From NCBI GenBank assembly GCA_913051715.1, contig CAJXCG010000002.1:1-56504 (forward strand): a DNA stretch of 56,504 nt, written 5' to 3'. A model generated the notes under the pieces. It had not been told where the DNA came from. It did not search any database and saw nothing but the letters and a program-made list of their open reading frames with translations. Source of the DNA: an uncultured Rhodobiaceae bacterium (GTDB lineage: Bacteria > Pseudomonadota > Alphaproteobacteria > RS24). Below, one piece after another: positions 1 to 56,504 of this stretch. Position numbers and translations under genes: made by a program. Position 1 is the first letter of the stretch. Each line of letters begins with the position of its first letter.

Positions 1-369
1 ACAGCACCGTTTTCCGGCATTCGCCACGAGGAACGCGTTTTTCTGGCGCATGCGATGGCCTATCGCCACGAGGTTGGCGGTGCTGAAGAAAAATACGGGC
101 CGCTTGATTTGTGCGAGTCCGACCGACGGTTGGCGCGGGCAATGGGGCTGAGTTTCCGGCTTGCCCATTCGCTATCGGCGTCCCTGCCGGGTGCTTTGCC
201 GATGACCCGAATAAGGGCCGGGCGTAATTATCTGACGCTCAAAATCGATCCCTCGCGGGCAGAGTTGATGGGGCCGATTATTTCCAAACGTCTGGCGGCC
301 GTTGCGGTCGAACTTGACTTGAAACCGCGCGTGGAAATAACGCCGATTAAAGACCTATTGGTCGCGTGA
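1..369 (+). CDS. ppx: Exopolyphosphatase Ppx/GppA family, C-terminal part (5' truncated)
   Basis: The reading frame is open from the first base of the window, so the gene starts upstream. The 122 visible residues carry the HAMAYRHE segment and the ARAMGLSFRLAHSLS segment typical of the C-terminal helical domain of Ppx/GppA phosphatases, which release phosphate from polyphosphate or act on pppGpp. The catalytic N-terminal domains are outside the window. The following convergent rnd and then aspS match the ppx-rnd-aspS order known from alphaproteobacteria, which supports the call. The stop codon lies inside the 3' end of rnd (15 nt tail-to-tail overlap). Confidence 0.8.
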   Translation, partial: TAPFSGIRHEERVFLAHAMAYRHEVGGAEEKYGPLDLCESDRRLARAMGLSFRLAHSLSASLPGALPMTRIRAGRNYLTLKIDPSRAELMGPIISKRLAAVAVELDLKPRVEITPIKDLLVA

Positions 370-1515
370 TATCAGTACGACCGAATTATTTTCCGACGCC
401 AATGCCAGCTTGCCGTTTTTGAGCGCCAGCGCATAAGTGCCGAAAATTTCGTGGCGCCAGCCATGCATAGCAGGCACATCCGGCTCATCATCGCTGGCAA
501 TGCGTTCCAGATCGGCGACATTGGCTATCAGTTTCGGGGCAACGCCGGTTTCATCGCTGCGCTGCTTGAGCAGCACTTTCAAAAGGTCAACCAGCGTGCC
601 GATGCCCGGTTTGTTGACAATGGGCGGTTGCAAATCGGGCAGGGATTCCTTGTCCCGCTTGCGGCCGCGCGAAATTGCTTCAAGAAGCTCATCGGCATAT
701 TTGGAGTTTTCAAATCCGTTGGGAACGGCGCGTAATTTTGCCAGCGCCGATTTATGCTGGGGGGCTTGAATTGCAAGCTCGCGCAAGGCGTCGTCCTTCA
801 GCACCCGGTTGCGCGGCACATTACGTGTCTGCGCGGTGGCGTCGCGCCATTTTGCGACTTCGATCAGAACGCCCATCACATGCGGTCGCCGATCCTGAAA
901 CTTCAGTCTTTTCCAAGCATTTTCGGGATTTTGTTCATAGGTTTCGGGGTTCAGGAGAATTTCCATCTCTTCCTTGAGCCAGCTATAGCGTCCGTTTTTT
1001 TCCAGTTCCTCTTTGAGATAGCGATAGGCGCCGCGTAAATGCGTTACGTCAGCCAATGCGTAAGTCAGTTGCTTTGCCGATAAGGGGCGTCGCCCCCAAT
1101 CGGTAAATCGGCTGTCCTTGTCGATTTTGCCGCCGGTGGTTTTGCGGATGAGGGTTTCATATCCGACCGCATCGCCAAATCCACACACCATAGCGGCAAT
1201 TTGCGTGTCGATGGTCGGCGTGGGAATAATGCCAGCCTGTTTATGGAAAATTTCAATATCTTGGCGGCAGCCATGCATCACTTTGGTCACGTCGGGGTTT
1301 GCCAGCAAGTCGTAAAATGGCTGTAGGTCAATGCCTTCGGCCAGCGGGTCGATCATACCCTCAAAGCCGTCGCCCGCCGTTTGAATGAGGCAGAGTTTCG
1401 GCCAAAATGTATGTTCGCGGAGAAATTCCGTGTCGACCGTGATAAACTCGCATGTCGCGAGTGCGGTGCACAGATCTTCAAGCTCGGCTGTTTGTGTTAC
1501 CAAATTCATGGGCAT
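355..1515 (-). CDS. rnd: Ribonuclease D
   Basis: A 3'-5' exoribonuclease that trims the 3' ends of tRNA and other stable RNAs. The DEDDy exonuclease motifs are visible: DTEF (Asp28, Glu30), HGCRQDIEIF and YALADVTHL. An HRDC-type helical region follows in the C-terminal half. I place the start at the ATG at 1515 (386 aa), preceded by GAGG 11 nt upstream; the ATG at 1509 is an alternative. The frame stays open upstream to 1674, but that would run into aspS on the other strand, and the extra residues are not RNase D-like. It is divergent from aspS and overlaps the ppx stop. Confidence 0.92.
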   Translation of the reverse strand: MPMNLVTQTAELEDLCTALATCEFITVDTEFLREHTFWPKLCLIQTAGDGFEGMIDPLAEGIDLQPFYDLLANPDVTKVMHGCRQDIEIFHKQAGIIPTPTIDTQIAAMVCGFGDAVGYETLIRKTTGGKIDKDSRFTDWGRRPLSAKQLTYALADVTHLRGAYRYLKEELEKNGRYSWLKEEMEILLNPETYEQNPENAWKRLKFQDRRPHVMGVLIEVAKWRDATAQTRNVPRNRVLKDDALRELAIQAPQHKSALAKLRAVPNGFENSKYADELLEAISRGRKRDKESLPDLQPPIVNKPGIGTLVDLLKVLLKQRSDETGVAPKLIANVADLERIASDDEPDVPAMHGWRHEIFGTYALALKNGKLALASENNSVVLISRDQ

Positions 1516-1580
1516 TTTATAAAGAACCTCGACGCATTTGTCGCCATTTGAAAACGTCATTAGTTTCGCCGCACCAATGC

Positions 1581-1610
1581 TTGACAAATGCCCCCAAGCG
1601 GTGAATTTAT
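1581..1610 (+). promoter_or_regulatory. Probable aspS promoter
   Basis: A perfect -35 hexamer TTGACA (1581-1586) is followed 18 bp later by a weak -10, ATTTAT (1605-1610). Transcription would start about 25 nt before the aspS ATG. The geometry is good, but the -10 matches the consensus poorly. Confidence 0.4.
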
Positions 1611-1640
1611 GGCGCACATAATTCGAAAAGGGTAACCACC

Positions 1641-3440
1641 ATGCATCTGTACAGAACGCATACATGCGGGGCACTGCGCGCTGAAAATATCGACGAGCAC
1701 GTGCGCGTGTCCGGTTGGGTGCACCGCAAGCGGGATCATGGCGGGCTGTTATTCATTGATTTACGCGACCATTATGGTCTGACCCAGTTGGTTATTGAAC
1801 CCTCCAGTCCGCATTTTGCGCTGGCCGAACAAATTCGCGCCGAAAGCGTCATTCGCGCCGATGGTAAGGTGGTGGCGCGCGATGATGAGGCGCGCAATCC
1901 GAACCTGCCGACCGGCGATATCGAGGTGTATTTGTCCGAACTGGAAATTCTCTCCGAAACCGGCGACCTGCCGCTGCCTGTTTTTGGCGAGCCGGATTAC
2001 CCTGAAGATATTCGTTTACGCTACAGGTTCTTGGATTTGCGCCGCGATACGCTGCACCGCAATATTGTCTTGCGCTCTGATATTATCAGTTGGCTGCGCC
2101 AGCGCATGACGGCGGATGGTTTCCGCGAATATCAGACGCCGATTTTAACGGCTTCCAGTCCTGAAGGCGCGCGTGATTTTCTGGTGCCCTCGCGCATGCA
2201 TCCGGGGAAGTTTTATGCTCTGCCGCAAGCGCCGCAGCAGTTTAAGCAGCTGTTAATGGTGGCAGGTTTTGACCGGTATTTTCAAATTGCGCCGTGCTTT
2301 CGAGACGAAGACGCGCGCGCCGACCGCTCGCCGGGTGAGTTCTATCAGCTTGATCTTGAGATGAGTTTTGTGACGCAGGAAGACGTTTTTGCCTGTGTCG
2401 AGCCGGTATTGCGCGATGTGTTTCAAGCCTTTGGCAATGGCAAGCGGGTGACGGAAAATTTCCCGCGTATTCCGTATGCAGAAGCCATGCAGAAATACGG
2501 GTCCGACAAGCCCGACTTGCGTATTCCCATCGAAATGCAGGATGTGACCCCGGCATTTGACGGATCGGACTTCAAGATTTTCGCCAATATGATTGCCAAG
2601 GATGAGCGGGTGCGCGTATGGGCTATTCCGGCGAAAACCGGCGGCAGCCGTGCATTTTGCGACCGCATGAACAGCTGGGCTCAAGGCGAAGGTCAACCCG
2701 GGTTGGGCTATATCTTTTTCCGCGACGGCGAAGGCGCCGGCCCTCTTGCCAAAAATATCGGTGCCGAGCGCACCGAGCAAATCAGAAGCCAGCTGGGGTT
2801 GGAAGACGGTGATGCGGTGTTTTTCTGCGCCGGTGTACCAAAAGCCTTTGCCGAATTTGCCGGGCGCGCGCGCAACCGAATTGGCATGGAACTTGAGCTG
2901 ATCGATGCCGACCAGTTTGCGTTTTGTTGGATTGTTGATTTCCCGATGTTTGAAACCGACGAAACCACCGGCAAGCTGGATTTCTCGCATAACCCGTTTT
3001 CAATGCCGCAAGGCGGCATGGAAGCGCTGGAGACCCAAGACCCGCTGGATATTCTTGGCTACCAATATGACATTGTTTGCAATGGTATTGAGTTGTCATC
3101 CGGTGCCATTCGGAACCACAAGCCGGAGATTATGCTCAAAGCATTTGCCATTGCTGGCTATGACGCCGAAATTGTCGAGCAGGAATTTGGCGGCATGTTG
3201 AATGCATTCAGGTTTGGCGCGCCGCCCCATGGCGGCATCGCCCCGGGTGTTGACCGCATTGTGATGTTGCTGGCCGAACAGGAAAACTTGCGCGAGGTGG
3301 TGGCATTTCCGATGAACCAGCAAGCCGAAGACTTGTTGATGCAAGCCCCGGCACCTGTGTCCAATGCCCAGCTGCGCGAATTGCACATCAGGCCCAATTT
3401 GCCGAAAACGACAAGCGGCGAGGAACCGACAAAAGAATAA
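1641..3440 (+). CDS. aspS: Aspartyl-tRNA synthetase
   Basis: Class II aminoacyl-tRNA synthetase of 599 aa, the usual bacterial length. The order is an N-terminal OB anticodon-binding domain (residues 1-105), a catalytic core with motif 2 [10 protein letters not shown] (about 220), the bacterial GAD insertion, and motif 3 [10 protein letters not shown] (about 530). The ATG at 1641 has an AAAGGG ribosome site. The anticodon domain carries the sequence DHGG with His33, which corresponds to the histidine of non-discriminating AspRS that charges both tRNA-Asp and tRNA-Asn. The second marker position, Gly in those enzymes, seems to be Glu here (RDDEARNPN), so its specificity is open. It is divergent from rnd. 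Confidence 0.96.
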
Positions 3441-3536
3441 CGCGCGCACTGGATTTGAGAGCGTGGCGGTGTCATATTGACGAGAGTTCGCTGGGGCAGG
3501 TGGTTGATGGCCGCACTCAGCAAGACGGAGAATAAC

Positions 3537-3923
3537 ATGCAGTTTTTGCGGATACTTTTTACTTGGTGGCACAGCCAGACACTCGGCACAGCCTTGACGA
3601 CGTGGCGTCACGGCGAATTGGTCGGCATGGATGAACAGGGCAACCGCTATTATCGGGACAAAAACGGCAAATCGATAAATGGAAAAGCGCGCCGTTGGGT
3701 GGTGTACAATGGCGATGTGGAAGCCACACGCGTGCCCCCCGAATGGCATGGCTGGTTGCATTATACGGTCGATGAAACCCCCGAAGAGGCAAATTTCGAC
3801 AGGCGCGACTGGCACCAGCCGCATCGCGCGAACCAGACCGGCACGCCCAATGCACACCGTCCCGCCGGACAAGACGATGCGGCATCGCATCGCGCGGGCT
3901 ATGGGTCGTGGTCGCCGGAATAG
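3537..3923 (+). CDS. NADH:ubiquinone oxidoreductase accessory subunit NDUFA12 family
   Basis: A 128 aa homologue of the mitochondrial complex I subunit NDUFA12 (B17.2), which in bacteria is confined mainly to alphaproteobacteria. Family features are LFTWWHSQTLGT at the N terminus, LVGMDEQGNRYYRDK and the segment ending in PPEWHGWLHY. The ATG at 3537 has a GGAG site 6 nt upstream. It is encoded away from the nuo operon, next to mlaD and a DUF2155 gene, an arrangement I recognise from other alphaproteobacteria. The C terminus is low in complexity and rich in His, Ala and Gly. The role is inferred from the family: peripheral stabilisation or assembly of complex I. Confidence 0.9.
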   Translation: MQFLRILFTWWHSQTLGTALTTWRHGELVGMDEQGNRYYRDKNGKSINGKARRWVVYNGDVEATRVPPEWHGWLHYTVDETPEEANFDRRDWHQPHRANQTGTPNAHRPAGQDDAASHRAGYGSWSPE

Positions 3924-3953
3924 ACCGCCATCGCCGGTACAGGAGAAGCAGAG

Positions 3954-4415
3954 ATGAAAGATAATCTTGTCGAAACCTTGGTCGGCTTTGGCGTTATTGT
4001 GATCGCCGCGATATTCGTGATTTACGGATATTCGGTCACGGACGGGGCCAGTGGGGACGGGTATGTCGTGTCGGCGGAGTTTGATCGCGTCGACGGGTTG
4101 ACGATTGGCGGCGATGTCCGCATGTCGGGGATCAAAATCGGAACGGTGACGGACCTCGCGCTCGACACGCAGTCTTACGCTGCAAAAGTTTCCATGATTA
4201 TCGGCAGCGAGATCGATCTGCCGGACGATACCAGCGCAAAAATTACCAGCGAAGGGCTGCTCGGCGGAAATTATATTTCTCTGTCCGCCGGCGGCAGCGA
4301 AGACATGCTGTCGGACGGCGATGAAATTCTTTATACGCAAGGGTCGGTTGACCTCATTGGGCTTGTAAGCCAGGCTTTGTTCAGCGCGGGTGATCAGCAA
4401 AGTGATACGCAATAG
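3954..4415 (+). CDS. mlaD: Outer-membrane lipid asymmetry protein MlaD
   Basis: Substrate-binding MCE-domain protein of the Mla phospholipid transporter, 153 aa. One N-terminal membrane segment (about residues 8-27) anchors a single periplasmic MCE domain with the typical VDGLTIGGDVRMSGIKIGTV core and the EGLLGGNYISLS segment. The ATG at 3954 has an AGGAG site. MlaD normally works with MlaE and MlaF; these are not in the window, so this copy is detached from its ABC partners. It follows the NDUFA12 gene by 30 nt and overlaps the next gene by 26 nt, so the three are probably co-transcribed. Confidence 0.92.
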   Translation: MKDNLVETLVGFGVIVIAAIFVIYGYSVTDGASGDGYVVSAEFDRVDGLTIGGDVRMSGIKIGTVTDLALDTQSYAAKVSMIIGSEIDLPDDTSAKITSEGLLGGNYISLSAGGSEDMLSDGDEILYTQGSVDLIGLVSQALFSAGDQQSDTQ

Positions 4416-4983
4416 TTTCGGCTGCGGCGTTGTCGTTGCCCTGTTTATTTCGAGCGCCACCGCGCAGGAGGTTGAGCCTCCCGCACTGCCGGTGCCACCA
4501 CCTGTGCCGCTCATTCTCGACCAAGAAGGCGTCACGCTGGAATTCGACCGTGGCTATCCCCCCGCCGAGGCGCTTGAAACTGACGACGATGCGTCATTGT
4601 CGGTTTTTGATGTACCCTTGCTTGAAATTCCGCGCGAAGCCGATGCGGAGGAAGACGACGTCATGCGAATTGGCAGCTTCAGCCTGCTCAATAAGGTGAC
4701 GGCAAAACTGCGTCCGGTAGAGATGACGCTGGGGGAGCCAACGGATATTGGGTCGTTGCGCGTGATTATGCGCGATTGCATTTCAACGCCGCCCGAAGAG
4801 CCGCCGGAAACCAAAGTTTTTCTCGAGGTTTTTGAATATAAAGCCGGGTTCGAGAACCGGGTTTTTTCCGGCTGGATGTTCGCCTCCAGCCCCGGCATAA
4901 ACGGGCTTGAACACGCCGTTTACGATTTGTGGCCGACGGCGTGCAAAACCTCCACGGGCGAAAGATTTACCGGCATTAGATGA
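4390..4983 (+). CDS. DUF2155 domain protein, secreted
   Basis: A 197 aa protein with a probable signal peptide (positively charged start, then FGCGVVVALFISSATAQ), a Pro-rich linker and a C-terminal DUF2155 domain (VTAKLRPVEMTLGEPTDIGSL, and FSGWMFASSPGINGLEHAVYDLW near the end). The function is not known; the family is found in alphaproteobacteria. The start is GTG at 4390, inside the end of mlaD, giving a 26 nt overlap and likely translational coupling; GTG at 4402 is an alternative. The last 64 nt overlap aat on the opposite strand. Confidence 0.85.
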   Translation: MISKVIRNSFGCGVVVALFISSATAQEVEPPALPVPPPVPLILDQEGVTLEFDRGYPPAEALETDDDASLSVFDVPLLEIPREADAEEDDVMRIGSFSLLNKVTAKLRPVEMTLGEPTDIGSLRVIMRDCISTPPEEPPETKVFLEVFEYKAGFENRVFSGWMFASSPGINGLEHAVYDLWPTACKTSTGERFTGIR

Positions 4984-5585
4984 AAATCTGCATGTTGCGC
5001 CAGCGCGATTTGCAATTTTGCATGATAGGTGGCGCGCGGGATTTCGTGCAGCCCGAAGCGCGCCAAATGGTCGGTGGCAAACTGACAGTCGATTAAGCGG
5101 AAACCGGCATAACGGAGCCGCGCGACGAGATAGGTGAGGGCAATTTTGCTGGCATCGGTTTGGCGCGAGAACATGCTTTCGCCGAAAAACGCGCCCGCGA
5201 TACACACGCCGTAAAGCCCGCCGACCAAACGCGCGCCCGCCCAAGATTCGACGCTGTGGGCATAGCCCATACGGTGCAGTTTGCAATAAGCCGACAAAAT
5301 CTCATCGTTGATCCAGCTCGACGGTCGGTTGTCGGCCGGGCTGCGGCATGCCTCGATGGTCTGCCTGAAATCGGTGTCGATGCGGATGTCGAACGGAGCT
5401 TGGCGAATGGTGCGCGCAAGACGACGGGGTACGTGAAAGCCCTCCAACGGCATGATGCCGCGCATATGCGGGTCGACCCAGAACGTGTGAGGGTCGTCCA
5501 CCGCGTCAGACATGGGAAAAAGGCCCTGCCGATAGGCATGAATAATGAGTTCGGGTGTCAGATGGGGGTCAGCCGAAGCGCTCAC
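4920..5585 (-). CDS. aat: Leucyl/phenylalanyl-tRNA--protein transferase
   Basis: A 221 aa enzyme that adds Leu or Phe from tRNA to N-terminal Lys or Arg of proteins and so marks them for ClpS/ClpAP degradation. Family signatures are AYRQGLFPMSD, the FWVDPHMRGIMPLE segment, SVESWAGARLVGGLYGV and GAFFGESMFSR. The start is a GTG whose last two bases form the start of the accC stop codon (GTGA overlap at 5582-5585), which suggests translational coupling. The 3' end overlaps the convergent DUF2155 gene. Confidence 0.95.
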   Translation of the reverse strand: MSASADPHLTPELIIHAYRQGLFPMSDAVDDPHTFWVDPHMRGIMPLEGFHVPRRLARTIRQAPFDIRIDTDFRQTIEACRSPADNRPSSWINDEILSAYCKLHRMGYAHSVESWAGARLVGGLYGVCIAGAFFGESMFSRQTDASKIALTYLVARLRYAGFRLIDCQFATDHLARFGLHEIPRATYHAKLQIALAQHADFHLMPVNLSPVEVLHAVGHKS

Positions 5586-6931
5586 GCCGTGCCGTCGCGT
5601 TCAAGAAAATTCTCTAGCCAGTGAATGTCATAATCGGCGTTTTGGAAGTCTTCATTTTCCAGCAAATCTTCGAACAGCGGCAGCGTGGTTTCGACCCCGT
5701 CAATGGCACATTCATACAGCGCGCGATACAGCCGCATCAGACAGTCCTTGCGGTCGGCACCATGCACAATCAATTTGCCGATTAAGCTGTCGTAAAACGG
5801 CGGTATCGCATAGCCGGCATAAACCGCACTATCCATACGCACCCCAAGCCCGCCCGGAGGGTGGTAGGTCTGAATGACGCCCGGTGACGGCATGAAGCTG
5901 CGCGGGTTTTCGGCATTGATACGACATTCGATGGCGTGGCCTTCCAGTGTCAAATCGTCTTGGGAAAAGCTCAACCGTTCGCCATTGGCGATTCTGATTT
6001 GCTCACGCACGAGGTCGACGCCGGTAATCATTTCCGTAACGGGATGCTCGACCTGCAGCCGCGTATTCATTTCGATAAAATAAAATTCGCCGTTCTCATA
6101 TAGGAATTCGACCGTGCCGACCCCCAAATATTGCATGCCTTCCATGGCGTCGGTAACGATTTTGCCAATCGCGGCGCGCGCGGCAGTGTCCAGCACCATG
6201 GACGGGGCTTCTTCCAGAACCTTTTGGTGGCGACGCTGCAACGAACAGTCGCGCTCGCCCAGATGCACAGCATTGCCATGCGCGTCGCACGCGACCTGAA
6301 TTTCAATGTGGCGCGGTTTTTCGAGATATTTTTCGATATAGACGGCATCGTCGCCAAAGGCGGCTTTGGCCTCGCTGCGCGCGGTGGTGAAGGCTTCGCC
6401 CAATTCGTCTTCGCTGCGCGCGATTTTCATGCCGCGCCCGCCGCCGCCCGAGGCGGCCTTTACCAGCACCGGAAAGCCCATATCGCGGGCTATTGCAAGC
6501 GCGTCTTCGCCGGTTTTCACTTCGCCGTCTGAGCCCGGAACCACCGGAATACCCAGTTCAATGGCTTTGGCTTTGGCCGCTATTTTGTCGCCCATCAGTC
6601 GAATATGGTCTGCTTTCGGGCCGATAAAACAAATATTATGAGCGTCCAGAATGTCAGCGAATTTCGCGTTTTCTGACAAAAACCCGTAGCCCGGATGCAC
6701 CGCATCGGCACCGGTAATTTCGCATGCGGCGATGATGGCAGGAATACTCAAATAGCTTTGCGCCGCCGATGGCGGGCCGATGCAGACGCTCTCATCGGCA
6801 AGGTGAACATGCATGGCATCTTCATCCGCCGTGGAGTGAACGGCGACGGATTGAATACCCATTTCCCGACAGGCGCGGATGACGCGCAAGGCAATTTCGC
6901 CGCGATTGGCAATGAGGATTTTTGAGATCAT
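5582..6931 (-). CDS. accC: Acetyl-CoA carboxylase, biotin carboxylase subunit
   Basis: A 449 aa ATP-grasp enzyme that carboxylates the biotin on AccB, the first half of malonyl-CoA synthesis. Visible features are the N-terminal ILIANRGEIALRVIRACRE, the glycine-rich ATP loop (KAASGGGGRGMKIA), HLGERDCSLQRRHQK and the catalytic EMNTRLQVEHPVTE segment. It starts at the ATG at 6931, 3 nt after the accB stop. The length is normal and the biotin carrier is not fused, so this is the multi-subunit acetyl-CoA carboxylase form. Order: aroQ-accB-accC-aat. Confidence 0.97.
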   Translation of the reverse strand: MISKILIANRGEIALRVIRACREMGIQSVAVHSTADEDAMHVHLADESVCIGPPSAAQSYLSIPAIIAACEITGADAVHPGYGFLSENAKFADILDAHNICFIGPKADHIRLMGDKIAAKAKAIELGIPVVPGSDGEVKTGEDALAIARDMGFPVLVKAASGGGGRGMKIARSEDELGEAFTTARSEAKAAFGDDAVYIEKYLEKPRHIEIQVACDAHGNAVHLGERDCSLQRRHQKVLEEAPSMVLDTAARAAIGKIVTDAMEGMQYLGVGTVEFLYENGEFYFIEMNTRLQVEHPVTEMITGVDLVREQIRIANGERLSFSQDDLTLEGHAIECRINAENPRSFMPSPGVIQTYHPPGGLGVRMDSAVYAGYAIPPFYDSLIGKLIVHGADRKDCLMRLYRALYECAIDGVETTLPLFEDLLENEDFQNADYDIHWLENFLERDGTA

Positions 6932-6934
6932 GGT

Positions 6935-7399
6935 TTATTCAATAATGACCAAGGGCTGGTCGAATTCGACCGGCTGTTCGTTTTGTACAATAATCTGGGT
7001 GACTTTACCGGCGCGCGGCGCGGTAATCGGGTTCATGGTTTTCATGGCTTCCACGATAAGCAAGGTCTGGCCCTCGCTCACCATGTCCCCGACTTTTATA
7101 AAGGCGGCGGCACCGGGTTCGGGCGACAAATAGGCCGTGCCGACCATGGGCGACTTGACGGCACCGGGATGGATTGCCGGATCTTCCGGCGCTGCCTCAC
7201 CGGCTGCCTCGCTTGGGGCTTCGGCGGGTGCGGCTTGCGGGGCGTTGACGGGCGCGGGCACATAAGCGGTGGTTTGGCCCCCGGAACGGGCGACTTTTAT
7301 ACGCATGCCGCCGCTCTCAATCTCAATCTCGGTCAGACTGGTTGTGTTGAGTAATTCTGCGAGATCTTTGATCACCTGACTGTCGGGAAGTTTTGCCAT
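6935..7399 (-). CDS. accB: Acetyl-CoA carboxylase, biotin carboxyl carrier protein
   Basis: A 154 aa carrier that shuttles carboxybiotin between AccC and the carboxyltransferase. An N-terminal helical segment ([20 protein letters not shown]) is followed by an Ala/Pro/Glu-rich linker and the C-terminal biotinyl domain with VEAMKTMN, where the Lys is the biotinylation site. The ATG at 7399 is chosen because AAGGGG lies 9 nt upstream; an in-frame TTG at 7408 falls within the spacer of that site. Confidence 0.96.
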
Positions 7400-7412
7400 G
7401 AATTTCAACCCC

Positions 7413-7856
7413 TTATTCCTTTATTTGAGATGCAAGCGCGTCGATGGCGAGAAGATATCCCTTCGGGCCAAGGCCGCAAATCACACCTTGAACGGTTGGC
7501 GATATGTAAGAATGTTGGCGAAACGGTTCGCGCGCAAAAATATTCGACAAGTGCACCTCAATGGCCGGAATTTCCAGCGCTTGAAGTGCATCGTGCAGGG
7601 CGATTGAGGTGTGCGTATAGGCTCCGGCATTGAGGATCAGGCCGCTGGCGGCGTGGCGCGCGCCTTGCACCATGTCGACCAAAGCGCCTTCGTCATTGCT
7701 TTGGTCGAATTTCAGTTCCAGATCATATTCGCCGAGGCGGGCGGCGCACATGCGCTCAATGTCGGCCAGCGTCGATGTGCCATATATTTCCGGCTCGCGT
7801 GAACCAAGTAGGTTAAGATTGGGCCCGTTAAGGATATGTATTGGTTTGGCAACCAA
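7413..7856 (-). CDS. aroQ: 3-dehydroquinate dehydratase, type II
   Basis: A 147 aa dodecameric-type dehydroquinase, third step of the shikimate pathway. The conserved [17 protein letters not shown] start, the [10 protein letters not shown] segment, [18 protein letters not shown] and the [17 protein letters not shown] region are all present, including the catalytic Tyr and His. Start is TTG at 7856 with GAGG 7 nt upstream. It stands first in a co-directional group with accB, accC and aat; linkage to accB is common in bacteria. Confidence 0.96.
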
Positions 7857-8004
7857 GATATCACCTCGTCGTGTGGCGCGACCTGTGCAAAACCACGCCG
7901 TCTAGTCTTGGCAGTAACCGAGATTTGGATAAAGTGCAAGCCTAACCATAAGTTATCGGGCACAGAAGGCGAGATAAAAATGCGGCGAAGGGGCGGGTAA
8001 ACCT
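7857..8004. promoter_or_regulatory. Divergent aroQ / thiS promoter region
   Basis: A 148 bp gap between divergent genes that must hold both promoters. A possible minus-strand promoter is TTGCAC, 17 bp, TACTGC; a possible plus-strand one is TTGGAT, 16 bp, CATAAG. Both are weak. I looked for the conserved pieces of a TPP riboswitch before thiS and did not find them. Confidence 0.35.
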
Positions 8005-8208
8005 ATGAAAATAACGGTAAATGGCGAAGACCGGCACGTCGACGCGCCCCTGACTATCGCTGGCCTGCTGGCAAATTTGGGGATAGCGGGCGGCAAGGTG
8101 GCGATTGAACGTAATCTGGAAATTGTGCCGAAATCAGCCTATGACTCGATTGGGCTGAACGATGGCGACCGCATCGAAATTGTGCAGTTCATCGGAGGAG
8201 GCGCGTGA
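8005..8208 (+). CDS. thiS: Thiamine biosynthesis sulfur carrier ThiS
   Basis: A 67 aa ubiquitin-fold sulfur carrier that, as the C-terminal thiocarboxylate, gives sulfur to ThiG for the thiazole of thiamine. The MKITVNGE start, the [19 protein letters not shown] middle and the [12 protein letters not shown] end are typical. ATG at 8005 with GGGCGGG about 8 nt upstream. ThiS proteins normally end in a free GlyGly or GlyGlyGly; here one Ala follows (GGGA), which would have to be tolerated or removed before activation. It lies 13 nt before thiG. Confidence 0.93.
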
Positions 8209-8221
8209 GGGTGAAACGGAT

Positions 8222-9010
8222 ATGACAAAACAGGCAAGCGACACAGACCCGCTGATTATTGCAAAGCGCGTGTTTTCCTCGCGGCTGATTATCGGGACGG
8301 GGAAATATAAAGATTATGCCGAAAACGCGGCCGCGGCCGAAGCATCGGGCGCAGAAATCGTGACCGTGGCCGTGCGGCGGGTGAACTTGTCCGACCCGTC
8401 TGCGCCGATGTTGGTGGATTATGTGAGCCCGGAAAAATACACATTTTTGCCCAATACGGCAGGGTGTTTTACGGGTGAGGATGCTGTGCGTACCTTAAGG
8501 CTGGCGCGCGAGGCGGGCGGCTGGTCATTGGTGAAATTGGAAGTGCTGGGCGATGAAAAAACGCTCTATCCAAACATGCCCGAAACGCTGCGCGCCGCCG
8601 AAATGCTCATCGGTGACGGCTTTGAGGTCATGGTGTATTGCAGCGATGACCCGATTATGGCGCGCGAACTGGAAGATATTGGTTGTTGTGCCATCATGCC
8701 GCTGGGCGCGCCCATCGGGTCGGGACTGGGCATTCAAAATCCGGTCAATATTCGCCTGATCGTCGAACAGGCGAATGTGCCCGTGCTGGTCGATGCCGGT
8801 GTTGGCACCGCGTCGGATGCCGCCGTGGCAATGGAACTTGGTTGCGACGGGGTATTGATGAATACAGCGATTGCCGAAGCGCAAGATCCGCTGCGGATGG
8901 CGCGCGCCATGCGCCATGCCGTTATCGCGGGGCGCGAGGCCTATTTGGCGGGTCGCATGGGCAAGCGCCTTTATGCCGACCCCAGTTCACCGCTTGCCGG
9001 ATTGATTTAA
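8222..9010 (+). CDS. thiG: Thiazole synthase ThiG
   Basis: A 262 aa TIM-barrel enzyme that builds the thiazole phosphate from deoxyxylulose phosphate, dehydroglycine and ThiS-thiocarboxylate. Key segments are [31 protein letters not shown] (the Lys that forms the Schiff base), [14 protein letters not shown] and [19 protein letters not shown]. The ATG at 8222 is preceded by GAGGG; the frame is open further upstream, but those residues overlap thiS and are not ThiG-like. thiO, thiE and thiC are not in the window. The stop TAA overlaps the stop of the opposite dsbA-like gene within the sequence TTAA. Confidence 0.96.
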
Positions 9011-9765
9011 TTTGTGGTCTTGGACTTCTGTCCCTGCGCTTCGGCGATAAGTTCGCGTAGGCGGTCTTCAGAAAGTGCACCGGGGTGTATTTCGTCATTA
9101 ATAATAAAGGCTGGTGTGCCGTTGATGCCGAGCGCGCCAGCCAGTGCTTGGGTGCGGTCTATGGTCTCCGAAATGGCAGGGTCAGCTGCGCGAGATTTGA
9201 CCGCTTCGACATCAACGCCGATCTCTTTCAGCGTGCGTTCCAAAAATGTCGGGTTGATAGAGCCTCTGCTGCTCATCAATTTGGAGTGATAGGTCAGAAA
9301 TTTTAACTGTTCGTCAAGCGCCAGCGCATAGCTGGCCGCGATCTGCGAGTTTTCGTTCAAAATCGGCAATTCCTTGAACACCAAACGCACATCGTCGTTT
9401 TCTTCGACAATTTTCATCAAGGACGGAAATACGCGTTTGCAGTAGCCGCAATTATAATCGAAAAATTCGACAATCGTGACGGCGGCATTTTTCGGCCCCA
9501 GCGTGAAGTCGCTGCTGCTGTTATACAATTCATCGGCATTGTCGAGAATGGATTGGCGTTGCCGCTTGGCTTCCTCAATCGCGTAATAATCTTGCAAGTT
9601 TTCAAGCGCGCGAGCCAATACTTCAGGGTTCTGCATGAGATATTCTTCGATCTTTTTGTCGAAGCTATCATTGGCCGAGGCATCATTGAACAAGGCGTCA
9701 GTCATTAAGGTCGGTGCGGTTAAAATTCCGAAGACGGCAAATATAATCAGGTATTTTTTTATCAT
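9007..9765 (-). CDS. DsbA-family thiol:disulfide oxidoreductase
   Basis: A 252 aa periplasmic thioredoxin-fold protein. An N-terminal signal or anchor ([16 protein letters not shown]) is followed by a charged helical stretch and a thioredoxin-like domain with the CGYC redox motif in [16 protein letters not shown] and the cis-Pro loop GTPAFII. It belongs to the Com1/DsbA (Thioredoxin_4) group common in alphaproteobacteria, rather than classical E. coli DsbA. The ATG at 9765 has an AGGAG site that overlaps the stop of the upstream M48 protease gene (8 nt gap), so the two are probably one operon acting on envelope protein folding. Confidence 0.92.
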
Positions 9766-9773
9766 TTTAGCTC

Positions 9774-11120
9774 CTAGCGATCGGCTTGGCCCGCACGGGC
9801 AATTTGCAGAATATCCGTTGTCCGGATTTTTTCGGGCGACCCGTTAGGCAACCCTTTTAGTGCACGTTGGGCGTGCTTCAAAGCCTCTCGCCGTCCCAAA
9901 AGTGCATAATACTCAGCCAGCGCCCACTCGGCATAGGCCACGCGCTGCATCTGGCCGAAGACTTTCGACAGCTGAAAATATGCCGTTGTGTTGGTCGAAT
10001 CAAGTCGCAAAGCCGCGCGCAGGTTATTTTCTGCCGCGCGGTTGAATTCTTGCGACATCGCATCGCTGCCTTCGCCAAGGCTCAGCTGCGTCGTCGCCAG
10101 ACCGATAAGCAGCAGCGGTTGGTCGGGTGCCAATGCCACAGATTTCTCGTAAGCGGCCAGCCCGTCAGCGGCGCGGCCGGCTTCGTAATTTACCTGGCCC
10201 TTGAGTTCGTGAAACCAGGGCGATGTCGGCGTCTCGGCTATCAACCCTTCGATTTCCGTCAAGGCTGCATCGGTCTGGCCGCGTCGATGCAACGCAATCG
10301 CCCGCGCATAGCGCGACGGCATATCGGTGTTTCGGGTCGGATAACGGCGCAAGGTTGTCGACGGGTGCTCGAGAAACCCCCTGATTTTGGCCTGAGCCAT
10401 TTTATGGCGGTGCCGCAGTTCGGCGCTATCTTCGACATTCCGGTAGGCCGATTGTTCGGCACCGCGTGTGTAATTGGCAACGCGCTCGCGTGATAAAGGG
10501 TGCGAGCGAACATACGGGTCTTGGCTAACCTCGGAGAGCACCTCTTGGTCTGCCAGCATATCCATCAGGCGGATAATTCCATTGGGCGACTGGCCGGTGT
10601 CTTCCAAAAGCCGCAGGGCGATGACATCGGCGCTCGACTCCTGTGCGCGGTTAAACGATAAAAACTTGCGCTGGACAACGTGCTGGCCGCCGGTAATAAG
10701 CGCCAGCCCGACATCCGGTGCTCCTGCCAGCACCGACCCCAACCCCAAAATGGTTGCTACCAGCGCCGGACGCTGCGCTTCGTTAATGGCACTGGCTTTG
10801 CGCGACAAGTGCCCGCCAATGATATGACCGATCTCGTGGGCGATGACGCCGATCACCATATTCGGGTCTTCGGCCTCGAGGATAAGCCCGGTGTGAAAAT
10901 AAATATTCTGCCCGTTGGCGACAAATGCGTTGAGCGATTTATTGTTGATCAGCGCGATGCCGACCGTGTTCGGGTTAAGCCCGGCGGCGCGAAAGAGCGG
11001 GTAGCTGTAATCAGCCAGCAATTTTTCAATTTCCGCATCGCGAATGAAGCCGCTTGCAAATGCTGTCGGGCTTGAGGCCAAAAGCCCGATAGACAGCAAA
11101 AGCAGACGTATAAATCGCAT
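9774..11120 (-). CDS. BepA-like M48 metalloprotease with TPR domain
   Basis: A 448 aa periplasmic protein. A signal peptide (FIRLLLLSIGLLASSPTAFA) precedes an M48 peptidase domain with the zinc motif HEIGH (HEIGHIIGGHLSRKA) and the third ligand region AQESSADVIALRLL; the C-terminal third is a run of TPR-like helices (YARAIALHRRGQTDAALTEIE, then AAYEKSVALAPDQP). The architecture matches E. coli BepA/YfgC, which helps assembly and quality control of LptD and other outer-membrane proteins. Two ATGs stand in tandem (11123 and 11120) behind GGGAATAAG; either may be used. A 26 bp near-palindrome lies about 33 nt upstream. Confidence 0.92.
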   Translation of the reverse strand: MRFIRLLLLSIGLLASSPTAFASGFIRDAEIEKLLADYSYPLFRAAGLNPNTVGIALINNKSLNAFVANGQNIYFHTGLILEAEDPNMVIGVIAHEIGHIIGGHLSRKASAINEAQRPALVATILGLGSVLAGAPDVGLALITGGQHVVQRKFLSFNRAQESSADVIALRLLEDTGQSPNGIIRLMDMLADQEVLSEVSQDPYVRSHPLSRERVANYTRGAEQSAYRNVEDSAELRHRHKMAQAKIRGFLEHPSTTLRRYPTRNTDMPSRYARAIALHRRGQTDAALTEIEGLIAETPTSPWFHELKGQVNYEAGRAADGLAAYEKSVALAPDQPLLLIGLATTQLSLGEGSDAMSQEFNRAAENNLRAALRLDSTNTTAYFQLSKVFGQMQRVAYAEWALAEYYALLGRREALKHAQRALKGLPNGSPEKIRTTDILQIARAGQADR

Positions 11121-11152
11121 CATCTTATTCCCGTAATTTTGTTCCGCCCCCC

Positions 11153-11178
11153 TGTTGTCACAACTTATTGTGGCAACA
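11153..11178. promoter_or_regulatory. 26-bp near-perfect palindrome upstream of the M48 protease gene
   Basis: TGTTGTCACAA (11153-11163) and TTGTGGCAACA (11168-11178) are inverted repeats with one mismatch, separated by CTTA. It lies in the 105 bp gap between the rne stop and the protease start. There is no T-tract on the minus strand after it, so it does not look like an rne terminator. An operator is the simplest reading. Confidence 0.5.
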
Positions 11179-11225
11179 TTGTGAGACGCCTTTCTTCGGG
11201 TGGCGCTTATGGGTGCGGCAGAAGA

Positions 11226-13496
11226 TTAGGAACGTCGCCACCAACCTTTGCGGGTGGTTTCTGCGTCAGCGTCGTTGCCGGGCTGTACATCCGCCAGTTC
11301 CCCAACCTCAACCGCGTCTTCAGCTACGCCGTCATCAAGCGCACTCTCATGATCTGCGACCTCGTCTACCGGATCGCGTGCTTCGGCACCGTTTAAAGTT
11401 TCCGGTGCGGCGTCACCATTGGCTTCTGCCTCGGGTGTTTCTGTCTCTTCGGGTTGTGAACCTGTGTCGGCCTCACTTGAATCAGCCTCACTTGAATCGG
11501 CCTCACTTGAATCGGCCTCACTTGAATCGGCATGAATTTCCTCTGAATTTTCATCCGACCCAGAAGCTTCGCCGTCTTCGTTGCGCCGGCGCCGACGACC
11601 GCCGCGACGACCGCGCCGCCGCCGTCGCTTGGCTTTGCCTTCATCGCCATCTTCATTGTCCGGCGCCAGTGCTTCGACTTCTTCTCCCGCTTCGTCTGCA
11701 TCTTCTGCGATGGTTTCTTCAGCGCGGTCTTGCTGCGTTTTATTGCTGCGGCGTCGGCGATTGCGTTTGGGTTTCGCAGCGGCCGCGTCATCAGCCAGCG
11801 CCGCGGGGTCGCCTTCCATGCGAACCGTGCCTTCGCTTTCAGTCTGGTCAGGCAAGGTGAAAGCCATCTCCATGGCGGTCAGGTCGCGGTCGGCTTGCAC
11901 GATCACTCTGACGCCCATTTGCGCTTCAATGTCGAGCAGTTGGGTTCTTTTATTATTGAGCAGATAGGTCGCCACATCGTCGGGCACATGAACGGTCAAT
12001 TCGCCCTCGCTGAATTTGCCGGCGCGTTCGTCAATTTGGCGCAACACATGCAAGGCACGGCTTTCAACCGAACGGAGCATGCCGGAGCCATTGCAATGGG
12101 GGCAGGTTTCGGAACTGCCCTCCAGAACGCCCGCCCGCATGCGCTGGCGCGACATTTCAAGTAGGCCGAAGCTGCTGATGCGCCCGACCTGAATGCGCGC
12201 GCGGTCTATTTTCAACGCGTCTTTCATGCGTCTTTCAACAGCCCGATTGTTGCGCGCTTCATCCATGTCGATGAAGTCAATAACCAGCAGCCCCGCCAAA
12301 TCGCGCAAACGCGCCTGACGCGCCACTTCAGTCGCCGCTTCCAAATTCGTCGCAAGGGCGGTTTTTTCCACGGAATATTCACGCGTCGACTTACCCGAGT
12401 TTACGTCGATTGCCACCAGCGCTTCGGTCTGGTTGATCACCAGATACCCGCCCGAGGGCAGGGTCACGACCGGGTTGAACATGGCGGCCAGCTTGTCTTC
12501 CACCGACGTCTGGCGAAACAGGGCGCTGGCATCGGTGTGCTGTTTGACCTTGCGCGCATGGCTGGGCATGAGCAGCTTCATATAGCTGCGCGCCAGCTTG
12601 TACCCCTCAGCGCCGCTGACCACGACCTCCTCAAAATCCTTGCTGTACACATCGCGGATGCAACGCTGGATCAGGCTGCCTTCTTCGTAAACCAAAGCGG
12701 GCGCGGAACTGCTCACCGTAATTTCGCGCACATTTTCCCAAAGTCGCCACAAATATTGCCAGTCGCGCCGGATTTCAGCCAGCGTGCGTTGCGCGCCGGC
12801 GGTGCGAACAATCAGGCCCATGCCGTCGGGCACATCCAGCTTGCCGACAATGGTTTTCAGCTTTTTGCGGTCTGCGGCATTGTTGATTTTGCGCGAAATG
12901 CCACCGCCGCGGGCGGTGTTGGGCATCAACACGCAATAGCGTCCGGCAAGCGACAGATAGGTCGTCAGCGCGGCGCCCTTATTGCCACGCTCTTCTTTCA
13001 GCACTTGCACAAGAATGATCTGGCGCCGTTTGATAACTTCCTGAATTTTATATTTGCGATACAACGCGCGCCGGTTTAGCGGCGTTGAGGCTTCTTCATG
13101 GGCGTCGCCGCCAACATCCTCAACATCGCCGCCATTGGCAGTTTCTTCGTTGTCTTCACTGTCTTCATCATCGGTTTCGGCGTCGTGCGAGGCGGCATTG
13201 TCGCGGTCTTCTTGGGCTTGTTCGCGCAGCAATTCTTCGCGGTCGCTGACCGGAATTTGATAATAATCGGGGTGAATTTCGTTAAAGGCGAGAAACCCGT
13301 GGCGGTTGCCGCCATATTCCACAAAGGCCGCCTGCAGGGACGGCTCAACGCGGGTTACTTTTGCCAGATAAATATTGCCGCGCAGGGGCGACTTTGTGCT
13401 GGATTCAAAATCAAATTCGTCGATCTGATTGTTGTTCAAAACCACCACCCGGGTTTCTTCCGGGTGGACGGCATCGATAAGCATGCGTTTGGTCAT
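11226..13496 (-). CDS. rne: Ribonuclease E
   Basis: A 756 aa endoribonuclease and scaffold of the RNA degradosome. Order: an S1 domain split by an acidic insert of roughly 60 residues (about 80-140, rich in Asp and Glu); the catalytic DNase I-like domain with VAIDVNSGKSTREYS and LLVIDFIDMDEARNN (metal-binding Asp residues); the zinc-link CPHCNGSG; then a disordered tail with an Arg-rich patch (KRRRRRGRRGG), a four-fold SSEAD repeat and the terminal KGWWRRS. A GWW tail is the PNPase-binding element described for Caulobacter RNase E. The ATG at 13496 has GGAG 6 nt upstream. It has a long 5' leader. Confidence 0.96.
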   Translation of the reverse strand: MTKRMLIDAVHPEETRVVVLNNNQIDEFDFESSTKSPLRGNIYLAKVTRVEPSLQAAFVEYGGNRHGFLAFNEIHPDYYQIPVSDREELLREQAQEDRDNAASHDAETDDEDSEDNEETANGGDVEDVGGDAHEEASTPLNRRALYRKYKIQEVIKRRQIILVQVLKEERGNKGAALTTYLSLAGRYCVLMPNTARGGGISRKINNAADRKKLKTIVGKLDVPDGMGLIVRTAGAQRTLAEIRRDWQYLWRLWENVREITVSSSAPALVYEEGSLIQRCIRDVYSKDFEEVVVSGAEGYKLARSYMKLLMPSHARKVKQHTDASALFRQTSVEDKLAAMFNPVVTLPSGGYLVINQTEALVAIDVNSGKSTREYSVEKTALATNLEAATEVARQARLRDLAGLLVIDFIDMDEARNNRAVERRMKDALKIDRARIQVGRISSFGLLEMSRQRMRAGVLEGSSETCPHCNGSGMLRSVESRALHVLRQIDERAGKFSEGELTVHVPDDVATYLLNNKRTQLLDIEAQMGVRVIVQADRDLTAMEMAFTLPDQTESEGTVRMEGDPAALADDAAAAKPKRNRRRRSNKTQQDRAEETIAEDADEAGEEVEALAPDNEDGDEGKAKRRRRRGRRGGRRRRRNEDGEASGSDENSEEIHADSSEADSSEADSSEADSSEADTGSQPEETETPEAEANGDAAPETLNGAEARDPVDEVADHESALDDGVAEDAVEVGELADVQPGNDADAETTRKGWWRRS
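11471..11530. repeat. Four tandem 15-bp repeats inside rne
   Basis: CCTCACTTGAATCGG is repeated four times head to tail (the first copy differs by one base: CAG instead of CGG at its end). On the coding strand it encodes SSEAD four times in the disordered C-terminal tail of RNase E. Each unit contains one GAATC, a GANTC site. Confidence 0.95.
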
Positions 13497-13906
13497 AAAA
13501 ATCTCCGATGGCATCGCGGCGCACCGGCTTGCGAGAGCCGTGGTCAACGTCGATACCAGAAAAATGGGGTCGGTAAACAGAAAGCTGGCCGCATCGCATA
13601 TCCCCCGCCGGTTCCGACAAGGTCGAAACAGCGTGGACTAATTTCACTGGGGAAGTGCCGCAAGCAGCCAAAATATTTTTCTCTCTGTTATCATGTGCGC
13701 TGCGGGTTTCCGCCCGCCACGCTGACAATTTCAGCGAATCGGGAACTTGGTTTACGCGGCGCGCATTTGGAGTTGTATATGTGTGCAGATGTGATTGCAA
13801 GTTGATTGTCTCAATGGTCGCGCGTGGAGGCATCGCAATTTTGACCGCCAGAGGGTATATTACGAGTCGTAATGACGTTTTCATAAAACGTGAATACGGG
13901 GTTTTC
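13497..13906. promoter_or_regulatory. rne 5' leader and divergent rne / amidase promoter region
   Basis: A 410 bp gap without a gene. On the rne (minus) side a possible promoter is TTGCAA (13795-13800), 17 bp, TACAAC (13772-13777), giving a leader of about 270 nt. The leader could fold: CAGCGTGG (13629-13636) pairs with CCACGCTG (13717-13724), enclosing a GCGGG/CCCGC hairpin (13702-13717) and an A/U-rich stretch. On the amidase side there are two adjacent inverted repeats (see separate entry). No small ORF here has convincing coding character. Confidence 0.4.
13860..13891. promoter_or_regulatory. Two adjacent inverted repeats before the amidase gene
   Basis: TTACGAGTCGTAA (13860-13872) is a perfect palindrome around a central G. 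Three bases later ACGTTTT (13875-13881) and AAAACGT (13885-13891) form a 7-bp inverted repeat around CAT. They end 15 nt before the amidase ATG. A possible -10, TATATT (13856-13861), overlaps the first. Operator or RNA hairpin; which one cannot be told from sequence. Confidence 0.45.
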
Positions 13907-15118
13907 ATGCGCCTAATATTGGTTTTTCGGTGGTTTTTGCTGGTCGGCCTGTCGTTTGGCAGTGTCGGGGCTGCGTTTGCCGATGTTGCGCGTGTGCAGA
14001 ATATTCGCCTCGGTGCTTCGGAAGGGGCCACACGTCTGGTTCTGGAAATGTCCGAGCGTGTTGATTTCAAGGTTTTTTTGCTCGACTCACCGCGCCGCAT
14101 TGTGGTGGATCTGCCGTCGCTGGACTGGCCTGAAGGCGATGCCAGTCCGGTGCCGAAGGGTCTCATCAGCGGTTTGCGCTTTGGTCAGTTCACCGCAACG
14201 CAGTCGCGTTTGGTGATTGATTTGAACACGCCGGCGCTGGTGGCGCGCAGTTTTGTTTTGGATCCGGCTTCGGGTTTTCCGCATCGGCTGGTGGTTGATC
14301 TGAAAGTTTCCAGAGCCCAGCGTTTTGCCGAGCAGGTCGCATCAGACCGCGCCGCCAAGCGGGCACAGGCACCGGCGCCTGTCGCGCCGCCGGTCATTTC
14401 GCAAGCTCCGCGCAAGCCAAATCGCAAGCCCGTTGTGGTGATTGATGCCGGACATGGCGGGGTCGACCCCGGCGCGAGCGGGCGCAAAGCGCGTGAAAAA
14501 ACCGTCACGCTGGCGTTTTCCAAAGAATTGGCCCGACAACTCCGCAATTCCGGCAAATATGAAGTTTATCTGACGCGCAGCCGCGATATTTACATCCCCC
14601 TGCGCCAGCGCGTGAATGTGGCCCGCAAACATCAGGCCGATCTGTTCATCTCGATTCACGCCGACGCCATCAAACGCAAAAACGTGCGCGGCATGTCAAT
14701 CTACACATTGTCGGAAACCGCCTCTGACAAAGAGGCCGCTGCCTTGGCGCGCAAAGAAAACCGCTCCGACATTATTGTCGGCATTGATTTTGACGACCAG
14801 CCGCCCGAGGTCGCCGATATTCTGATTGATCTGGCGCAGCGGGAGACCAAGAATCTGTCGGTTAAATTCGCCAATTTGGTGGTCAAAAATGCCCGAGGAT
14901 CGACACGGCTTTTGGAGCGCACGCACCGATTTGCCGGATTTCGCGTGTTGAAAGCACCTGATGTGCCATCCGTGCTCATCGAATTGGGTTTTTTGACCAA
15001 TCGGAGCGACGAAAAACAGCTGCTTTCGGCAAGCTGGCGACGCAAAATTGCCAAATCTCTGGTGAAATCTGTCGATGGGTTCTTTTCATCTAGCCAACAG
15101 GCGCGTATGACTCCCTAA
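13907..15118 (+). CDS. N-acetylmuramoyl-L-alanine amidase (AmiC type)
   Basis: A 403 aa periplasmic cell-wall hydrolase that cuts the amide bond between muramic acid and the peptide stem, used in daughter-cell separation. A signal peptide ending GSVGAAFA is followed by an AMIN domain (about 25-130), a basic Pro/Ala linker and an Amidase_3 domain with zinc-ligand segments VVIDAGHGGVDPGASG, a Glu in REKTVTLAFS, and FISIHADA. The ATG at 13907 has GGGG 6 nt upstream; the frame is open further upstream, but the added residues are not protein-like and the signal peptide begins here. It is followed 70 nt later by the PBP1A gene. Confidence 0.94.
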   Translation: MRLILVFRWFLLVGLSFGSVGAAFADVARVQNIRLGASEGATRLVLEMSERVDFKVFLLDSPRRIVVDLPSLDWPEGDASPVPKGLISGLRFGQFTATQSRLVIDLNTPALVARSFVLDPASGFPHRLVVDLKVSRAQRFAEQVASDRAAKRAQAPAPVAPPVISQAPRKPNRKPVVVIDAGHGGVDPGASGRKAREKTVTLAFSKELARQLRNSGKYEVYLTRSRDIYIPLRQRVNVARKHQADLFISIHADAIKRKNVRGMSIYTLSETASDKEAAALARKENRSDIIVGIDFDDQPPEVADILIDLAQRETKNLSVKFANLVVKNARGSTRLLERTHRFAGFRVLKAPDVPSVLIELGFLTNRSDEKQLLSASWRRKIAKSLVKSVDGFFSSSQQARMTP

Positions 15119-15188
15119 TAGTGCCGTCAAACTGTTGCCGCATTTTTTTGCTGTTATCGTCGCGTTGAAGGTAAAGGGAACGGACTGG

Positions 15189-17648
15189 ATGAAATTATTG
15201 GGAAATCTGGCGGGCGTGTTCGCAACGCTTGGCGCGGTGGCGCTGCTTGCACTCGTCTTGTCCCTGTGGCGCATCAGCAACGGGCTGCCGAATTATGAGC
15301 ATTTGGCAAACTATACCCCGCCGGTCATGAGCCGTGTGCATGCCGGGGATGGCAGCCTAATTGCCGAATACGCGCAAGAGCGCCGATTGTTTGTGCCAAT
15401 CGATGTGGTGCCGGACCACGTCATCAATGCGTTTTTGGCTGCCGAAGACAAGAATTTCTACAATCATATTGGCATTGATTTCGTCGGCATTGCGCGGGCG
15501 GTTTTTCAAAACGTGCTCAATGTGGCGGCCGGCAAGCGGCTGGAGGGCGCATCCACCATCACGCAACAGGTCGCCAAAAACTTCCTGCTGAGCAGCGATG
15601 TCACGCTGGAACGCAAGCTGAAGGAAGCGGTGCTTGCTTTGCGTTTGGAGCGCACCTTCAACAAGCGGCAATTATTGGAACTTTATCTGAACGAGATTTA
15701 TCTGGGGCTTGGCAGTTACGGGGTTGCGGCGGCGGCGCTGAACTATTTTGACAAGCCGCTGGGTGAATTGACGCTTGAGGAGGCCGCCTATCTCGCGGCG
15801 CTGCCCAAAGCGCCGAATAATTACCACCCGTTCCGCAAGCGCGCCCGCGCGCTGGCGCGACGTAATTGGGTTTTGGGGCGCATGGCGTCCAACGGGTTCA
15901 TTTCCGATTATGAAGAGCGTCTGGCGCGCGCCCAAGACCTTGTCGTCACTGATCGTCCGGTCGGTGTGCAGCGTGTCGCGGCTGAGCATTTCGCCGAAGA
16001 GGTACGCCGGCGTGTGTATGATATTTACGGTGAGAAAAAACTCTATGGCGGCGGGTTGTCCATCCGTTCAACCCTCAATACAGATTATCAGACTTACGCG
16101 CAGCGTGCCTTGCGCGACGGTTTGCGCGATTATGATCGGCGCAACGGGTATCGCGGGCCTGTCGCCAAGCTGGAAACTCTGGAAGCGTGGTGGGACGAGA
16201 TTGTAAAAATCAGCAGCCCATCGGATTTGCGCCCGTGGCGTCTGGCGGTTGTGTTGTCGGCGGATGCACAGGAAGCCTCCATTGGTCTGCGCCCGCGCAT
16301 GACCCGCGCGCGGCGTTTTGAGGAATCCGTCGATGTCGGTCGCATTTTACAAGATGGCGTGGCGTGGGCCCGAGCGGCGCCCAATAGTGAAAACGGCTAC
16401 CGCAGAATCGGGCCTAAAATTTCGCGTGTCGATCAGGTGCTCGCGGTCGGCGATATTGTCTGGGTGGCCCCGACGGATCAACCGGGCCTGTACAAACTTG
16501 AACAAGTGCCCGAGGTCAATGGTGCCATTGTTGCGCTCGACCCGCATACCGGCCGCGTGCTTGCCATGGTTGGCGGTTTCAGCTTTGGTGCCAGCGAATT
16601 TAATCGGGCAACGCAGGCCAACCGTCAGCCCGGCTCAGCCTTTAAGCCATTTGTTTACGCCGCAGCCCTCGATAGCGGGTTCACGCCGGCAAGCCTGGTG
16701 CTGGATGCCCCCTTTGTCATGGAGCAGGGCAATGATAAGGGCTTATGGAAACCCGAAAATTATGGGCGGCGGTTTTACGGCCTGTCGACGCTGCGGCTGG
16801 GTATGGAAAAAAGCCGCAATCTGATGACTGTCCGCATGGCGCAGGAAATCGGTATGAACAAAATCTCCGCTTATGCGCGGCGCTTTGACATTACTCAAAG
16901 CATGCCGCGTGTGCTGGCCATGGCGCTGGGGGCGGGCGAAACGACGCTGATGCGCCTTACCTCGGCCTATGCGATGCTGGTCAATGGCGGGCGCAAGATT
17001 GAACCGGTTTTTGTTGACCGAATTCAAGACCGCTACGGCAAGACGCTGTATCGTCAGGACAAGCGCCCATGCGTCGGCTGCAATGCTGAGGTTTGGACGC
17101 AGCAGATCCCGCCCGATTTGCCCGACACGCGCGAAGAAGTGTTGTCGGCACAGACCTCGTATCAGGTGGTTTCCATGCTCGAAGGCGTCGTCAAGCGCGG
17201 CACGGGTCGCCAAATCCAAACGCTTGGCAAACCATTGGCGGGTAAAACCGGCACCACCAACGATAATCGCGATGCGTGGTTTGTCGGCTTTTCACCCGAT
17301 CTGGCCGTCGGGGTCTATGTCGGTTATGACGATAATCGCTCGCTGGGTTCGAATGAAACAGGCGGGCGCGTCGCAGCCCCCATCTTCAGGGCTTTCATGA
17401 AATCGGCGCTTGATAACACCATGCCGCCACCCTTTCGTATTCCGCCAGCCGTCAGCCTTGTGCGTATCAATGCGAAAACCGGCAAATTGGCAAAGCCGGT
17501 TGATGAAACGGTTATTCTGGAAGCGTTCAAAATTGGCACCGAACCGTCGCGCAACTCCAAGCAAGCTGTGGTGCGCGGCCCCGAGCGCACCGGAAACCCG
17601 CGCGGACAGGATGCGACGGTGGGGGCCGGCACAGGCGGACTTTACTAG
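15189..17648 (+). CDS. mrcA: Penicillin-binding protein 1A
   Basis: An 819 aa bifunctional class A PBP that polymerises glycan strands and cross-links peptides. Order: an N-terminal membrane anchor (about 5-28); the GT51 transglycosylase domain with AAEDKNFYNHIGIDF, EGASTITQQVAKNF and KRQLLELYLNEIYLG; an OB-like insert; and the transpeptidase domain with active-site SxxK (PGSAFKPF), SxN (KSRNLM) and KTG (GKTGTTNDNRDAWF). I chose the ATG at 15189, after a weak AAAGGGA site; an upstream TTG adds only 18 residues. It follows the amidase, a pairing seen in other alphaproteobacteria, and precedes prfB. Confidence 0.95.
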   Translation: MKLLGNLAGVFATLGAVALLALVLSLWRISNGLPNYEHLANYTPPVMSRVHAGDGSLIAEYAQERRLFVPIDVVPDHVINAFLAAEDKNFYNHIGIDFVGIARAVFQNVLNVAAGKRLEGASTITQQVAKNFLLSSDVTLERKLKEAVLALRLERTFNKRQLLELYLNEIYLGLGSYGVAAAALNYFDKPLGELTLEEAAYLAALPKAPNNYHPFRKRARALARRNWVLGRMASNGFISDYEERLARAQDLVVTDRPVGVQRVAAEHFAEEVRRRVYDIYGEKKLYGGGLSIRSTLNTDYQTYAQRALRDGLRDYDRRNGYRGPVAKLETLEAWWDEIVKISSPSDLRPWRLAVVLSADAQEASIGLRPRMTRARRFEESVDVGRILQDGVAWARAAPNSENGYRRIGPKISRVDQVLAVGDIVWVAPTDQPGLYKLEQVPEVNGAIVALDPHTGRVLAMVGGFSFGASEFNRATQANRQPGSAFKPFVYAAALDSGFTPASLVLDAPFVMEQGNDKGLWKPENYGRRFYGLSTLRLGMEKSRNLMTVRMAQEIGMNKISAYARRFDITQSMPRVLAMALGAGETTLMRLTSAYAMLVNGGRKIEPVFVDRIQDRYGKTLYRQDKRPCVGCNAEVWTQQIPPDLPDTREEVLSAQTSYQVVSMLEGVVKRGTGRQIQTLGKPLAGKTGTTNDNRDAWFVGFSPDLAVGVYVGYDDNRSLGSNETGGRVAAPIFRAFMKSALDNTMPPPFRIPPAVSLVRINAKTGKLAKPVDETVILEAFKIGTEPSRNSKQAVVRGPERTGNPRGQDATVGAGTGGLY

Positions 17649-17695
17649 TCACTTCGAGCACCTTATCTTTCGGCTCATATTTGAGGAGAGGCCCT

Positions 17696-18824
17696 TTGCG
17701 CGCAGAGATCACCGTTTTTGTTGACCGGATCAAGCAGTCCATCGAACTGCTGAGGAGGCATCTTTGACTGGGAAAACGCCTTGCGCCGGATGGACGAGCT
17801 CAACAAAATGGCCGAAGACCCCGAACTCTGGAACAATCCCGAACGCGCCCAGACCTTGATGCAGGAACGCACCCGGCTGGAAAACGCCATTAATGCGTGC
17901 CGCGCGCTGGCAGCCGAATTAAGTGAAAATATCGAGATGATCGAACTGGGCGAAACCGAAGGCGACGCCGACATTGTCAGCGAGTGCGAGGCGGCCTTGG
18001 AAGCCTTGCAACTGCGCGCCGAGCGAATGGAGGTCGAGACCTTGCTGTCCGGCGAAGCCGATGCCAATGACGCCTTTATCGAAGTGCATGCGGGTGCGGG
18101 GGGCACTGAAAGCCAAGACTGGGCGAGCATGCTGCTGCGTATGTATATGCGCTGGGCGGAGAAAAAAGGTTTCAAGGTCACACTGATCGAGCAGACCGAT
18201 GGCGAGGAAGCGGGCATTAAATCTGCCACGGTCGAGATCAAGGGCCACAATGCTTATGGCTGGGCGAAGACGGAATCAGGCGTCCACCGTCTGGTTCGGA
18301 TTTCGCCCTTTGACAGCAATGCGCGACGCCATACCAGCTTTGCAAGCGTGTGGTGTTATCCGGTGGTCGATGATGCGATTAGCATTGATATTGCCGATTC
18401 AGATGTCCGCATTGACACGTTTCGTGCCAGCGGTGCCGGTGGACAGCATGTCAACACCACTGATAGTGCGGTGCGGATCACCCATTTGGAAACCAATATT
18501 GTCGTGCAGTGCCAGAACGAGCGGTCGCAGCATAAAAACCGCGCTACGGCTTGGGCCATGCTGCGCGCACGCCTGTACGAACTTGAGCTGCAAAGACGCG
18601 AAGAAGAAGCCAATGCGAATGCCGACCAGAAGTCCGAAATTGGCTGGGGCCACCAGATACGCTCTTACGTCTTGCAGCCTTATCAAATGGTGAAGGATTT
18701 GCGTACGGGCGTTGAAAGCGGCAATCCCAACAATGTTCTGGATGGCGCGCTCGACCCATTTATGGAAGCCGCGCTCGCCCAGCGTGTCAGCGGCGAAGCG
18801 TCCCCGGTTGAAGACCTAGACTAA
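17696..18824 (+). CDS. prfB: Peptide chain release factor 2 (programmed +1 frameshift)
   Basis: RF2 ends translation at UGA and UAA. The coding sequence is in two frames: 17696-17764 (23 codons from a TTG start, GAGGAGAG 5 nt upstream), then, skipping T17765, 17766-18824. Together they give 375 aa, normal for RF2. After the shift the protein reads [18 protein letters not shown]. The anticodon-like SPF is in [12 protein letters not shown] and the catalytic GGQ in [11 protein letters not shown] (about residue 248). This is the well-known autoregulation: when RF2 is scarce, ribosomes stall at the in-frame UGA and slip. Confidence 0.96.
17753..17768 (+). other. RF2 programmed +1 frameshift site
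   Basis: AGGAGG (17753-17758), an internal Shine-Dalgarno-like stimulator, lies 3 nt before the slippery CTT (17762-17764), the stop TGA (17765-17767) and a following C. This CTTTGAC arrangement and spacing are the same as in E. coli prfB. Confidence 0.95.
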
Positions 18825-18843
18825 CGCGGTCAAAGACCCTTGT

Positions 18844-19254
18844 TTAATTGGCAAGTTGCGGGGAGCGGTTGGGATCGGTTTCTTCCAACAGCACACCGAC
18901 AGCCGCATTTTTGAGCGGGTCTTTTTCGCGTTTGACCGTGCCGTTGAGATGCGCGCCTGTCTCGATCGCCAAGGCTTCGTGATAAATGTCGCCATTGACC
19001 TCGCAGGTTGCACAAAGATGAACCTGACGCGCGCGGATGGTGCCGTCGACGCGGCCACGAATGGTCACCGTCTCACCGGCCAGTTCGCCTGTGATATGTG
19101 CATCTTGGCCCACCGTCACGGCATGCGAGCGCAGATCGCCATCAAGAATCCCGTCGATCTGAATATCGCCGGTGGAAGTGATTTGCCCGACCACCTGCAA
19201 GTCCTTGCACAGGATAGAAGGGGCATTTTTGCTGGATTTGCGTTGTTCGCTCAT
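18844..19254 (-). CDS. Bactofilin
   Basis: A 136 aa polymer-forming cytoskeletal protein. The core is a right-handed beta-helix of short repeats (VVGQITSTGDIQIDGILDGDL, then VTVGQDAHITGELAGETV and GRVDGTIRARQV), flanked by short disordered ends; the N terminus MSEQRKSSKNAPSI may serve in membrane targeting. It lies 12 nt downstream of an M23 peptidase gene. In other alphaproteobacteria, such as Hyphomonas, bactofilins recruit an M23 endopeptidase to control local cell-wall growth. The ATG at 19254 has a GAAGG-like site. Confidence 0.93.
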   Translation of the reverse strand: MSEQRKSSKNAPSILCKDLQVVGQITSTGDIQIDGILDGDLRSHAVTVGQDAHITGELAGETVTIRGRVDGTIRARQVHLCATCEVNGDIYHEALAIETGAHLNGTVKREKDPLKNAAVGVLLEETDPNRSPQLAN

Positions 19255-19266
19255 AAGGAAGGCCTG

Positions 19267-20622
19267 TCACTGTTTCGGAGTTGCGGAATAGGTTTCGGCG
19301 ATATTGAAAATTTGTTTTCCGGCGTCGAGGAAAGCTGCCGGATTACGCACTTTTCCGTCGAACCAGATTTCGTAGTGCAAATGTGGCCCGGTGCTGCGCC
19401 CGCTATTGCCGGCATCACCAATATGTTGCTGAAATTCGACGCGCTGGCCTGTTCGCACGCGCGAGCGCGCCAAATGCCCATAGCGGGTTTTGAAACCATT
19501 GCCATGGTCAATCTCAATCACCAGACCATAAGGGCCTTTATAGCCGGCCTGGGTTACCGTGCCGCCCAGCGTGCTGTGCACCGGCGTGCCCGTGGTTGCA
19601 CCAAAGTCGACGCCCGAATGAAACGCCGCACGCTTTTTGAACGGGTCGAGACGCACACCGAAATCGCTGGTAATGCTGTAATCGTGAATGGGCAGCGCCA
19701 GCGGGATTTTGGTGAGTGACTTGCTCAGTCCCGATAAACGGTCAAGATTGGTGCTGATGCGGTAAAGCTGCTGGTGCAGCGAACTGTTCAGCCCCGGTTG
19801 GCCTTGCAGGGGAATATACGGGCCGCCAACAGACAATTCGCTCTCAGGCAGTACGCGCGCCATGAACTCTTCTGTGGTCAGCACGTCGGTCTGGTCGATA
19901 ACAGCCTCGAACTCGTCAATCTTGTGGTCGAGGCTTTCTTCCAGCGCATCCAAAAGGTCACGCTGGCGGGTGTCGAGATTTGCAATGCGACGGTGAATGT
20001 TTTCCGGCAGATAGGGCATCGCCAGTTCGTCTGCGTCGAGGCGTCTAATGCTGGACTTGATCTCATTGGCAAGTGCGACTTTGGGTGCCGGCGCATCGCC
20101 GCTTTCGGTGCGGCTTTCCAGCGTGACATTCGCTGTGTTTTCCGCGCGGCCAATAATGTCGACATTGCCCTTTTTGTTATTGCGTTTGGCAACGCCGGAG
20201 AAGGCCATTTGCATTTGCCGCAACTCGTTCGAGACGGAGGCGTTTTGCTCAAGCACGCGCGATAATTCGTTGTGTTTCTTTTCCAGCGAATTTGTTGTTT
20301 CGCTGAACCAGTCGCGCGTCAGAACAATTTGGCTGTTCAAATCATCATAGGCCAGTTGCAGACGCCGCAATTCGTTCTCATAAGCCAGCTGCATTTCGCG
20401 AAATTCGCGATCTTTGCGCGCGGCAATCTCATCTTTGAAAATCACATTAATGGTGGCGTAGCTGAACCAACCCGCAAACGCCAAAAAGAAGACAGCCAAT
20501 GCGATTTGCGAACGCGATGAAAGCGGCACATAGCCGACGCTGCCGCGCGCGCGAATGTACAATTGGCGCTCGACAAAAAAAGCAAGCACCGCCTGTTTTA
20601 ATTTGGTGGCAATCGTCGACAA
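19267..20622 (-). CDS. M23-family (LytM) peptidoglycan endopeptidase, membrane-anchored
   Basis: A 451 aa protein with a short cytoplasmic N terminus, one membrane segment (about 38-60, IALAVFFLAFAGWFSYATI), a long coiled-coil region (about 70-150) and a C-terminal M23 domain. The zinc ligands are in AAFHSGVDFG and GPHLHYEIWF, and the fold marker ITSDFGVRLDPF is present, so the enzyme looks active. The start is TTG at 20622 with GAGGAG 7 nt upstream. It is transcribed with the bactofilin gene 12 nt downstream, which fits a bactofilin-guided cell-wall hydrolase such as LmdC. Confidence 0.92.
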   Translation of the reverse strand: MSTIATKLKQAVLAFFVERQLYIRARGSVGYVPLSSRSQIALAVFFLAFAGWFSYATINVIFKDEIAARKDREFREMQLAYENELRRLQLAYDDLNSQIVLTRDWFSETTNSLEKKHNELSRVLEQNASVSNELRQMQMAFSGVAKRNNKKGNVDIIGRAENTANVTLESRTESGDAPAPKVALANEIKSSIRRLDADELAMPYLPENIHRRIANLDTRQRDLLDALEESLDHKIDEFEAVIDQTDVLTTEEFMARVLPESELSVGGPYIPLQGQPGLNSSLHQQLYRISTNLDRLSGLSKSLTKIPLALPIHDYSITSDFGVRLDPFKKRAAFHSGVDFGATTGTPVHSTLGGTVTQAGYKGPYGLVIEIDHGNGFKTRYGHLARSRVRTGQRVEFQQHIGDAGNSGRSTGPHLHYEIWFDGKVRNPAAFLDAGKQIFNIAETYSATPKQ

Positions 20623-20717
20623 ATTTTGTCTCCTCTTTCCCGTTTTGTCCCAAAAAACGCCTCAGGATGCAAGTGCAATAAAATGGGCCCACTTGGTGTG
20701 GAATTTGGCGCTTTGCC

Positions 20718-21554
20718 TTAGCTTGCGGTTGTGTCCGAATAAAATGCAATCGGCATGCCAGCCGCCGTGCGCGCGGCCTCATTGAACGGGGGTTTTAATT
20801 TTCCCTTGAAGTAAATGGCGAGTTTGTCGTGGAAGCATTTTGTCGGATCGAGGTTTTGCGCCGCGCAGACGAATTGAAACCATTTCACGCCCGCCGCGAC
20901 ATGGGATTTTTCGTCGTCGTAAATGGTTTCCAAAATGCTGACAGTGTCGCTGTCACCGGCCCTGCCGAAGCGATCAATCATGCCGGGGGTCACATCCAGG
21001 CCGCGCGCCTCCAGAACCATGGGCACAACAACAAGCCGTGCGGTCAGATCGTGGCGGGTGTCATAGGCGGCTTCCCACAAGCCGTCATGGGCGGGAAAAT
21101 CGCCATAGGCATAGCCCATGTCGTGAAGCCGCTTTTCCAGCATCAGAAAATGACGCGCTTCGTCGGCGGCAATCGAAAGCCAGTCCGTGTAAAAACTGTC
21201 ATCCAGCCCTTGGTCACAAAAGCGTCCGGCCATATCGCACGCAAGGTCGATGGCGTTCAGCTCGATATGGGCGAGGGCGTGAATTTGTGCTGCGCGCCCT
21301 TTTTGGCTGGAGAGTTTGCGGGTTGGCATGTCGCGCGGTGCCAGCAAAGCAGGACGGTCGGGGCGCGCGGGGCGGTCGGGCCAGGTCGCGGGCGTTGCGC
21401 GCGCTACGGTGAGCTTGCCATGGTGCCAGTCGGCAAAGGCCAGACGCGCGCGTGCAGCCTTTGCACGCGGGTCGGGCGTGTCGAGCACGTCACGCATGGC
21501 GGCGTTCATGGATTTGGTGTCATCCGCCAACGTTATTTTTGCGGCGCTGCTCAC
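20718..21554 (-). CDS. DUF455 family ferritin-like protein
   Basis: A 278 aa protein of the DUF455 family, which has a ferritin-like four-helix core related to MiaE-type di-iron enzymes. Candidate iron ligands are in HIELNAIDLACD, AADEARHFLMLEKRL, VLEARGLDV and IYDDEKSHVAAG, giving the Glu and ExxH pattern. The substrate is not known. The start is GTG at 21554, sharing GTGA with the bcp stop (4 nt overlap); the first 15 residues could also be non-coding, with the ATG at residue 16 as start. A ~95 nt gap follows before the M23 peptidase gene. Confidence 0.85.
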   Translation of the reverse strand: MSSAAKITLADDTKSMNAAMRDVLDTPDPRAKAARARLAFADWHHGKLTVARATPATWPDRPARPDRPALLAPRDMPTRKLSSQKGRAAQIHALAHIELNAIDLACDMAGRFCDQGLDDSFYTDWLSIAADEARHFLMLEKRLHDMGYAYGDFPAHDGLWEAAYDTRHDLTARLVVVPMVLEARGLDVTPGMIDRFGRAGDSDTVSILETIYDDEKSHVAAGVKWFQFVCAAQNLDPTKCFHDKLAIYFKGKLKPPFNEAARTAAGMPIAFYSDTTAS

Positions 21555-22018
21555 CCGCCGACGGCCTCAAGCACGGCATCGACATGTCCCTTCACGCGCA
21601 CTTTGCGCCAAACGTGCAGAATTTTACCGTCTTCGCCCACCACAAAGGTCGCCCGTTCAATGCCCATATATTTCTTGCCATACATATTTTTTTCCACCCA
21701 AACGCCATAGGCGTCGAGCATTTTTTGATCGGGGTCACTCAACAGGGTCACGCCGAGGCTATGCTTGGTAATGAATTTTTCGTGCTTTTCGACACTATCG
21801 GCTGACACGCCGACAATTTCCGTATTCGCGGCGGCAAAAGCGTCGCGCTTGGCGGTAAATTCAATCGCTTCAGTGGTGCATCCCGGCGTGTCGTCTTTGG
21901 GGTAAAAATAGATGACCAGTTTTTTGCCTGCGTAATCGGCCAACGAAATTTGGCGGTCGCCGTCTGCGGCGCATGAAAAATCAGGTGCTTTCGACCCAAC
22001 TTCGAGTGATCGTGACAT
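21551..22018 (-). CDS. bcp: Peroxiredoxin, BCP/PrxQ family
   Basis: A 155 aa thiol peroxidase that reduces hydrogen and organic peroxides. The peroxidatic Cys lies in YPKDDTPGCTTEAIEF. In E. coli BCP a resolving Cys follows five residues later; here that place is Ile, and I see no other obvious partner near it, so this is probably a 1-Cys form or one that uses another reductant. The ATG at 22018 has a GGGAG site. It is translationally coupled to the DUF455 gene. Confidence 0.93.
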   Translation of the reverse strand: MSRSLEVGSKAPDFSCAADGDRQISLADYAGKKLVIYFYPKDDTPGCTTEAIEFTAKRDAFAAANTEIVGVSADSVEKHEKFITKHSLGVTLLSDPDQKMLDAYGVWVEKNMYGKKYMGIERATFVVGEDGKILHVWRKVRVKGHVDAVLEAVGG

Positions 22019-22074
22019 TTTAGTCTCCCGTTTTTTAAATCAGCCTGCTATGAAACCATCAAAGCGGCTTACGT

Positions 22075-22103
22075 GAATTTGTCCGCCAGGAGCGCCATGT
22101 CAA
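22075..22103 (-). promoter_or_regulatory. Probable bcp promoter
   Basis: On the minus strand a perfect TTGACA (22098-22103) is followed 17 bp later by AAATTC (22075-22080). The -10 is weak, but the -35 is exact and the leader would be about 50 nt. Confidence 0.4.
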
Positions 22104-22159
22104 GGCCACAGTTTAAGTTTAAACATTTTTCGAACTTTACAGGTCAGGGGACCGATTAG

Positions 22160-25100
22160 TTGACAAAATATATTGGGGGCTTTTTTCTGGGTTTGCTGGT
22201 GCTGCTGGTCGGCACTGCCGGCCTGCTGTTGGTGCGCCCAATTCCGCTCGGGCCGACAGCGGAGTTCATGATCCGGCAGTTGGTTGATTTTGAGCCCAAC
22301 GCCCAATTTTCGGTAACCGGCGCGCAATTGGCTTGGTCGCCGCGTGATAATGTTCCGTTTATTTCGGCTGACAGCATCTCTTATATAAGGGCCACCAGCG
22401 ACGTCATAAGTGCTGATGATGTCACGCTTTATCCCAGTTTCGATGCGCTTTGGGGTGATGGCGTGCTGGCGCTGTCCGATTTGGAAGTCGATCGGCTTGA
22501 GTTTCAAGCTGGTGAACGCCGGGTTCAGACAGCGACGCTCAATGATCTTTTCGGGGCTGTCTCGCGCGGCAGCACGGCGGATGCCCAGTTTGCGCGTTAC
22601 ATCGAAAATATTTCCGTGCGAAATATTCTGATCCGCGATAGTGACGGACTGCGCCCGCCGCGCGGGTCCAAATTTCTGCTCACGCGGCAAGACGGTGAGC
22701 TTCGCAGCGTGCTGCAACTGTCCTATTTTCGCGGCGAAAACATGACGCGCGTCTCAGGGCGGGGATATAGCCGACCCGGAGAGGGCGGGCGGGTAGAGCT
22801 ACAACTAGAACACATGAACCCGGCTGATCTTGCTGGCTTCAGTTCGCTCTTCTCGCCCCTGTCGGCCCTGTCATTGCCGGTTGATGCCGAATTGGAGTTT
22901 GATCTTGCCGCCGACGGTGCACTGGCGCGCGGCGAGGTCGATATTCGCTTGAAAGACGGCACAGTGTCGCTGTCTGATCGACGTTTCAGCGTTGGCCGCT
23001 TCGAGTTGGAATTGGAAACGGATCTGGTGGCGCAGACGATACGCCTCAAAAAAGGTCGGATAAATGTTGATGGTGTCGGCGCGCAAATTGCGGGCACGGC
23101 AGATTTTACCTTAACCCCCGCAGGGGAAATCGAACTTGTTACCGCACGGCTCGACGGACAAAAAATCGATGTCGACGTGCCCGGTTTCCTGCAAGGGGCG
23201 ATCCGCGATGCGCGTGCCGATTTGGGTTTGACTTATTTGGGCCCGCGGAACCGTCTGGTGATCGATAGCGGAAGCCTTCTGGTGCAGGGAGAAAAAGGCA
23301 CGCTTTCGGGAAGCATTAATTTTTCCGACGCGCTGCCGAAATTTGACCTGACCGTTGGCTTCGACTCGCTGACCCGCGAAACGGCCTTTACGCTATGGCC
23401 GATCAAAATGGGGCCGATGACGCGAAAATGGGTAGGCGAAAACATCACAGGCGGGCGCATTGACGGGGCGGTGGTCAAGCTGGATGCCGGGCTGGGCGAA
23501 CTCATCACGCGCAAAAAAGGCGAACCCATGCGCGAAGAGGCGCTGATGCTGAGCATGCAGTTCAGCGACGTAAATATTCGACCTTTGCGGCATTTGCCGC
23601 CGATCGCAGGGACGCGGGCCAGTTTGCTCATGCGTGGCAAATCTTTTCAGGCCGACCTTCAAGACGGGCAGGTCTTGTTGCCAGACCCCAAACAAAACGC
23701 AGACAGCCAGCCAGTGCAGATTTCAAAAGGTACATTGAAAATTGAAAACTACCATGCCAAAGGCGTGCCGTCGGCCATCAGCTTTGACGCCAAGGGCGAT
23801 CTGGGCGTTGTGTTGTATCATCTCAACCGACCGCCGCTGGCCCTGTTACGCAATGTTAATTTTGACCTCACCCGCCTGTCGGGTCTGGTAACGGCCAAAA
23901 CTTTTTTGACCATGCCGCTGGTCAAGCCGACGCGGGCCGATATTGGCTTCAAGGTGACGGGTGCCGGATCGGATATCGACATTGCCGGGCAGTTGGGTGC
24001 CTATCGATTCGACGATATTTACGGATTTGTCGATCTGGATGCACGCGGGTTCAATATATCGGGGCGCAGTTCGGTCAATGGTGTGCCGCTCAATTTTAGC
24101 TGGGATCAAGGACTGGCGACCCCTTCATCATCTGCATCATCTGCGCCGCCGCTGGAAACGCGCCTGGCAATATCCGAGACGCTTTCCGGCGCAGACCTCG
24201 ACGCACTCGGCTTTGCATGGGCTGGCAACCGTGTCACCGGCCGCGTGCCCGTAAACGTCAAGCTCGACGGGTCAGTCATTAACCCGCGCAGTTACCACTT
24301 CAACGCCGATTTGACACAGGCCGAAATTAAATTCGCCCCCCTCAGCCACACCAAAGCGGCGGATCAGCGCGCGCAATTTTCGGGGCGTCTGGATGTTGCG
24401 GCGGAAACCGATACACGCGTGCTTGCCTTTAGTTACGAGGAAAACGGGGCGACGCCGATTGTCGGGCAGGTCGATTTTGTCGGGCAAAACCTCGCGGGCA
24501 TCACCATGCCTGTTTTTAATTTGGGAAAAATGGAAAATCTGGACTTTGCACTGACCGATATTGGCGGGCATCGCCAGGCCTCGTTGCGCGCGCGGAAATT
24601 TATCATCGAAGACCCGGTCGCTCCCTTGTTTGGCAATGCGGGCACGACTGACCGGCTTCTTGCCGACAGCATCAAGATGATTTTGGGCGAAAATTATTCG
24701 ATCGAAGCTCAGATTGACACCTTACACGGCTCGCATAATGAACGCCTTGACGGGTTTCAGCTCATCATAAACGCCATAGATGGCCGCTATGAACGCGTGC
24801 AGGTGCAGGGCAGTTTTGCCGATGGGTCTGAGCTTATCGGTGATTTGACGCGCACCGGCCCGAATTTACGCAGCTACACATTGCAAGCGGAAAATGGCAG
24901 CAATCTCATTCGGTTGCTCGGTTTTCTGCCCGATTTGGAGGGCGGCGCGCTGCTGTTGCAGGGCGGGTTTCACGATGACGGGGGGCGCGCGTCGGGCAGT
25001 CCGCACGATATTACGGGCGGCTTTGAGATGCTGTCGTTTCGCGCCCGCGACGTGCCGGTGCTTGCGCGCCTGCTCTCGCTTGGCTCTTTCACCGGTATTG

Positions 25101-25531
25101 CCGACACCTTGTCCGGTGACGGCATTGCCTTCGATGTCGCGCAGTTTGAATTTACCGTGTTGAACGGCAAGCTCAGAGTTAAATCGGGGCGCTTTAACGG
25201 GCCTGCCATCGGTCTGACGACGCAAGGCGCTTTTGACGCGCGCACGCGCGAGGTGGATTTTGGCGGTACGGTGGTGCCGGCCTATGGCATCAATTCGGTC
25301 ATCAACCGTATTCCGCTTATCGGCCGCGTTCTGACCGGGCGCGAGGGCGAAGGGGTGTTCGGCTTCGGCTATCGTGTCGGGGGTAGCTCGGATGATTTGA
25401 CCCTGCTGGTCAACCCGCTGTCGATTTTCACGCCCGGCATTTTCCGGCGGATTTTCGAAATCGGCATTGGCGAACTGCCCGAAATCAGCGTGACGGATGA
25501 CGATTTCAACGAAGACGAGTTTGACGATTAG
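22160..25531 (+). CDS. AsmA/YhdP-like envelope protein (DUF3971)
   Basis: A very large (1123 aa) protein with one N-terminal membrane segment (about 5-25, [20 protein letters not shown]) followed by an almost all-beta periplasmic region. The repeated pattern (short amphipathic strands; [28 protein letters not shown]; and the AsmA_2-like end [20 protein letters not shown]) fits the YhdP/AsmA group, which forms long grooves thought to move phospholipids between the membranes. The start is TTG at 22160 with AGGGG about 10 nt upstream. It ends in an acidic tail. The last 4 nt overlap tyrS. Confidence 0.88.
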
Positions 25532-26781
25532 TCCGCGGGCACCAGCAAAACATGGCGTTTTTTGCCCGCGGAAACCTTGATGACACCATCTTTAAGATCA
25601 GACGGGGTGAGCGTGTGGGCAATGTCGTTTTGAGCCATATCGTTTATGCGCGCGCCGCCGCCTTGAACCAGACGCCGCGCTTCGCCATTTGACCCCGCCA
25701 GCCCGGCAAGAACAAACGCCTCCAAAAGACCCAAGCCGCCATCGAGCTTGCCCGCGTCGATTGACACGCTGGGCAGGTCGGCACTTTTGCCGGCGCCTTC
25801 AAAAGTTTCGCGCGCCGTTGCTTCGGCCTTTTGCGCTGCTTCGCGGCCATGACACATGGCAGTGGCTTCGGTTGCCAGCACTTTCTTGGCCTCGTTCAAT
25901 TCAGCGCCCTGCAACGCTGCCAGCTTTGCGATTTCAGCCTCCGGCAATTCTGTGAAAAGCTTCAAAAACCGCTCAATGTCGCCATCTTCGGTGTTGCGCC
26001 AAAACTGCCAATAGTCATAAACCGGCAGCATGTCGTCGTTCAGCCAGACCGCCCCTTGCGCCGTTTTGCCCATTTTTGCGCCCGACGCGGTGGTGAGCAA
26101 ATTTGTCGTCAGGCCGAACAGCCCCGCTTGATCGGTGCGCCGCGCCAGTTCGATGCCATTGACGATATTGCCCCATTGGTCGGAGCCGCCCATTTGCAGC
26201 ACGCAATTATACCGCCGGTGCAACTCCAGAAAGTCATAGGCCTGTAAAATCATATAATTGAATTCGAGAAAGCTCAGCGGCTGTTCGCGGTCGAGGCGAA
26301 GTTTAACACTGTCAAAGCTCAACATGCGGTTGATCGAAAAATGCCGCCCGTAATCGCGCAAGAACGCGATGTAATCAAGTTCCGACAGCCAGTCATCATT
26401 ATCCACCAAAATGGCGTCTTGCGGCCCGTCGCCAAAGGTCAGAAAACGCTCGAAAGTGGCACGGATGGTCTGCTTGTTCTTGGCAATTTGTGCATCGGTC
26501 AAAAGCTGGCGGCTCTCATCCTTGCCCGACGGGTCGCCGACCTTCGTCGTGCCGCCGCCAATAACAACGATGGGTCTATGCCCTGATTGTTGCAGCCGTC
26601 GCAGCATCAAAATCGAAATCAAATTGCCGACATGCAAACTCGGGGCGGTGCAGTCATAGCCGATATAGCCGGTCACTGCGCTTTCGCTGGCGGCGGCGTC
26701 GAGGCCCGCCTCATCCGTGCACTGGGCAATAAACCCGCGCGCGCTTAACGATGTGAGGAATTCTGACTTATAATCTGCCAT
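25528..26781 (-). CDS. tyrS: Tyrosyl-tRNA synthetase
   Basis: A 417 aa class I synthetase of the usual bacterial type. HIGH-like motif in PSLHVGNLI, tyrosine-binding region [17 protein letters not shown]-like loop KMGKT, and a C-terminal S4 RNA-binding domain ([15 protein letters not shown]). The ATG at 26781 has no Shine-Dalgarno sequence, and a promoter lies so close that the mRNA is probably leaderless. It is divergent from anmK and overlaps the AsmA-like gene by 4 nt at the 3' end. Confidence 0.97.
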
Positions 26782-26790
26782 GATGGGCTA

Positions 26791-26819
26791 GAGATACGCA
26801 AACTACTGTTTCAGGTCAA
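26791..26819 (-). promoter_or_regulatory. tyrS promoter, start site next to the ATG
   Basis: Minus strand: TTGACC (26814-26819), 17 bp spacer, TATCTC (26791-26796). Only 9 nt separate the -10 from the ATG, so transcription should start within about 0-4 nt of the start codon. Confidence 0.55.
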
Positions 26820-26824
26820 CGGAT

Positions 26825-27931
26825 ATGACAAAATTACAAACGGTTCTTGGCCTGATGAGCGGCACCTCGCTGGATGGCATTGATGTCGCCGCAATCGAAA
26901 CCGACGGGGAAGGCGTCATTCGTTCGCTGGGCCAGTTCTACGCGCCCTATGATGACGCGGCCCGACAGCTTTTGCAGGCAAGTTTGGCGGCGGCTCAAAA
27001 TGCGGCGCTGGCTGACTGGGGAGACGCCGATAGCTGGCCCGAGGCTGTCCGCCGCGCCGGCATGCTGGTGAACGCGGCGCATATCGACGCCATTTCAAAG
27101 TTTCGCGCGGCGCATGATTTAGATTTCACCCTTGTCGGGTTTCACGGGCAGACGGTTTTGCATCGCCCTGATGCCGGCATCAGCGTGCAAATCGGCGACC
27201 CGCAAAGGCTTGCATCGCAAATTGACTGCTCTGTTGTCGGACAGTTTCGTCTCGCTGATATCGCAAATGGCGGGCAGGGCGCGCCGCTTGCACCCCTGTT
27301 TCATGCCGCCCGCGCGCAAGACCAGTCGGGGGCGCTGGGCGTATTAAACCTGGGCGGGGTCGCAAATATCACCCTGTTGGCGGGCAGCGGAAAAATCTGC
27401 GCGTTCGACACCGGCCCCGGCAACGCCTTGATCGACGATTGGGTGCGCGCAAAAATCGGTCGAACTTATGATGCCGATGGCGCATTGGCACGCAAGGGCC
27501 ACGTTGACACGGAGGCACTGCAAAGGCTTTTGTCGCATCCCTTTTTCGAGCGCCCGCCGCCCAAATCGCTCGACCGGCTGGCCTTTGACCCTGCGCCGGT
27601 TATGGCGTTATCGCCTGAAGATGGCGCAGCGACACTGACCGCCTTTACCGCCGCGGCAGTAGCGCGGGGCGTGCAAATTGCCGGACACACGCCAGAAAGG
27701 CTTATCGTGTGCGGCGGGGGACGCCATAATCTCGCGCTTATGGACGCGTTGCGCGCGCATGTCGGTGTCGATGTGCAAAATTGCGATGCGTTGGGCTGGG
27801 CTGGCGATGCGCTGGAGGCGGAAGCCTTTGCCTGGCTTGCCGTGCGCCACTGTCGGGGATTGCCAACCAGCGTGCCGGAAACGACCGGCGTATCGCGCCC
27901 TACGGTGGGTGGGCGCAAATATGATCCTTGA
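26825..27931 (+). CDS. anmK: Anhydro-N-acetylmuramic acid kinase
   Basis: A 368 aa enzyme that opens and phosphorylates 1,6-anhydro-MurNAc from recycled cell wall to give MurNAc-6-phosphate. The family start GLMSGTSLDGIDVA, the segment VGFHGQTVLHRP, ADIANGGQGAPLAPLFH, LNLGGVANIT and DTGPGNALIDDW are all present. The ATG at 26825 has only a weak site (CGGAT). It is divergent from tyrS across 43 nt, an arrangement seen in other proteobacteria. Confidence 0.96.
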   Translation: MTKLQTVLGLMSGTSLDGIDVAAIETDGEGVIRSLGQFYAPYDDAARQLLQASLAAAQNAALADWGDADSWPEAVRRAGMLVNAAHIDAISKFRAAHDLDFTLVGFHGQTVLHRPDAGISVQIGDPQRLASQIDCSVVGQFRLADIANGGQGAPLAPLFHAARAQDQSGALGVLNLGGVANITLLAGSGKICAFDTGPGNALIDDWVRAKIGRTYDADGALARKGHVDTEALQRLLSHPFFERPPPKSLDRLAFDPAPVMALSPEDGAATLTAFTAAAVARGVQIAGHTPERLIVCGGGRHNLALMDALRAHVGVDVQNCDALGWAGDALEAEAFAWLAVRHCRGLPTSVPETTGVSRPTVGGRKYDP

Positions 27932-27945
27932 AGTTGAAAGGCCGG

Positions 27946-28593
27946 CTAGCCGATCTCGGAAATGCGTCGGTCGAGATATTGCGCCACTGAGTTTTCCAGC
28001 GCGTCCATATCCGTGTCGAAAAAATGATTGGCATTTTTGATGCTGTCATAGTCAATCGTAATGCCTTTTTGCGCCTGCAAACGTTCGACCAAGCGCTCAA
28101 TATCTTCTTTCGGCACGATTTTGTCAGCCGCCCCGTGCACAATGAGCCCCGACGCCGGACACGGCGCCAGAAACGAAAAATCGTAGAGATTTGCCGGCGG
28201 CGACACTGATATGAAACCGGAAATTTCGGGTCGGCGCATCAAAAGTTGCATACCGATCCACGCGCCGAAGCTATATCCGGCGATCCAGCATTGGCGGGCG
28301 TCGCCGGTAAGCGCTTGCAGCCAGTCCAGCGCGGAGGCTGCGTCTGACAATTCGCCAATACCACTGTCGAATTGCCCTTGGCTGCGCCCAACGCCGCGAA
28401 AATTAAACCGCAGCACCGAAAAGCCGCGATCCATAAACATATGATACATCTGGTAGGCAATCGGATTGTTCATATTGCCGCCCAGCTGTGGAAGCGGATG
28501 CAAAATCACCGCAATCGGCGCGCCGGCCTGTTTGCTCTGGGAAAATCTTCCCTCGAGCCGGCCTTCGGGCCCGTTAAAAATAACTTCAGGCAT
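27946..28593 (-). CDS. Alpha/beta hydrolase (COG2945-like)
   Basis: A 215 aa cytoplasmic serine hydrolase. Features: HPLPQLGGNMNN (oxyanion region), FNFRGVGRSQG, nucleophile motif GYSFGAWIG, catalytic Asp in HGAADKIVP and His in NANHFF. The family is annotated only as hydrolase or esterase and the substrate is unknown. The ATG at 28593 has AAGGG 4 nt upstream. It is divergent from the Rrf2 regulator of the suf operon; this neighbour is frequent in alphaproteobacteria, but no functional link is established. Confidence 0.85.
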   Translation of the reverse strand: MPEVIFNGPEGRLEGRFSQSKQAGAPIAVILHPLPQLGGNMNNPIAYQMYHMFMDRGFSVLRFNFRGVGRSQGQFDSGIGELSDAASALDWLQALTGDARQCWIAGYSFGAWIGMQLLMRRPEISGFISVSPPANLYDFSFLAPCPASGLIVHGAADKIVPKEDIERLVERLQAQKGITIDYDSIKNANHFFDTDMDALENSVAQYLDRRISEIG

Positions 28594-28640
28594 ACTACCC
28601 TTTTCCCCAAATCGGCTGTCGCTAATCGGGTGAATTAAAC

Positions 28641-28669
28641 TTGACTATTTTAGTCGGAATTCCTATATC
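28641..28669 (+). promoter_or_regulatory. Promoter of the Rrf2/suf operon with an overlapping operator-like dyad
   Basis: TTGACT (28641-28646), 17 bp spacer, TATATC (28664-28669). A perfect inverted repeat, GACTA (28643-28647) and TAGTC (28651-28655) around TTT, covers part of the -35 and the spacer, well placed for autorepression by the Rrf2 protein. Confidence 0.6.
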
Positions 28670-28750
28670 CTAATGACTGGCCCTTGTGATAGCCAAACTT
28701 GTGGCAAAAAAGCAAGGTTTTTCGTATTTATTAAATGGGAACAAAGGGTT

Positions 28751-29224
28751 ATGAAGCTCTCAACACGGGGCAGATATGCGGTTATGGCGATGAGCGATCT
28801 CGCTGTTCAGGCGCGTCTCGACGCCAAACGTCCCATATCATTGGCCGAAATTGGCGCGCGCGAGGGGATTTCCCTGTCATATTTGGAACAAATATTCGCG
28901 CGCTTGCGCCGCGCCGGTCTGGTGACGAGTATTCGCGGCGCGCAAGGCGGGTATTGCCTGTCCGCCGCCGCCAGTGCAATCGGCATTGGCGACATCATTC
29001 GCGCGGTTGACGAGCCCATCGAAGTTACGCGGTGCCGCCTGAGCCAAGGCGGGTGCCAGTCGCAAAATGCGCGGTGCCTGACGCATGATTTATGGGCCGG
29101 GCTGGGGCGACAAATATACGATTATCTGGACTCTGTTTCGCTGGAGGATGTGGTTTTACGCAAACCATTATCCGCGCAACCAACGCCCGTGCCGCAAAGC
29201 CGGTCGGCGGGGGACAGCGTATGA
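28751..29224 (+). CDS. iscR: Rrf2-family iron-sulfur regulator (IscR-like)
   Basis: A 157 aa winged-helix repressor. Start MKLSTRGRYAVMAMSDLA, helix-turn-helix ISLAEIGAREGISLSYLEQIF, wing GAQGGYCL, and three Cys (95, 102, 109) in CRLSQGGC and ARCLTHDLW that would bind a 2Fe-2S cluster. Their spacing is six residues each, not five as in E. coli IscR. The ATG at 28751 has AAAGGG. It heads the suf operon and its stop overlaps the next start (ATGA), so it probably senses cluster supply and controls the operon through the dyad in its promoter. Confidence 0.92.
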   Translation: MKLSTRGRYAVMAMSDLAVQARLDAKRPISLAEIGAREGISLSYLEQIFARLRRAGLVTSIRGAQGGYCLSAAASAIGIGDIIRAVDEPIEVTRCRLSQGGCQSQNARCLTHDLWAGLGRQIYDYLDSVSLEDVVLRKPLSAQPTPVPQSRSAGDSV

Positions 29225-30354
29225 GCCGCGTTTATCTGGATTATAATGCGACCGCGCCCATACGCCCCCAAGTGCAAGACGCGGTGGCGCAGGCCTTGGG
29301 TTTTGGCAATGCGTCGGCGGTGCATGCCGAGGGGCGCCGCGCCCGCGCTGCCGTCGAAACCGCGCGCGCCAGCCTTGCCGAATTTTGTGGCGCGGTGCCG
29401 GAAGGGATTGTTTTTACCTCCGGTGGCACCGAAGCGTGCAATCTGGCTCTCAGCATGCGCGCGGCTCCGGCGGGCAAAATTCAGCGGATTTTGACCTCGG
29501 CTGTCGAACATGCCGCCGTCGGCCAGGCTGCGGCTGCCAGTGGTCTCGTTGTTGACGTGGTGCCTGTGGACGAAAACGGGGTGATTGATCTGACAGCCCT
29601 CGATGCGGCGCTTTCGACACCCGATCCTGCGCTGGTGTGCGTGATGGTTGCCAATAATGAAACCGGCGTTTTGCAGCCGATCCATGAGATAGCCGAGCGC
29701 GTTGCGGCACATGGCAGTTTGTTGTTTTGCGACGGCGTGCAGGCGGCGGGCAAAATACCTCTAAGTCTTGAAGATTTAGCGTGCGATGCGCTGGCAGTTT
29801 CGGCGCATAAAATCGGTGGCCCGATGGGGGTCGGCGCGCTGCTGACGCGCCCCGGGCTGGTCGTGTCGCCCAATATTTTCGGTGGCGGACAAGAGCTTGG
29901 CCGACGCGGGGGCTCGGAAAATGTAGCCGGTATTGTTGGGTTTGGTCTCGCCGCCAAACTGAGCGCAGATGAACTTGCGCGGGCGCCGGCGCTTGGCGAA
30001 AAACGCGACCGCTTGGAAACCGATTTGCGCGCCGGCGTGCCCGAGATACGCATTTTCGGTGCCGATGCACCCCGATTGTCAAACACCAGTTGTTTCGGAC
30101 TTGCCGGACTGCACAGTGAAACCGTGGTGATGGCGTTAGATCTGGCCGGTATTTCGGTCAGTGCCGGAGCGGCGTGCTCCAGCGGCAAGGTGTCGCGCAG
30201 CCATGTGCTTGATGCCATGGGGGTCGAACACGATGTAAGCAGTGGGGCAATAAGAGTAAGCCTTGGCCGCGATACGAATGATACGGATTGCGACAGGCTG
30301 GTTGAAAGCTGGCTGAAACTGGCTTCGAAACTGGAACACGCGGCGGCACAATAG
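29221..30354 (+). CDS. Cysteine desulfurase, NifS/IscS type
   Basis: A 377 aa PLP enzyme that takes sulfur from cysteine. Start [21 protein letters not shown] Lys in [14 protein letters not shown]; catalytic Cys in [16 protein letters not shown] on a longer mobile loop, the group I (IscS/NifS) pattern. The ATG at 29221 overlaps the regulator's stop codon. A second desulfurase (SufS) lies further down the same operon. The longer reading frame upstream reaches into the Rrf2 gene and is not used. Confidence 0.94.
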
Positions 30355-30368
30355 AGTTAGGCAAAACG

Positions 30369-31850
30369 ATGAGCGAAGCAAAAGCAGGCATTGACCGCGA
30401 GACGGTTGACCAGGTCGCAAATTTCGGCGGTGAGAATTATAAATATGGCTTCACCACCGACATTGATGCCGACAGGGCACCCAATGGTCTGAACGCCGAT
30501 ATCATCCGGTTTATTTCCGCCAAAAAGGATGAACCTGAGTGGTTGCTGGACTGGCGTCTGGAGGCGTTTGAACGCTGGCAGACCATGCAAGAGCCGGATT
30601 GGGCGCATGTCGATTATCCCAAAATCGACTATCAGGATTTGTGCTATTACGCGGCTCCCAAAAGCATGGAAGACGGGCCCAAAAGCCTTGATGAGGTTGA
30701 CCCCGAATTGCTGCGGACATACGAGAAACTGGGCATTCCGTTGCAAGAGCAAGAGGTTTTGGCCGGTGTTCGTAAAGTTGCCGTCGATGCGGTATTTGAC
30801 AGCGTGTCGGTGGGCACCACTTTCCGCGAGGAACTGGCAAAGGTGGGGGTGATTTTTTGCTCGTTTTCTGAGGCCGTCAAAGACCACCCTGATTTGGTGC
30901 GTAAATATCTGGGCTCGGTCGTGCCGCAATCGGATAATTATTTTGCCGCGCTCAACTCGGCGGTGTTTTCCGATGGCTCATTTGTCTATATTCCGCCCGG
31001 CGTGCGCTGCCCGATGGAATTGTCGACCTATTTTCGTATCAATGAGGCCAATACCGGCCAATTTGAGCGCACATTGGTTATTGCCGACCGCGACAGCTAT
31101 GTCAGCTATTTGGAAGGTTGTACCGCGCCGATGCGCGATGAAAACCAGTTGCACGCCGCCGTGGTTGAACTGGTTGCGCTGGAAGACGCTGAAATTAAAT
31201 ATTCCACCGTGCAGAACTGGTATCCGGGCGATGCCGATGGCAAGGGCGGGATTTATAATTTTGTGACCAAGCGCGGCGATTGCCGCGAAGCACGCGCGCG
31301 CATTAGCTGGACGCAAGTAGAGACCGGCTCGGCCGTCACATGGAAATATCCTTCCTGCATTTTGCGCGGTGATGACACGGTGGGTGAATTTTACTCAATA
31401 GCCATTTCGAATAATCTGCAACAGGTCGACAGCGGCACAAAAATGCTGCATTTGGGGCGCAACACCTCCAGCAAGATCATTTCCAAGGGCATTTCGGCGG
31501 GGCGTTCGTCAAACGCCTATCGCGGGCAGGTGAACGTGCATCCCAAAGCGGCCAATGCGCGCAATTTCACGCAATGCGACAGCCTGTTGATCGGCGATAA
31601 ATGCGCCGCCCATACCGTGCCTTATATTGAGGCTAAAAATATCTCCGCCGTGCTGGAGCATGAGGCAACGACGTCGAAAATCAGCGACGATCAGATGTTT
31701 TATTGCCGCCAGCGCGGGCTTGATCCGGAGGAGGCTATGGCGCTGATTGTGAACGGCTTCTGCCGGGAGGTTTTGCAAAATCTGCCAATGGAATTTGCCG
31801 TCGAAGCGCAAAAGCTCGTCGGCATATCACTGGAAGGAAGTGTGGGATAA
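30369..31850 (+). CDS. sufB: Fe-S cluster scaffold subunit SufB
   Basis: A 493 aa scaffold protein of the SufBC2D complex on which new iron-sulfur clusters are built. Diagnostic segments are [18 protein letters not shown], the [19 protein letters not shown] core, [23 protein letters not shown], and [24 protein letters not shown] near the C terminus. The ATG at 30369 is 14 nt after the desulfurase stop, with an AGGC site. It overlaps sufC by one base (TAATG). Confidence 0.97.
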
Positions 31851-32641
31851 TGGCTTTGCTGGAAATTGAAAATCTGCACGCCGGTGTTGACGACAAAACC
31901 ATTTTGAACGGCTTCGACCTGAAAATCGAAGCCGGTGAAGTGCATGCGATTATGGGGCCGAACGGCTCGGGCAAATCAACCCTGTCTTATGTGCTGGCGG
32001 GGCGCGACGGCTATACGGCTCAAACCGGCACGGCGCGGTTTGACGGTGCCGATTTGCTGGACATGGAGCCGGAAGCGCGCGCCATTGCCGGACTGTTTCT
32101 GGCGTTTCAATATCCCCTCGAAATTCCCGGCGTCACCAATATGACCTTTCTACGCACGGCGCTGAACGCGGTGCGGCGCGGGCGCGGCGAAGACGAAATG
32201 GACCCCGCCAGTTTCTTGCGTATGGTGCGCGAAAAATCCCGTGCCATGGGTATAGATGACGACATGCTCAAGCGGCCCTTAAATGTCGGGTTTTCGGGCG
32301 GTGAGAAAAAACGCAATGAAGTGCTGCAAATGGCGGTGCTGGAGCCGCGCCTCGCAATTCTCGACGAAACCGATAGCGGCCTCGATATTGATGCGTTGCA
32401 AACCGTCGCTGATGGCGTGAACGCAATGCGCAACGACGCGCGCGGCATGCTGGTCATCACGCATTACCAGCGGCTATTGGATTTCATCAAGCCGGATTTC
32501 GTGCATGTGATGGTGCACGGACGCATTGTGCGCTCGGGCGGGCCGGAACTGGCAGAAGAGTTGGAACGCTCCGGCTATGGCACATATATAGGTGCGGAAA
32601 CCAGCGGTCAGGGCGATGATGCGGGGGTAGCGCATGCTTGA
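31850..32641 (+). CDS. sufC: Fe-S assembly ATPase SufC
   Basis: A 263 aa ABC-type ATPase that drives the conformational change of SufB and SufD. Walker A GPNGSGKST, Q-loop FLAFQYP, signature FSGGEKKRNEVLQ, Walker B LAILDETDSGLD and a His switch in VITHYQR are intact. The C terminus is slightly longer than E. coli SufC. It starts in the TAATG overlap with sufB and shares 8 nt with sufD. Confidence 0.97.
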   Translation: MALLEIENLHAGVDDKTILNGFDLKIEAGEVHAIMGPNGSGKSTLSYVLAGRDGYTAQTGTARFDGADLLDMEPEARAIAGLFLAFQYPLEIPGVTNMTFLRTALNAVRRGRGEDEMDPASFLRMVREKSRAMGIDDDMLKRPLNVGFSGGEKKRNEVLQMAVLEPRLAILDETDSGLDIDALQTVADGVNAMRNDARGMLVITHYQRLLDFIKPDFVHVMVHGRIVRSGGPELAEELERSGYGTYIGAETSGQGDDAGVAHA

Positions 32642-33869
32642 TGCGGCGGCACATTTCGAGACGGTACACGAGCGCTTGCCGGGTGGCCCGGAGGTTTTGC
32701 AGGCGCGCAAGGCCGCTTTGGCGCGCGCCGAACAAACCGGCCTGCCCACGCGACGCCACGAAAACTGGCATTACACCGACCTTGCCCGGCTGTTGAAACA
32801 AGACAGCGCAAAAAACCCGCCCATGGCTGCCCATTGTGCCGAAGCATTTTGCGCCGCTGCCCTTGACCCTTTGCAAATGGTTTTTGAAAACGGTGTTCTC
32901 GTCGGCGCACCTGTCTGCGAACAGGGTGTGACGGTTGAAAGTTTTGCCAACGCTCTCAGCCTCGGAACCCACGCGCATAAAGACGACATATCCGATCATG
33001 ATATGGCGGCATTTAATTTTGCCATGGCGCAAGACGGTGTTGTTTTGACGATTAATGGCTCGCCCGACCGCGCGCTGGAACTTGTGACGCGCGGCGATGA
33101 AGCGGCGCATTTGCGCCATGCTGTAAAAGTCGAAAGCGGCACGGTAACGCTCATCGAAAACTTGCAAGCCAATGGCTACACCAATGCCGTCTTGGATGTC
33201 GATGTGGCCGCCGGGGCGCGCGTATTTTTGCTACGTGTGCAGACGGCTGGCGATCATATCGGCCTGACGCGGGTAAAGCTGCACGGCGACGGCGCATTTG
33301 GCGTTGTGACATTTGTGACAGGTGGCAAGCTGGCGCGGCACGAAACCCAAATTCATCTGCACGGCACAGGCGCGCGCGCTGATGTGCATGGCGCGATATT
33401 GGGCCGGGGCACCTTGCATGCCGATATGACCTCGCATCTGCATCATGAGACCGCCAATACCGACAGCCTGACGACCCTGCACGCGGTTTTGGACGATACC
33501 GCGCAAGGCGTGTTTCAAGGCAAGGTCGTGGTTGCGCGCGACGCCCAGCATGTCGATGCCCAGCAGCAATCGCGTGCCATGATGCTGTCCGAGCACGCGC
33601 ATATGTCGGCCAAGCCGGAATTGGAAATTTATGCTGATGATGTGGCGTGCGCGCATGGCGCGGCGTTGGGCGAACTGGATGGTGATGCGCTGTTCTTTTT
33701 ACGCAGTCGCGGGATTGATGAGGCCGCCGCGCGCCACATGCTCATTTCGGGATTTTTGGCGGCACCGCTGGCGCATATTGAAAACGAAGAATTGCGCGCG
33801 CTGGTCGCCGCGCATGTCGCCGCGCATGTGCCCGGTGGCGATGGTAAGGGAGAATTGGCAAATGTCTGA
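32634..33869 (+). CDS. sufD: Fe-S assembly subunit SufD
   Basis: A 411 aa SufB-like partner that completes the SufBC2D scaffold. The N-terminal half is divergent, as usual; the C-terminal half has the beta-helix with LHHETANTDSLTTLHAVLDDTA, FQGKVVVARDAQHVDAQQQSR, LEIYADDVACAHGAALGELD and FFLRSRGIDEAAARHMLISGFL, with the conserved His in ACAHGAA. The ATG at 32634 lies inside the end of sufC, and the stop lies inside the start of sufS, so translation is probably coupled. Confidence 0.95.
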   Translation: MLDAAAHFETVHERLPGGPEVLQARKAALARAEQTGLPTRRHENWHYTDLARLLKQDSAKNPPMAAHCAEAFCAAALDPLQMVFENGVLVGAPVCEQGVTVESFANALSLGTHAHKDDISDHDMAAFNFAMAQDGVVLTINGSPDRALELVTRGDEAAHLRHAVKVESGTVTLIENLQANGYTNAVLDVDVAAGARVFLLRVQTAGDHIGLTRVKLHGDGAFGVVTFVTGGKLARHETQIHLHGTGARADVHGAILGRGTLHADMTSHLHHETANTDSLTTLHAVLDDTAQGVFQGKVVVARDAQHVDAQQQSRAMMLSEHAHMSAKPELEIYADDVACAHGAALGELDGDALFFLRSRGIDEAAARHMLISGFLAAPLAHIENEELRALVAAHVAAHVPGGDGKGELANV

Positions 33870-35103
33870 CGCACTGCCAAATGTTGATTTCGACCCGCAG
33901 ACCATCCGTGAGGATTTTCCCATTCTGGCGCGTGCGGTGCATGGCAAGCCGCTGGTGTATCTGGACAATGCGGCATCGGCGCAAAAACCGGTGCAGGTGA
34001 CCGGCCGCATGCAGCGTGTTTTTGATGAAGAATATTCGAATGTTCACAGGGGGTTGCATTATTTGTCTAATGCATCGACTGAAGCATTTGAGGCGGCGCG
34101 ACGCACCGTGCAGCATTTTCTAAATGCCGCCAGCGACAAGCAGATTATTTTCACCGGCGGGGCGACCGATGCCATTAATCTTGTGGCGCACAGCTATCTG
34201 GAGCCGCGGCTGAAGCCGGGCGATGAGATTATTTTGTCGGAAATGGAGCACCACTCAAATATTGTGCCGTGGCATTTTTTGCGCGCGCAATGCGGCGCGG
34301 TGTTGAAATGGGTGCCGGTAACGGATGACGGTGCGCTCGATATGGAGGCCTATGCAAACCTGCTTGGCCCGCGCACGAAATTCGTCTCACTCACACAAAT
34401 GTCCAACGCGCTGGGCACGGTGACGGATGCAAAAACCATCATTGATCTGGCGCACGCACACGGCGTGCCGGTATTGCTCGACGGGTGCCAGGGGGCGGTG
34501 CACATGCCGACGGATGTGCAGGCATTGGATGTCGATTTCTATGTCTTTTCCGGTCACAAGGTTTATGGGCCCGGCGGCATCGGGGTTTTATATGCCAAAT
34601 CTGACTTGCTGGAGGGGATGCGCCCTTATCGCGGCGGTGGCGAAATGATCCGCGAGGTCTCGTTGGAAGATGTGACCTATGCAGACCCACCGCATCGGTT
34701 TGAGGCGGGGACGCCGCCCATTGTCGAAGCCATTGGGCTGGGCGCGGCGCTTGATTATATGATGCAGATCGGTTGGGCGAATATCTGCGCGCATGAAAAC
34801 GCGCTGGCCGCCCATGCCATGGAAGTTGTCGGCGGTATTAATCGCGTGCGGATTTTCGGCACGACGCCGGACAAGGGCGCGATTGTGTCGTTCATAGTTG
34901 ACGGTATTCATCCGCATGACATCGCCATGGTCATGGACCGTTCGGGTGTCGCGCTGCGGGCGGGGCATCATTGCGCGCAACCCTTGATGAAAAGATTTGA
35001 CGTGGCTGCAACGGCGCGCGCGTCGTTTGCTGTGTATAATACGCATGATGAGGTCGAGGCGTTGGGTGCCGCGCTCACCAAAGCCATTGGGTTTTTTGGC
35101 TAG
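33862..35103 (+). CDS. sufS: Cysteine desulfurase SufS
   Basis: A 413 aa group II PLP cysteine desulfurase that feeds persulfide to SufBCD. The PLP Lys is in FSGHKVYGPGGIGVLY and the catalytic Cys in RAGHHCAQPLMKRF, with the short loop typical of SufS. The start MSDALPNVDFDPQTIREDFP overlaps the sufD stop by 8 nt. SufS usually needs SufE or SufU as sulfur acceptor; neither is present in this operon. Confidence 0.96.
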   Translation: MSDALPNVDFDPQTIREDFPILARAVHGKPLVYLDNAASAQKPVQVTGRMQRVFDEEYSNVHRGLHYLSNASTEAFEAARRTVQHFLNAASDKQIIFTGGATDAINLVAHSYLEPRLKPGDEIILSEMEHHSNIVPWHFLRAQCGAVLKWVPVTDDGALDMEAYANLLGPRTKFVSLTQMSNALGTVTDAKTIIDLAHAHGVPVLLDGCQGAVHMPTDVQALDVDFYVFSGHKVYGPGGIGVLYAKSDLLEGMRPYRGGGEMIREVSLEDVTYADPPHRFEAGTPPIVEAIGLGAALDYMMQIGWANICAHENALAAHAMEVVGGINRVRIFGTTPDKGAIVSFIVDGIHPHDIAMVMDRSGVALRAGHHCAQPLMKRFDVAATARASFAVYNTHDEVEALGAALTKAIGFFG

Positions 35104-35127
35104 TGGCTTTTTCGGATAGGGGCTTTT

Positions 35128-35547
35128 TTGCAAGATACCGACACCAAAAAAGACGACATGCCAATCATCGATACAAGCGCGCCCGAAGACGGTGCCGAGC
35201 ATGTCGATGCGGGCGGGGATGACGGCGTTTTGTCGCCGGAAATGGCCGCGCTGACGGATGATTTGATCGGCGCGCTCAAAAGCGTTTACGACCCCGAAAT
35301 TCCGGTCGATGTGTATGAGCTGGGCCTGATTTACCGCGTGGATGTCAGCGACGCCCGCGATGTGACGGTTGATATGACGCTGACCGCACCCGGGTGTCCG
35401 GTTGCCGAACACATGCCGCGCTGGGTTGAAGATGCTGTGCGGTCGGTGGACGGCGTGGGCGATGTCGTGGTAAATATGGTATTCGACCCGCCGTGGGATC
35501 CGAGTCGAATGTCGGATGAAGCGCGAGTGGCGCTGAATATGTTTTAA
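35128..35547 (+). CDS. sufT: SufT-like Fe-S assembly factor (MIP18/DUF59 family)
   Basis: A 139 aa protein. An acidic, probably disordered N terminus (about 1-40) is followed by the DUF59 fold with YDPEIPVDVYELGLIYRV, TLTAPGCPVAEHMP (the conserved Cys) and VVVNMVFDPPWDPSRMS. Family members help to mature Fe-S proteins, especially when demand is high. I take the TTG at 35128 as start because AGGGG lies 5 nt upstream; the later ATG at 35158 has no ribosome site. Third from the end of the suf operon. Confidence 0.9.
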   Translation: MQDTDTKKDDMPIIDTSAPEDGAEHVDAGGDDGVLSPEMAALTDDLIGALKSVYDPEIPVDVYELGLIYRVDVSDARDVTVDMTLTAPGCPVAEHMPRWVEDAVRSVDGVGDVVVNMVFDPPWDPSRMSDEARVALNMF

Positions 35548-35559
35548 TTTTGGAAGCAA

Positions 35560-35928
35560 ATGACACAAAAATACGAAATTCCGAAAGCAATTAGCCTGAC
35601 CGATCGCGCGGCAGAGCGGATCAAGCATATTATGTCGCGCGCGCAAACGCCGAAAATCGGCGTGCGGCTGGGGGTCAAAAATGGCGGTTGCGCCGGCATG
35701 GAATACACGATGGACTATGCCGAAACGCGCGACCCGCTCGACGAGGTAGTCGAAGATAAGGGCGTGTTGATTTTGATTGAGCCTAAGGCGGTTTTGTTTC
35801 TGCTCGGCACCGAAATGGACTACGAAGAGGGTGTCATGTCGTCCGGCTTCATTTTCAACAATCCCAACCAGACGGATGCGTGCGGCTGCGGCGAAAGCGT
35901 GACCATCGTTCCGGCTGTCGCACGTTGA
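35560..35928 (+). CDS. sufA: A-type Fe-S carrier SufA
   Basis: A 122 aa HesB/IscA-family protein that carries assembled clusters to target proteins. Its three conserved Cys are in KNGGCAGMEY and DACGCGES. The segment LTDRAAERIKHIM and the MDYEEGVMSSGFIFNNPN loop are typical. ATG at 35560 after GGAAGC. The stop TGA is followed at once by the GTG of the next gene. Confidence 0.95.
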   Translation: MTQKYEIPKAISLTDRAAERIKHIMSRAQTPKIGVRLGVKNGGCAGMEYTMDYAETRDPLDEVVEDKGVLILIEPKAVLFLLGTEMDYEEGVMSSGFIFNNPNQTDACGCGESVTIVPAVAR

Positions 35929-36294
35929 GTGGCGGTTAGCAGCGAATATAAGGCCTTTGTCGCGGAAATTTTTGAACCGCTCGGCACGGTTGAAATCAAG
36001 CACATGTTCGGCGGCGCGGGCGTTTATTATCATGATGTGATGTTTGCCTTGATCGCCAATGAGACACTGTATTTGAAGGCCGATGGCGAAAACCAAGAAA
36101 TGTTTGAAGCGGCGGGCGCTGATCGCTTTCGTTTCACGCCGCAATCGGGCAAAAACGCGGGCAAAGCCATCGCCATGTCATATTGGGAATTGCCCGAAGA
36201 ATTGCTGGATGATCCGGAGGCATTGCTGGACTGGTCGCGCGCATCCCTCGATGCGGCCTTTCGCGCCAAGGCGGGAAAATCCAGAAAGGCGTGA
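35929..36294 (+). CDS. TfoX N-terminal domain protein
   Basis: A 121 aa protein made of just the TfoX N-terminal domain (LGTVEIKHMFGGAGVYYHDVMFALIANETLYLKAD). In gammaproteobacteria TfoX/Sxy works in competence; stand-alone N-domain proteins elsewhere have no assigned role. The start is GTG immediately after the sufA stop with no gap and no clear Shine-Dalgarno sequence, so translation seems to depend on coupling to sufA. The C terminus is basic (RAKAGKSRKA). Confidence 0.88.
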   Translation: MAVSSEYKAFVAEIFEPLGTVEIKHMFGGAGVYYHDVMFALIANETLYLKADGENQEMFEAAGADRFRFTPQSGKNAGKAIAMSYWELPEELLDDPEALLDWSRASLDAAFRAKAGKSRKA

Positions 36295-36309
36295 AGCGTC
36301 GAAAACTTC

Positions 36310-36337
36310 TTGGATGCAACGCCAGACTTGCTAGACT
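36310..36337 (+). promoter_or_regulatory. Possible promoter for gst-tesB
   Basis: TTGGAT (36310-36315), 16 bp spacer, TAGACT (36332-36337), in the 115 bp gap after the TfoX-like gene. It is the only plausible pair I see in this gap. Confidence 0.35.
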
Positions 36338-36409
36338 GCACATCTTGTTTTATTGCTGCGTTTCACACCACATCTGCCGGTCTCCGGCACCGCAAATCAG
36401 GGATTTAAT

Positions 36410-37171
36410 ATGGCCGATAAAAAACCGTCACCTTCCGCGAAGGCAAAAACCACAGCCAACAAAAAACAAAAGCCAATCGACCTCTATTATTGGCCCACGC
36501 CAAATGGCTGGAAAGTTTCCATCATGCTGGAGGAGTGCGGTTTGCCCTACACGCTGAAGCCGGTGAATATTGGAATGGGCGACCAGTTCAAGAGGGGCTT
36601 TTTGAAAATCGCGCCGAATAATCGCATGCCGGCTATTGTCGATCCGGCGGGGCCGGGCAATAAGCCGATTTCAATTTTCGAGTCGGGTGCCATTTTGCAA
36701 TATCTGGGGCGCAAGACCGGCAAGTTCTACCCGAGCAATGAGCGCGCCCGTGCCGATGTTGACCAATGGCTGTTTTGGCAAATGGGCGGGCTGGGGCCGA
36801 TGGCCGGCCAAGCGCATCACTTTCGCCAATACGCGCCAAAGAAACTGCCTTACGCCGTCAAGCGATATACCGATGAGGTCAACCGCCTTTATGGTGTGTT
36901 GAACAAACAACTGCGTGGCAAAGACTTTGTGACCGGACGCTATTCGATTGCGGATATGGCGATTTGGGGCTGGGTGGTGCCGTATAAAAATCAGGGGCAG
37001 AAGCTCGAAGATTTTCCGCATCTCAAAAAATGGTTCGAGCGCATGGGCGAGCGTCCTGCGGTTAAGCGCGGGTTCGCGCTGGGGCTTGATCTGCGCCGGG
37101 GCACGCTTGGCGACAAAACAAAGGAAGCCGCTAAGGCAAGGAAAATACTGTTTAATCAACGCGCTAAATAG
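36410..37171 (+). CDS. Glutathione S-transferase, YfcG/YghU-like
   Basis: A 253 aa cytosolic GST. After a Lys-rich N-terminal extension (about 1-22) comes the thioredoxin-like domain with IDLYYWPTPNGWKVSIMLEE, the cis-Pro NNRMPAIVDP and the glutathione-binding IFESGAILQYLG, then the all-helical domain with MGGLGPMAGQAHHF and DFVTGRYSIADMAIWGW. These match the nu-class enzymes with disulfide-reductase activity toward glutathione-type disulfides. The ATG at 36410 has AGGG. tesB follows after 2 nt. Confidence 0.92.
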   Translation: MADKKPSPSAKAKTTANKKQKPIDLYYWPTPNGWKVSIMLEECGLPYTLKPVNIGMGDQFKRGFLKIAPNNRMPAIVDPAGPGNKPISIFESGAILQYLGRKTGKFYPSNERARADVDQWLFWQMGGLGPMAGQAHHFRQYAPKKLPYAVKRYTDEVNRLYGVLNKQLRGKDFVTGRYSIADMAIWGWVVPYKNQGQKLEDFPHLKKWFERMGERPAVKRGFALGLDLRRGTLGDKTKEAAKARKILFNQRAK

Positions 37172-37173
37172 AA

Positions 37174-38034
37174 ATGACTGAACAACTGCATGAATTGATC
37201 GATCTGCTGGATCTTGAGCAGGTCGAGGTTAATCTGTTCCGCGGCCACAGCCCGGATGATAATTGGCAGCGCGTGTTTGGCGGGCAGGTGATCGGGCAAG
37301 CCTTGGTTGCCGCTTCGCGCACAGTGGAGGATGTGGTGTGTCACTCGCTGCATGCTTATTTCCTGCGCCCGGGTGATCCGAACGTGCCGATTGTTTATGA
37401 GGTCGACCGCGCGCGCGACGGCAAAAGTTTCAAAAGCCGACGCGTCACAGCCATTCAACATGGCAAGCAGATTTTTAATTTGGCGGCGAGTTTTCAATCA
37501 GCCGAAGACGGGCTGGCGCATCAGGTTGAAATGCCGCATGTGCCGCCACCGGAAGACTTGCAACCCGAGCGCGAACGCCGTTTGGAACTGGCGGCGAAAC
37601 TGCCCGAAGAGGTGCGTAATATTTTTACCCGCAAGCGGCCTGTCGAGATTCGGCATGTGCAGCCAATCGATTTGTTGGCACCTGCGAAAACCGAGCCGGT
37701 GCAGCAGGTTTGGTTCAAAGCGAGCGAGGCCGGCATGCCCGAAGATTTGGGTATTCACCAATGTGTGCTGGCCTATATGTCGGACATGACCTTGCTGGAT
37801 ACGTGCTTGCGCCCGCACGGTGTGAACTATCTGAACCCGAAAGCCCAGATCGCCAGTCTCGATCACGCCATGTGGTTTCACCGCCCGTTCCGCGCCGATG
37901 ACTGGATGTTGTACACGCAAAGCTCACCCGCCTCATCCGGCGGCCGCGGTCTAAATTTCGGACATGTATTCACCCGCGACGGCACGCTGGTATGTTCAAT
38001 GTCGCAGGAAGGGTTGATCCGGCTGCACGACTGA
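37174..38034 (+). CDS. tesB: Acyl-CoA thioesterase II
   Basis: A 286 aa double hot-dog thioesterase that releases CoA from fatty acyl-CoA. Features: FRGHSPDDNWQRVFGGQVIGQAL, LHAYFLRPGDPNVPIVYEVDRARDGKSF, and in the second half SLDHAMWFHRPFRADDWMLY, which carries the catalytic Asp of the TesB Asp-Gln-Thr set. It lies 2 nt after the gst stop without its own ribosome site, which suggests coupling. Its stop TGA directly abuts the stop of mutB on the other strand (TGATCA). Confidence 0.95.
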   Translation: MTEQLHELIDLLDLEQVEVNLFRGHSPDDNWQRVFGGQVIGQALVAASRTVEDVVCHSLHAYFLRPGDPNVPIVYEVDRARDGKSFKSRRVTAIQHGKQIFNLAASFQSAEDGLAHQVEMPHVPPPEDLQPERERRLELAAKLPEEVRNIFTRKRPVEIRHVQPIDLLAPAKTEPVQQVWFKASEAGMPEDLGIHQCVLAYMSDMTLLDTCLRPHGVNYLNPKAQIASLDHAMWFHRPFRADDWMLYTQSSPASSGGRGLNFGHVFTRDGTLVCSMSQEGLIRLHD

Positions 38035-40227
38035 TCAAGCCGCCTCATTGTGGCCCAGATGCGCCGTCAGTGCGGTAATGAGTTCTGCCGCCGCTTCGGG
38101 AATAACCGTGCCCGGCGGGAAAATTGCCTTGGCACCGGCATCGCGCAGGGCGTCGAAATCCTGCGGCGGTATCACACCACCGACGATGACCATCATGTCG
38201 TCGCGTTCGTGCGCCGCGAGGGCGGCGCGCAATTCGGGCACCAATGTCAGATGTCCGGCGGCCAGCGAGCTTACGCCGATAATATGTGCGCCCGAGGCGA
38301 TGGCGTCTTGCGCGGCTTCCTCCGGCGTCTGAAACAGCCGCCCGGTATGCACATCAAAGCCCAAATCGGCAAACGCCGTGGCGACCACTTTCTGCCCGCG
38401 GTCGTGGCCGTCCTGCCCCATTTTTGCAATATAGATTGACGGCGCGCGGCCTTCGCGGGCGGTAAAGCGTTCGATCATTTCCGTGATTTTGACGATGGCC
38501 GGATCGTTCTTGCCGAAATCCTGTCGGTAGACGTCAGAAATGACCTGTGGCTTGGCTTCGTGCCGATTATAGACAGCTTCGAGCGCCGCAGAAATTTCAC
38601 CAACCGTCGCCTTGGCACGCGCCGCGTCAATGGCAAGCGCCATCAGGTTCCCGTTTTGCGTGTCTGCGGCATTGGTCAACGCCGCCAGCGCGGCACGGGT
38701 TTCGGTTTCGTCGCGCGTTTCGCGCAAAGTTTTTAGCCGATCGATCTGCGCGGTGCGTACGGCTGAGTTATCGACTTTCAACACATCGACGGGCGGCTCA
38801 TCGTCCAAGCGGAATTTGTTCACCCCGACCACGGTTTGACGACCGCTGTCAATGCGTGCTTGCGCGCGCGCGGCGGCCTCTTCAATCCGCATTTTCGGCA
38901 AGCCCTGTTCAATGGCTTTTGCCATGCCGCCCAGCGCTTCGACCTCGTTAATATGCGCCAGGGCGCGCGCCGCCAAATCATGGGTCAGCCGTTCGACAAA
39001 ATAGCTGCCGCCCCACGGGTCAATGACTTTGGTGGTCTGGCTTTCCATTTGCAGCAAAAGCTGCGTGTTACGTGCAATGCGCGCGGAAAAATCGGTCGGC
39101 AGCGCCAAAGCCTCGTCGAAACTATTGGTGTGGAGCGATTGCGTGTGGCCTTGGGTCGAGGCCATGGCTTCAATGCAGGTTCGCACGGTGTTGTTGTAAA
39201 TATCCTGCGCGGTCAGGCTCCAGCCGGAGGTTTGACAATGGGTTCGCAGCGCCAGCGATTTCGCATCTTTGGCTCCCAGCCCTTGCATGAGTTGTGCCCA
39301 TAACAAGCGGGCTGCGCGCATTTTTGCAATCTCCATGAAAAAATCCATGCCGATGGCCCAGAAGAAAGAAAGCCGCGGCGCAAATGCATCAATATCCAGC
39401 CCCGCCGCCATGCCCGCGCGCGCATATTCGACCCCGTCGGCCAGCGTATAAGCGAGTTCCAAATCCGCCGTCGCCCCGGCTTCTTGCATGTGATAGCCGG
39501 AAATGGAAATCGAATTGAACTTCGGCATGTGCTGTGACGTGTAAGCGAAAATATCGGAAATGATACGCATGGAAGGCTGCGGCGGGTAGATATAGGTGTT
39601 ACGCACCATGAACTCTTTGAGAATGTCGTTTTGAATGGTGCCGGCCAGTTTTTCCGGCCCGACGCCCTGTTCCTCGGCGGCGACAACATAAAGCGCCATA
39701 ATCGGCAAAACCGCCCCGTTCATGGTCATTGACACGCTCATTGTATCAAGCGGAATTCCGGCAAACAGCGTTCGCATGTCCAAAATGCTGTCTATGGCGA
39801 CGCCCGCCATACCGACATCGCCGGAAACGCGCGGATGGTCGCTGTCATAGCCGCGATGCGTCGCCAGATCAAAGGCGACCGACAAGCCCTTTTGTCCGGC
39901 CTTCAGATTGCGCCGATAAAATGCGTTGGACGCTTCCGCCGTCGAGAACCCGGCATATTGCCGGATCGTCCACGGCTTGTTGACATACATGGTCGCATAC
40001 GGCCCGCGCGTAAAAGGTGCCAGCCCCGGATAGCTGTTGAGATAGGGCAGGTCGTGTCGGTCGCCTTCTGTGTAGAGCGGCTTGATGTCAATGCCTTCCG
40101 GCGTTTGCCGTGTGGTCGCGCCCCGGCCCTCGGTTTGCATGTCGCGCGCGGCGTTCTCCCAATCGGAAAAAGCCCCCGCCGTTTCGCTGTCCAGCTTGAT
40201 TTTGGAAAAATCCGGTATCCGGCTCAT
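38035..40227 (-). CDS. mutB: Methylmalonyl-CoA mutase, large (catalytic) subunit
   Basis: A 730 aa adenosylcobalamin enzyme that interconverts methylmalonyl-CoA and succinyl-CoA. The N-terminal TIM-barrel binds the substrate ([40 protein letters not shown]). The C-terminal B12 domain has the cobalt-ligand motif DGHDRG in [14 protein letters not shown] and the GVSSLAAGH and [10 protein letters not shown] loops. The start ATG at 40227 overlaps the mutA stop (ATGA). It completes propionate and odd-chain or branched-chain acyl-CoA catabolism. The epimerase and the MeaB chaperone are not in the window. Confidence 0.96.
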
Positions 40228-42014
40228 GCGTCTGCCTCCAAACCCAATTTGGCGAGTGCTTGGCGCACGAAGCTCAAGGTCGGCCCGCCCGCATAGCAAT
40301 AATCGTCGATCGCCGCAATATCGCGTGGACGTCCGGCGAGCGCGAGATGCGCGCACCCCGCCGCGCGCAGGGCCTCGGCAAGTTCGCTGGCATGGGTGTC
40401 ATAATCTTCGTCCGTGCCGCAAATCACGGCAAGTTTAGCGTTGCTGGCGGCAAATTCCTGCACAATGGCAGCAATGTCGAAACCGCCTGCGCCGGTCAGG
40501 CCATGCACGCCGCCTGTGGCATAAGTGTTGGCTGCAAAATTCGCCCGTGGCGTAAAAGCCGCCGCCGCACCCAGGCAAGCGAGATATACTTTCGGCTTTA
40601 CAGGCTCAGCGAGATCGCGCAGGGCCTCGAATTGCTCGGCATGGCGATAGCCGCTTTGAACCATGCCGGGCGCGGGCAAGGGCGCTTCGTCGAGATTGGG
40701 AAACTCGCTGACGCCGACCAGCTGTAGCGCGCGCGTTTCAACCTGACTTTCATAGTCGCGGCACCGCGCATCAAGTTGCGCGCGCACGCTGGCGTCATTT
40801 ATTTGTCCCTTTAAGCCGCCCGCCGCCTCGATGGACTGGAACATGGCCCAGGCTTGCTCGGTCAGTTGTTGCGTCAGCGCCTCGACATACCAGCTGCCAC
40901 CCGCAGCATCGCCAACATGGGCGATATGGCTTTCCTCTTGCAAAATAATCTGGGTGTTGCGCGCGATGCGGCGTGTCAGCGTGTTGTCACTGTCGCTGGT
41001 CGCAGAGCAGGGCGCCACGCAAATAAGCTCGGCTCCGGCAATAGCTGCGGCAAGCGATGATACTGTGGCGCGCAAAATATTTACCCACGGGTCAAGCCGC
41101 GAATAGGCGCGTTGACTGGTTTCGCAATGAACAATGGGAGCAACATGCGCGCAGCCGATATTTTTGGCGACCATGTGAAACAACTGCCGCGCGCTGCGGA
41201 TCTTGGCAATGGTCATGAAGAAATCAGTATCGGCGCTCAGTGTCAAAGGGATGCGGGGCAGGGCGTCTTCGGGGGCCAGCCCGTGGCTTTCCAGCGCACG
41301 CAGATTTTCTGTCAGCGCGCCCAGCATATAGGCAAGTTCGTCAATCGGCGCAGCCCCTTCATTATGGAAGGCCGCGCCCGATGCTGTCATCAGACTAAAT
41401 CCGGGCTGGTGCGCGGCGCGGGCCAAAAGCGCTTCAAGCCCGTCGGTCGATACGGGCTGGTCGGTGCTCAAGGCGCGCCCGAACGGATCGAAATTAAGAT
41501 ATGCGCGCAAGGCGTTATCATCGCCATGGCGTCGTGCCAAAAGATCGATAAAGGCTAAAATGCCCCCAACCCCGCACGCTGCCGGTGCCAAAACCACGGG
41601 CGCGATATCAAGCATCACACCATCGAGCAAAACATCCAATTCGTCGGTGGTGACAGATTTTTTGCCTGAAAAATCCAACAGTAGCGCGCTGACGCCGCCA
41701 GCCAGATCTGTCATGATATGTTGATTGTCGGCGCCGCCGCGACCGATGACGACGCGCTGGGCAATCTGCCAAGGCAGATATTTGTCCGCAACCGCGTGGG
41801 CGCCACGGGTAAATGGCGCAAAACCCGGCAATCCGGCACTTGCATCCGTGGTTTGATGGGTCGCATCAGTGTAAAGCGGCTGGCGGATAATGCCATCCAC
41901 ACCTTGAGTGGTCAGGCTGTCGAAAGGTTTGCCCCGTAAAGCCGTTTCCACGGCGGCAAGCCAGTCTGCTTCGGAATGGGGAGGCAGACCCGACCCCATC
42001 GATATTTCAGACAT
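40224..42014 (-). CDS. mutA: Methylmalonyl-CoA mutase, small subunit
   Basis: A 596 aa non-catalytic partner in the heterodimeric mutase. It resembles the large subunit ([32 protein letters not shown]) but is degenerate in the B12 domain: where the large subunit has DGHDRG, this one has the unrelated [13 protein letters not shown], so it should not bind cobalamin, as in other small subunits. The ATG at 42014 has GGGAGA 8 nt upstream. It lies 74 nt after lptG on the same strand. Confidence 0.93.
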
Positions 42015-42088
42015 TTGTGTGTTCTCCCAGAAGCGGAATGTGCCCGAATTCTGTGTAAAGCTCAAGGCTCACGCGCCGGGTTTGTGCG

Positions 42089-43180
42089 TTAGCCATCTTC
42101 GGCCTCGAGCAAGAGGGTGGTTGCCAGAAGCGTTGCAATCAGCGGGGGGGCGAGGCTGGCGAGCAGAATAGGTAAAATGTTCAATTCGCTTAGCTTGGCG
42201 ACAAATTCGCCGAAGATAAACAATAGGAAACCGAACAAAATCGAATAGCCAATGGTGCGCCCACCCGACAACAGGCGACCTGTGGGCAACGAAAAACTGG
42301 CCGCGACCAGCACCATTGCCATCAACATGAACGGCAGGGTCAACATAGTATAGAGCCGCACCCGATGGCTGTTTGTGTCGATGCCGGCTTCCCCGGCGGT
42401 CGCAATATATTGGGGTAACGCCCAAACCGAGAGTGCGTTGGGATGACGAAAATGCTCCTGCAAATCGGTAATTTCCGAGGCCGTGCCGAGCCGCAGACGG
42501 TCATGTTCGGTTATGTCGCCCGACATGTCATGTATTTGAGCGTTTTCAAAAACCCATTCGCCCTCGACGAGCGTGGCTTTTTGCGCGCGCACACGCTTGC
42601 TCAGATTGCCACCGGGATCATAAATCAGATAATTGGTCTGTTCGAGCAGCAGTTTTTTCTCATCAACAATGCGCGTCGCGTGCAAAATGCGATCGCCTGC
42701 GGGACTTAATTCGCGCAACCACAAGCCGCTGCCGCTAATGTCCAGCGATGGCATGTTCGGGCGTAATTGGTTTTCAATCTGACGGAATTTTTGATAGCTG
42801 GTGGTGCCGATGGGGTCGAGAAACGCCAGCACAACGCAGCCCAATAAAAGTGTGAACACCAATAAGGGCAGAATAAACTGCCAAACCGACAAGCCGGCCG
42901 CGCGCACGACCACAAGCTCGCGGCTTTCGCTCAAACTCAGCAAACAAAACACCGTGGCGAAAAGCATGATAAATGGCATCAAATCAATCAACAAAAACGG
43001 AAACCGCAAAACGGTGAAATAGGCGGCTTGCAGATTTCCCTGGTTGAACTTGCTGGCAAGTTTGAGCATGTCGAGAAAATCGCCCAGAAATATCAGCAGC
43101 GAAAATGCTGCGCCCGTGACCAGCAGCCACATGGTGAAACGACGAATGAGATACAGGTTCAATTTTATCGGCGTTATCAT
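42089..43180 (-). CDS. lptG: LPS export ABC transporter permease LptG
   Basis: A 363 aa inner-membrane permease of the LptB2FG complex, which extracts lipopolysaccharide for transport to the outer membrane. Three N-terminal and three C-terminal membrane segments surround a beta-jellyroll periplasmic domain (about 130-260). SLSESRELVVVRAAGLSVWQF is the coupling-helix region that contacts LptB. I start at the ATG at 43180 because it overlaps the lptF stop (ATGA); an upstream ATG at 43204 would lie within lptF. Confidence 0.94.
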   Translation of the reverse strand: MITPIKLNLYLIRRFTMWLLVTGAAFSLLIFLGDFLDMLKLASKFNQGNLQAAYFTVLRFPFLLIDLMPFIMLFATVFCLLSLSESRELVVVRAAGLSVWQFILPLLVFTLLLGCVVLAFLDPIGTTSYQKFRQIENQLRPNMPSLDISGSGLWLRELSPAGDRILHATRIVDEKKLLLEQTNYLIYDPGGNLSKRVRAQKATLVEGEWVFENAQIHDMSGDITEHDRLRLGTASEITDLQEHFRHPNALSVWALPQYIATAGEAGIDTNSHRVRLYTMLTLPFMLMAMVLVAASFSLPTGRLLSGGRTIGYSILFGFLLFIFGEFVAKLSELNILPILLASLAPPLIATLLATTLLLEAEDG

Positions 43181-44304
43181 AGCGCGCGCCTTTTTTCCGG
43201 CCATTTGAACAAGCGCACACCCGGCGCAAAAATGAACCAGAGGCAGACGCCCGCAAACAGGCAGAACCAGACCGCCAGATAGGCAATCGACAAGCTGCTT
43301 TGTGCGGTTTCGCCCGAAAGCACAAAAATTCCGATTTGATAAATTATCGCGAAACTTGCAGCCGTCATGACCTGGCGCCCATACCCTGTGCGTTGCAGAC
43401 TGGCGGTGGTGGCGATGACGAACCCCAAAAACGCATAGACCAGCACCGTCGTGATATTCGCGACACGCTGGCGCACGCTTTCGTGCATGCGCTTGATGAA
43501 GTCTTTTTGCGTCAGCGCGGCGGCGGGCGGATTAAGGATCTGGAAAATCGTCGTGTCGCCTGGTCGCATGTGAATGGCCGAGGTTTCTTTTGCCGCCGCG
43601 TTGAGCGGCAGGACATATTCTGAAAACACGATCAATCCCCGATTGGAACGCTGCATATTGTCGTCGTGAATATGCCCTTCCAAAAGCAGAAAATAGTTTT
43701 TAGTGCCCGTGCGGGTAATGCGCCCCTCGCGCGCGGTATAGGTGACGGGGTGCTCGGCGTCCGAATAGTCGTAAATCAAAACCTGCTGCAATTCGCCGGT
43801 CTCGGATAAAGTGTCGGCAAAGGCTGTTATGCCCGGCGCAATGTCCTGAAAACTTCCCGGCGTAAAAGCGTCGGTTACAAAGTTCTCGCTGACCGCGTTT
43901 TTTTGCTGGCGTAATAAATGTGTGGCTGTGGGCGCGATGTAAAATGACAAAAGCAGTTGAATAACCGCCAGCACGGCCGAGATCAGCAATATGGGTTGCA
44001 GAAGTTTTCGGGGGCTGAAGCCGGCAGCACTGAGCGCGAAATATTCGTGATCTTGAAGCAGTCTGATCATTTGCGTGAGTACTGCAATTAGCAGAGCCGG
44101 CGGCAAAATATAGGTGAGGAGGCCGGGGATGCCGAGCAAACTAATGCCCAGGAAGCCGATAATGGTCGTTCCCTTGCCGCCAATATTATCAATTAAATTG
44201 AGCGTCTGGATCAGCCAGATCACAAGCGTAAATACGAGCGTGACAACCAAAAATGTCCGCAGCAGCCGCGCGCCGATATAGCGCTCTATCAGCGTTTGAT
44301 TCAT
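43177..44304 (-). CDS. lptF: LPS export ABC transporter permease LptF
   Basis: A 375 aa partner of LptG with the same layout: membrane segments at about 15-35, 60-80 and 100-120, a periplasmic jellyroll, and three C-terminal segments. The coupling-helix region is QDHEYFALSAAGFSPRKLL. The ATG at 44304 follows AGAGGAAGAAG. lptB, lptA and lptC are elsewhere, as is common. The gene is divergent from an acyl-CoA dehydrogenase and is first in lptF-lptG-(mutA-mutB). Confidence 0.94.
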   Translation of the reverse strand: MNQTLIERYIGARLLRTFLVVTLVFTLVIWLIQTLNLIDNIGGKGTTIIGFLGISLLGIPGLLTYILPPALLIAVLTQMIRLLQDHEYFALSAAGFSPRKLLQPILLISAVLAVIQLLLSFYIAPTATHLLRQQKNAVSENFVTDAFTPGSFQDIAPGITAFADTLSETGELQQVLIYDYSDAEHPVTYTAREGRITRTGTKNYFLLLEGHIHDDNMQRSNRGLIVFSEYVLPLNAAAKETSAIHMRPGDTTIFQILNPPAAALTQKDFIKRMHESVRQRVANITTVLVYAFLGFVIATTASLQRTGYGRQVMTAASFAIIYQIGIFVLSGETAQSSLSIAYLAVWFCLFAGVCLWFIFAPGVRLFKWPEKRRAL

Positions 44305-44331
44305 CTTCTTCCTCTGTGTGCATCATACATA

Positions 44332-44347
44332 ACCTGTGCCAACAGGT
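44332..44347. promoter_or_regulatory. Inverted repeat in the lptF / acyl-CoA dehydrogenase divergent region
   Basis: ACCTGT (44332-44337) and ACAGGT (44342-44347) around GCCA form a perfect 6-bp inverted repeat, 28 nt upstream of the lptF ATG. Probably an operator; the regulator is not identifiable. Confidence 0.4.
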
Positions 44348-44441
44348 CAGTCCTTGTTTTGAGTTTCCATGATTGCCCTGCCCAGCCCAAGCGGGTAGGA
44401 TTTTAGCAATTATTTTGCTGATCCAATCACGGGAGAAACCC

Positions 44442-45635
44442 ATGAACCTTGATTTCACGCCGGAATATGAGGCGTTTCGTAGCGAAGTACGAGATTTTCT
44501 GGAAACCCATAAAGAAAGCGCGCCGCGTATGTCCGACCGCGGTGTCCGCAGCGAAAAAAGAAAAGCGTGGCAGAAAATTCTGCTCGAACACGGCTATGCT
44601 GCGCGCACGCTGCCCAAGGAATATGGCGGCTACGGTGCCGCGCCCGACGCGCTCAAAAGCCGGATTATCGCCGAAGAATTTTCCCGCGCGAAAATGCCCG
44701 GCGGCATTTCGGGCCAAGGCATCAACATGCTTGTGCCGACACTGCTTGAACTGGGCACCGAAGAACAGAAACAGAAATATATTGAGCCGACACTGACCGG
44801 CGACATGGTTTGGTGTCAGGGATATTCCGAGCCCGGCGCAGGCTCAGACCTTGCCGCGTTGCGCACCGCTGCAGTGCTGGAGGGCGATCATTTTGTGGTC
44901 AACGGCCAGAAAATATGGACCAGCACGGCGGCGCAGGCCGATATGATATTCTGTCTGGTGCGTACCGAGCCGGACGCGCCCAAGCATCAGGGCATCAGCT
45001 ATTTATTGTTCTCGATGGACACGCCCGGCATTGAGGTGCGTCCACTCATGACGATGACCGGACAGGCCGAATTTAACGAGGTATTTTTCACCGATGTGCG
45101 TGTGCCGGCTGATCAGATTGTCGGCAAGCGCGGTGAAGGGTGGATGGTGGCGAATGCAACCTTGACGCATGAGCGCGGCATGTTGGGCGACCCCGATGCG
45201 GCGTTGTCGCGTCTGAACTCGATTGCCGAGATTATGCAGACCGAAACCATTGATGGTGCGCCGCTGATGGATAATGCAGTTTATCGTGACCGTCTCATTG
45301 CTTTGCAGGGCGAAGTTTACGCCATGAAATTCAACGGCATGCGCCTAACAACTTATGCGAATGAGAAAAAATCGGCGGGCATGGCGGGCATGATTGTCAA
45401 ACTTCAAGGCTGCGAGTTGAACCACAGGCTGGCCGAACTGGCGATCGACGTTATGGGTGAATACGGCATCCTGTTCGAAGACAGCCCGTTTATCCGCGAC
45501 CATGGCATGTGGCAGACGGCTTATATGTTTGACCTCGGCCTGATCATCGGTGGCGGCTCGGCGCAAATTCAGAAAAACATTATCAGCGAACGCGGACTGG
45601 ATATGCCCCGCGAACCAAAAGTCGCCAAGAAATAG
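44442..45635 (+). CDS. Acyl-CoA dehydrogenase, probable catalytic subunit of a pair
   Basis: A 397 aa flavoenzyme that forms the alpha,beta double bond in an acyl-CoA. Segments WCQGYSEPGAGSDLAALRT and VNGQKIWTSTAAQADMIFCLVRTE bind FAD and substrate. At the usual MCAD-type base position the sequence is IGGGSAQIQ, without Glu; instead NATLTHERGML offers a Glu at the isovaleryl-CoA dehydrogenase-type position. The ATG at 44442 has GGGAG. The next gene, 10 nt on, is a shorter homologue that seems to lack any base, so the two probably form a heteromer. Confidence 0.88.
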   Translation: MNLDFTPEYEAFRSEVRDFLETHKESAPRMSDRGVRSEKRKAWQKILLEHGYAARTLPKEYGGYGAAPDALKSRIIAEEFSRAKMPGGISGQGINMLVPTLLELGTEEQKQKYIEPTLTGDMVWCQGYSEPGAGSDLAALRTAAVLEGDHFVVNGQKIWTSTAAQADMIFCLVRTEPDAPKHQGISYLLFSMDTPGIEVRPLMTMTGQAEFNEVFFTDVRVPADQIVGKRGEGWMVANATLTHERGMLGDPDAALSRLNSIAEIMQTETIDGAPLMDNAVYRDRLIALQGEVYAMKFNGMRLTTYANEKKSAGMAGMIVKLQGCELNHRLAELAIDVMGEYGILFEDSPFIRDHGMWQTAYMFDLGLIIGGGSAQIQKNIISERGLDMPREPKVAKK

Positions 45636-45645
45636 GACTGCGCTC

Positions 45646-46728
45646 ATGTATTTTGGATTATCTGAAGATCAAATTATGTTGCAAGATTCCGTGCGCCGGT
45701 TTCTGGAGACCCAATCCGACCTCGAGCATGTGCGTGTTTATGCTGAGGGCGATGACGCGCTGGCCGGGCAGTTGCAGCAGGGCCTAATGGAATTGGGCGT
45801 GCCGCTGGTGTTAATTCCCGAGGCCCAGGGCGGGCTCGGCATGGGTGTGCTGGAGGCCGCGCTGATACAGGAAATGCTGGGACGTTTCGTGACCCCGTCG
45901 GCCTTCACACCGGCCTATGGCATGGCCGTGGCGGGGCTAAATGTCGGAGCTGATGCCGACCAACGCAATGTCTGGCTGGGCCGCATTGCGGGCGGCGAGG
46001 TCGTTATGGGGGTTGGCGTAACCGAAGCCGTCGGCGCGCGCGAAGGGGCAGGGGTGACGCTTGCCGGAACCTCGGTTTCCGGGCGCGCCAGTTTTGTCAT
46101 GGGCGCCGAGACAGCGAACCATTTTTTGCTCGCGGCGGGGGAAAGTCTGGTGATTATCGACCGCGCGGCAGATGGCGTGCGCGAAACCGATTTAACGACC
46201 ATCGACAAAACGCGCAAAGTTATCATGCTCGATCTGGAAAATGTGGCGTGCGAGGTGCTGGGCGGCTCGGCGCAACCCGCGGTTGAGACCATGGTCAATG
46301 TCGGGCGCGTATTGCTGGCAGCCGACAGTTTCGGTGCCGCCGATATGATGGTGCAAAAGGCCGTGGCTTATGCAAAAGACCGCGAGCAGTTCAACCGACC
46401 AATCGCGTCGTTTCAAGCGGTGAAGCACATGTGCGCTGATATGGCGGCGCAGCTTGAGCCGTGTCGGTCGCTATTGTGGTATGCCGCTTACGCACAAGAC
46501 AATGTGCCCGAAGAGGGCCCGCTCATGTCGTGCATGGCGAAGTCGCATATTTCCGAGGTGGGCAAATTTATCGCGCGCACGGCAACGGAAGTGCATGGCG
46601 GCATGGGCTTTACCGACCTGATGGGGCTGCATTACTGGTTCAAGCGTATCGGGTTCAACCGGCAATTACTGGGCGGGCCGGAAAAAACCCGCCATGACGC
46701 TGCGGTGTTGCAGGGTTTTGCAAAATAA
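45646..46728 (+). CDS. Acyl-CoA dehydrogenase homologue, probable non-catalytic subunit
   Basis: A 360 aa acyl-CoA dehydrogenase-fold protein, shorter than its neighbours. The N-terminal helical domain (FGLSEDQIMLQDSVRRFLE) and a C-terminal domain (YAKDREQFNRPIASFQAVKHMCADM, then ATEVHGGMGFTDLMGLHYWFKR) are clear. The positions where catalytic Glu occurs in related enzymes read VNVGRVLLAAD and LLGGPEKTRH, with no matching Glu. The start ATG at 45646 has AGGA 8 nt upstream. It likely pairs with the upstream dehydrogenase. Confidence 0.85.
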   Translation: MYFGLSEDQIMLQDSVRRFLETQSDLEHVRVYAEGDDALAGQLQQGLMELGVPLVLIPEAQGGLGMGVLEAALIQEMLGRFVTPSAFTPAYGMAVAGLNVGADADQRNVWLGRIAGGEVVMGVGVTEAVGAREGAGVTLAGTSVSGRASFVMGAETANHFLLAAGESLVIIDRAADGVRETDLTTIDKTRKVIMLDLENVACEVLGGSAQPAVETMVNVGRVLLAADSFGAADMMVQKAVAYAKDREQFNRPIASFQAVKHMCADMAAQLEPCRSLLWYAAYAQDNVPEEGPLMSCMAKSHISEVGKFIARTATEVHGGMGFTDLMGLHYWFKRIGFNRQLLGGPEKTRHDAAVLQGFAK

Positions 46729-46754
46729 AACGGCGACACTCTTGAGTGCCGCCG
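46722..46754 (-). terminator. Rho-independent terminator of the thiolase gene
   Basis: CGGCG (46731-46735) and CACTC (46737-46741) pair with GAGTG (46744-46748) and CGCCG (46750-46754), with one A/C mismatch. On the minus strand the hairpin is followed by TTTTATTTT (46722-46730). The T-tract covers the stop codon of the plus-strand acyl-CoA dehydrogenase. It may slow transcription from the other side too, but has no T-tract there. Confidence 0.75.
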
Positions 46755-46781
46755 CTGTCATCATTTGTTTCGTCTATTGGC

Positions 46782-48017
46782 CTACATGCGTTCGACGATA
46801 ATCGCCGGTGCCATGCCGCCCGCGGCGCACATGGTAACCAGACCGAATTGTTTGTCCTGACGCTCCAATTCGTCGACCATGGTGCCAATCAAAATGGCGC
46901 CCGTCGCCCCGATCGGGTGACCAAGAGCCATGGCACCGCCATTGACATTGATGAGATCGCGGTCGATGTCGAGGTCACGAATGAATTTTTCGGTCACGAC
47001 CGAGAAAGCCTCGTTGACTTCAAACAGATCAATATCGGCCAAGGTCATACCGGCCTTGTCGAGAACCTTTTTGGCAGCCGGCACAGGCGCGTTGAGCATC
47101 AGCGTCGGGCTGTCACCCATATTGGCCATAGCGACCACGCGCGCGCGTGGCTTCATGCCGTGCGCTTTGGCATAATCGTCTGACGTCAGCAGCAGCGCGG
47201 CAGCGCCATCGACAACGCCCGACGAGTTGCCCGCGTGATGCACATGGTTAATTTCCAGATCCGGATAGGCCTGATTGACCAGTTTGCGGAAGGTTGTGCC
47301 TTCTTCATCCAACGGATAGTCGGCGAGTTTGGCAAATGACGGGTCGAGCGTCCGCAGGTCGTCGCGCGTCGTTTGCGGACGCGGAAACTCTTCCTTGTCG
47401 AGCGCCAGTGAACCGTCTTCGCGGTAAACCGGAACCAGCGACTTGTCAAAATGCCCGTTATCAATCGCGTGTTTGGCGCGTTGCTGGCTGACATAAGCCA
47501 GATCGTCGACCGCCTCGCGGTCAATATTTTCCAGCGTTGCAATGGCGTCGGCACACACACCCTGGTGCGGCTGGGGGTGCTCGGCGCGCAGGCGCAAATT
47601 TCCATTGTCGAGGAATGGCGAGCCTTTGAACCCTTCGGAGCCATAAAGCGACATCATTTCCGTGCCGCCGGCCACGCACATGTCTTCCATGCCCGACATA
47701 ATATTCGCCGCAGCAATGTTAACCGTGGTGATGCCCGTGCCGCAGAAACGGTCGAGCGTCATGGCGCTGGACTTCACATCATAGCCGGCGTCAAGCGCTG
47801 CCATGCGGCCCAAATCACCGCCCTGAACACCGCGCTGGCTGCTAGTTCCCCAGACAATGTCGCCAACTTCGGCAGTGTCAAAATCATTGCGCTCGGTCAG
47901 TGCTTTCAACACAGTGGCACCCAGATGTTGTGGGTGAATGTCGGACAAGGCACCTTTGCCCGGTTTGCCGATGCCCCGTGGCGTACGGCACGCATCTATA
48001 ATCCATGCTTCGTTCAT
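46782..48017 (-). CDS. Acetyl-CoA acetyltransferase / 3-ketoacyl-CoA thiolase
   Basis: A 411 aa thiolase. The nucleophilic Cys is in TLDRFCGTGITTVN, the catalytic His in GGAMALGHPIGATGA, the second Cys in VTMCAAGGMAPAI, and the NEAF motif is present. The start MNEAWIIDACRTPRGIGKPGKG has an AAAGGGAG site 7 nt upstream. It is either biosynthetic or degradative; its place among acyl-CoA dehydrogenases favours cleavage in beta-oxidation of an unusual or branched substrate, which is inference. Confidence 0.93.
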   Translation of the reverse strand: MNEAWIIDACRTPRGIGKPGKGALSDIHPQHLGATVLKALTERNDFDTAEVGDIVWGTSSQRGVQGGDLGRMAALDAGYDVKSSAMTLDRFCGTGITTVNIAAANIMSGMEDMCVAGGTEMMSLYGSEGFKGSPFLDNGNLRLRAEHPQPHQGVCADAIATLENIDREAVDDLAYVSQQRAKHAIDNGHFDKSLVPVYREDGSLALDKEEFPRPQTTRDDLRTLDPSFAKLADYPLDEEGTTFRKLVNQAYPDLEINHVHHAGNSSGVVDGAAALLLTSDDYAKAHGMKPRARVVAMANMGDSPTLMLNAPVPAAKKVLDKAGMTLADIDLFEVNEAFSVVTEKFIRDLDIDRDLINVNGGAMALGHPIGATGAILIGTMVDELERQDKQFGLVTMCAAGGMAPAIIVERM

Positions 48018-48065
48018 GGCTGAACTCCCTTTGTAAAATTAGACCGAAACAATGGCGGCAAATCT

Positions 48066-48100
48066 TCTTGAAATCAAGATGCAAATCCATCCCGATCGGG
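48066..48100. promoter_or_regulatory. Two palindromes in the divergent thiolase / acyl-CoA dehydrogenase region
   Basis: TCTTGA (48066-48071) and TCAAGA (48074-48079) form an inverted repeat around AA; CCCGATCGGG (48091-48100) is a perfect 10-bp palindrome. Both lie in the 146 bp between divergent beta-oxidation genes and may be operators for a shared regulator. Confidence 0.4.
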
Positions 48101-48163
48101 TCGGCCCCGCATGGTTGATAATTTCAAATGCCTGCCTATGATGTCGGACATGCGGAGGTCAAT

Positions 48164-49324
48164 ATGGATTTTCAACTAAGCGAACAACAACATGAATTGC
48201 AGGCGGCGGCGCGCAAGTTTGCCCGCGCCGAAATGCCGGCGGTGGCTGAAATATGCGAAGAATCCGGTCACCCGCCCGGCCGCGAGGTGCTGCGTCGGTT
48301 GGGCGAAATGGGTTTTTTGGGCGTCAATATTCCCGAAAGTCTGGGCGGGCTGGGGCTTGGCAATTTGGAAGCCTTGTTGGTGCTGGAAGAATTTGCCCAA
48401 ATCTCGTCAGCCTCTGCGTTTCCGCTATTTGAGGCCAATGTCGGCCCTGTGCACGCCATTGTTCATTTTGCCTCGGAAGCCTTGCAACGAAAAATCGTAC
48501 CCGAAGTCTGCCGTGGCGAAATGGTGCTGGCGGTTTCCATGTCCGAGCCGCAAGCCGGCAGCGCGCTGACGGATTTGACGACGCGCGGCGTTGTCGCTGA
48601 TGGCAAGGTGGTGCTCAACGGGCAAAAACGCTGGTGCTCGGGCGGCGGCCATTCCGACGGTTATTTGATTTACACCCGCCTGTCCGACGACCCGGGCGCC
48701 AAGGGCATTGGCGCGGTGTTTGTTGAAAACGGCACGCCCGGGCTCAGCTTTGGCGCGCAGGAAGATTTGATGGGGTTTCGCGGTGTGCCCTCGGCGGATA
48801 TTTTTCTGGATGACGTTACTGTGCCCGAAGACAATATTGTTGTGCCCGCAGGCGGCTTCCGCAAATTGATGGAGGCTTTTGATCTGGAGCGCTGCGGCAA
48901 TGCGACCATGGCGCTGGGCCAAGCCTCGGGCGCGCTGCATGATGTTGTGGCTTATGTTCAAGAACGCGAGCAATTCGGGAAGCCGCTGGTTGATTTTCAA
49001 GGCGTTCAAATCAAGCTTGCAGAGATGCAAATGCGTGTCGAAGCCGCGCGGCTGCTGATCCACCGGGCAGCGGTGAACGCGCAAGACGGGCTGCCAAGCG
49101 TCATCGACAGTTCGGTAGCCAAATGCTTTGCCAATGAAATTTGCCGCGAGATTACCGGTGCTGCCGTTCAGCTTATGGGTGGCTATGGATATTCCAAAGC
49201 CTATCCGATGGAACGGCGCATGCGCGATGCGTGGGGCTGGGGCATTGCGGGCGGCGCGATCGATATTCAAAAAACCAATATCACGGCGGTTATGGTCGGT
49301 CGTCGCTTCGACCAGCGGCGCTAA
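48164..49324 (+). CDS. Acyl-CoA dehydrogenase
   Basis: A 386 aa flavoenzyme. N-terminal DFQLSEQQHELQAAARKFARAEM, FAD/substrate region LAVSMSEPQAGSALTDLTT and VLNGQKRWCSGGGHSDGYLIY, and C-terminal YVQEREQFGKPLVDFQGVQIKLAEMQ, GAAVQLMGGYGYSKAYPMERRMRDAWGW (shown in part by motif). A Glu at the isovaleryl-type base position is present (FDLERCGNATMAL), so it should be active alone. The ATG at 48164 has GGAGG 5 nt upstream. The substrate is not determinable from sequence. Confidence 0.9.
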   Translation: MDFQLSEQQHELQAAARKFARAEMPAVAEICEESGHPPGREVLRRLGEMGFLGVNIPESLGGLGLGNLEALLVLEEFAQISSASAFPLFEANVGPVHAIVHFASEALQRKIVPEVCRGEMVLAVSMSEPQAGSALTDLTTRGVVADGKVVLNGQKRWCSGGGHSDGYLIYTRLSDDPGAKGIGAVFVENGTPGLSFGAQEDLMGFRGVPSADIFLDDVTVPEDNIVVPAGGFRKLMEAFDLERCGNATMALGQASGALHDVVAYVQEREQFGKPLVDFQGVQIKLAEMQMRVEAARLLIHRAAVNAQDGLPSVIDSSVAKCFANEICREITGAAVQLMGGYGYSKAYPMERRMRDAWGWGIAGGAIDIQKTNITAVMVGRRFDQRR

Positions 49325-49342
49325 TGCCGAAATCGTTTCAGC

Positions 49343-50791
49343 CTATTTAATCTGTTTTTTCAAAAAATCGGGCATGTTGCCGTCAAACGCGTCCGACGAT
49401 TGAGCTTTGGCTTTGCGCGGCGGAGGCGCGGTTTTTTCAGCCTTTGCATTTTGAGATTTTTCGGCAGTCGGTGTTGCGTCAGGCTTCTTGTTGTTGGGCG
49501 TTTTACGCCTATTGCGACCAAGCAGCCCGCGCCGTCGGCCTGCATGATTATCGGTGCCATTGCCGCCGGTGGGTGAGGGGTCATCCGATTTGGCGTCCGT
49601 TTTACGCCGCCGCGGTTTGCCCTTTGCGGCGGGCTTATCGGTTTCCGCCGCATCCAGACCGGGCAATTCTTCGCGTGGGATTTCCAGCTTGATCAGCCCT
49701 TCAATGGTTTGCACATATTTATCGTCCTGGCGGGTCGCCAGCATATAGGCGGCCCCTGTGCGCCCGGCGCGGCCCGTGCGCCCAATGCGGTGCACATAGT
49801 CTTCAGCGTGCGACGGCACGTCAAAATTGAAAACATGGCTGACATTGGGAATATCCAAGCCGCGCGCGGCGACATCGCTGGCGATGAGATATTTTGCCGA
49901 ACCCGATTTGAACTCATCAAGCATTTTAAGGCGGATGTGTTGATCCATGTCGCCATGTAACGATACAGCTGAATATCCATGCCGCTGAAGGCTTTCCAGC
50001 AAGGTGCCGATATCGCGTTTGCGATTGCAGAAGATGATGCCATTGGTCACTTCTTCGCGGTCGAAAAGCGCGCGCAATGCCGCGCGCTTGCTCATCGGCG
50101 CAACCTCGATCAGCGTTTGCGACACGTTTTTATTGGTCGAAGAGGGCGGGGCCACTTCGATACGCTGCGGGGCTTGCAGGAATTGTTCGGACAAGCGCGT
50201 GATTTCCGGCGGCATGGTGGCAGAGAAAAACAATGTCTGGCGCGTGAAAGGCAGGAGCTTCACAATGCGTTCAATGTCGGGAATAAAGCCCATATCCAGC
50301 ATACGGTCGGCTTCGTCAATCACCAAAACTTCAACGCCGCGCAGCATCACCTTGCCGCGTTCGACATGGTCGAGCAAGCGGCCCGGCGTGGCAATCAGTA
50401 CATCGGCACCGCGCTCGATCGCACGTTCCTGGTCGCCAAACGACACACCGCCAATCAGCAGTGCTTTGGTCAGGCGGGTGTTTTGACCATAAAGATCAAA
50501 ATTTTCCGCAACCTGCGCCGCCAGTTCGCGCGTCGGCTCCAAAATCAGCGTGCGCGGCATGCGTGCCTTGGCGCGGCCCTTCATTAACCGATTGATCATC
50601 GGCAAGGTGAAGCCAGCCGTTTTGCCCGTGCCGGTCTGGGCGATGCCAAGCACATCGCGCCCCGCCATAACCGCTGGGATCGCTTGCGCCTGAATGGGCG
50701 TTGGGGTGGTGTAGCCTACCTGATTGATGGCGGCCATGATTTCCGGGGCCAGCCCCAGATCCTCGAAAGAGGTGATTGCTTCTGAACTCAT
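49343..50791 (-). CDS. DEAD-box RNA helicase, RhlE-like
   Basis: A 482 aa ATP-dependent RNA helicase. Q motif and motifs in order: FEDLGLAPEIM, PTPIQAQAIP, AQTGTGKT, PTRELAAQ, ATPGRLLDH, VIDEADRMLDMGF, FFSATMP, IIFCNRKRD, ASDVAARGLDIP and HRIGRTGRAG. The C-terminal ~110 residues are a basic, disordered tail rich in Lys, Arg, Pro and Ala, as in RhlE-type helicases of ribosome assembly and mRNA decay. Two ATGs are close together; I choose the second (50791), because the first (50797) directly touches the ACGGA ribosome site. The leader is unusual (see separate entry). Confidence 0.93.
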   Translation of the reverse strand: MSSEAITSFEDLGLAPEIMAAINQVGYTTPTPIQAQAIPAVMAGRDVLGIAQTGTGKTAGFTLPMINRLMKGRAKARMPRTLILEPTRELAAQVAENFDLYGQNTRLTKALLIGGVSFGDQERAIERGADVLIATPGRLLDHVERGKVMLRGVEVLVIDEADRMLDMGFIPDIERIVKLLPFTRQTLFFSATMPPEITRLSEQFLQAPQRIEVAPPSSTNKNVSQTLIEVAPMSKRAALRALFDREEVTNGIIFCNRKRDIGTLLESLQRHGYSAVSLHGDMDQHIRLKMLDEFKSGSAKYLIASDVAARGLDIPNVSHVFNFDVPSHAEDYVHRIGRTGRAGRTGAAYMLATRQDDKYVQTIEGLIKLEIPREELPGLDAAETDKPAAKGKPRRRKTDAKSDDPSPTGGNGTDNHAGRRRGLLGRNRRKTPNNKKPDATPTAEKSQNAKAEKTAPPPRKAKAQSSDAFDGNMPDFLKKQIK

Positions 50792-50826
50792 TTTCATTCC
50801 GTGTTGGTCGGGGCCGGTGCCCTGAC

Positions 50827-50881
50827 GAGGCTGCGCCTCCCAGTGAGGCTATATATCGAAGTTGTATATCGAGGCGATATA
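50827..50881. promoter_or_regulatory. TATATCG half-sites and hairpin in the helicase leader
   Basis: TATATCG occurs at 50852-50858 and 50865-50871 and, inverted as CGATATA, at 50875-50881; the last two form a perfect 7-bp dyad around AGG. Nearer the gene, GAGGC (50827-50831) and GCCTC (50835-50839) can form a hairpin. All lie 36-90 nt upstream of the helicase ATG. Confidence 0.5.
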
Positions 50882-50910
50882 GGGTCGAAAAATTTACTGC
50901 ATTCGACCAA

Positions 50911-50932
50911 AATTCAGGCCACCACGGCCTGA
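50911..50932 (-). terminator. Possible parE terminator
   Basis: TCAGGCC (50914-50920) and GGCCTGA (50926-50932) form a 7-bp stem with a 5-nt loop. On the minus strand it is followed by a short ATTTT. It lies about 80 nt after the parE stop. The T-tract is weak. Confidence 0.45.
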
Positions 50933-51012
50933 CCTGCTTCCAGATGAACGCAATCTAGGTTGTTTTGCCGACCGCGGCAAGGCGTTTGTCTGACGCAGCT
51001 CCGAGTTTTGGG

Positions 51013-53130
51013 TCAAATATCCAGCAAGGCGTCATCGGCAAAGGCCGCATTTTCCTGAATAAACCGAAAACGCAATTCCGGCTTATTGCCCATCAGGTTT
51101 TTTACCGCCTTGGAGGTTGCGGCATTTTCGTCTTCCGGAATTGTGACCTGCATCAACGTGCGTTGACCGGGGATCATCGTGGTTTCTTTCAACTGCGCGG
51201 GCAGCATTTCGCCAAGCCCTTTGAAACGGCTGACATCAACCTTGGCATTGGCGCGAAATTCGGATTTAAGCAGGGCTTCGCGATGCGCGTCGTCGCGCGC
51301 ATAGACCGTTTTTGCGCCTTGCGCCAGCCGATAGAGTGGCGGCACGGCGAGATAAAGATGCCGATTGCGGATAAGCTCCGGCATTTGCTCGAAGAAAAAT
51401 GTGATGAGCAGCGCGGCAATATGCGCGCCATCGACATCGGCATCGGTCATGATGATAACTTTTTCATAACGCAAGCGCGTGTCGTCATAATTGGCGCCCG
51501 TGCCGCAGCCCAAGGCTTGCACCAGATCGCTGATTTGTTGGCTTTGTTGCATTTTGGATGTCGTGGCATTGGCGACGTTCAAAATCTTGCCGCGCAAGGG
51601 AAGGATGGCTTGGGTTTTGCGATTGCGCGCTTGCTTTGCGCTGCCGCCCGCGCTGTCGCCCTCGACGATAAAAATTTCCGAGCCTTCCGCCGAGGCTTGC
51701 GCGCAGTCGGCCAGCTTGCCCGGCAGACGCAGTTTGCGTACGGCGGATTTTCGGTTTACTTCGCGCTCCTGGCGTCGGCGCACCCGTTCTTCGGCGCGGT
51801 CGATCACCCAGTTCAGCAATTTGTCGGCGTCTTGTGGGGCGGCAGTGAGATAATGCTCGAAGTGATCGCGCAAGGCCGTCTCCACAATGCGCGCGGCTTC
51901 GGGCGTGGCCAATTTGTCTTTGGTTTGGCCTTGAAATTCGGGTTCGCGGATGAAAACCGAAACCAGCGCGGCGGCTGTGCCCATCACGTCTTCGGCGGTA
52001 ATCAACGCGGCTTTTTTATTGTTCACCCGTTCGGCATAGGCTTTCAATCCCTTGGTAAGCGCAGATCTGAGGCCTTGTTCATGCGTGCCGCCCTCAGGCG
52101 TCGGCACAGTGTTGCAATAGCTTGCTGACATGCCATCGGCATTGCCAATCCCTGCGCCGACCCAGCTAACCGCCCATTCGACACTGCCGTGTCCGGCGTC
52201 TTTGGTGACCTTGCCCGCAAACGGCACGGGCGTCACGGTTGTGCGCCCGCCAATATGTTCCTCCAGATAATCTTTCAGACCATTGGGAAATTTCAACACG
52301 TCTTCGGCAGGCGTTTTGTCAGTGTCTTTGATTAATGCCGGGTCGCAGCGCCAGCGAATTTCAACCCCGCCGAACAAATAGGCTTTGGCTTTTGACATGG
52401 CATAGAGGCGGTCGGGGTCGAGCATGGTTTTGGTGCCGAAAATCTCGGCATCGGGCGTAAAAGTCACGCAAGTGCCGCGTCGATTTTTCGCCGCCCCCAG
52501 CGTTTTCAAACCACCCTTGGCAAGCCCGCGCTCGAAGCGCTGCTCAAACAATTTTTTGTCGCGCGCCACTTCCACAACAAGAAGCGATGACAGCGCATTG
52601 ACCACCGAAACCCCGACGCCGTGCAGACCACCGGACGTGTCATAGGCCTCACCGCCAAATTTACCACCCGCATGCAGGGTCGTCATGATGACTTCGAGCG
52701 CCGATTTATCCTTGAATTTGGGGTGCGGGTCGACGGGGATACCGCGGCCATTATCGCGCACAGAGACAGTATTATCGGCCATCACCTCGACCTCGATAAA
52801 GCTGGCATGTCCGGCGACCGCCTCATCCATGGAATTGTCGATCACCTCTGCAAACAAATGGTGCATGGCGCGCATATCCGTTCCGCCAATATACATGCCG
52901 GGGCGACGACGCACCGGCTCCAGCCCTTCCAGCACCTCAATGTCGCTGGCGGTATAGGTTTTTTCGCCTTTTGTTTTGCTGGTTGCTTTGGCGCTAGATT
53001 TGGAAGTGGATTTGGATGCGGGTTTTTTTGCCGCTTTCGGAGCCGCGCGCTTGGTCGTTTTACCTGCCGCGACGGGCGCTGTTTCTTCAAACAAATCGCC
53101 TGTTTTTGTCGCTGTTTTCCGTCGTGGCAT
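51013..53130 (-). CDS. parE: DNA topoisomerase IV subunit B
   Basis: A 705 aa GHKL ATPase subunit of the decatenating enzyme topo IV. A basic Lys/Ala/Ser-rich N-terminal extension (about 1-58), as in alphaproteobacterial ParE, precedes VLEGLEPVRRRPGMYIGG, the ATP site EVIDNSMDEAVAG and DNGRGIPV, and the SGGLHGVGVSVVNALS lid; the Toprim domain has EGDSAGGSAKQARNRKTQAI and IMTDADVDGAHI. These favour ParE over GyrB; no GyrB-type insertion is seen. The ATG at 53130 is divergent from the Old Yellow Enzyme gene. Confidence 0.94.
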   Translation of the reverse strand: MPRRKTATKTGDLFEETAPVAAGKTTKRAAPKAAKKPASKSTSKSSAKATSKTKGEKTYTASDIEVLEGLEPVRRRPGMYIGGTDMRAMHHLFAEVIDNSMDEAVAGHASFIEVEVMADNTVSVRDNGRGIPVDPHPKFKDKSALEVIMTTLHAGGKFGGEAYDTSGGLHGVGVSVVNALSSLLVVEVARDKKLFEQRFERGLAKGGLKTLGAAKNRRGTCVTFTPDAEIFGTKTMLDPDRLYAMSKAKAYLFGGVEIRWRCDPALIKDTDKTPAEDVLKFPNGLKDYLEEHIGGRTTVTPVPFAGKVTKDAGHGSVEWAVSWVGAGIGNADGMSASYCNTVPTPEGGTHEQGLRSALTKGLKAYAERVNNKKAALITAEDVMGTAAALVSVFIREPEFQGQTKDKLATPEAARIVETALRDHFEHYLTAAPQDADKLLNWVIDRAEERVRRRQEREVNRKSAVRKLRLPGKLADCAQASAEGSEIFIVEGDSAGGSAKQARNRKTQAILPLRGKILNVANATTSKMQQSQQISDLVQALGCGTGANYDDTRLRYEKVIIMTDADVDGAHIAALLITFFFEQMPELIRNRHLYLAVPPLYRLAQGAKTVYARDDAHREALLKSEFRANAKVDVSRFKGLGEMLPAQLKETTMIPGQRTLMQVTIPEDENAATSKAVKNLMGNKPELRFRFIQENAAFADDALLDI

Positions 53131-53163
53131 GGTGCACTCGCGCTTGAACTTTTCGAATCGTTT

Positions 53164-53187
53164 GTTAGTCTAACGCGCATTGCGTTA
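53164..53187. promoter_or_regulatory. Overlapping palindromes before the Old Yellow Enzyme gene
   Basis: GTTAG-T-CTAAC (53164-53174) is a perfect 11-bp palindrome. It overlaps a second inverted repeat, TAACGC (53171-53176) and GCGTTA (53182-53187) around GCATT, which ends 2 nt before the GGGAG ribosome site. It may be an operator in the 70 bp divergent region, or an RNA hairpin next to the start. Confidence 0.5.
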
Positions 53188-53200
53188 TTGGGAGAATAAA

Positions 53201-54535
53201 ATGGCTGTGAAAACGAAAATTAATATTGAGTCTGCGCTTAAATTGCCATGCGGCGTTAAAGTCAAGAACCGGATATGTAAAGCAGCCATGACCGAAGGCC
53301 TTGCCGATGAGCAAAATCGGGCCACGCAAAAACACGCTACGCTTTACGAACGCTGGGCAAATGGCGGTTCTGGCATTTTGCTGACCGGCAATGTGCAAAT
53401 AGACCATCGCTATCTCGAGCGCCCGGGCAATGTGGTGATCGAAGGCCAACAGAGCAATGAACAAATTGCCCGCCTGCGCGCCTATGCCGAAGCCGGCACG
53501 AAAAACGACACGCATTTATGGATGCAGATCAGCCATGCCGGTCGCCAGACGCCCGAGGCGGTTGCACCGACACCAGTTGGCCCGTCCGACATACAGTTGA
53601 AAATGCCCGGTGCGGCTTTTGGAAAACCGCGTCCGCTGGAACATGACGAGATTTTAGATATCATTGCGCGCTTTGCCCATACCGCGAAAATTGCCAAGGA
53701 TACGGGGTTTACCGGCGTTCAACTGCACGGCGCGCACGGCTATTTGCTGTCCGAGTTTTTGTCGCCCGATATCAACACCCGAACGGATGACTGGGGCGGC
53801 TCGCTGGAAAACCGAGCGCGTTTGTTGATCGAAACCATTCGTGCTGTTCGCAAGGCCGTGGGCACCAAATTCCCGGTCGCCCTGAAGCTCAATTCCTCCG
53901 ATTTTCAAAAAGGTGGCTTTTCGCACGAAGACGCCGTGCAAGTCGCCGCCTGGCTCAATGATGAAGGTCTGGATTTGCTGGAAGTGTCGGGCGGTACTTA
54001 CGAACAACCCAAACTGGTTGGCCTCGACAATATGACCATTAATCCCGACCGCGCCGAGCAGGTGCGCGCCAGCACCATCGCGCGCGAGGCGTATTTTCTG
54101 GATTATGCCAAGGATATCCGCGCCGTTTTCAAAGGCCCGCTTATGGTCACGGGCGGGTTTCGATCGCGCGCCGGCATGGATGCGGCCTTGGAGGCTGACG
54201 CGTGCGACATTGTCGGGGTCGGGCGCCCGCTTTGCGTCGACGCCGATGTCGTGAACAAGTTGCTTTCAGGGGCCGAAGAAACCACGACGATTTTCGAAAA
54301 ACGCCTCGAGATTGGCCCAAAAATCCTGCGTCCAATTCTGGGTCTGAATTCGCCCATGCGGTTTTTTGCAACGCTGAACGGCTGGGGCCAACAGGGATGG
54401 TGGTGTCTGCAAATTATCAATATGGGCGAGGGGCGCGACCCCAATTTGGACATGGGCGTGTTCAAGGCTTTGACCAGCTATCAGGCCAATGAAAAAAATG
54501 CGGCAGAGGCCTATAACGCGCATTGGAATGCCTAG
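53201..54535 (+). CDS. NADH:flavin oxidoreductase, Old Yellow Enzyme family
   Basis: A 444 aa FMN-binding TIM-barrel protein that reduces activated C=C bonds of electrophilic substrates. Features: NRICKAAMTEGLADEQNRAT, MQISHAGRQT, the substrate-side GVQLHGAHGYLLSEFLSP and TRTDDWGGSLENRARLL, VSGGTYEQP, and the phosphate loop VTGGFRSRAGMDAAL with GVGRPLCVDADVV. The C-terminal ~90 residues extend beyond the barrel. The ATG at 53201 has GGGAG 6 nt upstream. The substrate is unknown. Confidence 0.92.
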   Translation: MAVKTKINIESALKLPCGVKVKNRICKAAMTEGLADEQNRATQKHATLYERWANGGSGILLTGNVQIDHRYLERPGNVVIEGQQSNEQIARLRAYAEAGTKNDTHLWMQISHAGRQTPEAVAPTPVGPSDIQLKMPGAAFGKPRPLEHDEILDIIARFAHTAKIAKDTGFTGVQLHGAHGYLLSEFLSPDINTRTDDWGGSLENRARLLIETIRAVRKAVGTKFPVALKLNSSDFQKGGFSHEDAVQVAAWLNDEGLDLLEVSGGTYEQPKLVGLDNMTINPDRAEQVRASTIAREAYFLDYAKDIRAVFKGPLMVTGGFRSRAGMDAALEADACDIVGVGRPLCVDADVVNKLLSGAEETTTIFEKRLEIGPKILRPILGLNSPMRFFATLNGWGQQGWWCLQIINMGEGRDPNLDMGVFKALTSYQANEKNAAEAYNAHWNA

Positions 54536-54573
54536 CTGCGAGATCTCGGGCGTTAGACCATAACCGGCACGAC

Positions 54574-54606
54574 AAAAAAGAGCGGCCCCCAAGGGGAGCC
54601 GCTCTT
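54574..54606 (-). terminator. Rho-independent terminator of glnA
   Basis: AAGAGCGGC (54578-54586) pairs with GCCGCTCTT (54598-54606), extended inside by CCCC and GGGG with one bulge. On the minus strand it is followed by TTTTTT (54574-54579). It lies about 25 nt after the glnA stop, in the gap between two convergent genes. Confidence 0.9.
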
Positions 54607-54631
54607 CCGCGTTGGTGTTGAGTAAGAGGAT

Positions 54632-56041
54632 TTAAACGCTGTAATACATGTCGAACTCGACCGGGTGCGGCGTGTGCTCGAAGCGATAAATTTCTTCCCA
54701 CTTCAGTTCGAGATAGCCGTCGATCTGGTCATCATCCATCACGCCGCCTTTTTTCAGGAAGTCGCGGTCAGCGTCGAGGGCTTCGACGGCTTCGCGCAAC
54801 GATCCGCAAACCTGCGGCACGTCTTTGAGTTCTTCCGGTGGCAATTCATACAAGTCTTTATCCATCGGATCGCCCGGATCGATTTTATTTTCGATGCCGT
54901 CAAGACCTGCCATCAGCATGGCCGTAAAGGCCAGATACGGATTTGCTGTCGGGTCGGGGAAGCGGATTTCGATACGCTTGCCCGGTGCCGAGGTTGCAAA
55001 CGGAATACGGCATGACGCCGACCGGTTGCGCGCAGAATAGGCCAGCAGAACAGGTGCTTCAAAGCCCGGGATCAAACGCTTATACGAGTTTGTCGAAGGG
55101 TTGGTCATGGCGTTGATGGCGCGCGCATGCTTGATAATGCCGCCGATATAATACAGGCAATCTTGCGACAGATCGCCGTATTTATCGCCAGCAAAGAGCG
55201 GGTTGCCGTCTTTCCAAATTGATTGGTGGCAGTGCATACCCGTGCCGTTATCGCCGTAGACGGGCTTGGGCATAAAGGTTGCGGTTTTGCCATAGGCGTG
55301 CGCCACATTGTGCACAACATATTTATAGAGCTGCAAATTGTCGGCAATATTCGTCAGTGTGTCGAATTTCAGCCCCAATTCGTGCTGGGCGGCCGCCACT
55401 TCGTGGTGATGCTTTTCTACATCAAGGCCCATTTCTTTCATCACGGCAAGCATTTCGCTACGCAAGTCTTGGCCGCTATCTACCGGATTGACCGGGAAAT
55501 AGCCGCCCTTGGTGCGCGGACGGTGACCCATATTGCCGGCTTCATATTCGGTGCCGGAATTGTCCGGCAGTTCCGTGCTGTCCAGTGAAAAGCCGGTATT
55601 GTACGGATCGGTTGAGAACCGCACATCGTCAAACACGAAAAACTCGGCTTCGGGGCCGAAATATATGGTGTCACCAATGCCGGTGGATTTCAGATATTCT
55701 TCGGCCCGCAAAGCTGTTGAGCGCGGGTCGCGGTTATAGGACTCGCCGCTATTGGGCTCCAAAATATTGCAGAAAAGCGAAAGCGTCTGCTGCGCGTAGA
55801 ACGGATCGAGCCGCGCTGACGACGGATCGGGCATCAGCGTCATGTCGGATTCGTTAATCGCTTTCCAGCCAGCGATTGAAGACCCGTCAAACATGGCGCC
55901 ATCATTGAAGAAGTCATCATCGACAAGGTCGATGTCCAAAGTTACGTGCTGCATTTTTCCCCGAGGATCGGTGAAACGCAGATCAACATATTTGACCTCA
56001 TTGTCTTTGATCATTTTTAAAACATTGGATGCGTCTGACAT
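54632..56041 (-). CDS. glnA: Glutamine synthetase, type I
   Basis: A 469 aa dodecameric GSI that makes glutamine from glutamate, ammonia and ATP. Features: [31 protein letters not shown], the Mg sites EAEFFVFD and [36 protein letters not shown], and the adenylylation site with Tyr in [10 protein letters not shown], so activity should be controlled by GlnE and PII. The ATG at 56041 has GGAG; the in-frame codons upstream are not used. 31 nt after glnB, with a strong terminator behind it. Confidence 0.97.
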
Positions 56042-56072
56042 AATTTTCTCCACTTTTCGTCAAATAAGAAGG

Positions 56073-56429
<357 letters not shown>

Positions 56430-56451
56430 TCACTCGCCTGTAACTCTATGC

Positions 56452-56467
56452 AGCAAGAACTATGCCA
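56452..56467 (-). promoter_or_regulatory. Sigma-54 promoter of glnB-glnA
   Basis: Minus strand: TGGCAT, 5 nt, TTGCT. The GG and GC pairs are exactly 10 nt apart, the spacing of -24/-12 promoters. It suggests NtrC-dependent induction of glnBA under nitrogen limitation. NtrC sites further upstream would be outside the window. Confidence 0.75.
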
Positions 56468-56504
56468 CGTTTTTCAAAAGACCGACTTGGGCTGTCTGCG
56501 GATT

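Follow-up and report, generated by a model that had tools for sequence, protein, structure and literature searches.

A conserved RNA leader, very probably regulatory, upstream of RhlE-type helicase genes in the PS1 clade, with a possible hairpin switch at the ribosome-binding region

The 56.5-kb window (the whole stretch of DNA that was analysed) contains a gap, 50798-51012, that is crowded with palindromes and lies behind a gyrB/parE-type gene and ahead of a DEAD-box helicase gene (Table 1), and the question it raises is which of these palindromes, if any, serve the helicase. A first-pass annotation had described the interval 50827-50932 as a dense array of palindromes in the structured leader of a DEAD-box helicase. 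Both parts of this description hold, as every element that it named is located where it had been placed, and the gap is the leader of an RhlE-like helicase gene on the minus strand that contains two hairpins, H1 and H3, conserved in the clade. Four perfect 7-bp inverted repeats with gaps of 3-20 nt occur in the interval, whereas 3000 dinucleotide shuffles contain 0.11 on average (P = 0.0013), and at least four such repeats were found in 3 of 1065 windows of the same size sampled from the 56.5 kb (50827-50932 included). Based on comparison with related genomes, we conclude that the gap is very probably a conserved, structured RNA leader that regulates the rhlE-type helicase gene in cis in the PS1 clade, the family to which the source genome belongs and which taxonomy places in the Alphaproteobacteria.

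Table 1. Coordinates of the genes, the predicted promoter and the leader elements in the window, in ascending order.
Feature	Position	Strand	Basis or remark
RhlE-like DEAD-box RNA helicase, 484 aa	49343..50797	-	PF00270 + PF00271
CACGGA ribosome-binding region	50798..50803	-	CACGG, complement of the H1 apex CCGUG
H3, hairpin with C(ACCG)G apex	50806..50827	-	4 uninterrupted bp in the source; clade form C(ANCG)G with a covarying stem
GCCTC-ACTGG-GAGGC hairpin	50835..50849	-	3 of 4 congeneric leaders (G000, G001, G002, not G003)
13-nt tandem array with TATATCG/CGATATA half-sites	50845..50881	.	Tandem Repeats Finder; 2.8 copies, 70% matches
H2, GGTCGAA/TTCGACC stem (50883-50889 / 50902-50908)	50883..50908	-	Inverted repeat and group folds
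H1, AGG + 7-bp hairpin TCAGGCC / GTGGT / GGCCTGA	50914..50935	-	Near-invariant sequence; the "terminator-like stem" (50914-50932)
Predicted promoter, TTGCCG-N17-TAGATT	50952..50980	-	Conservation in clade alignment A1
Type II topoisomerase subunit B (gyrB/parE family), upstream gene	51013..53130	-	PF00204, PF00986, PF01751, PF02518

The top NCBIfam models for the helicase are RhlE2, CshA and RhlE, yet all 25 of the models listed score under their cut-offs. Translation probably begins at the second ATG (50791), because in the relative L003 the first ATG (50789-50797 region, minus strand) is directly followed by TAA and the second is retained across the congeners. As the helicase is encoded on the minus strand, its RNA runs 5' to 3' from high to low coordinates, so that, of these elements, the stem at 50914-50932 is transcribed first and the TATATCG array falls in the middle of the leader. 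A simple consensus scan revealed no promoter in the helicase gap; the promoter listed in Table 1 is predicted from conservation. At the corresponding place, the other genera of the clade have -35 boxes of the TTTACA/T type and -10 boxes of the TATGTT/TATCTT type, and residues T27, A28 and T32 of the -10 box are invariant in all 22 leaders of alignment A1. The -10-like box ends 13-16 nt upstream of H1 in the 22 leaders that contain H1, and transcription is predicted to start at about 50943-50945. The leader is thus positioned between the predicted promoter and the helicase start codon on the same strand, and these conserved promoter-like boxes lie upstream of all of the dyads, which supports the first-pass placement of the dyads in a leader.

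Leaders were compared using two protein searches, the first of 61 genomes and the second of 104 genomes of the class, 66 of which matched at E 1e-130 or better. The comparison comprised 23 leaders of the source's family (L002-L024) and, as an outgroup, 65 leaders from the other families of that class. No usable leader was obtained from five of the 28 family genomes, as two gave no match (G004 and G020), two contain a distant paralogue only (G016 and G018), and in one the contig ends at the gene (G017). The 22 informative clade leaders represent five genera and are not independent of each other.

The H1 hairpin, which as RNA reads AGGUCAGGCC-GUG..-GGCCUGA and is located near the predicted 5' end, is present in 22 of the 23 clade leaders as compared to none of the 65 outgroup leaders, so that no class-wide motif was found in this set. 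The 22 leaders that keep it share the consensus AGGTC[A/G]GGCCGTG...GGCCTG[A/G], within which AGG and GUG are invariant (22/22), and the arms are nearly fixed around loops of 4, 5 or 7 nt (GUGG, GUGGU, GUGUUAU, GUGUAAU and GUGAUAU). In an alignment of 17 leaders, the invariant runs are H1 and CACGGAA. All 154 of the 154 cells in the H1 stem are standard pairs, with two changed on one side and none on both; because the hairpin is too conserved, no compensatory change occurs among the 22 leaders, and covariation gives its pairing no proof. The conservation of H1 and its restriction to a single copy support a conserved leader directly. When up to three mismatches from the 5-nt-loop form are allowed, exactly one copy is found in 17 of the 28 family genomes and two copies in none; a looser palindrome pattern detected unrelated extra sites in G001, G003 and G007, and a stricter one detected none. 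A search of 84,980 species genomes returned 117 matches to H1 in 116 stretches, 17 of which are followed on the same strand by a helicase whose first aligned residue lies 36-175 nt further on. One more, L065, is among the nine matches with less than 600 nt of downstream sequence; it ends 184 nt past H1, and the matching contig (G022:C46) carries the helicase. These 17 and L065 correspond to genomes that are already in the family set and therefore add no independent cases. The other 99 matches are spread over many phyla; in the downstream sequence available for them no helicase follows the motif, and they are taken as chance.

Identity with an Rfam family was rejected, as no match reached the gathering score (isrJ, 15.5 bits against a cut-off of 37, plus strand; sR14, 10.9 against a cut-off of 38), and a literature search of titles and abstracts, with the subscription literature mostly outside its reach, returned no report of this leader motif. 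The element would thus represent a new RNA leader, absent from Rfam, in a little-studied marine clade. Comparison of H1 with what is legible of one clade rRNA region, some of which is N, gave nothing beyond shuffles that would suggest rRNA mimicry, with a longest shared or complementary run of 8 nt as compared to shuffled means of 7.4 and maxima of 10 and 11. In the leaders of clade genus g4 (L008-L011), a second H1-like stem directly follows H1 and reuses the AGGTC and GGCCTGA modules, and the 3' arm of H1 is able to form 8 bp with it. Competing partners for this arm were found in 5 of the 22 leaders as compared to 4.8 expected, which is not over chance, and partners of 8 bp are limited to L008-L011.

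H1 could in principle act as DNA. Its perfect TCAGGCC palindrome, its near-invariant arms and its proximity to the predicted start site are what would be expected of an operator for a transcription factor bound just past the promoter. However, the half-sites are spaced by 4, 5 or 7 bp, which a dimer on DNA does not normally tolerate, the invariant AGG and GUG lie outside of the arms, and the 28 genomes contain no second copy within three mismatches, so that no regulon is seen; we therefore regard a DNA operator as quite improbable. A loop that changes length between fixed arms is more suitable for an RNA. The class of transcription-factor operators was rejected for H1, with its variable spacing and one site per genome, and for the TATATCG dyad, which is not enriched.

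The same stem had been called terminator-like, and in the source it does look the part: H1 is followed by ATTTT, and a scan lists it as terminator-like. However, the U run after the GC-rich stem is a weak one that is seen in the source genus only, as the other genera have GAGCGCG, GATGTCA, GAAAAGA and similar sequences at this place. Because there is no U run behind it in these genera, because a conserved stem sequence and a GUG loop are needless in terminators, and because its position is 3' of the conserved promoter-like boxes, the upstream gyrB/parE-type gene is very unlikely to use H1 as its intrinsic terminator. The invariance of AGG and GUG in 22 of 22 leaders might also reflect an upstream mini-ORF, in which AGG is the ribosome-binding site and, after 7 nt, translation starts at the GUG in the H1 loop (GUG GUG GCC UGA in leaders with a 5-nt loop). 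However, such a start would sit inside a stable hairpin, and the three loop lengths (4, 5 and 7 nt) put what follows into different frames, without a common peptide or stop position (by eye), which makes this reading highly improbable.

At the place that H2 occupies in the source, the group folds of several relatives contain stems of unrelated sequence. The third hairpin, H3, is recognizable by its loop. An ANCG-tetraloop hairpin with a stem of at least 5 bp is located between H1 and the ribosome-binding region in 15 of the 22 leaders, as compared to 0.19 expected from shuffles, and among 64 loop classes the one that ranks after ANCG scores 2. Hairpins of at least 3 bp are found in 18 of the 22 leaders (they are absent from L013, L014, L015 and L024), and in L020-L022 the hairpin closely follows H1. 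In 18 aligned examples, the source included, 95.2% of the cells are paired and six of the seven pairs are changed on both sides, with 44 doubly changed cells as compared to 11.8 in shuffles; moving the partner by one column lowers the pairing to 61% or 46%. For this analysis, the aligned segments were selected to give the longest stem around ANCG, a choice biased towards pairing, and the shuffle count for stems of at least 5 bp is the control for it. The covariation of H3 thus directly supports a structured RNA leader. The ANCG loop and the closing C-G pair are held while the stem varies. We conclude that the conserved parts of the leader are apparently H1 and, in most members, H3, and that the spacer, including the TATATCG array, appears free to vary.

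A leader with these properties may work without any switch, with H1 and H3 serving as sites for a protein (RhlE, RNase E or another part of the degradosome) that sets mRNA stability or translation. The H1 sequence itself is nearly invariant beyond what its pairing would require, and a constant ANCG loop with its closing C-G pair on a variable stem is typical of a recognised loop. In line with such sites, rhlE constructs of Caulobacter crescentus that lack the 5' UTR are less active, an effect that the authors attribute probably to mRNA stabilisation (PMC5472812). We give this reading an appreciable, though minority, share of the probability. Protein sites alone leave unexplained why CACGG is retained together with H1 and why it is complementary to the H1 apex, and 4 of the 22 leaders manage without an ANCG hairpin of at least 3 bp.

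The retention of CACGG is clade-specific. It is present in the last 45 nt of 22 of the 23 clade leaders as compared to 1 of the 65 outgroup leaders, the latter figure being approximate because some outgroup start codons lie elsewhere (the protein match starts internally); widening the stretch to 120 nt raises the outgroup count to 10 of the 65. Among 42 crude ORFs of the 56.5-kb window, CACGG lies upstream of two and CACGGA upstream of one. All 22 leaders that bear H1 contain both CCGUG and CACGG, and these two segments are complementary. Such a 5-nt match between the H1 and CACGG islands would arise by chance with a frequency of 4-6%, or 0.8-1.4% if it has to cover the GUG loop, both values being post hoc. 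CCGUG:CACGG is a concrete, mutable pairing that bears on the post-transcriptional control of alphaproteobacterial RhlE helicases and on their control in the cold. The sole clade leader without H1, L023 (genome G005), is without CACGG as well. As this leader is much shorter, with ~44 nt from the upstream stop codon to the helicase ATG (counted by eye), the double loss may be a single deletion, and its leader was apparently lost in this way. Outgroup leader L031 (G048) contains CACGGA just upstream of rhlE and no H1, and a local GUGUCCGU stretch could cover this CACGGA in a small hairpin (by eye). Control by CsrA via CACGGA was rejected, as PF02599 was detected in none of the 28 family genomes by a search that was positive for 3 of 14 control genomes.

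Pairing between H1 and the ribosome-binding region (the SD) can be extended beyond these five pairs in certain lineages. L013 and L014, which have a different loop, form eight unbroken pairs (shuffle fraction 0.006 each), and the extension is also strong in L003 (0.018) and L017 (0.004) and borderline in L016, L018 and L019 (0.05-0.07). In most leaders, the source included (0.76), extension past the core 5 bp is not above shuffles, and an extended helix was rejected as a clade-wide rule because the extensions are lineage-specific. Structure prediction gives both forms. RNAalifold, run with no hint on five groups that cover 21 of the 22 leaders (L024 is in none), predicts CCGUG:CACGG in two groups, A2 (the source genus) and A8 (seven members, in whose alignment MAFFT misplaces the 3' arm of H1 in two rows), and H1 in three of the five; in A6, the SD (ACGGA) pairs with another stretch. 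In forced folds, 14 of the 22 leaders favour H1 with a margin above 1 kcal/mol and one (L003) favours the long-range helix, and in the remaining 7 of the 22, the source included, the long-range form is within 1 kcal/mol of H1. Folded alone, the source leader is moderately beyond its shuffles in stability (z -1.90; 7 of 200 shuffles are equally or more stable); its minimum-energy fold contains H2 and a TATATCG-dyad hairpin and neither H1 nor H3, and a fold that contains H1 is less stable by no more than 0.7 kcal/mol. At 37, 20 and 10 C, constrained folds revealed no common trend, the balance between H1 and the long-range helix shifting variously upon cooling.

Because the CC of CCGUG sits in the stem of H1, the full H1 fold and the pairing with CACGG are mutually exclusive. 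From this we infer a switch, with the helicase as its operator and a response to cold, and the leader would probably serve translational autocontrol through H1/SD switching. The 5' end of the mRNA would probably be just upstream of H1. With H1 folded, the ribosome-binding site would be free and the helicase would be made, whereas once H1 is opened, for example by abundant RhlE, CCGUG would pair with CACGG, cover the ribosome-binding site and shut off translation. Opening by RhlE would thus create negative feedback on the helicase level; in the cold, where unwinding would fail, H1 would remain closed and more helicase would be produced. The specific switch between H1 and the SD, modelled on mutually exclusive pairings, is offered tentatively, and the joint proposition of a conserved cis-regulatory rhlE leader and translational autocontrol through H1 and the SD stands at close to an even chance. 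A bolder formulation, which we consider doubtful, is that the leader is an RNA gauge of helicase activity, in which a 5' hairpin unwound by its own gene's product would free the strand that covers the ribosome-binding site. If this were true, helicase output would be set by the amount of structured RNA left unwound, and cold induction would take place with no dedicated thermometer.

Leaders of the cspA cold-shock type are structured, precede genes with a cold-related product, and expose or hide a ribosome-binding site. The PS1 leader is likewise structured, precedes a gene with a cold-related product, and could expose or hide its ribosome-binding site; it differs in having no Rfam family at gathering score and in predicted folds that show no common temperature trend. 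The deaD gene of E. coli is reportedly autoregulated through its own 5' UTR. E. coli rne, which encodes an RNA-decay enzyme, is reported to have an autoregulated leader (PMC10989929). As in these two cases, the PS1 leader belongs to the gene of an RNA-processing enzyme for which control by its own 5' UTR is proposed, whereas its single-copy hairpin complementary to the ribosome-binding region, with no Rfam family, sets it apart from them. The rhlE gene of C. crescentus is also from an alphaproteobacterium, and the published account of it (PMC5472812) describes a long leader, a 186-nt 5' UTR with predicted stem-loops that matters for expression, and post-transcriptional cold induction. There, activity of a translational fusion that includes the rhlE 5' UTR rises at 10 C, an rhlE null strain shows higher activity of transcriptional fusions, the authors found no transcriptional cold induction, and they leave undecided whether RhlE acts on the stability or the translation of its own mRNA (PMC5472812). 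Although the species differ, these data would fit the feedback and cold response proposed for PS1. A difference is that H1 is present in 0 of the 65 non-clade alphaproteobacterial leaders, none of which is identified as that of C. crescentus.

The most striking elements of the interval, the TATATCG half-sites (TATATCG at 50852 and 50865, CGATATA at 50875), had been considered as a possible operator by the first-pass annotation, for which a lack of conservation of the dyads in close relatives would count against its reading. H1 is conserved; the half-sites are not, as neither TATATCG nor CGATATA occurs in any of the 22 other clade leaders (the last 260 nt before the helicase match were searched). 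In the congeneric alignment, the half-site block is opposed by a gap in two congeners and by unrelated sequence in G003. The three half-sites are also not independent, because all of them lie within one 13-nt tandem array. The genome search that had been suggested for TATATCG-N3-CGATATA revealed one exact copy, and no genome-wide enrichment of the dyad was detected, with 62 matches at up to three mismatches as compared to 53 for a reversed-pattern control. A conserved operator was rejected on these grounds. The narrower idea of an operator for a local regulator, for which speak the perfect dyad, its single occurrence in the genome and its RNA hairpin in the minimum-energy fold of the source leader, is extremely improbable in view of the same counts, the tandem array and two clade members with unrelated arrays of their own (15-nt in G003 and 11-nt in G008). 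Because these leaders carry their own arrays, repeat expansion is evidently tolerated, and the clade leader appears to be a hotspot for it. The TATATCG array is thus best described as a local duplication, seen in the source genome only and to all appearances dispensable for the clade; the half-sites that catch the eye are the part of the leader that the clade manages without. The unrelated arrays of the two other members extend over 2703-2783 in L005 (15 nt x 5.4) and 1399-1454 in L024 (11 nt x 4.9).
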